Assembly: GCA_025345505.1 (NCBI GenBank) | Contig: JANVCC010000017.1 | Location: 1,430,315 to 1,494,314 of the forward strand | Length of the DNA stretch: 64,000 nt | Direction: 5' to 3' | Source: Todiramphus chloris collaris | Lineage: Eukaryota > Chordata > Aves > Coraciiformes > Alcedinidae | Part shown: one piece after another, positions 1 to 64,000 of the stretch | Numbering within the stretch: position 1 is the first letter of the stretch | Layout: every line of letters starts with the position of its first letter | Notes under the pieces: model-generated | Seen by the model: the letters and a program-made list of their open reading frames with translations, nothing else | The model's database searches: none | Told to the model about the DNA's origin: nothing | Translations under genes and position numbers: made by a program

Positions 1-165
1 TTAATTCCTATATTTTTGACTGCAAGAAATATTTCACAATTCAATTCTGAAAAGAAAACATATGTTAATGTTACTGATGAAAGTTACTGCAAACACTAAA
101 AGTTATTTGCTGCTCAGCTTCATGAAATAAACTCAATTCTACTGTACATCAAATTTACAAGATAA

Positions 166-2310
166 ATCATAGAATCATAGACTTATACAATCATAGAATG
201 GCTTGGATTGGAAGGGACCTTAAAGATCTAGTTTCTATTTCTCTGCCATGGGCAGGGACATCTCCCACTAGATCAGGTTGCTCAAAGACTCATCCAGCCT
301 GGCCTTGAACATTTCCAGGGATGGAAAGTCCACAGCTTCTCTGGGCAAACTGTTCCACTGTCTCACCACTCTCATTATAAAAAAATTCTTCTTTTTATGT
401 AATCTAAATCTACCTTCTTTCAGTTTAAAACCATTACCTCTTGTCCTGTTGCTACATGCCCTTGCAAAAAGCCCCTCTCCAGCTTTCTTTTAGGCCATCT
501 TTAGGTACTGGAAGGCTGCTATAAGGTCTTGTCTAGGCTAAACAACTCAGCCTTTCTTTATAGGAGAGGTGTTCCAGACATCTGATCATTTTTATGGCCC
601 TCCTCTGGACCCATTCCAACAAGTCCATGTCTTTCTTATATTGAGGGCCCCAAAGTTGAACACAATACTCCAGGTGGGGTCTCACAAGAATGGAGTAGAA
701 GGACATAATCAACTCCCTTGACCTGCTGTTCACACTGTTTTTGATGCAGCCCAGGATGCAATTTGCAGTCTGGACTGCAATTGCATGTTGCTGGTTCATA
801 TTGAGCTTCTCATCAACCTACATGCCCAAGTCCTTCTCCGCAGGACTGTTCTCAATCCACTCATTACCCAGCCCAGGGCTCTTATTGTCCCAACCCATAT
901 TCAGAACCTTGCACTTGACAGTGTTGAACTTCATGAGGTTTGCATGGACCGACCTCTCAAGCCTGTCAAGGTCCCTCTGGATGTCAACCCTCCCCTCCAA
1001 TGTGTTGACTGCACAGCTGAGTATGATGTCATCAGCAAATTTGCTGAGGGTACACTTGATTTCACTTGATCACAGGATGTTAAACAGTGCTTGTCCCTAT
1101 ATCTCGATCCCTGAGGAACCCCACTTGTCATTGGACTCCACTTGGACAAAAAGCCATTGACAGCAACATTTTGAGTACATCCAATTACTTATCTACTGAA
1201 TGATCCATCCATCAAATCCATGTCTCTCCAATTTAAAGACAAGGATGTTTTACAGGATTGTGTCAAATGCTTTGCATTATTTCAGATAGATTACATCAGT
1301 TTCTCTTCCCCTATCCACCAATGCTGTAACTTCATCATAGAAGTCCATGAAATTTGTTAGGCATGATTTGCCCTTAGTAAAGCCATGTTGGCTGTCACCA
1401 ATCATCTCCTGATTTTCCATGTGTCCCAGCACAGTTTCCAGGAAGATCCACTCCATGATCTTGCTGGGCACAGTGGTGACACTAACTGGCCTGTAATTCC
1501 CTGGATCTTCCTTTTTTCCCTTTTTAGAAATGTGGGTTATATTTCCCCTTTTCCAGTCAGTAGGAACTTCACTAGGCTACCATGACTTTTCAAATATTAT
1601 GGATAGTGGCTTAGCCACTTCACTCACCAGTTCCCTCAGGACCCATGAATGCATCTCAATGTGTAATTTAAGGTTCTGTAGATGGTCTTGAATCTGATCT
1701 TCTCCTACAGTGGGCAGTCTTTCATTCTTCCAGTCCCTGTCTTTGCCTTCTGCAACTTGGGTGCTGTGGCTGAAGCACTTGCTGGTGAAGACTGAGGCAA
1801 AGAAGTCGCTTACTACCTCAACCTTTTCATATCCCAGGTATACCAGGTCTCCCTCTCTTGCAGAGGGCCCACAGTTTTTGTGTTATCACCTATGTACCTA
1901 TAGAAGCTTTTTGTATTGCACTTAACGATCCTGGCCAGATTTAATTCTATCATGACTTTAACTTTCCTAATCTGATCCTGACTGTTTGTAAAATTTTTTC
2001 TGTATTCCTCCCAGGCTATCTGTCCTTGCTTCTATGCTCTGTAGACTTCCTTTCTGTGTTTGAGTTTGTCCAGAAGCTTCTAGTTCACCCATTCAGGCAT
2101 CTTGGCTTTTTTGCCTGAGTTTATTTTTGTTGGGGTGCATCACTCCTGAGTTTGCAGGAGGTGATCCTTGAATATTGAACAGCTTTCTTAGGACCTTCTT
2201 CCCTCCAGGACTTGATCACATGGTACTCTACTAAGCAGATATCTGAAGAGACAAAGGTCTTCTCTCCTGAAGTCCAGGGTAGTGAGCTTGCTGTGCATCC
2301 TCCTTGCATT
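166..2310 (-). mobile_element. CR1 LINE, 5'-truncated, about 2.1 kb
   Basis: This is the longest uninterrupted CR1 copy in the window. Its 3' end lies at the left, where overlapping copies of the CATAGAAT-type 8-bp tail are followed by the usual CR1 3' UTR signature (GGTTGGAAGGGACC-like and CTCAAAG...CATCCAGCCTGGCCTTGAAC-like text). Going right, it runs back through the 3' UTR, the reverse transcriptase and the linker between endonuclease and polymerase, and stops abruptly near 2310 in text that still matches the endonuclease side of ORF2. The rest of ORF2 and ORF1 are missing, which is the normal 5' truncation of target-primed reverse transcription. No target-site duplication is obvious, as is usual for CR1. 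It is a dead copy. Confidence 0.93.
533..1585 (-). pseudogene. CR1 ORF2 reverse transcriptase remnant
   Basis: Read on the minus strand, this holds the polymerase part of CR1 ORF2 in broken frames. Around 1277-1471 is the [14 protein letters not shown] segment leading to motif A, but YLDF is replaced by YLK followed by a stop, so the first catalytic aspartate is lost. The KAFDT part follows directly. Near 1110-1125 the motif B core SGVPQGS is visible, and near 1028-1042 motif C reads FADD, still intact. The C-terminal piece at 533-799 has the CR1 thumb text (RPHLEYCVQLWGP, then WVQRRAIKMIR). Multiple frameshifts separate these blocks. The enzyme would have copied CR1 RNA at nicked DNA. This copy cannot. 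Confidence 0.88.
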
Positions 2311-4964
2311 ATTCCTTCTTCCCTTATTAAATTAAATAACCCTACATGCCAAAAGAAATGTGAATGGCCATGTAAACAAACTTTTTCTCTGCTGCTTACA
2401 TGGGAAAAAATAATGTTAAACCAATTACATTTAAAACATCTGTCTTTTTCCTTTCCCACATAATGACCTTAGAATTTTAATCATGTGGCAACCCGTATTA
2501 TTGAGACATTATCATAGTATTGAAACTCTTGGCAGGTAGAGAATTATTTTTATAAAGAAGAAGTTAAATTCAGTTCAGAGACTGGATTTCTTTGGTATAA
2601 TAGGATAATTACATGAAACTGAACAAATTCTTACTGCTATCTCTATCCTTATCTCCTGGGCCTTAACCCCAAGTTTCTATATGAACCTACTCAATTTTTG
2701 TGATAAAGTTTCAAGGCAACTCTGAATGAACTGGAATGAGAAACAACACAGAACTACTAAAGAAACCCTAAAAGGTCAAATGTAAATCTTTCAGGCTATT
2801 TCAGTTTCCAAGTCCCAGCATGGAAGAAATAAAAAATAATTGTCTATTAAGCTGTTAAACCACATAGGCAGCTGGATTTTAACTTCTAGCACAGCTGTGG
2901 AGAACACAGATTTTAAGAAGGCACAGTGGCAGTTTAACCTTTATGAGGAGAGGCAGTACTTCTTTGATAAAACAGAGCTGACAGATTTGCTGGCACAGTT
3001 ATGATTAGCTATGCATCACCTATCATTCAACCTGACAGAAATATTTTTATTCAAAGTTAGTGAGTCTTTTTTTTTGTTATTGACATCTAGCTTCATCTTG
3101 GAAGCTATCAGGAGCTCTCTAAATCTGCACCAGTTTATCTACAAAACATCACTCTTGCTTACTTCAGCAGATCATCACTGTTACCACAGGGTTTAACTAA
3201 GAGCTTGCTAAACACTTCAAGAGTTTAATAAACAAAATAAGCATAACTCATAATATTCAAAAGTATAAAACAAGACTTCCCTGTTTTTTATTCTGTCAGT
3301 ATGGCTTAGAAATTAGATCACTGAGAAAATAAAAAATATGTGAAAGAGATGGGTAGTTGTACAAGTAATAATACCTGGAATACAATGTCTGCATCAGACT
3401 TGGGAAACAGCAAGGGAACAAGGGAATCCTCATAATGTCAGACTCTTCCTGGGCTGTGTATGAGTACAGAGAGAAAAGGACTCAAGGGCAGAGCCCAGAC
3501 CAGTGATCTCCTTCTCTCTGCAGAACCATCATCCATGCAGGAGATGTGAGCTAGGTCCATGAAGAAGTTTCATAGGAAGCCTTCAGCCTCTGAATGGTAA
3601 AGAGGTTGGTTATCCTCCTTCTCTTACAACAGCTTTCTCCCTGCTCATGGGAAGAAAGGGCATGTCTAAAGCTGTAATTTGCGTTTGCAACTTGTCTCTT
3701 GACTTGCAAAAGCACAGAAAGCTCTGTGACTTCTCTGGGATAAGGTAGGAAGAAAAATCACACAGGGTTAATAGGTTACAGTTTAAGTATAGAGACATTG
3801 TGCCTATTCACTCTCTATGTGCCCAGGAGAGTAGACACAGAGAAGAAATGGCAGGGTTCACATGCTCTTCATGAGGACACAACTGGCAGGCACCATAAAA
3901 GGGAAATGCTGCAAGATTGCAGCATAACTTTTAATTGTGACTCAGAGCTTCTGGCATGAGGCCTCCCTGCCTCCTTCCTCCTCCTTTCCACCCCACATAA
4001 TGAGAAAAATATTATTAGTCTATTAGCTAATAGCTTTAATTATCACTCACAAGCTCTTTTTCAATGCACTCCACTATTTTCATGGGAACAGCACACAGAT
4101 TTTTGCACTCAGCAACAGTACCTTCCAGGGCAGAAATATGAACATTGTTTAGAATATACTCAGAAAATTGCAGACACTAAAATCAGAGAAGATTCATTCG
4201 TCAGGAAGCCCATTACTCTGTTAAGGGAGCACACTTTCTAGTGTTTTCATGCAGAATAATGTTAAAAATACCACTGATGAATCATACTCCAGATTTTCTC
4301 ATGAGACATTTTCTCACCAGAACTCACTTTTGTGTTGTTTATTGTGGTTTGCTTTTTTCATAGGGCTTTTATTTATTTATTTTTTATTATTTCTTTATTC
4401 TGTTCTTAGCTATATCTCCCCTTACAACATTAAACACTTATCTCTTTTCATACAGCTACCAACCTTCACACTTTTCTCACCCATAAAATCTTACACACTC
4501 AGTGTAAGAGTCATACTGATGTCCTCACTTTGCACTCCCATACAACTAAGTCCTTACTGAAGGGCCATTTGTGATGCAGCATCAGAACCATATATGAATC
4601 CCCGAGCCAATGCATCTGATATACAGTGTCCCAGAGCAGGAGGGAGGCACGAGCACAGAGCTGCAGCTAGTTGCACAGCATTCAGCTGCAAAGGCTGTCC
4701 AGCTGCCCTGCAACAGCCTCAGTCCTGCTAGCAGGCACATTGCCCTGCTCCTGGAAATGGTGGCTCATCATTCTCATATATGCAAATGTGACATCTCTTT
4801 GACCTGATATACATTCTCTGTCATACGAATCACATATCACCACCTCAGACACTGAACCTGAGCAGATCTGAGAGGTTTATCTGAACAGCATTCCTTGCTT
4901 TGCTGAGTCATCACATACCCAATTAATACCTTTAATTCATCTCTTAAATCCTCATCATCCTCTA

Positions 4965-5085
4965 GTAATTAATTTGTTGTTCTTCACTAAATTCTCTCTA
5001 ATTGATCAATAACTTTCTAGTTAACATACTGCTGAATGCTGCCCAGTATTCCAGAAGCAGTCATGAGAAAAGCATTGTTATTGCT
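4965..5085 (-). mobile_element. Possible ancient CR1/L3-like fragment
   Basis: The text around CTCTCTAATTGATCAATAAC, followed by a CCCAGTATTCCAG-type segment, resembles the minus-strand form of the CR1/L3 3' region, where a 'contractions in the popular vote' type phrase of the family reads as ...CTCCAATT...CAGTATTCCAG. Divergence is high and neither end can be placed well. It has no 8-bp tail. The call rests on a short motif resemblance only, so confidence is low. Confidence 0.3.
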
Positions 5086-5890
5086 TATTGGACTCTTACT
5101 TGTGCTTGGCTATTTTTATCAGCTACTTCTCTCATCAGAAAGCTCTGAATTCAGGAGAACTATCTCTTGGCATTATAGCCTTCCACTGGGGAATCATCAA
5201 AACCAGCAGCATTTCACCTGAGCCCAGTGAATTATGCCGAGATACAAGTTTTATTAAGCAGGTGACTTATAATAAAGACAATCTGAGCAAATAACATGGT
5301 GAATGCTAAAAGCTACTTATATTGGTAGCCATTTTAAGTGTGACAACATTAAAACTTTTGTAGGACTTGTCATAAAAACCGCTCAGGGAGGACATTTTCA
5401 CTTTATTGGCAGGACATAACAACACAAAATGTCTTCTGATCATTCATCTCCTTTTGCTCCTTTAGTTTCCATTTTACTTTTCTCCCATCACTTTGTCCAA
5501 ACAGGCTTTATGCTGCTTCCACTATTTAGGATTTCATAGACAAGGAATCCAAGAAGTCTACTGAGATGCTGTAGTTCTATTAGTAGTTCTAATTAAAATA
5601 CACTGGGTTTCCCTTGTGTCAGTTTTATATGTGCTTATAGGAGGTCATGTAGCTTTGTCACAGATTTGCTTCTTTTTTTCTGTATTGAAAACCACACAAT
5701 TAATAGAAACACATAAATAACTAAACTAAATTTGAGTGGATAGGGAAGATATTTGACGTCTGTCAATATCTACTGTCTCTAAACTGGAGTGTGTGTTTTT
5801 CAGCTCACAGTTGCTCTTTTCCAGACATGGTTGCTGCTTACTATAAACAGTTCCTGTATTGTACCACTCAGGTATACTTACCCAGGGGGG

Positions 5891-5990
5891 TGTGTGCACA
5901 TGCATATGTATTTATACATTTGTCCATCCATGTATACATATGCATGCATATATATGTGTGTCTGCATGTGTGTGCATGCATATATATTTA
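5891..5990. repeat. Degenerate TG/CA and TA microsatellite
   Basis: Alternating purine-pyrimidine tract made of TGTG, CATG, GCAT and TATA blocks, much interrupted. Such tracts can adopt Z-DNA or cruciform forms in principle. It gives rise to several overlapping spurious open frames rich in Cys, His, Tyr and Met. Confidence 0.8.
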
Positions 5991-7807
5991 CATTTACAGG
6001 CATGTGCTATCCAGGTGTGTGTTACTCTGCTATTTTTGTGTGCAAATGATTGGAAGTATAATTTTTAACATTTCTCTTATAGCTTCAGGTGCTGTGATTG
6101 TGATCTTGCTTGAGAAGCTCATTTTTCATTTACAAAGATAAGAAAATTAGATAGCAAATCCTTGTGGTGTAAACCTTGAAGACATGAAGTAACCCTGGAG
6201 ACACAAAGTAAATGAACTCTAAAGATGAAAACAATAATGAACATGAAAAGAATATAGCATTCTTAAAAATCTCAATGTTTTAAAATCCCTTGCTTTTTTA
6301 CAGACTTCTGATTTTCATTAATGCTTGTTTCTCCCTGCATTCTGGTCAATATCCATGATATTCTCCTGAACCAGAAAGTTGTTTTCACATGGGAAGCTTT
6401 TCTTCCACAACACTCAAAACCAACTGTGCCATCAAATACAATGCAATTAACTTTCCTCTTTCCCCTACTATTCATAGGTTTAAACATCTGTAAGTGATAC
6501 ACCTGATCCAATGTAAAGAATTATAAATTTATCTTTGTGAAATTTACATCTATGTGAGATGCCACAAAGATAATAATTTTTGCATTTTTGGATTAATTAG
6601 CATCTGAGTTTTCAGTAATTTGGATTTTTTCTATTTGTTGAAGAACATATCTTAAGGTCTACCTGGAAATGATTATGAATCAATTTCCTGTGAATTGTGA
6701 ATTTCACCACCTGGTGAAATTTACGTAAATGAAATCATCACCTATAGCCTACTTTCTAATCAGAGTTATCAAATTAGGACCTAGATATCAGTCAAGAAAA
6801 TATAAAGATTGTCTAATCAATCTTTACAAGACTAATTTTTTTCTCAGTCTACAAAGTCCTGTCAAACCTTCTCCCCTCCAATATTTTTCTATTTAGTTAG
6901 AGTATTATACATCTGTACTTTCTACACAGTAAACTATAGAGAAATTGTAGAGAAGAGAGAGAACAAATTGTCTGCAATCAAAAAACAACACTGAAAAAAA
7001 TCCAGGTAGGACCATAGGGAATTTGAACTTGCTATTTCAGAGGTTTGGAAGATGTGACAGTGAGATAAATCTTTGCATAGTTTCAAGGGAAATATTGCAC
7101 AGTTGGAGCAAGGTGTGGTGCAGATCCTGCTGTTCTGACCTTCCCAGAGATTTCCAGGCCAAAACTCATCACTGAAGTGCAGCTACAGCTTCATGATTCT
7201 CTAGAGACAGCACATGACCAACTTGTCACCTTGCCATCAGGTGCTATAGCTTTCTCTTACTTTTTAGGAGCTTTATCAACACTTTATAATGTCAATGATT
7301 CCATCAACCAGAATTCTGTGACAAAATGTTTCATTGTGTTAAGGCTTAGCAAGGTGTTCAATAGTAGTCACAAGCCTTCATGGACATTTGAAGAAACTAT
7401 TATGTGCTGGAAGCAGTAATCTCTGTAATAATGGTAATAATGTTTAAGATTTGTAAGATTTTTATTGTTTGGTGCTTTGGAATATTGAAAGTTGTGACAA
7501 AGCATCAATGTCAAAGCACTATGGCTAGAGGCATTAAGAACTTTAGATAATTAAAAAGGAATAGGTAGGTGCCTGTAAATTTTATGAGAGGTCTTAAAAA
7601 ATACCACAAATAATCTGGAATTCTAAAAATCATAACCTTTTCAAGGTCAAAAGAGAATCTGACATAACACATTTCCATATGTTGAACTTGGAGTTGGACC
7701 AGAACAGATTCATTATAAATTCAAGAAAGAAAATCTACACTTATTTACATCATTTTAAGTTCAGCTAAAATAAAGGTCCCAATTTTCCAAACTATTATAT
7801 TTTTGAA

Positions 7808-9031
7808 GTCATAGAATCATAGAATCATTTAGGTTGGAAAAGACCTTTAAGATAATTCAGTCTGACTGCAAACCTAGCACTGCCAAGTTCACCACTAAAC
7901 CACGTCCCTAAGCACCACATCTACATGTCTTTTAAATATGTCCAAGGATGGTGACTCCACCACTTGCCTGGGCAGCCTGTTCTTAACAACCATTTTGGTG
8001 AAGAAATTTGTCCTACTATTCAACCTAAAAATCCCTTGGTCCAACTTGAGGCCTATCGTCCTGTTGCTTGTTACTTGAGGGAAGAGACCAATCTCACCTC
8101 ACTACAACCTCCTTTCAGGTAGTTGTAGAGAGTAATGTCTCCCCAAAGCCTCCTTTTCTCCAGGCTAAACAAACCCAGTTCCCTCAGCTATTCCTCGTGA
8201 GACTTCACCTCTAGACCCTTCTCCAGCGTTGTTGCCTGTCTTTGGACACCAGCACTTCAATGTCATTCTTGTAGTGAAGGGCCCAAATCTGCAAGTAGTA
8301 TTTGAGGTGTGGCCTCATCAGTGCACAGTACAGAGTGATGATCCCTTCCCTAGTTGCCTGCTGGCAACACTGTTTCTAATACAAGCCGCGATGCTGTTGG
8401 CCTTCTTGGCCACATGGGCACACTGCTGGCTCATATTCAGCTGGCTGTCAACGAGAACCCCCAGATCCTTTTCAGGCAGGCAGTTTTCCAGCCACTCTTC
8501 CCCAAGACTGCAGCATTGCATGGATTTGTTGTGACCCAAGTGTAGGACATGCAAGACTTGGCCTTGTTGAACCTTATCCCATTGGCCTTGGCTCCTCAGT
8601 CCAGCATGTCCAGCTCTCTCTGCAGAGCCTCCTTACCCTCAAGCAGATCAATACACTCCTGCTCAACTTGATGTTGTCTGAAAACTTACTGCGGCTGCCC
8701 CTGATCCCCTCGTCCAGATCACTGATAAAGATATCAAACAGAACTGGCCCCAGTACTGAACCCTGGAGAACACAACTCATGACTGGCTGACAACTGGATT
8801 TAACTCCATTCATAACCACTCATTGGGCCTGTCTATCCAGACATTTTTTTATTGTGCAAGCCATGTATAGACAGTTACTCCAAGAAAATTCTGTGGGCAA
8901 TGGTGTCAAAGGCTTTGATAAAGTCCAGTTAGACAACATCAACATCCTGTCCCTCATTCACTATATGGGTTACTTTGTCATAGAAGAAGATCAGGTTAAT
9001 CAAGTAGGACCTGCCTTTCATAAATCCAGCC
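7808..9031 (-). mobile_element. CR1 LINE, 5'-truncated, about 1.2 kb
   Basis: The 3' tail (TCATAGAATCATAGAATCAT) is at the left, followed by TTAGGTTGGAAAAGACC, a 3' UTR type that differs from the copy at 166-2310 (GGTTGGAAGGGACC), so this is another CR1 subfamily. The element continues through the C-terminal half of ORF2 and breaks off near 9031, just upstream of the segment that precedes motif A. 5' truncation and scattered frameshifts mark it as dead. The nested copy at 50903 has the same AAAAGA 3' UTR type. Confidence 0.92.
8318..8960 (-). pseudogene. CR1 ORF2 reverse transcriptase C-terminal remnant
   Basis: On the minus strand 8574-8819 reads the motif B to motif C region: [20 protein letters not shown] is clear. 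Motif C, normally FADD, here reads FSDN, so the catalytic pair is lost. A second frame, 8318-8554, gives the following region with [20 protein letters not shown] and [20 protein letters not shown], typical of the CR1 polymerase C-terminal half. The two blocks are in different frames with stops between. Not functional. Confidence 0.87.
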
Positions 9032-10743
9032 ACAGCAGTAGGCAGAACCACATTTATGTAACAACAGCTTAAGTGAGCAAGCAGGATCAGAACATAGGAG
9101 TAAATGTAATTTTAAAACAATTAAAAACGGAGACAAAATTGAAAGCACTGACTGGACAGACATCTTCAGTATCACAAAGAAGAAGGATTTTTTAATATGT
9201 AAACACACAAAGCCTCAGAGAAATGCTGACAAGAATAATGTTGTGACATGTTTCGACAGGTTTTGTAAAAATCAATGGAAAATGCTTGATGTAGGTTTAT
9301 TTTTTTTATACCTTTGAGATAACATTAGATTAGGAATAGACTGGTAGGTTGACTGGTAGACCTAGGCACAACATGATTAAGAATACATTAACATTTGTGA
9401 AACCAATATATTGAATTACCTGGCACAGCAGCTTGACATAGTAGAACTAAGAAAAAATTAAAACAACAGCAGAAATTAAAGTTTTACAGCTTTGGGGAAA
9501 TAAGCATTTCACCTGATCTACAAATGATCCTAAACTAAATAAAATCATGTTAATCTCATATTTAGGACAATAGCTCACTTTGCAATGTAGTCTGAGGCTT
9601 CCAGAATCAAGGTTTTCAACCTAAAATTCTGTATTAAAAATTTTTCCTTAAAATTATAATATCAGATACACAGATGTAAATTTTCCTTTCTATTCTCACT
9701 TTCAACACAAAGAGAAAAAAAATTCTTTGTACTGCAGTTGTGGTGGTTTTTTTCAGAAATAAATAATACTAGCTAAACATTTCAAATCTGTGGCCTTAAT
9801 TTTCATAATTAGGAAGTGATAGATACCTACTTTTAGGTCTGGTCTTTCTTGTAAACTACAATTTAATAAGCACAAGTAGTTACTAATCTACCTGGAATCA
9901 ACTGAAATGACAGCATCTCACTTTCTGTTAGGTGTCCACAGCTGCCAAGTTTAAAACTTTAGCATAATATGCAAACTCTTCTGAATGCCAACATTTCACT
10001 TTCAGAAGCCAAAGGGAGTAACATATTGACTACCTCTCTTTCTGTGTAACTTCTCTGCCTGTGACACATACAGAACATGCCTGGGCTACTCTGCCTAGCC
10101 ATCCAGGGCAGGTCATGTGCACTTTATAGCTCCGGACATCTTCCAGAAATCCCACAGAAATTCATGAAAGTACTATCTAGTTGGGATTTGTTTTCCAGGT
10201 GACAGGGAGATGAATCCTGCAGCACAGTATGGCCATTTGAAAAGCTGAAGAATTTATGGCATTTGAAAAAAAATGAAGGTTTTCCCAAAAAATGTGTTTT
10301 TTTCTCTCTCTACTCTTCTTATATTCCCCTGCCCTGAACATAAGATACTGTATTGCTGAGATCAACTCCCACTGACTTCAAAAGCAAAACTGTAGCTCCC
10401 ATTCCTTCTTCTGAGGCCACATTCTTACTCTGGTATTGGAGTTAGTTTCAGATGCAGATTTTGACATATGCTGCCTTAAGCAGGGAGAAATTTGTGCAAT
10501 TCAGCAGCACCTCTGTTAAGAACCCTGTTTATGACTGCTTGATTTTAGAGAACGTACTGCATTCCTCTCTCTGTCTCTCATAGACACATTGATTTTCTGA
10601 ATATGGTAATGTCTATTATTCAGTGTTTTCTCAAGGAATGAGGTGAGAAAAAGAACACTGCTCTTGTGATTTGAATGTAATAACTTCTTTCATCAAGATT
10701 TACTCATTATAACATTCTACGTTCCTTGTTAAAGACTGAATGG
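9032..10743. other. Non-coding AT-rich stretch
   Basis: I see no gene, long repeat or RNA in this interval. Only ordinary AT-rich sequence with short A and T runs. Confidence 0.6.
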
Positions 10744-11092
10744 ATCATAGAATCATAGACTAAAATCATAGAATCAATCACAGTATCATAGAATGCCCCG
10801 GGTTGGAAAGGACTTCCAGAGGTCACCTAGTCCAACCCCCCTGCAGTAAGCAGGGACATCCTCAACTAGATCAGGCTGCTCAGAGCCTCATCAAGCCTGA
10901 CTTCGAACAGCTCCAGGGATGGGGCCTCCACCACCTCCCTGGTCAACCTGTTCCACTGTTCAATCACTCTCATACTAAAGAACTTCTTCCTAATGTCCAA
11001 TCTAAATCTACCCTTCTCTTTAAAACCATTGCTCTTTGTCTTATTGCTACATGCTCTTGTAAACAGTCCCTCTTCAGCTTTCTTGTAGGCTC
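10744..11092 (-). mobile_element. Short CR1 LINE 3' fragment
   Basis: About 350 bp of CR1 3' UTR. The 8-bp tail at the left is long and irregular, with ATCATAGA-type units interrupted by short unrelated bases before the standard GGTTGGAAAGGACTT-like text. The right end falls at TTCTTGTAGG, well short of ORF2. Pattern matches the subfamily of the copy at 166-2310. Confidence 0.92.
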
Positions 11093-14000
11093 CATGAAGT
11101 GAGTGAAGTAAGATGCTATCATATATGACAAAAGTGAATAAATGTATCTATATATACACGCATGAATGCACACATGTGAAGATCCCAAGTCAGAGAATGG
11201 GTGGTAAATTGACACAAAAGAGAAATGATTATTTTAATAATTCAAATGATGTAGCATCAACAGATAACTTTATACACTGTCAGCTCTTCATATCAATCAT
11301 CCATGTAAACTTAAAATACAAATAAATAAATAATTATAGTAAATAAATTTATACATATATAAATAATATTAAAATAATTAAAGTATATGTTAAAAGTTTT
11401 GACCCTATAGTAGACATAGTTCTGAATTGTTTGTTCAAGGTCCTAGTTTGTCTCCAAACTTCTCCAAAGTTCAGAACTGTGTTTTTGGAATCATAAATCT
11501 GATGCATTTGCATTTACAACTGTTCTCTACCAATAGACTATGAATAGCCATAAATAATTACAACTAAAGTAGCAAATACATTAGGGGTGAATTTTGTGAT
11601 ACATTATCCTGACTTTCTTAATTGTATTTGCTTAGTACTAGATGTCCCAATTATTACTATATACTAGAGAGTTTCTGTTAATTAGTGGCCACCAGATGTC
11701 TCTAATATTGCCTTCTCTATACAGTAGAAAAACATTAAGAATTATCTAATAATCAATGCAAACAAATGAATAAAAGATAAAGAGTTCAGACAAGGCATGC
11801 TCTTTGATTCATGCCCAAATCTACAGTAGTTTCTTTAAAAATCAAGCACAAAATACTGTGATTTATAGCGTTCCTTGAACAAAAAAAACCCCAACAGTTG
11901 TATGTAATTACATTCTGTCTACACTGCACAACTATTCGCAAGAAGGCATCTGTTAATATATTTACTTTTTGCACTATTACCTTTTTTTGGGCTCTGAAAG
12001 AATGTTGCATCCATATTTATTGTCCATGGTGCTTTGGTGTCCATGTCAGCAGCTGACTATAATCCAAATTTCTGTGTTTTCCGAGCAATTTCTTCCTTTT
12101 AAATTGAGGAACGGAGAACAGGCTTTAGCCTTGTTCTCAATTTTGTGCACAAACTTCTGAAAGGATGAAGGAAATGTCCTCAGGAAATGTCCAGCCCCAT
12201 TTTTTTCTACAGATATATCAAGCTTAACACATGCTGCTATGCAGTAGATCCATAGAACGAAACAGCGAGCATGGAGGATCAAATACAAATGAGAGACATA
12301 CCTGCCTGCTTTAGACTAGCTCCAGTTTGACTCTATGGGCTGACCTCACATTTGCAGGTAATACTCATTTGGTGCTTTCTCAGAGCAGGTTTTTTTCAGA
12401 TTAGCTTAATCTAAATAAAGTTAGGGTAAGCACTCTGAAAACACTGGACAGTGCAAATCATACAATGGTAAGTATGGGCAGTCAGGATATTAACTTCAGA
12501 AGAGTACTGAACTAAACTGAAATACTCATGTAGTTGTGCACTTCCCTATAGAGATCCTAGTAATTTACTTTTAGTATAGAAGGACTGTATTCTGGGCATG
12601 CTCCCAGGTGTTCCCACCATATGGGCTACGTTTAAGCATTCTGAGAAGGTAACAGGGCTTCAGAGCCTACATCCGAAGTAGCTCATCATGGTTTGGTATT
12701 TCTGTTTCCACAGCAGCTTGTTTCTCGGTCATCCTTGTGTGTATGTAGTTGCATTGGTAGTTTGTAAGACAATCACTAACAGATGAAGCATCATAAACTA
12801 ATCTAAGATGGAAACATAGAAGGCTACCTATGGGGTATTCTGTCTCCACCACTGATAAAAAACAAAGAAAAGTTCACAGTTTTGCCAATGTAGTCTGATG
12901 TTTTGTTCTCAGCACTGCATGCTATCAGTCACAGCAACTTGATAAGATGAGCTGACCCCTCCATTTAGAATGACAGAGAAGTGATTACTGGCCTTGGTTT
13001 GAAAGAAAAAGAGCTTCAGTATGAATATATAATGTATTCTCACTCAAATACCTGGGATGAATATCATCAGAGCCTTAAGTTCTGGGGGAATTTTTCCTAT
13101 ATAGTTCCCTCCATAAACACTGTTGCTCCTTTGAGATCAGAGAATAGGCCACAACCTCATGTATCTTTGTATGCTTTCTACTGCACCACTTATTTATTAA
13201 TATGAATCTTTGTCTACAGGTGATGGACATTCAGTAGCAGGACAGATCAACAACAAAGGGTTGTTATATTTTTTAAGAAAAATAAGACCATTTTAAATAA
13301 AACATTTAGATGTAATAGTAAAATTGTTCAATGTGCTTATTTTTACTGCTAGCAGCAGCATTTTTTCCTTTTAGCCTGCAGACTGAAACCGAAGTTAACC
13401 TTTCCTTGGATGCTTCATCAGCTTGCTGTAACTCTGTTCTGCTCCTTTGCACTTAACGGATTCATTACTGTCACCTGAATTTTGCTTCAGAAGCCGGTAA
13501 CAGCTTAAGTAGGTACTATGTAGCTTGTCTAATTGCTGACATGGGAAAAAGTTAAATAAGTTTTGTGGTAAAAAATATCCAATTAGAAAAAATTATTGAA
13601 ACTCAAAACAAGGGGGGGACTAAGAAAGAAACTTTATGTCTCTATTGTATTGTAAACACTTTTATTTAATGTGAATCAAAGATAGCTGCAGAGACAACTT
13701 GATATTAAACTATAATCAATCAGTTATGTCAATTAATTTTGGACCAAATGCCAGTAGAAAGTTGAATCTCTTCTTTGTTTTGTTATAAATGCAAATGTTT
13801 ACATATTTTGAGCAAATTATATAAAATTATTCAAAATATTTTATTGAAGAATATGTGCATCTAATTGCATGAAAAAAACTATCAGATTTTCTTTAAGTAA
13901 GGAAATATAAAGTCCATCAGTATGTCTGCCTAATATATGGATTTCTGATACCATACTGAAGTTACAGTGAAGCTGAAAGTTCCTGGCATAATAATACTAC

Positions 14001-15050
14001 TGTTGGGCAGGCTTGCATGAGGGTAAAAGCTAAAGCTTAATGCCCAAATGATCTTGCCATGCACTGCTGGGGCGGGAACAAGTAGAGCTGTATTCCTGCT
14101 TTTCTTTTAAAATAACTTTCAGTAATTAGTATTTTTAAAAAAAGGGGTGTGAAAAAAAGCAAGGAAAAAGAATATACTAATATCAAGAGTAGTTTGTTTA
14201 GGATGTAAGACAATGTGTAAGTAATACTGAACACAGATATTAAATTACAGCTGCAGCATATTATACTTGAAATATATCCTTCTCGTGAATGTAGCCTTGT
14301 GTATCACATTTATAACAGCATCTGAATAAAGCCACAAAATTAGAAGTGAAAAGTTGCAAAGAAGATAGGTTAAGTTCATGCCATTTCCCATTCATGTTAT
14401 ATCCTTGTCATGAGGATGGATTGGCTGGAGAAAAGCATGAGTTATACTTTTCACTGTTCTCAGTTTACCCAGGAGAGTTGATTGTTTTCTGTCTCACAGC
14501 TTTCTTAGGTCTTTACAGTTGGCTTGTTTTGAAACTAGCAAGAAACAAACCTTTCCATTACATTTCAGCAAAAGCTACAGATAGAAAAACATATAGTACT
14601 GAAATGTCCACTATTTTAGAATTCAAGCATTTCAGGAATCATGTACCATACTTGGAAAATACATGTATCTGTATGTATTCATTACATGACACCAAGACAT
14701 TGCTGAATACTGAAGATAGAGATATTGATAGCTTATTTTCTCATTTGTTGTTACTTTTGCCGCAATCTGAAATAATGTTCTCAAGATCAGTATTAATGTA
14801 TGGAAAATCACAGCAGCAGCAGGCAGTACATTGCACTGATTGTTTACCTTCATGTTTTATCTGTAATGGACTTGATTATGCAGGGCAGTAGATTGTGACT
14901 GAAGTTCTGACTGCTGCTTAAAGAGCAAAGCATCTGCCTGAAACACAAAGTTTGCTATAATTTACAGACAAAGAGGCTATTTGTCATCTATTTCCATTTT
15001 CTAAAATGCACCATGTCTTTTTCAGTGTGTATAGTATTACCTGAATATAT
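11093..15050. other. Non-coding AT-rich stretch
   Basis: No recognisable gene or interspersed repeat. Holds an AAAT/TA-rich low-complexity tract (11315-11395) and the longest open frame of the window outside repeats (14346-14891, plus), which I do not recognise and treat as probably chance. Confidence 0.55.
11315..11395. repeat. AT-rich low-complexity tract with AAAT units
   Basis: Several AAAT units followed by mixed TA-rich sequence, almost free of G and C. Confidence 0.75.
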
Positions 15051-15630
15051 AATCATAGAACCATAGAATCACAGAATTATGTTGGAAGGGACCTTTAAAG
15101 AGCATCTAGTCTAACCCACCTGCTGTAGGCAGGGACACCTTCTGCTAGACCAGGTTGCTCAAAGCTCCATTTAACCTGACCTTGAACACTTCCAGGAATG
15201 GGGCATCCACAACTTCTTGAGCAACCTGTTCCAAACTCTCATCACACTCACCTTAAAAAAAAATATTCTTCCTGTCTAGTCTAAACTCACCCTCTTACTG
15301 TTTAAAAGCATTAGCCCTTGTCCTGTCACTAATGGCCTTGATAAAAAGTTGACATCTTTCTTATAAGCCTCCTATTAATATTAAAATGCTACAATAGTTT
15401 CCCTGGAGCCTTCTATTCTCCAGGATGAACAATTTCCAACTTTTTCAGCTTTTCTTCATAAGATGGGTGTTCCAGCTCTCTGAGCATTTTTGTGGCCCTC
15501 CTATGGACCCCCTCTAACAGTTCCATATCTTTATTACATCAGGGACTCAGGTCTGAACACAGTACTCCAGGTGGGGTCTCACCAGAGCAGAGTAGAAGTG
15601 GTGAATCACCTCCCTTGATCTTTTGGTCAC
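15051..15630 (-). mobile_element. CR1 LINE 3' fragment, about 580 bp
   Basis: The tail AATCATAGAACCATAGAATC opens the element at the left and is followed by GTTGGAAGGGACC and the standard 3' UTR. It continues into the end of ORF2, where the antisense of the EYCVQ-type segment (ACAGTACTCCAGGTGGGGTC) can be read near 15560-15580, and stops near 15630. It is clearly more worn than the copy at 166-2310, with small deletions in the 3' UTR. Confidence 0.9.
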
Positions 15631-16674
15631 ATCATATATAACCTACAGTGCTTGAGACATCTTACTTTAGAACAATGACTCATTAAATCCAGAAAATTTG
15701 CTGATACAAATATGCATGGGAATAGCAAATGGCAAAAGAAATATAAAACACACCTGAAGACTGAAATATATTTCTTCCATTCTGAATAATGTTGTCATAC
15801 AGTACAGTTTTAAGCATTATTGTAAACTGAATTATTTCATTCTTTTATTCTTCATCTTCAGGTAGATTCAGCTTCTTAGCTGATTTCTGATCTGCTAAAT
15901 AGAGTCTTTAATTAGCTTTAAGAACATCTGTGTTTTCACTTTATATTTTTCTATATTGGAGAAACCAGTATGTCTCAGATTTCACATGCAATGTTGCCCA
16001 GATGGCACATCTGTTTGCCATTCTAGCTGGTATTCTCTCTGTTCATATTTTGATTGAAAAAGGAAAAAAAAAAAAAAAAAAAAAGGAGAGAAAGAAAAAA
16101 AAAAAAAAGATAATCAATCATCCATTAATGAAATTTATCTCATTAAGGGATAAACTAGCATCAGCCATTTATCATTTATCACTTCTTCTGATACCTTGTT
16201 AATCATTTGTTCCTCTCTGGCCCTGAAGTGATCACTACCAAGATGACAGAGGGAAACACCAAGATTGAGCTTGGCTTTTCACAGCCATGAAAGACAGATT
16301 GCAACTGCTCTGAGACAAATAGCAGTTCCTCTCCAAAGGATAAAATATACAGTCACAAATAATCTTCCATCATGTTATTCTACTAAATAAATGGAAGACT
16401 ATATCAAAAGAGAATCACACATATAAATAGACTACAGTTTTCATGTTAGCATGGTATGTTGTCTCATATAATTAAAGTCATGTTTGTAGTCAACCGACCA
16501 AAGCAGAAGGAGGTTCATGTCCTCTGCTTTCAGGCTGCAAACAGATTAAAATGAAAGTGTAACTCTAGTCTTATCTGTAAATGGCATGTTAAAATTCTTT
16601 CTGTCTTACCAAAACCAAAAATCTCATATAGAAAGTGATGCAACAGCTGTTCTATACAACGTGAAAGCAGAACG
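15631..16674. other. Non-coding AT-rich stretch
   Basis: Nothing recognisable except the A-rich tract at 16057-16110. Confidence 0.6.
16057..16110. repeat. A-rich homopurine tract
   Basis: Two long A runs joined by a short GGAGAGAAAG segment. It has no polyadenylation signal just upstream and no recognisable retrocopy body, so it is called as simple low-complexity sequence. Confidence 0.85.
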
Positions 16675-16979
16675 GGCAGGGACTTTTTAGGCTGTTGGGC
16701 AGTGATAGGACTAGAGGGAATGGAATAAAACTAGAGATAGGTTGATTCAGGTTAGACATTAGGAAGAAGTTCTTCACCATGAGGGTGGTGAGACACTGGA
16801 ACAGGTTGCCCAGAGAGGTGGTGGAAGCCCCATCCTTGGAAGATTTTAAGCCCAGGCTGGATGGGGCTCTGAGCAACCTGCTCTAGTGGGAGGTGTCCCT
16901 GCCTATGGCAGGGGGGTTGGAACTATATGATCTTTAAGGTGTCTTCCAACCCTGACAATTCTATGATTCTATGATTCTA
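16675..16979 (+). mobile_element. Short CR1 LINE 3' fragment (plus strand)
   Basis: One of only two clear plus-strand CR1 copies. About 305 bp of 3' UTR that ends at the right in the canonical tail ATTCTATGATTCTATGATTC. The body has the usual CACTGGAACAGGTTGCCCAG and GAGCAACCTGCTCTAGTGGG text. The left end is a 5' truncation within the 3' UTR or the last codons of ORF2. No target-site duplication could be seen. Confidence 0.93.
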
Positions 16980-17077
16980 CAACCCCTGGGTTTTGTGCCT
17001 GATCTGCATAAGCTCTGTTCATAAAATTTGCACGGGATCAGCCCTTCAGAGTATGTGTTTTGGAAGCAAATGATTGG

Positions 17078-17133
17078 TCCCCTGCATCAGTTATAAATAA
17101 AGTGCTTCATCCCCTGCATCAGTTATAAATAAA
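17078..17133. repeat. Tandem duplication, 32-bp period
   Basis: A 24-bp core beginning TCCCCTGCATCAG and ending ATAAATAAA occurs at 17078 and again at 17110, with an 8-bp linker. The two cores appear identical, which points to a recent slippage or local duplication. Confidence 0.85.
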
Positions 17134-18154
17134 ATTCAGAGGAAAAATGGATTTTTTAAAGGTTTCTCACTGTTTACTCCCTTGGACCTTGCACCTGCTC
17201 TGGTTTTTATTTTGTAATTTTAAGTCACATTAGGACACTGGAAACTTCCAGAAAAGCATGATTCATTATTTATATTTAAATAAACAACTATAAATGTAGC
17301 CAAAGTGCTGGTCAATACAATCAATTAATAATGTCCAAGTCCAAAGCATCAAAATTTAATAAGAAAAGAAAACATCTGGGATTATTTGAGTTTACTGTGA
17401 AACTTCAAATGCAGCAGCACCTCACAACTCCCTCAAAAAACAGTGCCTTAGACAGCCAAGATCAATCCTAAAGGTTCACATGCATTGAATATAGACTTGA
17501 GTTTTTCGGAATGAACTATAATTTTCCCTTTCAATATATCATCCCATATTAGAGAAGGCTTTCACGAAGCTCCATCTGAAGGGATTTCCTCATTACTGGA
17601 CTCCTCTAGCTGGTCCTTTACTATTTAGAACAGTGACATCAGCAGGTAGACACTAATTATTATCTGCCAATCTCAATATTTTCAAGAATAAGTATAGAAG
17701 GTCTATTTCAGAGTCCTCTTAATAGACTTCAACTGAAGCAATCTTATAAGATAAAACAGGCAATGTTGCTCCTGCAGAGCTGGAGACAGGATATCACTGT
17801 CTAGACAATGGTCTTCAGCTACTTCTTTGTTCCTCAAAAGCTGAATAGTAAAATAGCAACACTACAACCATAGAAGGGAGACTTGTTTCATAACACCTGA
17901 TCTGGGGACACTAGACCAGATGTCGTACTTTCCATTGCATGAAATTCTCTTAGCAGCTGTTGAAGACTGAAGTAAAGCATTGTTTGATTCATAGCAGCTC
18001 ACTGTCACTCTGTATCTAAAAGATGAAGTCAAGTCATCTCTACATCAAAAAAATAAGAGCACCATTTATATAGAGACTTCCATATCTTAGTTGTTAGTAT
18101 TTTTAGTTCATGCTTTCTGTCTAAACAAAACGTTATTCATCTTTTCCTTTAAGC

Positions 18155-18170
18155 TTTTTTTTTTTTTTTT
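18155..18170. repeat. T homopolymer (16)
   Basis: Uninterrupted run of T. Confidence 0.9.
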
Positions 18171-19726
18171 GTGTCATATATAATGTATTCCCAGAAAACC
18201 CCACAGGCAAGCCACCCTGACAGCTTTATACTTTAAAATACCTGTGATGTTAATTGCAACATGGCATTTATTTTATGGCTTCTAGACACACTACGCATGG
18301 ACAGACAATGTATCAGGATTTCAGACACCACAGCAGATGACAAGTCTAAGAATGCTATGACTAGAGTTATGTTACTGTGGGCTATCACTGTCAGCTGGCT
18401 CAGTAAGCCTTGAAGCCCACTCCACTAAGCTGTGATCAGATGGTGAGCTGGCACTGCAGTTTTGTTCCAAGTTCACTCAAATGCATAGCTTTTAGTGACA
18501 GCAGAAGTTGTGATTTCAAGTTTGGCAGGGAAAGAGCATTAATATTGATCTGGTATCCACACAACCTGAGTTCACAGTACTGGTATAAATGTGAACGATT
18601 AGTTTTTCAGAGATTGCATTAAAATAAAGACAAGTGATAGTAATCCAAAGAAAATATTTTCAAAGTAGTGCTGAGTGTGGCTTTGTTAGAAGAACAGAGC
18701 ACTGTTCTGCTTTTTCATGCATCCAAATGAGCACTGATTCTAAAATCCTGCAATAAGTAGATCCTACATGGATCTAAAAAGATTGTGTATGGCATGAAAT
18801 ATTTTCCTTTTTCAAGCTGAGGATTCTTTTCACTCCTATTTCTAAGTTGTGCTTTTTTTACCCCTTGGTAATTGAGGCTTTGCATATATAAGGACAAAGT
18901 TTAGAGCCTCTCGCCCTGTTGGAGCAGCATAACATTCAGCTGTCTACTACAACCATCCTCCCACATCGAGCTGTGATGTGAGTTTTGTGCAGGAGGGCAA
19001 GCAAACAAAGATGACAGAAAAAGGGAAAGCACAGAGAGAGAAAACATGAACATCTCGTTATTTTTCAATATCATTTTTCCCATTCTTTATTGGCACTAAA
19101 AGCATACAAACACTAGGAGAAAATGGGATGTTTTTCAGAACAACTTACATAATACATCAGACCACAGAGAACTACAGTGATGGCAAGTGAGCACTGGCTC
19201 CATGAGTCAATGGTAACTCTTCTCCTCTCACCTTCATCATGGTTTACATACCTCCACATGTGATCAAATTAAACTACTGTTAGGACTTCCGATTAAGTCA
19301 TGTGGTTTATTTCTTATAGAGAAAACAATGGTGTACTTATTTATAGAGAACAGTAGTTCTTGGGAAACACATAGAAGGAACTTCAACACCCTGTGCATTA
19401 GATTACATCCTTGTAGCAACAGCAAGTATGAATTATATGTCTAAAACAGAAAACTTCCCTTTCTTTTTGCACTGGAGAAATCAATGAGCTGCAAATTATG
19501 ACTGTTCCCTTCCCTCTTCCCTACTTTGACTCCTGGACCTTCGCACACTGATGCAGCTACACTGGCCAAAGCAATAGAGGGAGGACAAGATTAAGACCTT
19601 TCTCTCTGTCCAGCCACATGCTCTGTTCCCAAGCAGGCTGCATAGAAATAGCATCTCTCTGCAGGCATCAATGGCAAAGAACAGCCAAGCCCCTTGACAT
19701 TGAATTCCAGGCTTTTCAGCTCTTGC

Positions 19727-19744
19727 TTTTTTTTTTTTTTTTTT
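19727..19744. repeat. T homopolymer (18)
   Basis: Uninterrupted run of T. Confidence 0.9.
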
Positions 19745-21104
19745 CAGTCCTACTTTCCTTGTAGCTGTGATATGAAAGGAATAAAAAACCGGAACTCAAG
19801 CATTTTGGGATAATAATGTTAAAGACCAACATTCAATTTAAAATTTTCTTTCATTTTTCCTTGAGAAAAAGTTGCAAGTGATGAAAGAAATAAATCTTGC
19901 CATTTCCAGTTTTTTATTTACTTCATAATAAATTACTATTCACAATTTACTAACATACTAATTACTTGAGGTGACAGAATTGCTTCCATACTTGATTCTG
20001 TTATGCTAGTTATTTTAGATTAATATGAAGTGTGAGAACTATCTTATGCATTGTTCCAGCTAAATATTTGCACATTTTCCTTTAATCCTATTACAGTAGT
20101 CTTTCTTTTGCTTACATTTTCCCTTGAACTCAGTGAAAATTACCATAAATATAAAACCCAGAAGTCAGGCAAGCTGTCTCAGTAACCTTTGACACATTAA
20201 ACGTTGTCTTTCTTACTGAAATATAGGAGAAAGGAGTGAAACTTGAAGAGTATTTTATAGCTAACAACTTGAAATTCTGAATAGGCATGTCAGGATATGA
20301 AGAATGCTCTTCTGATTTGTTCCAGGAAAATGTATTACCCTTGAATACAGTATTCAAAGCAGTATTTTTGAGAGCCCTACAGCTAACAAAGAGAGGCATC
20401 CTCTGACTCTGAAACCATTATGATTTCCTCTATTTATTTCATGGAATGGCCTTGTGCAGTGTATAGAAAGCTGAAAAAGACTCCATTTGCTTTTTCCACA
20501 TAGCAGCTGTTTTCTAGTACTGAAAGAAATAGAATAGAGCTATTTGAAATAGATGTTTGGATTACTATCTTGTTTGTTTTACCTTTTTTGTTCAGGGATT
20601 GCCTTTTAACAAACAGTAACTACCAAATTTCAAATGAGTGATTGATTCTGTATTTCATGTTTTTCCCTTGCTGAGCTATGTCTTAACGATATAGGAGAGG
20701 CAATACCACTAAAATGACAATTAAAGAAAACAAAAAAATAGTGGAATAAATTTAGAACTTTATTCTAAAACCAGAATTTGCCTGTCTCATTTCATCTTGC
20801 AATGAAATAAAAAGTTGTAAAATTCAGGAAGGTGCTTCCTGGTTTGGAATATGTAATGCATAAATGTAAAAGAATTGGAATAACTTCTAGCAATGACTTA
20901 GCTGTACTGAAACACCTGATGTTAACTTCCCAAGCTCCTTCCAGGTTACTAACAGGAGAAATAATTGCTCTGAGTTCAAATCAATTAATAAATGAGAAAA
21001 TAGCAGATGTGGAGTTACTAAGCAGCCTGGGGACATTATTAGGAGCTTGTCTAATTCTGACTGGGTCAGCTGATGTAGCAAAAACCTAAAAATGAAAACT
21101 GTTG

Positions 21105-22560
21105 TCACAGAATCACAGAATCACAGAATGTTAAGGGTTGGAAGGGACTTCTAAAGATAGTCGAGTCCAACCCCACTGCCAAAGCAGGACCAAAACTAGG
21201 GCAGACCAGTCCGAAATGCATCCAGACAGGTCTTGAAATCTCCAGAGAAGACTACTCCACAACCTCTCTAGGGAGTCTGTTCCAGTGCTTTGTGACCCTT
21301 ACAGTGAAGAAGTTCTTCCTCATTTTGTGGTGGAACTTCCTGTACTAGAGCTTGAATCCATTGCCCCTCGTCCTATCACAAGGCACAAGTGAAAAGACAT
21401 CGCCCCTGTTTTCTTTACACCCAGCCTTCATGTATTTATAGACATTAATTAGATCCCCTCTCTGTCTTCTCCTCTCCAAACTAAAAAGCCCCAGGTCTCA
21501 GTCTTTCCTCATAAGGCAGGTGTTCCAGTCCCTTAATCATTCTCATAGCCCTCTGTTACTCTCTTAAGTAGATCTCTGTCTCTCTTGAACTGGAGAGACC
21601 AGAACTAAATGCAATACTCCAGGTGAGGTCTCACTAGGACAGAGTAGAGGGGGAATAGAACCTCCTTGATCTGCTGGACACACTTTTCTCAAATCACCCC
21701 AGGATACCATTGGCCTTCTTGGCCACAAGGGCACATTGTTGTCCCATGGATAACTTGCTGTCTATCAGGACTCCAAGGTCCTTTTCCACAGAGCTACTCT
21801 CCAGCAGATCGCCTCCTAACCTCTACAGGTGCATTTTGTTGTTCCTTTGCAGGTGCAGGACTCTGCACTTACTCTTATTGAACCTCATTAGGTTCCTCTT
21901 TGCCCAGCTCTCCAATCTGTCCATATCTTGCTGATGGCCACACAGCCATCAGGTGAATCAGCCAATTCTCCTAGTTTTATGTCCTCAGCAAACTTCCTGA
22001 GAAGTTACTCTGTCCCATCATCAAGGTTGTTGATAAAGATGTTGAACACGACTGGACTCGTCACTGATCCCTGCGGGACTCTACTAGTTACAGGTCTCCA
22101 TCTGGACTCTGTACCATTGATTACCACTCTTTGGGCTCTATTGTGTAACCAGTTCTTAATCAGTTCCACTGTCCATTTTTCTATCCGACAATTCCTGAGC
22201 TTGCTCAAAGGATGTTATGGGAGACTGTGTCAAAAGCCCTGATAAAGTCAAGGTAGACTACATCCACTGGTCTCACTGTATATATCCATTCAGTCACAAT
22301 GTCATCAAAGGCTAACAGATTAGTCAAGCATACTTTCCCCTTGGTAAATCCATTCTGACTACTCCTGATAATCTTCTCTTCCATATGCTTAGAGGTGATC
22401 TCCAAAATGAGACACTCCATCATTTTTCCAGGGATGGAAGTGAGACTGACCAGTCTGTAATTTTCTGGATCTTCCTTCTTGCCCTTTTTGAAGACTGGAG
22501 TGACATTGGCTTTCCTCCAGTCCTCAGGCACCTCTCCTGTTTGCTCATCTATAAAATTTT
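21105..22560 (-). mobile_element. CR1 LINE, 5'-truncated, about 1.45 kb
   Basis: The tail at the left is of the CACAGAAT type (TCACAGAATCACAGAATCAC), followed by GGGTTGGAAGGGACTTC. The same CACAGAAT tail is used by the copies at 31392 and 47283, so these three form a set separate from the CATAGAAT copies. The element covers the 3' UTR and most of the reverse transcriptase and breaks near 22560, just upstream of the GEVPEDW segment that begins the polymerase region. It holds the best preserved coding stretch of the window. Confidence 0.93.
22005..22560 (-). pseudogene. CR1 ORF2 reverse transcriptase remnant, partly open
   Basis: On the minus strand an open stretch covers the start of the polymerase domain: GEVPEDWRKANVTPVFKKGK, ENYRLVSLTSIPGK, then NGFTKGKVCLTNLLAFDD and motif A as [16 protein letters not shown] with both key residues present (about 22205-22260). 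The next block, 22005-22085, reads motif B as [20 protein letters not shown]. Motif C near 21985-22000 reads FAED rather than FADD, so one catalytic aspartate is a glutamate. Frameshifts and stops separate the later parts. Compared with the full family this is the central third of ORF2 only. Not functional. Confidence 0.88.
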
Positions 22561-24160
22561 TCCCATGTATAAAATTTGCTAACAAGTCTACAACATTAAT
22601 TATATGGCAGAGTATTTGCCCTTTGAGTCTTCAAGTTTTCTCTGCCTGTTCCCTAGATGAGTGATTTGACCTCCACAGTGTCCCAGGATATGGGATTTTG
22701 TGCTGAAAAATAGAGAAAATGGACCGAAGATAGAGGTAATTGAAACTATGGCTTATTAATGAAAAATCAGTTCCAAATGCATTTCTTTAAAAATGTTGTC
22801 TAGGAAGCCATTGGTGCAAATACAGCTGTAGAATTTATCCACTGCAATAGCATGTTGCCTCTACTGATATTCATTGTACCTAATTATTAGTTTCTCCAAG
22901 CAATCTGAATATGTGCATATATAAAGCTATTACTTAAAGAAATGCTGACTAACAACCTAAGTATGCCTCATGCAGACACTGAAGAACACCCAGGTCTTGA
23001 AGATTTGTCACCCGGATCCAAAAGGATCTGGAGTGTGCTCAAAATGGTAATTCAAGCTCATTCATTTTTTAATGTAATTGAATGCAACGTGATCAGAGTG
23101 AAAAAAAAAAAAAAGAGCAAATTATTTCTTCATTATTCAGCTGGTTCACACCTAGCTAGATTCCTTCAAAGAAATTAAGCAACTGAATGTAAGTGTGAGG
23201 ATGGTGCAGTGGTAATAGATGGTAGAAGTTTAGCATTTCTGCACATGGGTGTTTGAATGGTCTACTAATGGGACATTGCCTGCTATGCTCTAGTTCTTTT
23301 ATGATACGTGAGCAGTGGTAGTGAAGAATTCTGCTCTAGGATATAATGAAATGGAAATCAACTGTTTAACCAGAAAAATATTCCAGGTTTGACAAACAGA
23401 TCTGTGGGATAAAACATTTATTGTATAAGGTAGGAAGAAGAGGGTTGCAGTCTGAAGAAAATACCTTCAAATTGCAAAATGAAAATGCACTACTTATGCC
23501 ATCCACCTTAAATCCAAAATTTCATTATGACACTGCTTCTCTTCAGAATCTATTCTTAGTATTATTTATTCGTATACTCACAAGAATGAGCTTGGTATTT
23601 GATGGATTAATATAAAAGAGCATCTCTGCTCAAGAGAGCTCATGAGGGAGGAAAGTACAGAGTGAATATTGCTTTAGAATGCTTGTCTTTGCAACCTTAA
23701 TGCTTTTTATCACTGTAGCTTGTGTATAATAAAAAGTGAAGCTTGAAAGTGCATTTAAGTGACGTTCATTGAATGTCTTCAAAATATTATCCTCATTTTA
23801 TGGTTAATATCCATAGAGAGGGTTCTATAGCTTTATGTTAAAAATGTTAAGTGTCAAGAAGCTGAGGTCTGGAATGAAATGGTGAAGCATTCAGCAGCTC
23901 CTAAATGACATCAAAATCCAAGCCCACTCCATATCTTACTGTCTGATTTTAAAAATTCATCCAGTCCTAACTTTACACCTGTAAGGTCCTGCAAACTTTT
24001 TAAAGGTGGAACCCTGAGATTTATGCTGAATCACTGGAAGATCAAGAGTCAGCTATGGCACCTGTAAACTAATATGTTTTAGAAAGAAGGAACAAAAAGG
24101 AACATCAGTTAATTGAGAAGGGAAGGTGAGATTTTGAAAACTGACTGTGTTACTTAGATT
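22561..24160. other. Non-coding AT-rich stretch
   Basis: No recognisable gene or repeat apart from an A run at 23101-23114. Confidence 0.6.
23101..23114. repeat. A homopolymer (14)
   Basis: Uninterrupted run of A. Confidence 0.9.
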
Positions 24161-24697
24161 CCAATAGATCAGGTTTCTCAAAGCCCCATCCAACCTGAAT
24201 ATTTCCAGGGATGGGGCATCCACAATTTCTCTGGGCAACCTGTTGCAGTGTGTCAACACCCTAACCTGAAAAATATTTCTTCCTCGTGTCCAGTCTAAAC
24301 CTACCTGCTTTCAGTTTAAAAACATTACACCTTGTCCTGTTACTACAGGCCTTGATAAAAAGTCTCTCTCTGTGTTTCTTATAAACTCCCTTTAAGTATT
24401 AAAAGGCCACAGTAAGGTTTCCCTTGAGCCTTCTTCTCTCCAGGTTGAACAGTCTCAACTCTCTCAGCCTTTCTTCATAGGAGAGTATGCCCAGGTCCTT
24501 TTCTGCAGGCCTGCTCTCAATCCATTCATCATTCAGTCTGTACTGATAGTGGTGATTGCCCCAACCCAAGTACAGGATCTTGCACTTGGCCTTGATGAAC
24601 TTCATGAGGCTCACATTGGCCTTTCAAGCCTTTCAAGGTCTATCTGGATGGCAACATTCCCTCAAGCATCTCAACTGCAGCACTCAACTTGGTGTTT
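24161..24697 (-). mobile_element. CR1 LINE fragment with internal deletion
   Basis: The extreme 3' tail is missing: the element starts within the 3' UTR at ATAGATCAGGTTTCTCAAAG. It runs to about 24485, where the TTCTTCATAGGAGAG text that should continue into GGTGTTCCAG jumps straight to ATGCCCAGGTCCTT, text that lies roughly 270 bp further on in the copy at 166-2310. From there it continues in ORF2 sequence (EWIESRPAEKDLGI on the minus strand) to about 24697. So it is a 3'-trimmed, internally deleted, 5'-truncated copy. Confidence 0.88.
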
Positions 24698-27600
24698 CTG
24701 GAACAATTGCTCTTTCAGGAGAGAAAAACAGTAAGAAAATCTTTACTGTAGCTAGGATAGATCTGAGACAGAATTTAAGGTATTTGTATTTTCTTTAGTG
24801 ATTTTTATGTACATTTAATATTTACATTAAAAAGTGTATTGTGCATTAACTGTGTTAGCATCAAAGACTGCAGCCTGTGAAATTCTGAGAAATGGCACTT
24901 ATGCTCCAGCAATTTATTTCTAAGTATTTTTCTATCATCTGTAGGAGAGAAATGCAAGAGGAGAATAATTCTCTGTCAGCATGCTTTGTTGTTTATCAGG
25001 CAAAGTAAATAACAGTGTGGGAGGTGAGTAGAATTAAAATTACAAGGACTGAATCTGAAAAAAAATACAGTACCAGTATAATTCAACATTACAATAAGCC
25101 TTGACTGGGTTTTCCATTTTTGACAAACAACCTAGGTAGGGTATTCCCTGGGTTCCTTCTGTGTGTTGCATCCAAAGGTAATCACAAAAGGCTGATCAGG
25201 ATGTAATATCCAGCAGGGTGTTTTGAGAGGCTATCAAATGGATACAAGAGTGAGAAGACTTGAAAAGCTTAATATTTTCTATTAGGTTAGTAAAAATACA
25301 TAGAGGTATTCCATAAGTCGGAGATGCAGCTTGCTGAACTTGACTAGAAGTGGATATTAGATCCTATATTAGCAACCTGTCAAAGGCTTCAGAAATCTGA
25401 AGATTGCAGGAATTCCACTATATATATGTATTGCAACCGAGGACAGTTTTCCATAATAAGAATAAATTGCATTATTTTTACTACTGATTTTGTGTCATTG
25501 TTCCCCATCTTTTCTCTGTCTTTTGCCTTCATAACATAGATGACACCACAAAGAGAATCAATTAATTTTTAAATGTCATTTGGAATATAAAAATAAATTG
25601 CTTATAATAGTTCTATAGTTCAACTGTAAATGACTTCAAAAATTGAAAAAAGACAGCATTTTTCTAAGCATTTTATATATGGTACTGTTTTTATGATGCT
25701 ATTTATAGGTAAGCTGTTACATTATAGTAATACTAAAGGCTCCATCTATGAAACTTGTTGCAGAAATGAACTTATATGGTTTATGTCTAGGAATAGTGTC
25801 TTACTAATAAATCAACATTCTTTTTGATGAAGTTCAGCTGTCTGTTCTCCCAGCATCTACACAATGCAATAACAAATACAGCAATGTTGTCATTGGCCTC
25901 AGATACCAGTGGTCCCTTCTGCAAGACGTGCTCAAAAATGGCATATGGCACAATGGCAATTGTATCTTCTTAAAAGTGTGTGCACTCTTTCACAGCAGAA
26001 ATTTGGATTTTGGATTTATTTTTCATCTGTCTTTCAGAATAACCAAAACAGATCATTGTGTTGTTTTCTGCACAGACCTGTAGCCATAGTGGTATATATC
26101 TGACAGGGTAATAAGATACCATATAGATTCCTTTAGTGTATTTCCCACAATAAGACTGCATAATTGGAAACTCTCCATCAGGAAGACAGATTTCTCCATT
26201 TGTCTCCCCTTTGTCCCTTACACTTACACTGCTTTAGTAGAGCCTCACATTGACTTACAGAAACCTAGATCAAGAATTAAGATGGACCAAAGGAATGAAG
26301 AAGACAGTTGCTCTACTACATCCACTCTGACAGAGAAACTAGGACAATGATTTTCCACTACCTCAGGCATGCCCCAGGGCATCATCTCCTTTCCTCTCAC
26401 AAGGCTTCAGTCACTTCCTGGGGCTAGAAAGCAGAGGGAGTTGAGATGAGACCATCAGCCTTCACTGGGTTAAATACTAGAGTTAAAAGACATGTTTGAC
26501 CATCTTTATGCCACTTTAAAAGGCTTGTTTTTATCTCAGAGTTGAAGTCTCTTTCAGACTTATTTTAACTTATAGGACTTCAGGCAGATTGCAGTGGGCA
26601 GGTATCATTGAGCTTCAATACCTGGTTCTTACTGATGAATTTTATGACACAGATTTCAAAGTGGGATATAAGTTCAATTAACTTCCTATCTGCCTGTAAT
26701 AACATGAAGATAGATAAAACCAAATTATTCCTTTTATTTTCCACTCATTACCTATGTTCATATTACAGAAACCAGAAATGTTTTCTATGTGTCATTACTG
26801 TGAGGTGCACTGAAGAATTAAATGCACCCATTTAATTTTTCTCAATGAAATTTTATTAAGCATAGAAAATGGTTTCAAGATGTGTTAAGAAGTAAAAGTA
26901 ATAGCATAAGCACTTTCCGAACATTCTCTAAGTGAATCCAAGATAGTACAGAACAATTTTCTAGTTAAAATGAATTTTCATTAGACACAGAAATCGCAGA
27001 GCGATCATCTGCCAATGACAGAAGACAATTATAATCAATAGCAGCATGACAACTCAGTTTAGCAAATACGTGAAATACTTAGTGTGAAATAATTAGAAAC
27101 CTCTGCTTCTGGCTTAAACACTCTCCTACATTCATGCTAACCATTTATAACTCATCCTCTTGACGGATTGAGACACACCATATCTGACACAGAAGCAATG
27201 TAAAGTATGCTGGTAAAGGCTGCTTATTTTATGCACATGTGCACGGTGACAAAAAATTAGTGTAAAGATCCAGTGATTGCACAGCTTATCACAACACTGT
27301 ATAAGATTTCACATACTAGAAATTACTCTGACCACCTTTTCATGCTTTCCATCCTACATTACTGTAGAATGCAAAATTGTATATTGAACCTGAAAGGCTG
27401 CAAAGGGACTGATCTATATAAAGCCTGTGCTGGGGAAACACTGCCTTCCAGCAAATCTAGAAAATAAATTAAAAATGGCTAGAATAAAACGATGGAAATG
27501 CAGAGGCAGTGTTAAGAGTTAGCACTCTGCACAGTATTTATTGAAGCAAGATGCTTCCAATATGAACCTGTTGCAGGAAGTCTGATGACATGGAGTTTGT

Positions 27601-30600
27601 TTACCCCTGTATCACTGGGTGCTCAGTCACTGCTACTTGCCCAGAAACTCCCTCCCCTAGAAAAACCAAGGTCATCCTTGCCCAGCACAGGCATCTTTGG
27701 TTGATGGTGATCACAAGCTACACTTCACCTATTTACATGGGCTTTACTTTGTATTAGAACAGTACTGAATTATCAATCTGTTTTCCACCATCCTCCAGCA
27801 AAGGTAAGAGAAGGGTGCTGCAAGTGCGTTCATTTCTATCTCAAAAATAACATGCTGAGGCATGTGAACCTAGAACTGAAGTGAGAACAAGCAGATTTGT
27901 CCCCTCCCTTCCCCTTCTTCTTCTTTTCTGTCAGGCCTGTGAGCTGACAAAGCCAAAACCAGTGGGGAAAAACCCTGCCCAACCCTCCACAAACTGAGTT
28001 GGGTGGACAGAGAAGGAAGCACATGGTCAGCAAGGCTGTGGATGGTGGCAGAGTCCTATGTTCCATGCAGGCCTCCCTGCCGGGGAGGGAGTAGGGATAC
28101 AACTAGGAGTAAAAGGAATACAGGAAGGGTTACAAACAAATAAGGGCATAGCAGCTCTCTGACTCTAACAAAAAAGTGGGTTTTTTTCTTCTTTTATCAT
28201 TTTTCCTATTTATTACTCCCATTTATTGGAGGATTCTGAGACTTTACTCCATTTACAGCCTTCTTCCTTTTTCCCTGAACTTTGTTTCTCGTACAGAGCC
28301 CATTTGTAAAAGATAAAGTTAAGCCCATGTGTAATGGGCACAAGTCTGAGGGTTGATGTAGCTGGAAGCATCCATGGTACCGGGGGACATCAGCTGCCCT
28401 GAGCTGGTCATAGGAAGCCAGCTCAGAGGCTGAGGCAACAGTGGTGGAAACCTCCTCCCAAAATGAAGGAGCAAATCTGAGGAGCATACAGTGCTCCTGC
28501 ACGAGCATATTTAAGAAATATACACTCATATTTAAGAAATACAGTCAGCTGTAGGGGAGAGGCTGAAGGGGGACACCCTGAGCCAAAAGGGACAGGGACA
28601 GTACAAGGGACTGAGGTTGTGGGTGACCCACACTAAGGGCAGTGTGGGAGATCAGTGATGACCTCAGCCTTTACACTGCCTCTTGCCTCACTGGGAATGA
28701 CAGGCACTGATGAAATCATGGTGAAATAAATGGGAGGTTTAGACAGGTGGGGATTGAGGATGGGTGTACATTGAATGGATGTGTAATTGTGCACTTTTTC
28801 CTCAGTGCTCAAATTAGTGATCAGAAATTTTATTTTGACTGCCAACAAACTCTACTTCCTGGACTTGAAAAGTTTTTGTCCATGACTTCTTTTGGATGAT
28901 GAACTGTATTTTTGGGTTCCCTGGGCATTCTTACAGTGCACTTCATCTTTCCTTCTTTTGTTCTACTCCCCTTTCTCTGATTCTTTCCACAAGTCCTCTG
29001 GAAATGGATAATAAACTGCCATGAGATGGTTTCTATTTCTCAGTTTTTTCTGCATCCAGAGTTTTTTGTGGTGAGGCAACTGTGGGCTGTGACTTCTGGC
29101 CTGTAATGGTATGAAAATGTGACATGTTGCTTTTATATGGGGTTGAGAAACATTAGTTGCACGGGCCTTGCCTTACTGAGTAGGCAAACACAAGAGAAAA
29201 AAACCATAATCTTTGTCTTCAAATACAAAAGGTCTGCATCATCCCTGCTCTGTTCCAAGCTCCCACTGCCTTATGGAGCAGAACTAATACAGGTAAGATC
29301 AGATTATTCACACAACCAAAACACTAACTGCACGTCCCTATTTTGTGTGTCAGAGGTCTCAACTCCTGAGGCACTGTACTGCCTTCTGAGCAGAAGGTAT
29401 CTCTGCTCTGTTGAAGGAAGACTGGCTCCACAGCTGATGTGTCAGTCTGTGCAATAGAAAGGTCTAGTTCAGTAAATCTGGTTTTGATATTTTCTTACTA
29501 AAAGCATTTCTCAGTATGTACAGCTCCCTTTTATCCCTGTGTGGAAGAACAGAGAGCTCTGGGCACAAGGAGGTTGTAAGTTTAGATCCTCAACCTTCAT
29601 TCACAGTTCAAATACTACTCTTTATAAGGTATTGCAATAGACTAAGCCTATCACTGGGATAGAAAGGTCTTTTCTCCCCATCCAACATCTAGGACACTTG
29701 GTAGTGATGGACAAACAGTTAAATAAATTCTGCAGCATTCTGCCAAAGTGCTTGTAATCTAGGAAATGGGACAACAGATGCTTTCAGACAGGCAGGGGAG
29801 GACAAGGTAAGAACAAGACATGCTTGGGCAGTATGACAGGACAGCTGTCTTTGTCAAGTGTTTTGTATGTGTACTTGGAAATGTGAATTTTAAGAGAATG
29901 TATTGCAAAGGAGATCCTTGAGGATATTTACAAGGTATCTCTACTGAGCATGAGAAATAGAACAGAAAAAATAAACAAAAAAACAACAACAAAAAAACCT
30001 GCAGCATAGATACTTGGGTATTAGCTGGAATGAAGAGTTGGCTGGAGAGCAAATGAGAAGCGACAGATGAATGATTGCCTAAGCAAAATGGTCGACCCTG
30101 GGCTGAGCAAATCACAGCTGTGTGTATTCTAGACAAGGTAACAGAAGAACATCAAAAGCACAAATTGCACATCTGTGATGCACCATTGAATGGGACATCA
30201 AGTAGGAGACTGACATGGTATTAGCATTTGTTGTTATTTGGGAATAATGTAGCAGGATACTGGGTTGTTCTGCATGAAGACAGAATTGAGCCAGAACAGT
30301 GTCTTACTTCATTTCACTAAATTTTTTAGGTTACTTTTCTGACAACATTGTGACACATCCAGATGGTGCTGCTTGAGGAATATTTGTGTGCTTGGGTACT
30401 TTGCAGCACATAGTTCAATTAAAGCACTAGTTGAATTTCCTTTTTAAAAGCTCACTCAAAACTTCATTATTGCTGAAGTTACAATGGGAGTCATAGGTCT
30501 GAAAAGAATTGCACTCTGCACCTGCCCGACATTATCTTCCATCTAGCTCCTTCCTTCTCAGTTAGAATGTGTTCAAGAGGAAAAAAACTAGCTAATCATT

Positions 30601-31391
30601 TAAAGGGCATATCATCTGGTAATGCCTAAGTTGCTGCAAGTGCTATTTATAAATAATTCAAAATAAAATGAGAGTCACAGCAAACACAACTGTAGTTTAA
30701 TTTCTGTCACACACCTGCTGGTGAATCTAGCATTGAGCTGTAGCAGCTGCTTATCAGCTTCAAATGAAAAAGGGTCCATTGTTACTGTTATTATTGTAAT
30801 TATTAAAACAGTCATCTGGATACCTGCAACTTTGAAAACCTGGTTGTTGATATATTTTTGTCAATTAGCATACCAGAACTTCCTCCACTGCCTGTCAGAA
30901 CATTCATCTACAGTCTGAAACAAACCTCCCTGGCATTACATGTCCTTCAGAGACAGCCTAAGGTAAGCAAGAATGATGCTGACTGTGCATGCAGTTATTA
31001 TTGCAGAAAATATTAGCAATGAAAATTTCTTAAGTTCCACATGAATAGAGTACTTTTGTATTTGTGCGTCCTTGTATTTGGCATTCCCTGAAAGACAAGC
31101 TTCTGAAGATAATTGATCTTACTGTCTGCCTATCCTAATCAAAACAAATTTAATGCCCCCTGTTAATTAAACACAAAATACTTTTGCCAGTATCCCAGCC
31201 ATTTGTACCCACTTAGGATCTGACTCTGAAATACTCCTGAAAACATGTGTTTTCCTCACATTTCTGATCTGTATGTATATTTGCAACATAGATAAATAAC
31301 CAGATGGATTTATTCTCTGATTTGTGAAATTTCTCTTTTTTAACTGTGTACCTTGAATAACTGCTTGATATCCATGTAAACTAGCCTCAGG
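24698..31391. other. Non-coding stretch with a GC-richer middle
   Basis: No gene or named repeat is recognised. From about 27560 to 29460 the sequence is visibly richer in G and C than its surroundings and might be an old, unrecognised repeat (see findings). Within it a 15-bp sequence occurs twice, 21 bp apart, at 28506-28520 and 28527-28541. Confidence 0.5.
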
Positions 31392-32310
31392 ATCACAGAA
31401 TCACAGAATGGTAGGGGTTGGAAGGGACCTCTGGAGATTGTCTAGTCCAACTCCCCTGGTAAAGCAGATTCACCTAGAGTAGGTTGCATGGGAATGCATC
31501 CAGGTAGGTTTTGAGAGTCTTCAAAGAAGGAGACTTCATAACCATTCTGGGCAGCCTGTTCCAGTGCTCCATAACCTTCACAGTAAAGAATTTTCTGCTT
31601 TTGCTTAGGTGTAATTCCTGTGTTTCAGTTTGTGCCCCTTGCCCTTTGTCCTATTACTGGGCACCACAGAAAAGAGTCTGGCCCCATCCTCTTGACATGC
31701 ACCCTTCAGATATTTACAAATGTTGATAAGATTCTCTCTCAGTCTTCTCCACACTAAACAGTCCCAGGTCTCTCAGCCTTATCTCGTAAGAGAGATATTC
31801 TTGTTCCCATATCATCTTTGTAACCCTCCACTGGACCATTTTCAGTAGTTCCCTGTCTCTCTTGAACTGAGTCATCCAGAACTGGATGTGGCCTTAGTAT
31901 GGCAAAGTAGAGGGGGAGGAGAACCTTCCTTGTCCTGCTGGCCACACTCTTCTTAACAGACCCAAAGATATCCTTGGCCTTCTTGGCCACAAGAACACAC
32001 TGCTGGTTCATGGTTAACATGTTGTTTATCAGGACTCCCAGGTCCTTTCCATGGAGATGCTTTCTAGCAGGTCAACCCCTAACTTGTACTGGTGCATGGG
32101 ATTATTCCTCTCCAGGTGCAGGACTCTAAACTTGCCCTTGTTGAACTTCGTTAGGTTCCCTTCCACCCAACTCTCCAGCCTTTCCAGGTCTGGAAGATTG
32201 ACAACACAGCCTTCTGATGTATCATCCACTCCACCCAGTTCTGTATCATCAGCAAACTTGCTGAAGGTACCATCCATCATCCAGGTCACTGATTAATATC
32301 TTGAACATAG
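31392..32310 (-). mobile_element. CR1 LINE, 5'-truncated, about 0.9 kb
   Basis: CACAGAAT-type tail at the left (GATCACAGAATCACAGAATG), then GGGGTTGGAAGGGACCTC. Covers the 3' UTR and the last third of ORF2 and ends near 32310 between polymerase motifs B and C. Same subfamily type as 21105-22560 by tail and 3' UTR. Confidence 0.92.
31754..32289 (-). pseudogene. CR1 ORF2 C-terminal remnant
   Basis: The minus-strand frame at 32029-32289 holds polymerase motif C as FSKFADDTELGG, with both aspartates intact, followed by LERLESWVEGNLTKFNKGK, typical CR1 text. The next block, 31754-32020, gives MNQQCVLVAKKAKDIFGSVK and KVLLPLYFAILRPH in another frame. Motifs A and B are lost by 5' truncation, so no activity is possible. 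Confidence 0.87.
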
Positions 32311-32428
32311 TACGACATATTGAACTAATAGGATATATGATTTTCTTGGCTTTGTAGCTTGTCACTATAAAAAGAACACTCATTAGTCCTACAGGACTTC
32401 CTAACCATATATGCAAAATAAAATAATT

Positions 32429-32443
32429 AAAAAAAAAAAAAAA
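32429..32443. repeat. A homopolymer (15)
   Basis: Uninterrupted run of A. Confidence 0.9.
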
Positions 32444-34579
32444 TCTGCTTATCAACACAAAATAAAATGCTTTGAAATAACATCTCATCCAAATGTAGGA
32501 ATAAGTAAGGGAGAAAGAAACTACCAATGCAACTCTGACACCTGACATAAGGGGACAGAAAGCCTTAACAGCTAGGTCTACCATGTTGATCATCAAAGAT
32601 GACAGATATCTGTACATCAAATACACACTCCAATACCAGAAGTCTAAACCACATCTAATCTGTAAGCTGTTATTGCTCATTTTTCTATGTTCTTCCTCAT
32701 GCAACTCCCTTTTCCTCAAACACAAGGATTACCTAAATTATTTGCTTTGTCTGCTTGATTTTAATTGACTGCATGCACAAATTATGAGACAAAGGTTAAA
32801 TGAGCAGTACACTTTCCATGGGATCAACTGTTAAAGAAGAAAGCTAAACAGGAAGGCTCTGCCATGACGTGGGGAGAGCTGTGCCGGAAAGAGTCATGAG
32901 ATGGGTATAAAGATGAACAAGAGTTAGTTTTAAAAATAAAATATTCCAAGGAACAGCTTCAGAGACCTGGTGAAGAAATTTGTTTTTCCCTTGGTTTTGT
33001 CCAAGAAATTCAGGGACTAAGGAGAGGGAAGCTGCAAAAAAAAGCACACAAAGTGGTTTCCTATTTGAATGGGAGTGAAGTCTGCCAAATGGTGGCAAAA
33101 GTTCGCTTTTCAGTCTGCTTATGGAACATATCTTGCTAATAAACCAAACAGAATAAACAGACTCTTTCTTCATAAAAATAAGAAGTCTTTGGAAGAGCAA
33201 GGGAGGAGGAGTTCCAGGCAAAAGGGGAGAAGTGAATCGAAGCCCTAGATGCTTTTAAAGTCTTTGCTATTTATAGTCTCATCCAATTCATCTGAAGTGT
33301 TTGGCAAAAATGCATGTAATCTTTAGAGGGAAAAGTGCATCTTTGTAAGAAGTGTTTTCCTCTAGAAATCCTAGGAATATTACTTGTAAGTCTTTTAAAA
33401 TACAAAAGCTTCAATTACTGTGCTAGCAGACCTTTCCAGCATTATGAAATCAAAGCTGACTTTGAACAGTAAAATATAGGTTACAGAATGCACAGTAGGG
33501 TTTCCTGGTTTAGATCTCTACCTTCCAGACCAGGGACTCGCTTGCAATTATTTGACAGGACTCTGGAAGATATCTTCTTCCTCCAGCATCAGAGAAGGGG
33601 GAGTGTTTGCTTAGTGTTTCAGGGTCCTGACTCCATTTTTTTTACTTATTTCTCTATTATGAGAAGTTATTATCTCAGGAATCACTGATTTCACTCAACC
33701 CCTCACATTAATGGGCTCAATACAATGGCCTACATCCAACAAAAGGCCCAAAACAATTGTACGTGATTAAAAGACAAAACTTAAATCAGGATGTTCAGAG
33801 TGATAGGATTGAATTTGTTAAATCTCTTATACTGCTAAAACAGTAGCCAAGACAAATTAGGATCTTATTCCCCCATGTATTATCAGGCCTTTTATACTGA
33901 CATTAGGTACTTTTTCAATTGACTTGAGGACATTTTTTTTTTATATGAAGTCATAGTATTTTACTACAACTATTCCTAATTATTAGATGAGTGGGTTTGA
34001 AATATGAATTCCTGAGTTTTGATTCATTTCCTCTCAACTTTCTGCTAGGCATTGGAGCTACCTGCTTTAGTTCAAAGGAAATTTCAAAGAGAATACTCCC
34101 TTCCAAAGGAATGGGAAGGACTTTGGAGGGTTATCTAGATATCAGAGAGGGCAAAAAATTATGTTCAATGGGATTTGTGTAGTGATCACTGATGGGTCTA
34201 CTGCATCATATTTATCAGGCTGATTGCTTGGGGAAACAAGGAAGGGAGAGGGAGGGATCAAAGAAAGGAACTACAGGGAGTCTAATCAGGGCAGCACAAA
34301 GCATGCATGTGAATTTTCCAAGAAGTAGCCAAATGCCTGTTTTACTAGAATTCCCTATGCAGCATCATGATACAGAGGCACAGTAAGAGGAATGATGAAG
34401 AGAAAGAGAGCAAGAAGGTAGTTTCAGTCCCCGCAAATTACCAAGAGATAACTTTATCAGATAGGCTGGTGGTCTTAACATCCAGTTTTCAAAACAAAAC
34501 TTCATGTTGCTGTATTTGGTTTTTTTGGAAATGTTCCTCATTTTGCAGACTTTCGGCAAATCACATAACTGTCCTGTAT

Positions 34580-34580
<1 letters not shown>

Positions 34581-34610
<30 letters not shown>
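34581..34610. repeat. A homopolymer (23 A, one G, 6 A)
   Basis: Long A run with one interruption. A retrocopy tail was considered but no transcript-like body could be recognised to its left. Confidence 0.9.
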
Positions 34611-36287
34611 GATCGTGCTGCTTGTGCACTGTATTCATTCTTGCAGTTGTAAAAGTTAAAGATTCATGCTGTGTTACCATTTCTTGTGCCCAAAATTTAC
34701 TAGTGCCTTCATCATATAAACAAGATATCAAAATGTCTATGGCATGTACAGCACGAAGCAGCACCATTAACACAGCAACATAAGCCATTTGCATCGTGTG
34801 ATTCAGTCTGGAAAGCTGATAATCTGAACTGTCAGATGTGAACCCCTCCTACATTGTTAGGGGTGGAATTTTGCATATTTGGAAACTAATTATTCCTTCA
34901 TATTCAATAAGACTCTGAGTTGAATATTTGAAAGTATTTATAAGCCTTTGGAACCGAAGTGCTATTGTAAATCATGGTGTTTGTATTCTTAAATCATTTT
35001 GGAGCTTGTGAAAATCTAAGCATGGAACTGACATAGTATTTTAGCCATGAACATTTTTAACACACACTTTTCCTAAAAAAATCTCTATCATTTATTTTGT
35101 AGCCTACATTTCTGCTATTTCCATTCATAAAAATATCAGCAAAGTTCAATCTAAAGTTCTGAAAATGGTCTGCCGTGTTCAGTTCCTGCTTCTAACCTTC
35201 TGCTCTCTTCTTATGGAAATGACTATCCTGATGCTTCATTTTCATGACAAAGACCACAGCAGAAAGTAATACAGACCAAGACTTCTCCTGACATTGACTG
35301 AGGTAAGTGGGAAGAATAGAATGAAAATAAACCATTCTTCACTCACATTTTAGCATCGTTATCAACAGGAATACATAGATAGCAGTTACAGAAGTGATAT
35401 TGCTATGCACCATGTTCAGCAATGCAAGTGTTGTGTGAGTTAAATTTGAAGTCTTTTTCATGTCTGCAGTACTGACATGTATTTCACGCATGATCAAAAA
35501 GAGTTCTGCAGAGAACAATGAAATCTGATTACATTTGTCATAACTGCAATATGCCTTAAGACCAAATGACAAATTAACAGGAAAGGTTCCTTTTCCTTCT
35601 GTAGAATGATGCAAACCTGCCATTTTTACAGCAAAATTCACTGTAGCAATCCACTGTGCAAACCGTTTGTAACAGATTCAAGTGCAGCAAATCCATTTTC
35701 AAGGTTGTGCTGCCTCTTTTACAACCATAATGACTTCTACAAGGGCAGAGAGAAAAAATAGGAGCTCTTCTGATGTTGCCAAGTTTTCTTTTGCATATAC
35801 ATTAATTACTTCTGTTAAACACAGAAAGAAGCAAAACATTCAGTAACAAGTTGAGCTTATTTGTCAGTTTTTTCATTTTTCTCTTCACAGTTCTCATCTG
35901 TCTTAACAGCTAATAGTACATGCTGTGTAGAGTGTGCAGCTTTTTTTCATTCTGCAAACTAAGGATAACTTGGAAGCACATGACTGCATTTAGTTTTTAC
36001 TACTAAAGTCTTCTGTACATGTAGGAACTGAATTACATTTCTGATTTTTAGACCTCATGATATGTAAAGAAATTATCTGCATGTTCTGTTTTGCATGATT
36101 TAAAGAATATTTCAAAATCCATATCTTCCAGTTGGAGATTTATTTGTTTTGACTTCTGGAAGGTATTTTAGAAACTCATAGTATACACTTTCTAGGAAAA
36201 CTGATATTCTTTAGGATACCAGAGGATTTTATAGGAAAATAGCTATCTACTGATAGCATAGTATACATAGTTATATAGTATATTGAT

Positions 36288-36292
36288 GCCCG
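36288..36292. repeat. Left target-site duplication of the solo LTR
   Basis: GCCCG, matching GCCCA at 37100-37104 in four of five positions. Confidence 0.75.
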
Positions 36293-37099
36293 TGTCCTGG
36301 TTTGTGAGAGAACAGAACTAATTCTGTTCAGTAATTTTACTTTTCAGCTCAGTTGTTCTAACTAACTGCACTGTCTGAAGTTAGCAGCCTGTTCTCACAG
36401 ACAGTGTCTGCTTCTAGCAGTGATAACACCTCATGTTTAGAGTTAGTACCACGGGCTGGTGTGCAGACCAAGGCCACTGCTGGATCTTGTGTACCACATT
36501 GGGGGTGCAGAAAGTGAAAGGCTGCACCTTCAGGGAGGAGAGGACAGGACAGGTGACCCTAAACTGACCAACAAGGGATTCCAGCCCATATATGTCGTAT
36601 TCAGTATAGAGCTGAGGGATCCAAAGGGTCTTTGGGTTCTTCTTCACTCTTGGACTGCTTTGTCAGCTTTGCTTGGCTTGGCTCAGGTCTTCTTTCAGTT
36701 CCTTCCTTGGAGCACCCAAGGAGGACTCTGTCTGTTCTGCCTTTGATCCGGGTCTGTGTGTTTATGAATCATGTACCAGAAACCATCTCTTGAGCAGAGC
36801 TCCCAACTGCTGCGGGGCCCAGTCTGGGACTCCCCCAGTGCCTGCTCCACAGCATCAGTGGTGATGGTCATGTAATTACCATCAGGGGGGTTGGGTTCAA
36901 TACGGGGTTTGTATATATTTGTATATATTCCATTTTTATAATTATTAATTCCATCTTCATTAAAGCTGTTCTAGTTTCCTTTTCTAATTGCTAAGTCTCT
37001 CTCCCTTATTCCCTTCTCTTCCCCTTTAGGGAAGGAGGTGGGTTAACAGAGAGCATCTGTTATAGGTCTAACGGGCCGCCCTGACCCTAAACCATGACA
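36293..37099 (+). mobile_element. ERVL-type solo LTR, 807 bp
   Basis: The element begins TGTCCTGGTTT and ends CTAAACCATGACA, the terminal text typical of bird class III (ERVL) LTRs, with TG at the start and CA at the end. It is bracketed by a 5-bp target duplication with one mismatch: GCCCG at 36288-36292 and GCCCA at 37100-37104. Five bases is the usual ERVL length. Near the right end are a TATA-like tract (36911-36930) and a likely polyadenylation signal ATTAAA (36959-36964), which set the orientation as plus. No second LTR or internal region follows, so it is a solo LTR left by recombination between the two LTRs of a provirus. No viral coding sequence remains. Confidence 0.87.
36959..36964 (+). 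promoter_or_regulatory. Likely LTR polyadenylation signal ATTAAA
   Basis: ATTAAA lies about 30-45 bp downstream of the TATA-like tract in the right part of the LTR, in the usual place for an R-region signal. Inferred only from sequence and position. Confidence 0.5.
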
Positions 37100-37104
37100 G
37101 CCCA
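37100..37104. repeat. Right target-site duplication of the solo LTR
   Basis: GCCCA, partner of GCCCG at 36288-36292. Confidence 0.75.
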
Positions 37105-40100
37105 TTAGAGATCATTTGAGAAATCTCTTAGGAGTAACAGAATTCTTTCAGTTCAGATTGTTTTCAGGGGTTCTTGCTCCTTACCTCTTTTGATAATGTC
37201 TCCATGTCCCACATTTGAAATTTCTTTTTGGGTAAAGAAAGATTATCCAAGGAGGACACTAATCAGTAACAGACATTTTGTATTTATATGTACAAAACCA
37301 AGTTTGTCTTTAAACGAGGAAGACTGAGCAAATAAAGCAGCAGTATAAGAAATGTTGCCAAAAAGGGTATCAGCATCTGTCAGGCAGGAAAGGAAGCCTT
37401 TTAGCTGAGGCAACACAGTAAATGGATGATCACCAGAAACAATAGAAGAATCTGGCAGTGGAAAAAATGCTGCAAACATCTGCCCAGTATCTGTGATACA
37501 TCAGGGCTCTGCAGTGCTTGGATCAGTTCCTATTTATCTCCGATGTACTCACTGATCTCATGCTCTCTCAGTCTGTGTCCAAAGGATCTGTTGTCAGTCC
37601 TATGCTTTCTTGTTTTGTGTGCTTGAGTCTAAATCTCTTCACTCTGTTTTGCTCAAAGGGCACCACAGAGGCATGCTCCTATACCTTAATGACTGTCAAA
37701 AAATATGGAAAAAAGGAATAACTTGCTATGACTAGAGACAAATAAATGTCCCAAGAGAAACTGTAAATGTTTCTCTGTGCTTGTTGCAGCCTACTTTCAT
37801 TGGTGCTTCTTGTCCCTTTCAAGATACCAGGCTGTCCAATGAACTTAAAAGTCTCTCATCACACAGCATTTGACCTTCAGATGAGCCAGTAACACTGAGA
37901 ATAACTTCATCAGTGGAACAGTAACTTACAAAAGGCAGCAAAATTCACACTTATCATAATTACTGTCTTATCGTTAGGAATCAAAATGCTGGTTTCAACC
38001 TTCCTGCATGATTTAAGTTCTCTCACTGCATTAGAAAACTGACAATGCAATGCTGCAAACTCCTGTTTGGTGCAGTTTTCTCTTCATAAACTGAGTACAA
38101 CTCTTCTGATATTCCTGAACAGGTACATACAAGGTCAAGCCACCTTCTTCGGTTGACATTAGGGTGAAAATATTTCCAAAGATACTGCAATGAAGTGGCA
38201 GTCATTAGGAGTGGTTCAACTTGCTTTCTTCTTGTCTTCTGAAAGAAATGTCAAGCAGTGGTTCTTGTTGATGGAACAAATACGTCTTCAGAGCCTACAT
38301 ACCATGAGAAAATCTTTCAGAGGGCTTTCCCATTTATACTAATTATGACTAATTTGTAAGCTGCATAGAAATAAGTATTCAGTGTGTTCTGTTAGTTCAG
38401 AATCTTCTCTTATCTTGATGTTGCAATTCCTTATTCATCAATTCATACACCTTTCTGCATTCTCACATACTAAACTCAGTAAACCAAGTTAAGAGATTGC
38501 TGAACTTTAATTTCTAAGATTAGCACTTTAAAAAGCAACAAAAATTATTTATTTACCTAACCTAGGTGGTTCGCTTTCTTTTTGATGTGTATACCTATGT
38601 TCTTATTGACAAGCATTCTTGTTCTTTATAATCATCCAGTACCTGTCTGGAGCATTTAAAGGCACTCACGTTGAGCACATGGTTTAGTTTCATTTATATA
38701 CCAAACAGGATTTGTGGAATAGGCGATGCTGTGCATTGTCCTCACAGAGAATAAGGATATAGCCAGAACATGCTTTCAGATTCAAGAACTCTGAGGACTC
38801 ACTCCTAGCAGTTGTACAGCAAAAGAAGCACCAGTGTTGCACACATCAAAAACCCAACATAACTTCTGCTGCTTAAAATGGATCTGTAATTCTTTAGCAT
38901 CTTGTACAGAATATTAGCAGTCAGGCTGAGTGAGCCAAGGTTAAAGCAGAAGAAGGGTGGAGTGCTCTACAGATTAACATTAGCACACTGTTCTCTGTAA
39001 AAGTCCCTTTCAAAGTATGAAAGCAGGCACTTGTATTTGAAGCCTTAGGGGAAGTATGTGGGGGAAGGGATGAAATTTATATGCAGGTGGTCCTAGGACT
39101 TGCAGAATGTCTTGGGGAAGAAATATTTAATGTTGTTTTCTAGAAAAAGGCAGTAAATATTTTACAATAAAAATGAAGAGAGGTTTGGGGTGTATTTGTT
39201 TGCTGGCTTTGTTTAATTTTTTGGGGTTTGTTCCTTTGGTTTCTTCTTGTTGTTTGTTTTTCTAGAGAATAATTTTGCTACAATTGAAGTTAACAGCAAT
39301 TGAAATCCAGATAACATAGTGCAGAACATAAGGGTTTGAATGAGAAGGTGTCTGTTACAGTCCCACCACTTTGTTACCCACATATCTCAAAGCAATGTGT
39401 GTGAAATTCTTATTGAGATAAAGCCTAATATGCACTTTGATGAAATTGGGGCTCAAATAACCACAACCTTCTTTTTTGGACAAATGTCTTATCACTAATG
39501 TCAGACACTGGCACCAAATTGGATCTTTTTATCTCATCTGCCTCTAGCAGCCTTTGAGTTCCATTCCATTGGCTGGAACGATATCTTTTGTAGACCTAAC
39601 AGAAAACAAGCTGGTAAACCTTAAAAAAATAAAAATCAGTGTTTGCAGTGGCCTTGCTGACCAAGACCAAGAAACAAGATTCAGCTCTCACTTAAGATGT
39701 TTGTTCAATGGAAGAGGAAACTTTTACTTCCAGAAAAACTTTTTTTGAATCACACTATTTTTGCAACAGTGAGGAGATCTGTGAAGTGAATAAACTTGCT
39801 GCATGTACTTTTCAATATCAGAGATTTCTCATAATCACTTCTACAGAAAATAGTTCACACAGACTCTGAGGAATCTTGGAACATACAAGGACACTGTACT
39901 GAGTATTTTTCTCTTCCTTCCACTGATTACAGTCTTGCAGTTCTAAAAAACTGTGGAATAATGTAATGAAGAAACTTAGTTCCCTGGTTAGGCAGTTCAG
40001 TTAAGTGAGCACGTCATGATGTCATTGAGGAAGCCTCATGTGCTCACGGTCCTTATGCTCACTTCAACTAACAGGCTGAATGGGGGTACTATCTTTACAT

Positions 40101-41439
40101 AAATAGGTGTATTTTTTATCATTCTGTGATGTCTGCTTTACTGTGACTGTTAAGATTGTTATGTTCTGAAGAATGCACTAGACTAGCAAATAGGTACTGA
40201 TACGGATAAATAGATCAGAGTGATACTGGCTTCACTGGTGATCCACAGCACCAAGAGGTGACCATTCAACCTGAGGGATCACAGTGACTGTGGGGTCTCT
40301 TTCCCATACCAGAGCAGAGGAAAACCAGTCCTAACAATAGCTACTAGTGGATTCCTAGAGAAAAAATAAAAGAATCAAGGCAAGACTGTGGCCATTCTTT
40401 CTCTGGCAGACTCTCCTCATCAGCAATCTGCTATTCATCAGGCAACCTGAAGACTGCTTGTTCCACAGAAAATCAGTGCAAATTTATGCACACCCAATCC
40501 CAGTCAGTTTCCTCTTTCTTTAGTGGAAGAATATTGCTTCAAACCAATATACATTTACACTCCTCTGTATACCAAATAGACATAAATCATACAAAAATCT
40601 GCAGATTGCAAAGTGCTTTTAGCTAATCTGTGTTCTTGTGCTTGATAGGTGGAACCAAGATGTAAATTTGTTTGCTGAATTGCAATTTACATCTCCCAGA
40701 TGCAGAAACCCTACTGTGTAAAATAACATGAAGTGTGAGGAAAGACATAGTTGAGCATCACATATCTGAACAGGGTCAACAGTGAACAGAGGAATAAAGC
40801 AAATCACTGTACAGAACAGTGCAAATAAACTACTTTTCAGAAATCTTCCCTTTTCATTTCTTTTTTTCTTGTTACAATAGTTTGTTGATATTTTGTTTTT
40901 TGCCCCAGTATCCCAAAGAATTTTATAAACTGCATTTGTTAAGGTGAAAGAAAATTTGATAAGCTTTTAAATATAGTCACCTCCTATTTGTAAGAAGCCA
41001 TAAAATAAGAAAATTGTTAAAGAGAAGCAACTATCTGAAGCATGGAATTCACAAGAAGAAAGAAGCCATGTTTTCAGCAGTCACAGAAATGTTGAACTGA
41101 AAGAATAAGAAAGCCCAGGGCATATCAAACCCATTTTTAAAAACTCCAGTAGAACACTTACACAGTCTGTATCAGTAGCTGGTTCCACTTGCTGCTATGT
41201 ATCTTTGCAACATATTCCTAAATCTCCCTTACTACATATTAAGTCAGTATTTTATTGCCCTGCCCTACAAGTACAGCACAGACAACAAGCATTTTGTTAC
41301 TGTGCTTTTTAGTATACTGTCTTCTACAGTGGAAGACTGCATGTCCTCCTCTTTTATCTTCCCATTTGTAAAATTGTTTAGATTTGTCCTCCTTTTCTTA
41401 AATGTTACTGTTACTAAAGATCTTGTCCTGCAGCTCTTC
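37105..41439. other. Non-coding AT-rich stretch
   Basis: No gene or interspersed repeat recognised. Contains a T/G-rich low-complexity patch near 39180-39262 and a nested inverted repeat at 40003-40064. Confidence 0.6.
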
Positions 41440-42300
41440 CCCGGATTTGCCTACATATACGTTTCTTCAAAGTTTAGTCGTATGAGGCCTCAACAGCACA
41501 AAGTAGAGCAGAAAAATTTCCGTTCACATGCAATAATCCTGAAATAAGATGTGGTATGTCCAACAACTTGATATTTGTAATTCATCTTTATCTTGTCATC
41601 CGTTAGATCTTTTAGATGTGTTTTTTGTTCTAGATTGCTTCTTACCTAATTGTACCATGTTCTGGCATTTGTGCACTTGATTTCTTCTGAAAGGTAGAAC
41701 TTTTTTTACTGGATGTCATGACTGATTTGGATCATTTCTTCAAGTGACAAAGGTATTTCTAAATTCTGTGCCAGTTCTTAAAGAATTTACATCACTCCTT
41801 GTGGTGCTATCTATGCAATGTGTAAATGCACCATCTACACTATTACACAGCACACTACTGGAAATATGGACTAGAACTAGGTCTAAGGCAGACCTCTGCT
41901 GAGCTATGTGAGAATTGGCGCCTTTATTTAATAAAAAAAAAAATCACTTGCAGCTTCTGGTCAAGTTTTAAGTCATTTGTATGGTAATTTTATGTGGACT
42001 GAATGTTGCTTATGAGAATGTCACATGAGACAATGTCAAAAATCTTTACTGAAGTCAATATACAGCACCACTGCAGCTTCTTCCTCATTGACTGAGACAG
42101 TTATCTTGTCAGAGGAAGAAATGAAATTGGTTTGACATAATTTGTTTTTAGCAAATCTGTGCTGTCTGGTTTTGTATCACTTAACTTTCCTCTCTAAGCC
42201 TATGAGCTGATCATTTAATAATCTTGCTCTACTATCTTAGTATTGAAATTTGGAAGAGTGGCCTAACTTCTGAGATCTCCTTTTTTTAAAGAAGTCACTG
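41440..42300 (-). mobile_element. Ancient CR1/L3-like LINE remnant
   Basis: A much older CR1-clade element than the others here. The left part holds worn ORF2 C-terminal text (GAGGCCTCAACAGCACAAAG at 41485-41504, then GGCATTTGTGCACTTGATTT near 41661-41680). The right part holds the reverse transcriptase. No tail or exact ends are visible and small deletions are frequent. The wording matches the old CR1/L3 type shared widely among amniotes rather than the young bird subfamilies. Confidence 0.72.
42010..42185 (-). pseudogene. Ancient CR1-clade reverse transcriptase fragment
   Basis: On the minus strand this reads a worn version of the block before motif A: a QHRFAKNKLCQTNF segment, a variable loop with SDKITVSVNEE, then motif A as VVLYIDFSKDF. 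One extra base within KAFD shifts the frame, after which DIVS follows in the new frame. The first catalytic aspartate (in YIDF) is present. The same block in the younger copies reads [14 protein letters not shown] and VVYLDF, so the family assignment is good even though the copy is old. Confidence 0.75.
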
Positions 42301-44237
42301 TCAGAATCTTAGTTTATGGGTAGCAAGAAAAATTAGATTTGAACTATCACAAGTGAAACACAGAAATATGGATTACCTCACAAGCTTCATCCAGCATTGA
42401 GTCAGTGCAACAACAGTAGATATCAGATATAATTCAGTACAGGGTACTAAGACAGATAACTATAGATGCAGGAAATGTAGACCTTCAATGCTTCACCTGC
42501 ACTGAAACCTTGTGATTATACTTTGTGATTGGTGCATGTTTGTCAAAAACACTTGATTATATATTAACTGCCATTCTACAAGCACTCAAATTAGGAACAA
42601 GACTCAAGGGAAACTCCAGTCCTGCATCTCCGCAAAGAGGCCACACTGCTGTCTGACAAATCAAGTGACTGACATGCAAAGGGGAATATGTGCTTCTGCT
42701 GCTCTGAGAGACTTAAAGTCAGAAAAGGAGAAGTATGGGACATGGTTAAGCTCCTGCAGCTACTACCAGACAAATAGAAGGATGTCCTTTACCTTGCAAA
42801 GATCAAAACCAAGGATTGTATCAGACGTGTACTTTTGAACTGCACAGTGTTTCTTCTGGATAAAGCATTATCTTTTCATTATCATTAAAATAAGAAGTTC
42901 CTTGAATGCTCATATTAGTCCAGTTCACATAATAGTAATTTCAGCAGAAACACCTTGAAATCACTGCTCATTGGTGTCAAATTCACATGCTCTGGAAGAT
43001 CAGTCATGATTTTTCTCTTTAACAGAATGCAGAGCAAATAACCTGAGATCTATCTAGGAAGAACACTATGAATATGTACTGTGTTTCTCATTTGCTAGAC
43101 TGTAAGAAAATGTCTTAATTTCAAATGCTAGTAGATCCAAAAGTTTCACTTGTCAGTTGGCCCAAACCAATAAAATCAAAACTTATATAATTTGTGACGT
43201 ACATCATGAAGATATTTGGCTTCTCTGTAAGAAAACAAAAAGTCCTTGGGGACTATTTGCATTTTCCATCTTTTTGAGTCTTTCATGTGGAGCCATAAAG
43301 GATTTATGAATGAATTAGGCAGCCAGTCTCCATGACTCTGCTGTGCTTTAGATATTCCATGTAATTATTCCTTTCTGTGTCTTAAATTTTCATAAATATT
43401 AATTATATAAAAGGGATTTGGAAGTGGGTTTTTTAAATTTTTTTTTTTTCAGTTCCTTTTACTCATGAGAGTGCCTTAAAATGTTTGATCTCTTTTCTCT
43501 GTGGTAGTCATGTAACCACCTCCTGTCTAGACAGGAATATCAATATATTCTGGCCATATAAAGAAAGGCCAGGAAAAAACAGTAGAAAGTAAAAGACAGA
43601 AAGAACTGGGATTTGAGGAGGACTCTCAGCAAATGTTCATACCAATATTTATTGTGTTTATAAAAAAAAATAAAATTTTCCCAAGCGTGTTTTTAAAAGG
43701 ATATAATACTTACATCAATTTCTTCTTTCACTGGGCTCTATGATATTTTCTTTGCATTTTGGATGTTTTTTCCTTGAAGAAAAATATCAACCTCAAGATT
43801 TAGGTAATTCAAAGGAGAATTATAGTACAAATAACTAAAGAAAAAATTAACATTGGTGTGTAGAAAATAAAAAAGAGACACAGTTTGATGCAAAAAAAAT
43901 ATCACTAGGCTACTTACCCCACTACAACAGTTTGTAGACTGAAAGTAGAGGTCTATTATAACTATATGGTGCAGATATTCTTCAGTGGTGCCTTACAATA
44001 TATGTAATTTTTATACTTGCTTTCATTCTACTCTGGACCACATTAATGAAACAGACATTAAAAAATATAAGTAGAAACTGTTATTTTTAGGAAATACTTG
44101 ACACTCAAAGATACTTCATTTCTGTCCATTCCTATTTTCATTTTTGTTTAATGAGTAAAAAAAATAAATATTTTATTGAGTTTCTTGTTTTTGAAATCAT
44201 TTAATTTTGGAAACTTTAATCAGGAGCAAACAACAGC

Positions 44238-44253
44238 AAAAAAAAAAAAAAAA
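44238..44253. repeat. A homopolymer (16)
   Basis: Uninterrupted run of A. Confidence 0.9.
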
Positions 44254-45012
44254 GATTATATGGATGAAAATGTGTGAACAATTAACAAGGCAATTCAGTA
44301 GTCTCTGATGTTCACCTGATACATGAACATGCTATTCAAGAGAATAGTAATTACCCACATAAACATATGTTTGGTGGGTGTGTATATCTGTCTACATGTG
44401 CATTCTTCTGTTTTTAAGCTCCTATTGGATCAAATGCATATGAATAATAGTTCTATTAAGTACTTTGAAGCAGAAAGCTTTCCAGGAAAACAATGAAAAA
44501 TTTAGATAAAAATAAGAATTTTGCATAGGGGTTTTTTTTTGCTATTCATCTTCCTTCTAAGAAAATCAATCAAATGTTTGCAGAATTTACATTCCTACAA
44601 ATAGGAATGTTTCATTACTGGTTATATAGATTTTTGGTACTTTTAGAATGCTGACAAATGATTAACATAGTACTAGAAAATGGATTAAAAAAAAAAGTCA
44701 CTGGGTGGATGGATATCAGTAAAGTCTAGCACACGTACATGTGCTGAAATTTTTTTTTTGTATCCCAATAGCAATATATTATTTCATATAGAAAAAAATA
44801 AATCTGGTGTCTGCTCTCTTTTTTTCCCTTTTCAAGATCTTATTTAATTTATTTGAGGGCAGCTTTGGTAAAAAAAATGTGCAAGAACTTTAGGTTTCGC
44901 TCACTGTATCAGAATGGGTAATAACTCTCTCAGCATCAGATTCCCATGGACTGGTTCAATCCATCCTTTTGAAAACAAAAGATCATCTTTCCTGCTTTCT
45001 CAGATTTACTGA

Positions 45013-45034
45013 AGATCTGTTTTAAAACAGATCT
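45013..45034. repeat. Perfect 22-bp palindrome
   Basis: AGATCTGTTTT followed directly by its exact reverse complement. The symmetry stops at both sides immediately. Confidence 0.9.
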
Positions 45035-47282
45035 CTTTTAAGATTGCAGTCTTGAATTTTTCCTGAAATTGTTTATTTTTCTCCTCCCTCACAATCCCTG
45101 ATTTTGGTATCCTGTTCTAAATGCTGTGACCTCATACAGCACCACCTGAAAACACACAGCAATTTGCTTAGACAGTATAGCTTTGGGGGGATATTTATAG
45201 AGCTGTCTGTGCACTGAAATCCTTCCATGGAACAAAACAAGTTCTAATCTTTTGGGGATCTAAATGATCAAGTCAAATGCCAACATTGACACTTGGTGTG
45301 ATTAAACAGGCTGCTGTATCTTTATAAACTTATTATACAGTGGTACAGACTGTTCTGCCAAAGGGAAGTGGCATTAATGCTAACACTGAGTCTGAAAACA
45401 GTCTCTTTTATCCTTTAAGGTTAGTTTTGTTCTACCATTGATGTCAAAGGGAGAGCTGAGACTACCACAGAACCTCAAACTACATGAACATATCACTGTT
45501 AATTTGATCACCTATAATGTCAGTGCCTGTTGAAGTTACCTGATATTCTGCTATATGTCACAGGGAGCACCACTATCATACAGACTCTTTCTGCAGTAGA
45601 AACAATGGCAGTCATGGCGACACTTTTCAGGAAAAGGAACTGAGTGAATATTTTGTATCTGATAATGTTGACATCTGTATTGATGTTTGATGACAGGTGA
45701 AAAAATGCTTCCTTTATATCAAAAGAGTGAAGAATGTCAAGGTTTTGCCTAGGCTTTTATTATCATTGAAGGTATCTGATACTTGTTGAAGACAGAACAT
45801 AAAATTTTCAAGTGTTTCCACGAAGGAAAAAGTCATCTGTTGAAGGAAAATGCTTGAGGGGAAAAAACTAGAAGTGAGAAATATTTTATGTTCAGCGCAC
45901 AGGAGCAGAGTCTGGTTTGACTTATTTTTCTGACTTGCACAGCCTGCAAGATCTTAGACACATAATTTCATTATGCTACGACTCTTCTCCATAAAGTATG
46001 CCCCTTTCTTGTAATTTGCTTGTGCCTTTTTATGTGTCTTCCCTATCTTGCTTGGCTGACTGCCCTCAGGAGTCAAACTGCAGCCCTTTCTAATATGGAC
46101 GTAGAAGGTGATTCAAGAAACCTGGAGACTTTATGTGCAGGCCCACAAGATACACAACAAATTGGTGGGTTTCATTGACTCTCATTAACACCTGGGAGAA
46201 GCTATACAGAAGTCATTGGACCATATACAGTGGTGCCATTAATCATATGCACTCTGTAGTCTGCTGGTCTGGCCTAGTATTTTTAAATATAAGTCCTTTT
46301 GTTTATTGAAATTCTTCTGACACAAAAACAACCCATTAAACATAAAGAAAACATGCTGTTTGGTATGGCTTGTTATATGGTGTTATCATATAGTAAAAAT
46401 ACATATAGTTGACCTTGACAGTGTGCAAAGAATGTGTAATTACTCTGCCAAAAGTGTTTGATTTTATGAAATTTTTGGCAGGTGTTAAGAATACTTTTGA
46501 AATATGACATGGTAGGTGTGAAATGGAATTTGAAGTCATTCTGTTACTTTTGATCCAAAATTATTAAATTTTTGTGGTTTGGGATTTTTACTGTTTACTT
46601 TTAATTACAGTCTCACTGTGGTCTAACAGGTCATTCAGCTACACCTGAGTTACTGAAAGTAACATTTTAAAAATAACTAATAAAATACAGTTTCAAAACT
46701 GATTATGGGATCAGAGAGTTTTCTAATTTAAAAGGTGAAGGAGTACAGAAAAGGAACTAGATTTTGAGTTTCTTAACTGCCAGGCAACTTACGTAAGCAA
46801 GACTGTAAAATTTTGTAAAATGTTTATGTTCTGTCATTTTCCCTCAGGGGACAAAGGAAACAGCATACATCTTCCTCCCTGCTTATCTTCAGTGATTTGG
46901 TAACCATAACTACATCCCAGCATTGGCTACTTAGTAGAAACAAATACTTCTGTAGGGCATCTGTTTTACATGACTGTTAAATATTTCTTCAAAAACATCT
47001 ACACAAATTTCATTATTTCTGACTAAGAAGAAATTACTGTTACTTTCTCTTCAGAAAAAGGGAGCAATTTCCAACTCACAATTTTTGGCTTCTGCCACAC
47101 CATGGGTAAGATTTCATCTTAGGCCAAGGACCATTTGTGAGAAATTTCTTGAGCCTACACAGGCAGGTACGGAATTCAGTAAATTTCTTGGGCATGTCTG
47201 CAGCAACAGGGCCTAAACATTGATCCAAACAGAAAATGGATACTTCTTTTTTGTTACCATGGATTATATCCTTGTTAATGTA

Positions 47283-47372
47283 TCTCAGAATCACAGAATA
47301 GTTGAGGTTAGACCTCTGGAGGTCATCTAGTCCAGGCCCTATGGTCAAGCAGGGCCACTTAGACATCGTCAG
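47283..47372 (-). mobile_element. Very short CR1 3' fragment, about 90 bp
   Basis: CACAGAAT-type tail (TCTCAGAATCACAGAATAG) followed by a worn GGTTGG...CCTCTGGAGGTCATCTAGTC segment and GTCAAGCAGGGCCACTTAGA. It is a heavily 5'-truncated copy of the same type as 31392-32310. Spurious open frames overlap it. Confidence 0.87.
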
Positions 47373-49617
47373 AAACACCAAGAAATCATGTACAACATGA
47401 TCTCTTAAAGGCTTTCTCTGTTCCATGGGAGACACCAATGCAGTTTTAAATTAATCAGTTTCTCAGAAACTGAGGAAAGCTCCAGAGTGATTAAAATACA
47501 TACTCAGGACTGTGCAATGACAAACATAAATACCACTGTTCCATGCTGTCATGATCTGCAGTAAATGCCAGAGTTTCTTCAGGATTTTAAATCAAGAAAT
47601 CTCTGATCAACACTTTAAAACATTTTAAAAATTAAAATAACATCAAATTGACAAGGTTTGTTCAGAGAATCAATACAGATATTTTACACACTCCTTGGTT
47701 AACACTAGCTGTCTTTTAAACCTTTATTTCCACCTCCCCTAAGTGTTGGTACCGTCTGTATGTGCTCCTCAGAGAAATTCCAACTACGAACATTTTTTTC
47801 TCTGTTACTCTGTCACTTACATTAAAAGCTGATCTGTGGTTTCTAAAAATAACTGGTAAGAGGTAATAAAACTGTATCTAATATAACTGCTACTCCATCA
47901 CACGTTTGTGAGCTTAGTGTTATTTTTACATGAAAGCCTGGCTGAGTCAGAAAGACACCAATGATGAGGGGAAGATTCTTTTTTTTGTGGCAAGATCAGT
48001 GAGAGAGCTCTCTGTTGAACACATAATGAAGTTCCTCATTAAACTCCTTCTATTACTGCATCATATTTTGGAAAATGGGATTTAAATAAATCTGTAGTAT
48101 TTTTTTTAACTATTGGAATCCTGCCAGAAATAGGAGGTGGTAGGAAAACAAGTGACTGAGGTGAATAAGGACTACTAGATGACTGCAAATAGAAAGCAGG
48201 CATTTCCAGATGTATTTGAGTCAAAAATATATGGCTTGATATCACCAAGGTTCTTCAACAGCTGTATTAGCATCTATTGTTCCAAGATTAGAAGTGATTT
48301 TGGATGCAAGTTGAGGAATAGTGACTCACATGTCTGTTTTTGAAAATCTGCCTGAAAGCCTGTGCCTGTGCACCACAACATAAAGATGAGCATTGTGGAA
48401 GACACTCTTCATGAGTGCTGGAAAGTATACTGAGAAGAAGCTGGATTTTCAATACATAACAAAAATACATGGGATGAGGAGTGAGGTAGGTGGCAAAAGA
48501 AGAGAGGGAAAAATGCTGTACTATCTTTACATCACAACTAAGTGCAATTTCTTCAAAAATTCAGTGATAGTATTTTCTGGTGCATTTATTTGGCTTCCTT
48601 GACACCTTTTCCATACAGTTATACCATAGTATATATATATGACAGAAGTTGCTTGATTCCCTAGTGTGACACTTTAATAAGTATTATAGTACTATTAGGT
48701 ATCACTGCAGTGGTTGTTACTTTCAGTGCCTTCCTAAACCCAAACACTACCCAACTCACCACTGACTTATGTAGATTTATGATGTCCTTATCAGAGGTAC
48801 ACTTATACAGAAACACAGCAAGATTCAGAAGGTTTTTACTTCTGGACTGTATATTCATACTCACATTAGAAACAGCGGCCAGTATGTCAGAGGAAACTAT
48901 ACAGTCCATTTTGCCTTTCATTTTTTTCCTCTGTTATTCAGAGGATTATCACTTTACCCATGCTATTTCCCACAGAAGAAATGTGTAAATTCACAGTGTT
49001 TAGACACAATAAAATTAATATACTTTAAGGGTTCTAATTTTAACTTATGATTATTCATGAATGAGTCTCCCTGACAGACTCACCTTATGCATATACTACA
49101 GGATCATCACGATAAGGTGTTGCTGTATAGTACAGGCCTAAGTACAATGTAAGGGAAAGATGTAATGTAAAAATGGAAAAGTGTAAGGGAAAGTTAATAC
49201 ATTGACTTGAGAAGAAACAGGTGTATACCGGCTACCTTATGGAACAGAACACAGACAGATTTTTTATGATTAGTGGAAATGGAGATTTCAGGAAGAAATT
49301 ACATAACTGAAAAATAATGGAAACATCAATGAGAACTAACAATGTTCACCTGTTAAAACAAAAAGTAAACACAAGATAACCTCTCATTTTCATTGTCACT
49401 GTGAACTTCTGATAATTGATAATTGCTAAATCTAGATCGCAGTTTACCACATATTAAAATTATGATCTTTTTAATGTTTTTCTCCTGTTTATAAAAGTCT
49501 TTTCTGTCCTTATCAGTCATATTCAGCACATATTTCCTTTATGAATCTATTCCATAGTTTAGAAAATAAATAAATAAGAAACCAGCTTTGGAAGGTTTTC
49601 CTTGAAGAACCTAGCTC
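47373..49617. other. Non-coding AT-rich stretch
   Basis: I see nothing identifiable here beyond ordinary AT-rich sequence. Confidence 0.6.
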
Positions 49618-49639
49618 ATGTGGGTTGATGCAGGGCGAG

Positions 49640-50030
49640 TTGTGGACATTGTCTACCTGGACTTCTCCAAGGCTTTTGACATGGTCCCCCACAGCCTTCT
49701 CCCTAGACAAACCGACACGTTACAACTTAGACAAGTGATCAGTGCACTGGGTGGGGAACTGTCTGACAGGCCTTACCTAGAGGGTGGTAGTAAATAGTTC
49801 TTTCTCAAACTCAAGTGGGGTTCCCCAGGGATCAATATTGTGCCCAACATTGTTTAGTATCTTCATAAGTGATTTGGATGTTGGGATCAAGAGCACCCTG
49901 ATGAAGTCTGCAGATAACACCAAAAGGAGTTGGGAGGTTGACACTCCAGAAGGGAGAGCCACCTTCCAGGAAGACCTGGACAGGCTAGGGAAGTGGGCTA
50001 GCTATGAAGTTCAAGGGAGATAAGAATAAG
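49640..50030 (+). pseudogene. CR1 ORF2 reverse transcriptase remnant (left arm)
   Basis: Motif A reads VVDIVYLDFSKAFDMV with both key residues near 49640-49690. Motif B follows in another frame as SGVPQGSILCPTLFSIFISD (about 49814-49875). Motif C, FADD in active copies, reads SADN near 49908-49920. The right arm has the same SADN. Downstream text EGRATFQEDLDRLGKW is typical CR1. Cut by the LTR insertion at 50064. Confidence 0.87.
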
Positions 50031-50064
50031 GTCATTCATGTGGAAAAATATAACCCAGGAATGT

Positions 50065-50282
50065 TGTGGGATACAGGCTAAGCATTGAGGGAGACACGCT
50101 GAGCAGTTGTCAGGACAGCAGCAATACTCATCTCCACAGAACTGAACCCACAATGAAGAGCAGAATTGAACCTACACCGAAGATGCATCTGAAACTCAAT
50201 ACACCACAAATGGAGCTCGAAGAGGGACCATGGGTCTGAAAAGGCAAAGTCAATCTCAGCAGTGTAGACTCAATACACTGCA
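50065..50282 (+). repeat. 5' LTR region with an internal 74-bp duplication
   Basis: Compared with the right LTR, this copy has two small insertions of about 20 bp each (near 50085-50105 and 50140-50165). The LTR end ACTCAATACAC(C/T)(A/G)CA occurs twice, at 50194-50208 and 50268-50282, each followed by AATGG and similar leader text ending CAATCTCAGCAGTGTAG. So the LTR/leader junction has been tandemly duplicated with a 74-bp period. Confidence 0.75.
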
Positions 50283-50284
50283 AA

Positions 50285-50302
50285 TGGCACCCAGAGTGGG
50301 GC
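50285..50302 (+). other. Probable primer-binding site, tRNA-Lys type
   Basis: TGGCACCCAGAGTGGGGC lies two bases after the second LTR-end copy. By my comparison it matches the complement of the tRNA-Lys(1,2) 3' end at 15 of 18 positions. Used in the past to prime minus-strand synthesis. Confidence 0.7.
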
Positions 50303-50575
50303 CACAGGTCTGAAAAGCTGAACAGACAATCTCAGCAGTGTAGGCTGATTGAACTAATATTGTGGCGGGGAGAGAGCCGGAGACTGTATGGCACAATCAC
50401 CTAAGCAGAGAGGTGATCAATCAAGAACTGTGGAAAGAAGTCTAAGATGGTGCTGGAAGTTTTTAGGGAACTCCTGTAGAAGTATAATTGCTCTAAGGAA
50501 GTATAGCTTAAATCCCTCAGATTATGTTAAACCCTGACACCTGTGCAAATGGGTTCACCTAAACTCAGTCATAAT

Positions 50576-50588
50576 AAGGAAGGGGGAA
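50576..50588 (+). other. Polypurine tract
   Basis: AAGGAAGGGGGAA sits immediately before the TG of the right LTR, the expected position of the plus-strand primer of an LTR retroelement. Confidence 0.8.
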
Positions 50589-50688
50589 TGGTGGGATACA
50601 GGCTGAGCAGTTGTTGGGACAGCAGCAATACTCATCTCTGCAGAACTGAACCTACACCGAAGATGCATCTGAGACTCAATACACTGCA
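50589..50688 (+). repeat. 3' LTR, 100 bp
   Basis: Starts TGGTGGGATACAGG and ends ACACTGCA. Directly followed by the target duplication GAATGC. Confidence 0.8.
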
Positions 50689-50902
50689 GAATGCAGCTCA
50701 GACTGGGATCCACCTGGCTAGAGAGCAGCCCTGTGGAAAAGGCCCTGGGGGTCTTGCTGGACAAGAAGCTCAACATGAGTGAACAGTGTGCTGAAGCTAC
50801 AAAGAAAGCCAATCCAGGATACTGGGTTACATTATCAAGGGCATCAGCAGCAGAGATTAAAAAGTCATTATCCCTCTCTACTCAGCACTGGTCAGACCAT
50901 GC

Positions 50903-51554
50903 AGAATCACAGAATCACAGAATCATTTAGGTTGGAAAAGATCCTTGGGATCATCATGTCCAACCATTAGCCCTACTCTACAAGTTCACCCCTAGGCCAT
51001 ATCCCCCAACACCACAACTAAGTGATGCTTAAACATATCCAGGGATGGTGACTCAACCACCTCCTTGTTTCTCTAAGGATTGAAAACTCAATCATCTCAT
51101 TATCAGTACTCCCTAGACTGCCTCCAACCTTTACTTCCCCCACAAGTTCTTCCCTGTTCACAAGGAGCGTGTCCAGAAGTGCACCTTCCCTGGTTGGCTC
51201 ATTTACCATCTGCGTGAAAAAGTTGTCCTCCACACATTGCACGAACCTCTTGGATTATTCCCTCTCTGCTGTGTTGTATTCCCAGGGGATATCTGGAAGA
51301 TTAAAGTCCTCCACAAGCACAACAGCAAGTGACTGTGAGATTTCTCTCAGCTGCTTATAGAAAGCTTCATTCATCTCACTGCTTTGATTGGGAGGTCTAT
51401 AGCAGACTCCTACAAATATATCAGCTTTATTAGCCCTTAACCTAATCCAAATGGACTCAACCCCATCATCACTATACTTAATTTTTGAGGTCTCAAGACA
51501 TTCTCTAACATATAGAGCCACTCCACCACCCTTCTTCCCTGTCTGTCTCAAAGT
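50903..51554 (-). mobile_element. Nested CR1 with the reverse transcriptase missing
   Basis: A minus-strand CR1 inserted in the left-arm CR1. Its 3' tail (AGAATCACAGAATCACAGAA) and 3' UTR (TTAGGTTGGAAAAGATCC) run from 50903 to about 51065. There the sequence jumps directly into the endonuclease part of ORF2, which continues to about 51554. The whole polymerase domain and the end of ORF2, normally well over 1.5 kb, is absent. The right-arm CR1 has the uninterrupted target (GTCAGACCACAACTTGAG on its own strand), so the two parts inserted together or at least sit in one site. No clear target-site duplication. Confidence 0.87.
51063..51551 (-). pseudogene. CR1 ORF2 endonuclease remnant
   Basis: Two minus-strand frames cover the back half of the apurinic/apyrimidinic-type endonuclease. 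The first (51255-51551) reads GGGVALYVRECL, ESIWIRL, VGVCYRPPNQSSEMNEAFYK and VEDFNLPDIPWEYN. The second (ending near 51063) reads VNEPTREGALLDTLLVNREE and then STDNEMIEFSIL, where active enzymes have the SDH triad residue; here the histidine is asparagine. The frame then runs through the junction into antisense 3' UTR. The N-terminal part with the first catalytic residues is lost. Endonuclease would have nicked the target DNA. Confidence 0.85.
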
Positions 51555-51995
51555 ACACCTTGAGTACTGTGTTCAGTTTTTGTCCCCAATATAGGAAAAA
51601 GATGAGGACAGGCTGGAGAGGGTCCAGAGAAGGGCCACCAGGATGATCAGAAGGCTGGAAGACCTGCCATATGAAGAAAGGCTGAGAAAACCGTGTTTCT
51701 TTAGGCTTGAGAAGAGAAGGCTTAGGGGAGACCTTATTACCATGGGTCAGTACCTAAAAGGTGTCTACCAAGAAGATGGAGACTCCCTTTTTACAAGAAC
51801 TCCCATGGGAAAGACAAGTGGTAATGGGTAAAAGATACTCCAGGGGAGATTCTGACTGGACTCTAGAAGAAAATTTTCACCATGAGTACTATTAGACATT
51901 TGAATAATCTCCCAAGGGAAGTGGTGAATTCCCCTACATTGGACAGTTTTAAGACTCAGCTTGACAGAGTGCTGGGACATCTCATTTAAACTATT

Positions 51996-52141
51996 GCTTC
52001 TTTTTCTTTTTTTTTTCTTTATTTCTTTTTTTTTCTTTTTTTCTTTTTCATTTACTTGTACTTTTTCTTGTTGTTTTTTTTTATTATTATTATTTTTTTT
52101 ATTATTATTATTATTGTTTCTTTTTTTCTTTTTCCTTTTTA
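51996..52141. repeat. T-rich and (ATT)n low-complexity tract inside CR1 3' UTR
   Basis: Long T runs with C interruptions and then ATT/TTA repeats, lying where CR1 normally has a short unique segment between CATCTCATTTA and GGAAAGGTTGGA. It is a microsatellite expansion inside the element. Confidence 0.88.
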
Positions 52142-52497
52142 TTCACCTGGAAAGGTTGGACTAGATGACCCTTGAGGTCCCTTCCAACCTGGTGTTCTAC
52201 ACTTCTATTATTCTGTGAACTTAGCAACATGATAAATTTTGAGATCCAGCAGAAGATTGTTAAGAAACTCATAGTGACCAAAAAAGCTAGCTGGTGGGGC
52301 CTCTTCTACCAAGTGTACCACACTCATGTCTTTTTCCCTGCTCTTTCAGTAATTTTAGATGCTTTCAATTAGAAGATGAATGGTAGAAAGGAATTTCATC
52401 CTAACCAAAGCTGGCATTTAAAAACATCTGGCAGTATGTGTATACAAAATGACTTAAAGAAATGCCTGATATACTTTAAATATTATTTTCCTGTGTG

Positions 52498-52512
52498 TTT
52501 TTTTTTTTTTTT
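52498..52512. repeat. T homopolymer (15)
   Basis: In the right arm the corresponding site reads TTTTCTTTC, so this run accounts for the length difference of the arms. Confidence 0.9.
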
Positions 52513-53042
52513 AATTTGTTTTTCAACTGTGCATCACTGTCTGAATTGACAGTAATTAAGGAATGGAAGATATACAGGGTTGCCAAGCTACTAACTGGGA
52601 GAAACTTGAGAGTCCAGAAGGGAAGATTGAGATGGCCTTGAAGTGTAACTATTGCTTGTGGTGAGTGGAGTTTAGCAGGGAGAAAGTTCTTATGCTTGAA
52701 CAGAATATTCATCTATTTCTCAAGGTTTCTTTCTTGAAACATAATGTGTTTATATAATTTACTAATTTCTTTTTCTCATGATCCATAAATATATGGTGAA
52801 GCTAACAGACCCTGCACTAAAAAATGAAATAAAAAATCTGAAAAGATGGACAATTTCATGCCTATGGGTGCTACTTTTGTAAGTTTTTCTTTCTGAGAAT
52901 GAATTTAATGGGATTTCTGAATATGTGAAGGACTTCTAGGATTTGAGCTTTTCATATAACATGAAAGGAATTATAAATGTTACAAAAATATCCAAATTTT
53001 ATGCTTTGAAGTATGAACTGCTCTGCTCCGCTGTCAACATAC

Positions 53043-53079
53043 TTTTCTTTCTTTTTCTTTTTTTTTTTTTTCTGTTTTT
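53043..53079. repeat. T-rich polypyrimidine tract
   Basis: T runs with scattered C. Confidence 0.85.
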
Positions 53080-54327
53080 CACAACAATTGGTGAAGAGTT
53101 TTTTAAAAAGAATTCTTATCGCCATCATTGTTACAAATTTGCTGTGATCTTGGGACAAATAACATGTTAGAGAAACATGGTTGAGACATATCTTGATCAT
53201 TTCTTGTCAGAAGTAGTTATCCTGTACTAAGTGGAACAAATATGGAGAGCTATAAGCTTAAGGGTTTGGAAGCAGAAAGCATAAAAAATTAGTTTCTCTA
53301 CTTTTGTCACAATGTTCTGCATAACAGAGGAGATATTTCTTTAAGTTCCATGGAAATATCGACTTTATCTAAGCTGTGCAGAATTCTGAAAGATGTTTCA
53401 AAGTAGTTGCACTTAATTTATGTGGCAACAGGGATCCTGCAACAGCTGGACACCATTTTTCAGCAAAATCTATTAAGGCAACACTTTATGTTTAAGTAGG
53501 CTAAACTAGTTTTGTCTCAAACTGGTACAAAGTTCTCACAGAAGGTTCAGGGTCTACTTTGCTGTAATGAGCAAACCTTGGTGATCTATTTAGCAGATTA
53601 AATAGTTTTTAATGGATATAAAATGATCTTTTAAAAGCTTTTTTTTTATTATTTTTTAATATTCTTGTAAACTTAATATATTGCTGACAAAAATAGTTAC
53701 CTAGAGGATAGAAAATCTGTAACTGCAGATTAAAGCCTCTTTTTCTATTAGCCTGATTTGTTTAGATCAACTTTGTTTGACAGACATATTGTACTTCTTG
53801 TTCAGTGTGATGCCTTTCAGAAGCATGAGGAGGTCCACAAATTGATGAGTCATTCTTGCTCAAGATGCTCACATTAGAAAGAATATTTTTATCTCCTTGC
53901 TTTTCCTAATTATATTAGCCAAAGACTAACATACATCATATAACCCTGCTGACTATATTTTTTGAGTGCCTGTTTTCATACTGTACTTAATAATCCTCTC
54001 AAAAAGAAGAAATTATTTTCTAATATTGCTCTTGAAATTTTTCTTTGAAAGTTTTGAATGACTTTCAACTGGTCTCTTAGCTAGCACACTCAATATCCAA
54101 GCACAAGGAAACCTTCAGGTAGAGAAGATGCTTATAGGAACCACAGATGAAAACTTTGTCAGTAATATATTTGAATAGATGAAGGGTTCTCAGAGATTTC
54201 TTGTTTTGTCAGAATATATATTTCCATCGTCCATGTCTACATTTTTCTTCCCTGTGTAACATATTGACACGGATAATGCTTTTAGCATACCATAAAGCCT
54301 AACTTAATACCTATAATGTTTGTTCTG

Positions 54328-54376
54328 GGATGGATGGATGGATGGATGGATGGATGGATGGATGGATGGATGGAAT
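54328..54376. repeat. (GGAT)n tetranucleotide microsatellite
   Basis: About eleven near-perfect GGAT units ending in GGAATGG. Length polymorphism is likely. It creates a spurious open frame with a Met-Asp-Gly-Trp repeat. Confidence 0.95.
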
Positions 54377-57300
54377 GGTGATTTTCTGTTGGTATGTTGG
54401 TTATATTGTAGTCATTATGTCACTTGGGAATAGTTTCCCTCTCTTCAGTTTTAAGGTGCTCATCTTACATTCAGTATTTTATGCTTCACGTGAAGCAGTT
54501 AGAATTCTTTATTAGTTTTCATGAGTGCTTCATTCTACCTGCAGTTTTAATCCACAGGGATGAGTCTGAATCATGATTTACACTACCTGCTAGTAAAACA
54601 GCAGAGCAAAACATGGGACAACCAGGTGAATGTAATATTCTGGATCACATTTAATTCTTGAATATCCTGCAACATTCAAGAGGTAACACTGGATGATCAC
54701 AGAAGTTCTTTCTGGTCACCTTCCCTGTAAAAAATGTTGGGTGGTTTTGCTTCATTCAGCATCATTTTTTCTTTTCCTGTCAGGAAGTCAGGCATGGTGG
54801 GTATTGCTGGCAAAGCTTGAGCTGCTCCTAAGCCAACTAGTGTCCAGTAAATTCATATTTGTAATACTTTAAATTGCTTATTCTTGATAAGTTATGCTTA
54901 GTAAAGGGAAGGCAAAGGATCATTTTTCCTTAGACAGCAAGGGACAAACATTGAATGAAGGCTGGCAAGAAATCCAGAAGGCAATGTTTTTGCAGCCATG
55001 CCCTTTGATGGTAATAGTTTAAGAAAGGCTGAGTTTGATAAGATTTCTGTCTTACCTCTCTTCCCTAGGGAAAAGAAACACTCCTAGGCTAATCCTGCTC
55101 TTATAAGGGTATAACCTATTACTCAGCAAATAGCAAATGATTTACTCCTCTACACCGAATCTAAGTTTGTAAGTGCTACATGTTTACCCTGAGTGTCTCT
55201 GTATAAACTTTTTCACAGAAGAGTAGAAGACAGAGATTATCTTTCAGTAATTCTCTCTGCATAGTGACATGTCCCCAGACAGTAGCCTCTTTCACATGCA
55301 CCTCCCCAGACTCAGTATTACTGAGTTTCAGCTGCTGTTTCAGCATTCTGTTCAGCATTTCACTCACTTATTATTCAGTTCATTTCAGTTCAGCATTTGT
55401 CCTTGATTCACATTTCAAATAGGCACTTAGGTAGTCTTACAGGATATCCTTGGATAACTGATCTATTGAGCTACTTTATGATAAAACAGACAGATGTGAA
55501 TGGATAAAATGATGGACAGTGAGAAAGATACAGATATTTATAGATATGCACTAGGTTCCTTTGTGCAGTTCTATAAGCTGTTAAGAGAAATGAGAGATAA
55601 TAAATATGCTATCATGTCATGTCTGATATTCCAGGAAAATATTCAGCCAGGAACCGTCTTCTGAGATCTCATATTCAAATAGAAACCAACATATTATTGT
55701 AAGTACTTTGTTAGAAAAGTTTTTTCCTCTGATATTTTGATTCCACCTGATGGTAGTCAAGATACTTCCATTAGTAGAACTACGAATATTTATGTATTTA
55801 ATGTATTTTCCATTGTCTATTCCAGTTACAATATGAAAGGTTTGATGTGTTTTCTGACACCTGCTAAAAGCATGTTACAAAGTCAAGCCTTGAGCCTTGG
55901 TGGGACTTTGTGTCCCATCCTACAGTCAATGTCTGATCTGTCTCTGCAATCTTAATTCTGTCCCCTGGGTCTGGTTTGTTTAGTTACATGAAATTACTGC
56001 TCAGGAAGGCAGTGGGGAAATGACATCTTTAAAACACCATGCTGCCAAATAGCTACCTGGCTAGAAGCTGGAACTGAGAAGAGAACAGCTATAAAAGAGA
56101 AGTCTCATCTTTTCCATGGACTGCATGAAAGCAATGTTTGACAGCATAGAAAAAGGGAGCAAGGCTGTCTTGGCAGAACAAGTTGAGGTGTTTTTTAAGG
56201 AAAATCTGCAACACTCATTATTCCCTTAGGAACAAACTATTTAAAATATGCCAGGAAAAACTGCATTTTTTTCCTTCAATTTTTTGTCTGTATAAAACAA
56301 GCCAAACACAAATAAATTAAAGTGAATAGAATCTGCACTCTTCAATTAACATTGAACGTTTTTTCGTGTTTTCGTTTAACAAGTTTTATTCCCTATTAGT
56401 GAATAGCTTCATTACCTTCTTTCTGTTGTTTTGCACTATAATTCTTCATAGTTAAATTGTACAAGGAGAACCTGTCCCACTGCTTTTAGGGACAGGATAA
56501 AATAATATGAACAGCAGGAGCAGCGACAGTTCAATTAGCAACACTGGCAACTTCTTTGGAATGGCAACACTGCTACAGCCAAAGAGCTTGCTGGCACTGA
56601 AGTGTCTCTGTGAGGGGGAAGTGTAGAGCCCTTGCTACAGTATTGTAAATAGCATGACAGACAACAAAATGGGTAACCAAGTTGGGAAGCTGAAAACACA
56701 GTACAAAGCTCTTCCACACTATGGGAGTGTGCTGAAAAATACTTCTTAACAAGAACAGAAGAGTTTGCTAGGCAATATATATCTCATTTGCTGCTTTCGG
56801 TAGATTCATGAAAGTCTGTCTTTTTGTTAGCTTTTCAGATTATTTTTCCTTTTAAACCTGTATGCCTGTAAGTGTGGTTTTGGGGTTTTTTTTAAAGAGT
56901 AGCCAGAACAAGGTTTCTTGTTTTCTTTTATCTCTGTTGTCATTTCCCTCCTTGCTGAATGTATAAATGAATCATGTTTCTAGAGCAACTTCTCAATAAC
57001 ACATCTCCATCAAAGATTTTACTTTAAGAGTAAATACATTTTCAAAATGTCTTTTCATGAGCTAATGTGGTTATGAATGCTAGTCTCAATAGAATTTATA
57101 TGCAGTAATCTGCATAAACAGTCCCAAACTGTATCTCTTACATAATTAATATGTTGACATTTTAGGAGGAAGGAAGGATTATCTTTCTATAAGGCCATAG
57201 TCAGTGAAAACAATTTTAGGCTCCATTTCCAGCTCCTACTCATGATTCCCATTGAATGTCAATCTTTGTGCCTCTATTTTTTAAGCAGTGAGTTTTAAAA

Positions 57301-60300
57301 TAATTTTTAAATTCTTTGTTGTTGGAAGGTAAATTTCACATTTTTTAAGTTGTCCATATAGTATAGCAATCAGTAACAAAGAAGAGTTTTAAAAAGCTGT
57401 GTCTCACCTCCTCAAAGGGATGAAAACACATAAAAATTCAATTCCTCCAAGTCCTCTAAAACTTTCTGAATTCTGTTGTCTGTCCTGACAAAAAGGTCTA
57501 AAATGTGGCCTGCACCAGCATGACTTCAAATAGGAATGCCATCTTCAGACATTCTGCAGTTTGTATCATCTACTTCCATACAAAGTGGAATGTTGATAGG
57601 GGACATGAATGCCCAAAGTTGTTGCTTAGGAAGAATAAGGAATTTTAACTGATCACAAGATGGGATGTTAAAAGCATTTAATAAAACTTTTTTTACAAAT
57701 GCTAATCAGTCTTCTTTGCTCTAATTGACTATTTTCACATTTCAGCAGTAGATTTAATTCTGCCAAATAAGTTACAAAATAAGTCATAATCTACATCTCT
57801 GTGTTAGAATATTATGTAAGACAATGAAAGCTTATTTGGGAGAGAACAAAGTGAGTGGGCTTTTTTTTTAATTAGTACTTTTCTAAATGGGATATGAGTT
57901 AGGCAGAAAATGAAAGTTTAGAGATAACATTTACAGTAGAAATTCACTTTTACAAGTGAAAGGTTATTTGTTTCTGAAAATTACTTTCAGACAAGATTTA
58001 GCTCTACATCACTGCCATCTGGAATACAGAATGCAGTATAAACTGTGGAATTGTATTATGATTGATTCTTTCCATAGAGGATAGCATTTAACTTACCGAA
58101 TTTTATGGTTCAAAGTTACTGCAATAAAAAATCTACAGTTAGCAACAGTTACCACAAAAAGTAACTTCATTCATGCTAATTTCAAGAAGTATTTTCAAAA
58201 ATTATTGACATCTCTGTTAAGTGTATGCTGTAATTGTAAGGTACTGTTGAATCTTGTGGTGGTGACTACTGTACTGCTTTCAGTATGGACTTTCAGGTAG
58301 TTAAAAGGTTAAAAACAAATGTAGAGGAAAATGAGAATTCCTTTGCCTTGAAGGAAGTGTTGTTCATTCCTTCTAATTACAGGGCTGTGACACATGGAGT
58401 TTTTGAGATAATCAATACTTTGAAAACTTTGTGCTGTTTTATCATCTGAGACTCATGAAAAATTAACAATTTTTACCAGCATCTGAATCACATCAATAGT
58501 TAAGGTTACAAATTGTTGCTATTTGACAGATCATTTTATTACACAGGTAAAATTTTGGGGCTACATGTGTTGTAAGATCTTACTCTGGGTGAACTGAGAA
58601 TTGCAGATAATAAAATATTTATAGTGCCTGAATGGAAGGGATTCAGGTTACTCTCTTGCTCTAGGAAAGATTGATTTGAGATGTTCAGAGTAACCCTTTG
58701 TGACTTAATTCACTGTTATAGGGCACACCTATCCCAAACAGAACCTATCTGTAATATAAAAAGATATTATTTACAGATACATATTTGTCCAGAAACCAAT
58801 ACTCCATACTTTAAAAGGCTTTGATGGGGAGATACACAAAAAGTCTCTATGGATAAAGCTTGGCCTTAGAATTTGGGCTTTGAGTCCTGTTTGTAGGCTC
58901 AACATTTTATTTCTTCCTTTAGATAGGTGATATCAAAGCTTCTTGTCACAGAATTCAGTAACAGACATGAGATTAATAAGATGCCACCTATGCTCATGTG
59001 TTTCCCTGTGTTCCCATTGCAGGTTCCAGCAACTTTGGTCAAGACATGCTCTTAGAGTCCTCATCAAAATGAAGTTCAGATATTCCCACAGTGGCAAGCA
59101 ATTCTACATATGTGCTGAACACAGCTGGGTACCTACATCTTATTGCCTTTATATATATAGTCTACAGTCAATTTATTGCAGTGGTTAGGTCATTAAGGTA
59201 ATCAAAGGGAAGCAAAACAAAGCAACAGTTTTGAGGTTAGCTGAAATATTTTCATCCTGAAATGTGGGTGGTTACACCAGTATAGAAAACTGATGTTTGG
59301 CCACTTTTTTTGAATGCTCATACAGATGTGTGTAGTAGGAGCTGCAGGGTTTGTTTCTCTTGTTTACCATCTTCCTTTTGTTTTACTTAGTCTTTTAGGA
59401 AGAGGGAAAATGATGGAGTGACAATGCTGCTTTTGTACAAAACTACAAATTTGTATGTGATCTGATGAAAAGATCTTGACAGTGATAGTAAAAATACGTA
59501 TGTATTAAAAATTCAAGATAAAGGAGAAAAAAGACTTTTTGTTTCAAGAATTAGTGAAAGGAAAACAAATGCAAGAAATAGAAACTAAAATGGCAAACCT
59601 GGGATTTTAATACACCATTGAGACCTGTGAATTGACTTAAAAGCTCAAATGCAAGCAACTAGTCAGTTGTTTCCTAATTCTAAAAGAGATTTTAAGGTAA
59701 AGGCAAGAGGGAAATTACATTAACAGGCTCATTCCCTTTAAACACATGAAGAGAAGATTTTATGATCTGGTACAGGTATGGCGCATATCTTATCAGTCTG
59801 TAGTCACTTATAATGTTTCTAATACCTTTAATATACATTGCCTACCTTCTACTTAATTTTCTTCTGTGGATGAAGAAAAACCTCTTTCATTGACAGAAAA
59901 AAAGAATCATTTTCATGATTCAAGGATATTACAATTATTTATATCTATCTATATATATCTCCCTTAAGTTTAACTTCCCTCCATAAATAAAAAAAGGAAA
60001 ACCAACAAAAATCAAGATTTGTAGTCACTAGGGCAGCATAAGAATATTTTCCAGAAGACTTAGATCTACTCTAATTACTGCCAGGGGCTAGTAAATGCCT
60101 TTAGGGAAATCACCTTGCAGTCACTCTCCTTATGTATGAAGTGCTATCACAGCTGCTGCTGAGAAGTTCCATATGATGCAAGTAACATTTTATTAACACA
60201 TACACACTGTTCAAATGAGGGTGACAAAATTAAGTTTTGAAACTATTTTCTAGGACTCTTTTCTGCCTTAGTAGACTATTCTAATACTGACAGAACAAAA

Positions 60301-60930
60301 GGAAAAGACTACCCAAGCAAAACAAGTGACCATAATGTCATTATACATTAACAAATATGACCCTTCATTAACTTAACACTAATATAATGGGAAAGATATA
60401 CAGATCATCAATGTTAAATTTATTTTGCAGGTCTTGCAATTTGAAAGTACAAAAAAATATTAATTACGCTCAACTGAAAATTTGGTAATGGCTAATGACC
60501 ACAAAGGCAAAGAATTAGAATCATAGAATACCAGGTTGCTCTTCAAGGCCATCTCAGTCTTCCCTTCTGGACTCTCAAGATTCTCCCAGTTAGTAGCTTG
60601 CCAACCCTGTATATCTTCCATTCCTTAATTACTGTCAATTCAGACAGTGATGCACAGTTGAAAAACAAATGAAAGAAAACACACAGGAAAATAATATTTA
60701 AAGTATATCAGGCATTTCTTTAAGTCATTTTGTATACACATACTGCCAGATGTTTTTAAATGCCAGCTTTGGTTAGGATGAAATTCCTTTCTACCATTCA
60801 TCTTCTAATTGAAAGCATCTAAAATTACTGAAAGAGCAGGGAAAAAGACATGAGTGTGGTACACTTGGTAGAAGAGGCCCCACCAGCTAGCTTTTTTGGT
60901 CACTATGAGTTTCTTAACAATAAAATAATT

Positions 60931-60955
60931 TAAATAAATAAATAAATAAATAAAT
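60931..60955. repeat. (AAAT)n microsatellite
   Basis: About six AAAT units in the unmatched patch of the right arm. Confidence 0.9.
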
Positions 60956-60978
60956 GATTAAAAACACAACAAAGCAAA

Positions 60979-60997
60979 CCCCCCCCCCCCAAAAAAA
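60979..60997. repeat. C12 A7 double homopolymer
   Basis: Twelve C followed by seven A. Long C runs are rare in this window and are error-prone in sequencing, so the exact length is doubtful. Confidence 0.85.
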
Positions 60998-61451
60998 GAA
61001 CCCAATAGTTTAAATGAGATGTCCCAGCACTCTGTCAAGCTGAGTCTTAAAACTGTCCAATGTAGGGGAATTCACCACTTCCCTTGGGAGATTATTCAAA
61101 TGTCTAATAGTACTCATGGTGAAAATTTTCTTCTAGAGTCCAGTCAGAATCTCCCCTGGAGTATCTTTTACCCATTACCACTTGTCTTTCCCATGGGAGT
61201 TCTTGTAAAAAGGGAGTCTCCATCTTCTTGGTAGACACCTTTTAGGTACTGACCCATGGTAATAAGGTCTCCCCTAAGCCTTCTCTTCTCAAGCCTAAAG
61301 AAACACGGTTTTCTCAGCCTTTCTTCATATGGCAGGTCTTCCAGCCTTCTGATCATCCTGGTGGCCCTTCTCTGGACCCTCTCCAGCCTGTCCTCATCTT
61401 TTTCCTATATTGGGGACAAAAACTGAACACAGTACTCAAGTTGTGGTCTGA

Positions 61452-61875
61452 CTAGTGGTGAGTAGAGTGGGATAATGACTTCTTCATCTCTGCTGCTGAT
61501 GCCCTTGTTAATGCAACCCAGTATCCTGGATTGGCTTTCTTTGCAGCTTCAGCACACTGTTCACTCATGTTGAGCTTCTTGTCCACCAAGACCCCCAGGG
61601 CCTTTTCCACAGTGCTGCTCTCTAGCCATGTAGATACCAGTCTGAGCTGCATTCCTGGGTTATATTTTTCCACATGCATGACCTTAGTCTTGTCTCCCTT
61701 GAACTTCATAACTAGCCCACTTCCCTAGCCCGTCCAGGTCTTCCTGGAAGGTGGCTCTCCCTTCTGGAGTGTCAACATCCCCACTCCTTTTGGTGTTATC
61801 TGCAGACTTCATCAGGGTGCTCTTGATCCTAACATCCAAATTACTTATGAAGATATTAAACAATGTTGGGCCCAA
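61452..61875 (-). pseudogene. CR1 ORF2 reverse transcriptase remnant (right arm)
   Basis: Minus-strand frames give MGPTLFNIFISNLDVRIKST (end of motif B region), then SADN in place of FADD, and EGRATFQEDLDGLGKW. The next frame (61452-61709) gives [40 protein letters not shown]. The same derived SADN is in the left arm, so both copies come from the same subfamily or from one duplicated element. Motif A is lost by 5' truncation. Confidence 0.87.
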
Positions 61876-61935
61876 TATTGATCCCTGGAGGACTCCAGTT
61901 GTGACTGCTTGCCAGTTTGAGAAAGAGTTGCTACG

Positions 61936-64000
61936 CTGATGATCTGTAACTGGGTGTCTTTGTGGTTTTTCGGGAGATGTCTATCCCGTATCTTTAGAAG
62001 CTGGAGATGGACAAATTGACAGGTAATATTAGGGAAAGAAATCCTGTGAGAGAGTGCTCAGTTAAAGGGGCAGATTCATGAGAGTCAAATTGGCAGAAAA
62101 CCAGGGAATTGTACTTATTTTGGGAGGTTTAATTTGAGTTAATGAACCATGACCTAAAAGAAGGCACAAAAAAGGAATCTGACTGTACAAATGTACTTCA
62201 TTTGAGGCTCTTAAAAAGTTATCTTAACTACATATCTCCTGTACATATCGCAGCGTTTATTTTTACTATTTTTCTTTTTTCTGTGTTTTTCTGTCTCTGG
62301 TTTGTTGGGTTGGTTGTTGGTACAGTTTGTGGCTTTTTTTTTCCTTTCATTTTTTTTTCCACTCAGTTATTAAAAACTAAACCCTACTTAATTTTTATCC
62401 TTTCTACTTTGAACTTTGCAATTTGTTTTCCAAGTTGTCTGTTTCCTGGCTATGGATTACATGTGGTTTCGCTGCCATTCAAAACAGGCATGGAAATAGG
62501 AGTCTTGCACTGGTTATATCCAATCTGAATGTCCAACACAGAAGCTGCTTCAGCAACTGGCTGCATGAAGTGGAATCAGGATTATGACAGGTGACTTTCA
62601 CGGAGCAACCGATAGCTTTGCCAGCAGCTGCTGGAGCACATTACAGGGCAGTAGTTGGAAAATGTCCAGGGTCATGCAGATTTATCCACTCCCACGACAT
62701 TTCTCTACTGCTCTGCACATTACTTTCATCTTTCAACCCTCCCTGGTAATGCTGAGCTAGCTTAGGGAGGAAAGATATAAAACATATATTTAGTGCCACT
62801 CTAAGTGAAAATTCCAAAGGTTACTTTTCTTTCTTTACAAATATGTTTTGTCCAAACTTTGATAAAATTTTACAGAAAAAAAAAACACCAAAAAATTAAA
62901 CCTTCCTCTACTTTTATACACAGTAAAAAATGCATTTTTTATATACATTCTGTACTCGCACTTATTCATAGACACATGCTTATACACACTTACAGATATG
63001 GATCACTTAGCAAGTCAATGAAACACAGCCACTTGTGTAATAGAGCTCTTTAACAGTGCAGAAACACTTTGCAATGATATTTTAGGACAGAAAACTAAGG
63101 CAGAAGAGGAACTTCTAGGGGAGTTACAGGCAGAATGTATCAATTTTAAGCTACAGTCAGAATGTTATTATCTGCCCTGAAATCAGTGAAGGCTGTGAAG
63201 ACTAGCACATCTGCTGTCAGGAACAAAGGCCTGTTAAAACACAAACACATAAGAATGTTATAAACTGAACCCATTTTCCACAAAACTACATTTCTCTGTA
63301 TTTATTCACCTGCAGAAATGTACTTGAAATTAAGGACAGAACTTGAGCAAAGCAAGAGTACAAAAGGCAATCCATGGAATTGGGAGGCAGAGGGAGAAGG
63401 CAGTAAATTTAATGCTTTATATGTATACACGGAGGGGCAAGAGAAAAGAGATTAACATAACTAACACATACTGTATTTTGTAATCAGCTTTTCCATTCAG
63501 CTATCTACAGTGACTGCAAGGCAAAATGAAAATTTATACCACTTGTATCTCCTACCTTGTCATTGATGATACGTTGGAAATAAGATAGGATAGTAGCTAT
63601 GCCTCTCCTGTATAGGATAAGTAACCTGTCTGGTTACACGAAGATGCTGCCTGCATCTTTGGTCTTAATCATCAACACACATTAATGCAAGTATTACGAG
63701 TAATGCATTAATTGCACATCTGTTCCTTCACTTAAGTTTCTATAAATGAAGCTGTTTCTTGTATGTCCTCCTTTTTCCCACCTCAATTTCCATGCTCACT
63801 TTTAATGGTTTTAAAGCATGCTCTACAACATTTTGACCCATCTTCCATCTATAATTAAATAAAATTCATACGTAGGTAATAAAGTCAACTGAATTTCCTC
63901 ATGTGTCATTGAAGAAATGAGTTTTCAGATATGTTTTAATTAAGGGAGAATAGTAGAATAGTTCAGAAAATGCAGTCACTCTGAAAAAGCCACATAGATC
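61936..64000. other. Non-coding AT-rich stretch
   Basis: No gene or interspersed repeat recognised. A 128-codon open frame at 62142-62528 is rich in Phe and Leu because of T-rich sequence and looks like chance. Confidence 0.6.

Follow-up and report, generated by a model that had tools for sequence, protein, structure and literature searches.

A facing pair of presumed CR1 copies with a probable recent gene conversion tract inside an older inverted duplication

The arms of palindromes and of inverted segmental duplications undergo gene conversion, and in a known repair route one end of a break invades a homologous sequence while end joining completes the repair. For dispersed repeats, section 4 of PMC6598467, citing Aleshin and Zhi, gives raised conversion rates for Alu copies less than 10 kb apart, and according to PMC3924818 most estimates of conversion tracts lie between 50 bp and several hundred bp. 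Further known routes for comparison are microhomology-mediated break-induced replication and synthesis-dependent MMEJ (PMC7407515). Among the titles and abstract openings returned by a literature search, none told of conversion between CR1 copies that face each other, although one may be in print.

We analysed a window of 64,000 nucleotides from Todiramphus chloris collaris, to which all positions refer. Two repeats, which we take to be CR1 copies, as the initial annotation did, face each other there as mirror images across a spacer of about 8 kb (Table 1). The left arm (L) occupies 49799-52643 on the plus strand and the right arm (R) 61926-60541 on the minus strand; an arm amounts to only about 1.4 kb, and about 1.3 kb (1271 columns) can be aligned. 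Homology extends past the element: some 390 bp of its 3' flank are shared as well, and in the genome this flank has long matches only in the two arms, the remainder being one 45-bp match at 87%. By its sequence the pair is an inverted segmental duplication, both arms coming from one locus, flank included. Genomic copies of the element share their 3' terminus and are 5'-truncated. RVT_1 matched at E=0.003 and 0.0015, in each case short of the curated cut-off. Sequence similar to the more 5' portion of the left CR1 precedes the matched part in most of the other genomic copies listed, and an RVT_1 match short of that cut-off lies in the stretch next to it.

Table 1. Features of the two arms, with positions in the window.
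Feature	Position	Strand	Remark
Left CR1, more 5' portion without counterpart in R	49618-49798	+	Start approximate (initial annotation and by eye)
Left arm, outer CR1 segment 1	49799-50063	+	About 94% identity to R61650-61926; 12-bp gap near start
L-only insertion, 625 bp, LTR-like	50064-50688	+	Empty site kept in R
Left arm, outer CR1 segment 2	50689-50898	+	94% identity to R61445-61654
L-only nested CR1, other subfamily, 655 bp	50900-51554	-	Empty site kept in R
Left arm, putative conversion tract part 1, CR1 3' body	51559-51996	+	438 bp, equal to R61003-61440
Left block, T-rich and unstable, made up of the CR1 3' tail plus some 37 bp of flank	51997-52255	+	81 bp in R instead
Left arm, putative conversion tract part 2, flank DNA	52256-52582	+	Equal to R60921-60602 except poly-T 52498-52513
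Left inner end of common flank, diverged again	52583-52643	+	3 differences in 61
CR1 3' terminal tail in R, directly after copied flank	60516-60539	-	Unrelated sequence there in L
Right arm, inner end of common flank, diverged	60541-60601	-	From alignment
Right arm, putative conversion tract part 2	60602-60921	-	From alignment
Right arm, unalignable T/G-rich block	60922-61002	-	From alignment and sequence
Right arm, putative conversion tract part 1, 438 bp	61003-61440	-	From alignment
Right arm, outer CR1 part, 5'-truncated at 61926	61445-61926	-	From alignment to other copies

The initial annotation had counted about 14 differences in about 210 bp ahead of 438 bp identical without indels, and the alignment reproduced both: outer segment 2 differs from R61654-61445 at 13 of 210 columns, one further difference lies at L51558/R61441, and L51559-51996 is the exact reverse complement of R61440-61003. 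The next columns outward (L49812-50058) hold 15 differences in 247, so that the outer CR1 part totals 28 differences in 457 columns (about 6%). The extent first given for the identical tract was too short, since the longest identical run covers 749 of the 1271 aligned columns and reaches into the flank, against a maximum of 442 in 100,000 permutations; this run leaves out the unalignable T-rich block and the poly-T at L52498-52513, where the arms differ. Also omitted from the alignment count were L50059-50063 and the start of the left arm, L49799-49811, for which R has 61902-61926 (12-bp gap in L). A smooth identity profile, named beforehand as the outcome that would speak against conversion, was not what the arms gave: the step is sharp (28/457 outside vs 0/749 inside, Fisher P=9e-13), and the upper 95% bound on divergence within the tract is 0.4%. 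Divergence returns at the inner end, where the arms differ at 3 of 61 columns (Fisher P=4e-4 against the tract, P=1.0 against the outer part), and the step is therefore two-sided, its inner edge being defined by these three differences. In L the two sides of the outer step are not contiguous, being separated by the 655-bp insertion, and the outer part is itself split by the 625-bp one.

Comparison with other genomic copies allowed shared and private changes to be told apart. With 28 copies, the outer part carried 31 shared derived changes, 13 private to L, 12 private to R and 3 sites changed in both; the inner part carried 38 shared, none private to L and one private to R; this last change, at 61441, falls immediately beyond the run of identity. 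With 43 copies the corresponding counts (shared, L, R, both) were 30/13/12/3 and 38/0/1/0, and rare changes in that set (shared, L, R) numbered 10/8/8 outside and 25/0/1 inside. Shared and private changes stand at 31:31 outside vs 38:0 inside (P=1.2e-8), where sites changed in both arms are counted twice and 61441 is left out. For the smaller set 8 of 36 loci were dropped as duplicate projections and L50059-50063 was omitted from the joined left copy; for the larger, 9 of 28 loci were dropped for the same reason and copies at least 95% alike were removed (47 to 43). The nearest other copy is 88% identical in both parts (projected alignment, 28 copies), or 89% in the inner part by BLAST, and private changes since copying come to about 3% per arm (3.4% in L, 16/469). 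The even split of the outer private changes (13 vs 12) led us to reject an ectopic replacement of the outer part in one arm.

The arms thus share a common ancestry that includes the flank, and the tract has two edges with no L-R private mutations inside. The split between private changes in both outer arms and none within suggests that the CR1 and its flank were copied long ago and that the middle was homogenised recently, most likely by one copy overwriting part of the other. The pair would accordingly count as a case of interlocus conversion: it is paralogous, the patch is bounded, constraint can be set aside (see below) and private changes appear replaced by shared ones. The inverted duplication with a conversion tract proposed in the initial annotation is upheld, also because no close third copy was found in the genome among the candidates scored (40 each of 6509, 1929 and 4537); its single-event reading fares less well, for the tract stands but two events, an older copying and a recent conversion, are probable.

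The ends of R bear on the older event. At its start, 33 of the 39 other matches listed begin at query position 5 (that is, 61926) and the rest at positions 2 to 10; the CR1 sequence upstream of this point, present in most other copies, is absent from R, and the first 60 bp of R (61926-61866) hold no shared derived change in the 28-copy comparison. At the other end, the copied flank is joined to the CR1 tail near a short homology, CCTTGA / AAC. With as many as 3 mismatches allowed, the window matches at this place alone, and 100 shuffles gave no match. Of the 26 genomic copies that reach the 3' end, 17 have a 23-bp version that departs from it by 1 to 3 mismatches, never an exact one; the remaining 9 show none within 3 mismatches, and 2 copies that stop short of the 3' end were excluded. 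That R has a CR1 tail of its own hints at an older one-sided repair into a pre-existing CR1, and a CR1 may possibly have stood at the right site before the copying. A possible 6-bp repeat, AGCAAC, at the two junctions of R might instead suit an insertion with target duplication rather than repair into the right-hand CR1. Rfam gave no match in the window at gathering scores.

The insertions in L help to order the events. The 655-bp nested CR1 is 5'-truncated in its endonuclease domain, lacks the RT region and has its 3' tail at 50900; relatives are up to 93% identical over query 14-500, its endonuclease Pfam matches fall below the curated cut-offs, and the endonuclease fragment had no match among solved structures. 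It differs from a local consensus of 7 copies (9 loci taken, 7 distinct) at 25 of 487 positions (5.1%). Because the tract shows 0/749, the insertion most likely predates the conversion, and in this one case it is probably the older of the two. That it followed the copying is argued from the empty site kept in R and not from the dates, as 5.1% exceeds the 3.4% private to L numerically only (P=0.20, not significant). The outer tract edge (L51559) lies within 4 bp of this insertion. The 625-bp insertion is a low-copy dispersed repeat, LTR-like by its ends and edges only: related sequence occurs at both ends, a direct repeat GAATG at its edges, and its terminal direct repeats are imperfect. Its best other copy is 84% identical over query 23-621 (40 scored of 48 first-look genome candidates).

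Within the tract, the T-rich block cannot be aligned between L (259 bp) and R (81 bp). The shorter version fits a deletion whose ends lie at the ATTGTT copies found at L52113 and L52256, and such spacers vary among other genomic copies; the block may either have been altered after the conversion or mark the border of two tracts. The poly-T at L52498-52513 also differs in length between the arms.

All together, we think it probable, with some confidence, that the locus records two events, an old inverted copying of the CR1 and its flank followed by a recent gene conversion between the arms. In the first, an inverted copy of the left CR1 body and about 390 bp of 3' flank would have been placed some 9 kb from the original. 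Since the right site ends in its own CR1 tail, the likeliest route would be repair of a break in a facing right CR1: one end may have invaded the left CR1 by homology, synthesis would have crossed that element and entered the flank, after which the nascent strand would have been joined at short homology, near CCTTGA / AAC, to the tail of the right CR1. Between the events each arm would have collected its roughly 3% of private changes, while L gained both insertions. In the second, a non-crossover, SDSA-like conversion between the facing arms would have homogenised about 0.8-1 kb, starting at L51559/R61440 and ending at some point in the range L52498 to L52582. An outer edge at the 655-bp insertion would be expected if heteroduplex or branch migration halted at the heterology, and the insertion, if already in place, may thus have blocked the tract. 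More tentatively, and rather doubtful as a whole, the pair could have passed through two generations of repair, in which flank was dragged in and sealed at the tail, and conversion then used this new flank homology and was cut off exactly where another CR1 had already inserted in the left arm.

The best-surviving alternative, still improbable, is a single recent template switch from L to R for the inner part and flank, with the outer similarity owed to an earlier, separate exchange. Such a switch would leave the kind of junction seen in R, where short homology joins the copied flank to a foreign CR1 tail, but the return of divergence at the inner end suggests that R had received the flank by the older date, although error-prone synthesis at the end of a tract could mimic such differences. 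Quite unlikely is an assembly or polishing artefact that replaced about 1 kb of one arm by the sequence of the other. The two match perfectly and one boundary falls at a structural difference, as an artefact might produce; however, the window contains no N, the contig is 38.7 Mb long, arms 94% alike outside the tract should be separable by most reads, and assembler copying would probably have levelled the T-rich blocks and poly-T lengths that differ inside the identical stretch. Less likely again, CR1 reverse transcriptase could have copied a left read-through transcript, jumped template to a CR1 tail and inserted the product at the right site. The 5' truncation of R, its terminal CR1 tail and the possible AGCAAC repeat would agree with this, but with 1.17 Gb of genome available, an insertion about 9 kb from its source would have to be coincidental, and such retroposition accounts for the older event while leaving the recent identity step unexplained. 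Two independent insertions of one CR1 subfamily without any copying between them hardly deserve credence: the unlike 5' truncation points and the separate tail in R fit them, yet the arms have some 30 derived changes in common in their outer part, are 94% identical to each other vs at most 88% to any of the 28 other copies, and possess a common flank without other long match. This led us to reject such insertions as the sole explanation, in agreement with the initial annotation that they would not give the step. Finally, a constrained or slowly mutating inner part without conversion has practically no chance and was rejected, as no point in its favour was found, both arms lie at similar distances from the subfamily consensus in the two parts (inner 8.7-8.9%, outer 9.8-10.0%) and the longest sense-strand stop-to-stop frame of the inner part is 78 aa (frames of at least 70 aa listed).

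Gene conversion itself is well known, and two events as favoured here would make the pair a clean, internally controlled natural example, in which one aligned pair of about 1.3 kb combines long-standing divergence with recent homogenisation and has a tract edge at a datable insertion. Such pairs bias the dating of repeats and phylogenies drawn from retroelement copies, and where two copies face each other about 8 kb apart they may be candidates for recurrent inversion of their spacer. If the more tentative history of two generations of repair were general, retroelement pairs would bootstrap their own recombination substrate past the element, and later insertions would set the boundaries of conversion.

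Compared with palindromes, the arms are likewise inverted and apparently homogenised recently from arm to arm, but they are about 1.4 kb long, 6% diverged in their outer part and separated by about 8 kb, with one bounded tract in place of arm-wide identity. The older event resembles one-sided invasion, or the microhomology-based routes of PMC7407515, in that copying would start in homology, overrun into the flank and end at a short homology; unlike in those systems, only the footprint in sequence is seen here, from which we infer the route. Closest is the interlocus conversion of dispersed repeats such as Alu, which (PMC6598467, PMC3924818) shares the patch of near-zero divergence, edges inside homology, short spacing and a tract length between several hundred bp and 1 kb; at 0.8-1 kb the present tract equals or exceeds the upper limit of most estimates quoted in PMC3924818. 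It departs from the Alu type in that LINE (CR1) fragments are involved, in inverted orientation and with one edge at an insertion, and in that the tract passes beyond the element into flank that would be common through the older copying.

Self-comparison of the window, which holds 0 N bases and lies in an assembly of 1.17 Gb in 889 contigs, resolved the inverted pair into five pieces distributed over two facing arms, left (L) and right (R). We take the element to be a CR1, the name used in the initial annotation; the label is backed by RVT_1 and endonuclease matches, all of them sub-threshold, and by the common 3′ terminus.

Anatomy of the two facing CR1 arms (window positions).
Feature	Position	Strand	Remark
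L, CR1 start	~49618	+	read in CR1 sense
L, outer part, first piece	49799-50063	+	
L-only insertion 1	50064-50688		GAATG short direct repeat at insertion edges in L; R has empty site
L, outer part, second piece	50689-50898	+	
L-only insertion 2 (nested CR1)	50900-51554	-	R has empty site
L, CR1 3′ body	51555-51996	+	
L, T-rich block, CR1 tail and ~37 bp flank	up to 52255	+	
L, flank common to both arms	52256-52643	+	
R, outer CR1 part	61926 to 61445	-	CR1 begins at 61926
R, CR1 3′ body	to 61003	-	
R, T/G-rich block, 81 bp	60922-61002	-	
R, flank common to both arms	60921-60541	-	
R, CR1 3′ tail after flank	60539-60516	-	

L and R differ at 32 of 1271 alignable columns. The two outer pieces account for 28 of these (15/247 and 13/210) and the CR1 3′ body for a single one, at L51558/R61441 (1/442); the first flank piece has none (0/242), and the last flank piece has three (3/130), which fall within its final 61 columns. 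The longest identical run spans 749 columns, against a permutation maximum of 442 (100,000 permutations). This tract diverges less than the outer part (P = 9e-13), and the last 61 flank columns differ from the tract (P = 4e-4) but not from the outer part (P = 1.0). Divergence along the arms is therefore high, then zero, then high again. The initial annotation, which proposed an inverted duplication with conversion between the two copies, had named a smooth identity profile as evidence against it; the profile is stepped, with 28/457 differences outside, 0/749 in the tract and 3/61 beyond. Two low-complexity stretches within the tract are not alike in the arms: its T-rich block, and the poly-T spanning L52498-52513.

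The flank likewise speaks against two independent CR1 insertions, its only long genome matches being the two arms: besides itself, 52200-52700 matched R at 96% and a single other place at 87%, the latter over just 45 bp. Among the best 40 candidates, other copies reached at most 86% identity to the whole right CR1 (6509 candidates), 86% to the outer part (1929) and 89% to the inner part (4537), and no near-identical third copy was found among them; best-40 scoring may miss a relative, but a near-identical copy would be expected to rank high. In a projected alignment, the best other copy was 88% identical in both parts, whereas L and R were 94% identical outside and 99.8% inside. Two separate insertions are thus rejected as the sole explanation, the flank being common to both arms and the nearest other copies far less alike than L and R. 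As judged from these comparisons, both arms descend from the same locus.

The genome searches also returned many CR1 matches at near-equal coordinates in contigs C2 (14,124,950 bp) and C3 (14,119,577 bp), one such pair (L026/L030) being 98% identical; the assembly seems to have retained one chromosome twice in these contigs, as two haplotypes or homologues. C12 and C13 share one similar same-coordinate pair. CR1 copies on three small contigs (L016, L018 and L021, on C352, C255 and C482) are mutually 96-98% identical, probably through recent segmental duplication or an unplaced repeat block.

Derived changes were polarized with 28 other genomic copies. The outer part (469 sites) carried 31 shared, 13 L-private and 12 R-private changes and 3 sites different in both arms; the inner part (439 sites) carried 38 shared, 0 L-private and 1 R-private, the latter at 61441, just beyond the identical run. 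A second set of 43 copies, with inner-part matches added and near-twins dropped, gave 30/13/12/3 and 38/0/1/0, respectively. Shared to private changes were 31:31 outside and 38:0 inside (P = 1.2e-8), counting sites changed in both arms once per arm and omitting 61441. Consensus distance is similar in the two parts (8.7-8.9% inside, 9.8-10.0% outside) and the private changes are gone from the inner part; on this accounting, it therefore did not mutate less, and its private changes were replaced. Changes present in at most 5% of the 43 copies numbered 10/8/8 (shared/L/R) outside and 25/0/1 inside; the 25 rare shared changes in the tract are somewhat above the 18 per arm outside, a small difference left without interpretation as the reference copies were picked by likeness to R. 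That private changes are split evenly (13 L, 12 R) argues against another CR1 having replaced the outer part in one of the arms.

How the right arm arose is suggested by its ends. The copied flank in R ends beside a 23-bp CR1 3′ terminus (60516-60538), which is unique in the window when up to 3 mismatches are allowed (0 in 100 shuffles). Of 26 genomic copies reaching the 3′ end, 17 carry it at 1-3 mismatches, none exactly, and 9 have no version at that threshold. Because L's own tail precedes the flank, that of R was not copied from the corresponding place in L. R is moreover 5′-truncated at 61926, where L continues, and together these features suggest that R previously held its own CR1. A break in that CR1 would have let the broken end invade the facing L CR1; synthesis would then have copied through it into its flank, and the new strand would have been joined to the CR1 tail remaining in R. 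It is possible that R arose instead as an insertion with target duplication, which a candidate 6-bp AGCAAC repeat at its junctions fits; the initial 60 bp of this arm carry no information on whether it had its own CR1. Retroposition would need a chance landing ~9 kb from the source.

Outer private change of about 3.2-3.4% per arm indicates that the arms separated long ago. The empty site in R would place the nested CR1 insertion after the copying. This element belongs to another subfamily, with relatives up to 93% identical over query 14-500, and differs at 25/487 positions (5.1%) from the local consensus that 7 copies give, the copies themselves departing from it at 10-20/487. This is numerically more than the 3.4% accumulated by L since copying, but not significantly so (25/487 vs 16/469, P = 0.20). 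With 0/749 differences in the tract (upper 95% bound, 0.4%), the insertion is therefore probably much older than the tract, and conversion thus probably met a 655-bp heterology already present in L. The outer edge of the tract lies at most 4 bp from this insertion and fits a heteroduplex or branch migration halted there, though as a single case. Avian substitution rates are near 2e-9 per site per year, which would put the copying roughly 15 million years ago and the conversion within about the last 1 million years, both as rough guides only.

In the nested CR1, an endonuclease part is fused straight to the CR1 3′ tail without the RT region. The 39 scored matches listed besides itself cover only ~query 14-510 of 671, so that the internal deletion may be private. 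The other L-only insertion, 625 bp long, is an LTR-like repeat of low copy number whose two ends are related in sequence and which contains 79-bp repeats internally; many of its 48 first-look genome candidates align only with its first ~145 or ~220 bases, or only with the ~100 at its end.

Inside the tract, L51997-52255 and R60922-61002 are mutually unalignable. The R junction is compatible with deletion between two ATTGTT copies of L (52113, 52256), and both the length and the sequence of this AT/T-rich spacer differ between the genomic CR1 copies compared. The simplest reading is that the block was altered after conversion; alternatively, two tracts would lie one on either side of it. The R block also contains a 12-G run (60979-60990, minus strand), absent from that of L; such a homopolymer is unusual, and it sits midway along the converted region.

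Retroelement copies are well known to undergo non-allelic conversion, a process of which this locus is, as assembled, a good example. It is slightly unusual in that a bounded tract crosses the element end into flank common only via older copying, and in that a tract edge lies at an insertion of estimable age. Passages of PMC6598467 report raised rates of such conversion between copies less than 10 kb apart. Most tract estimates quoted in a portion of PMC3924818 run from 50 to several hundred bp, and the tract described here, at 0.8-1 kb, reaches or exceeds the upper limit of this range.
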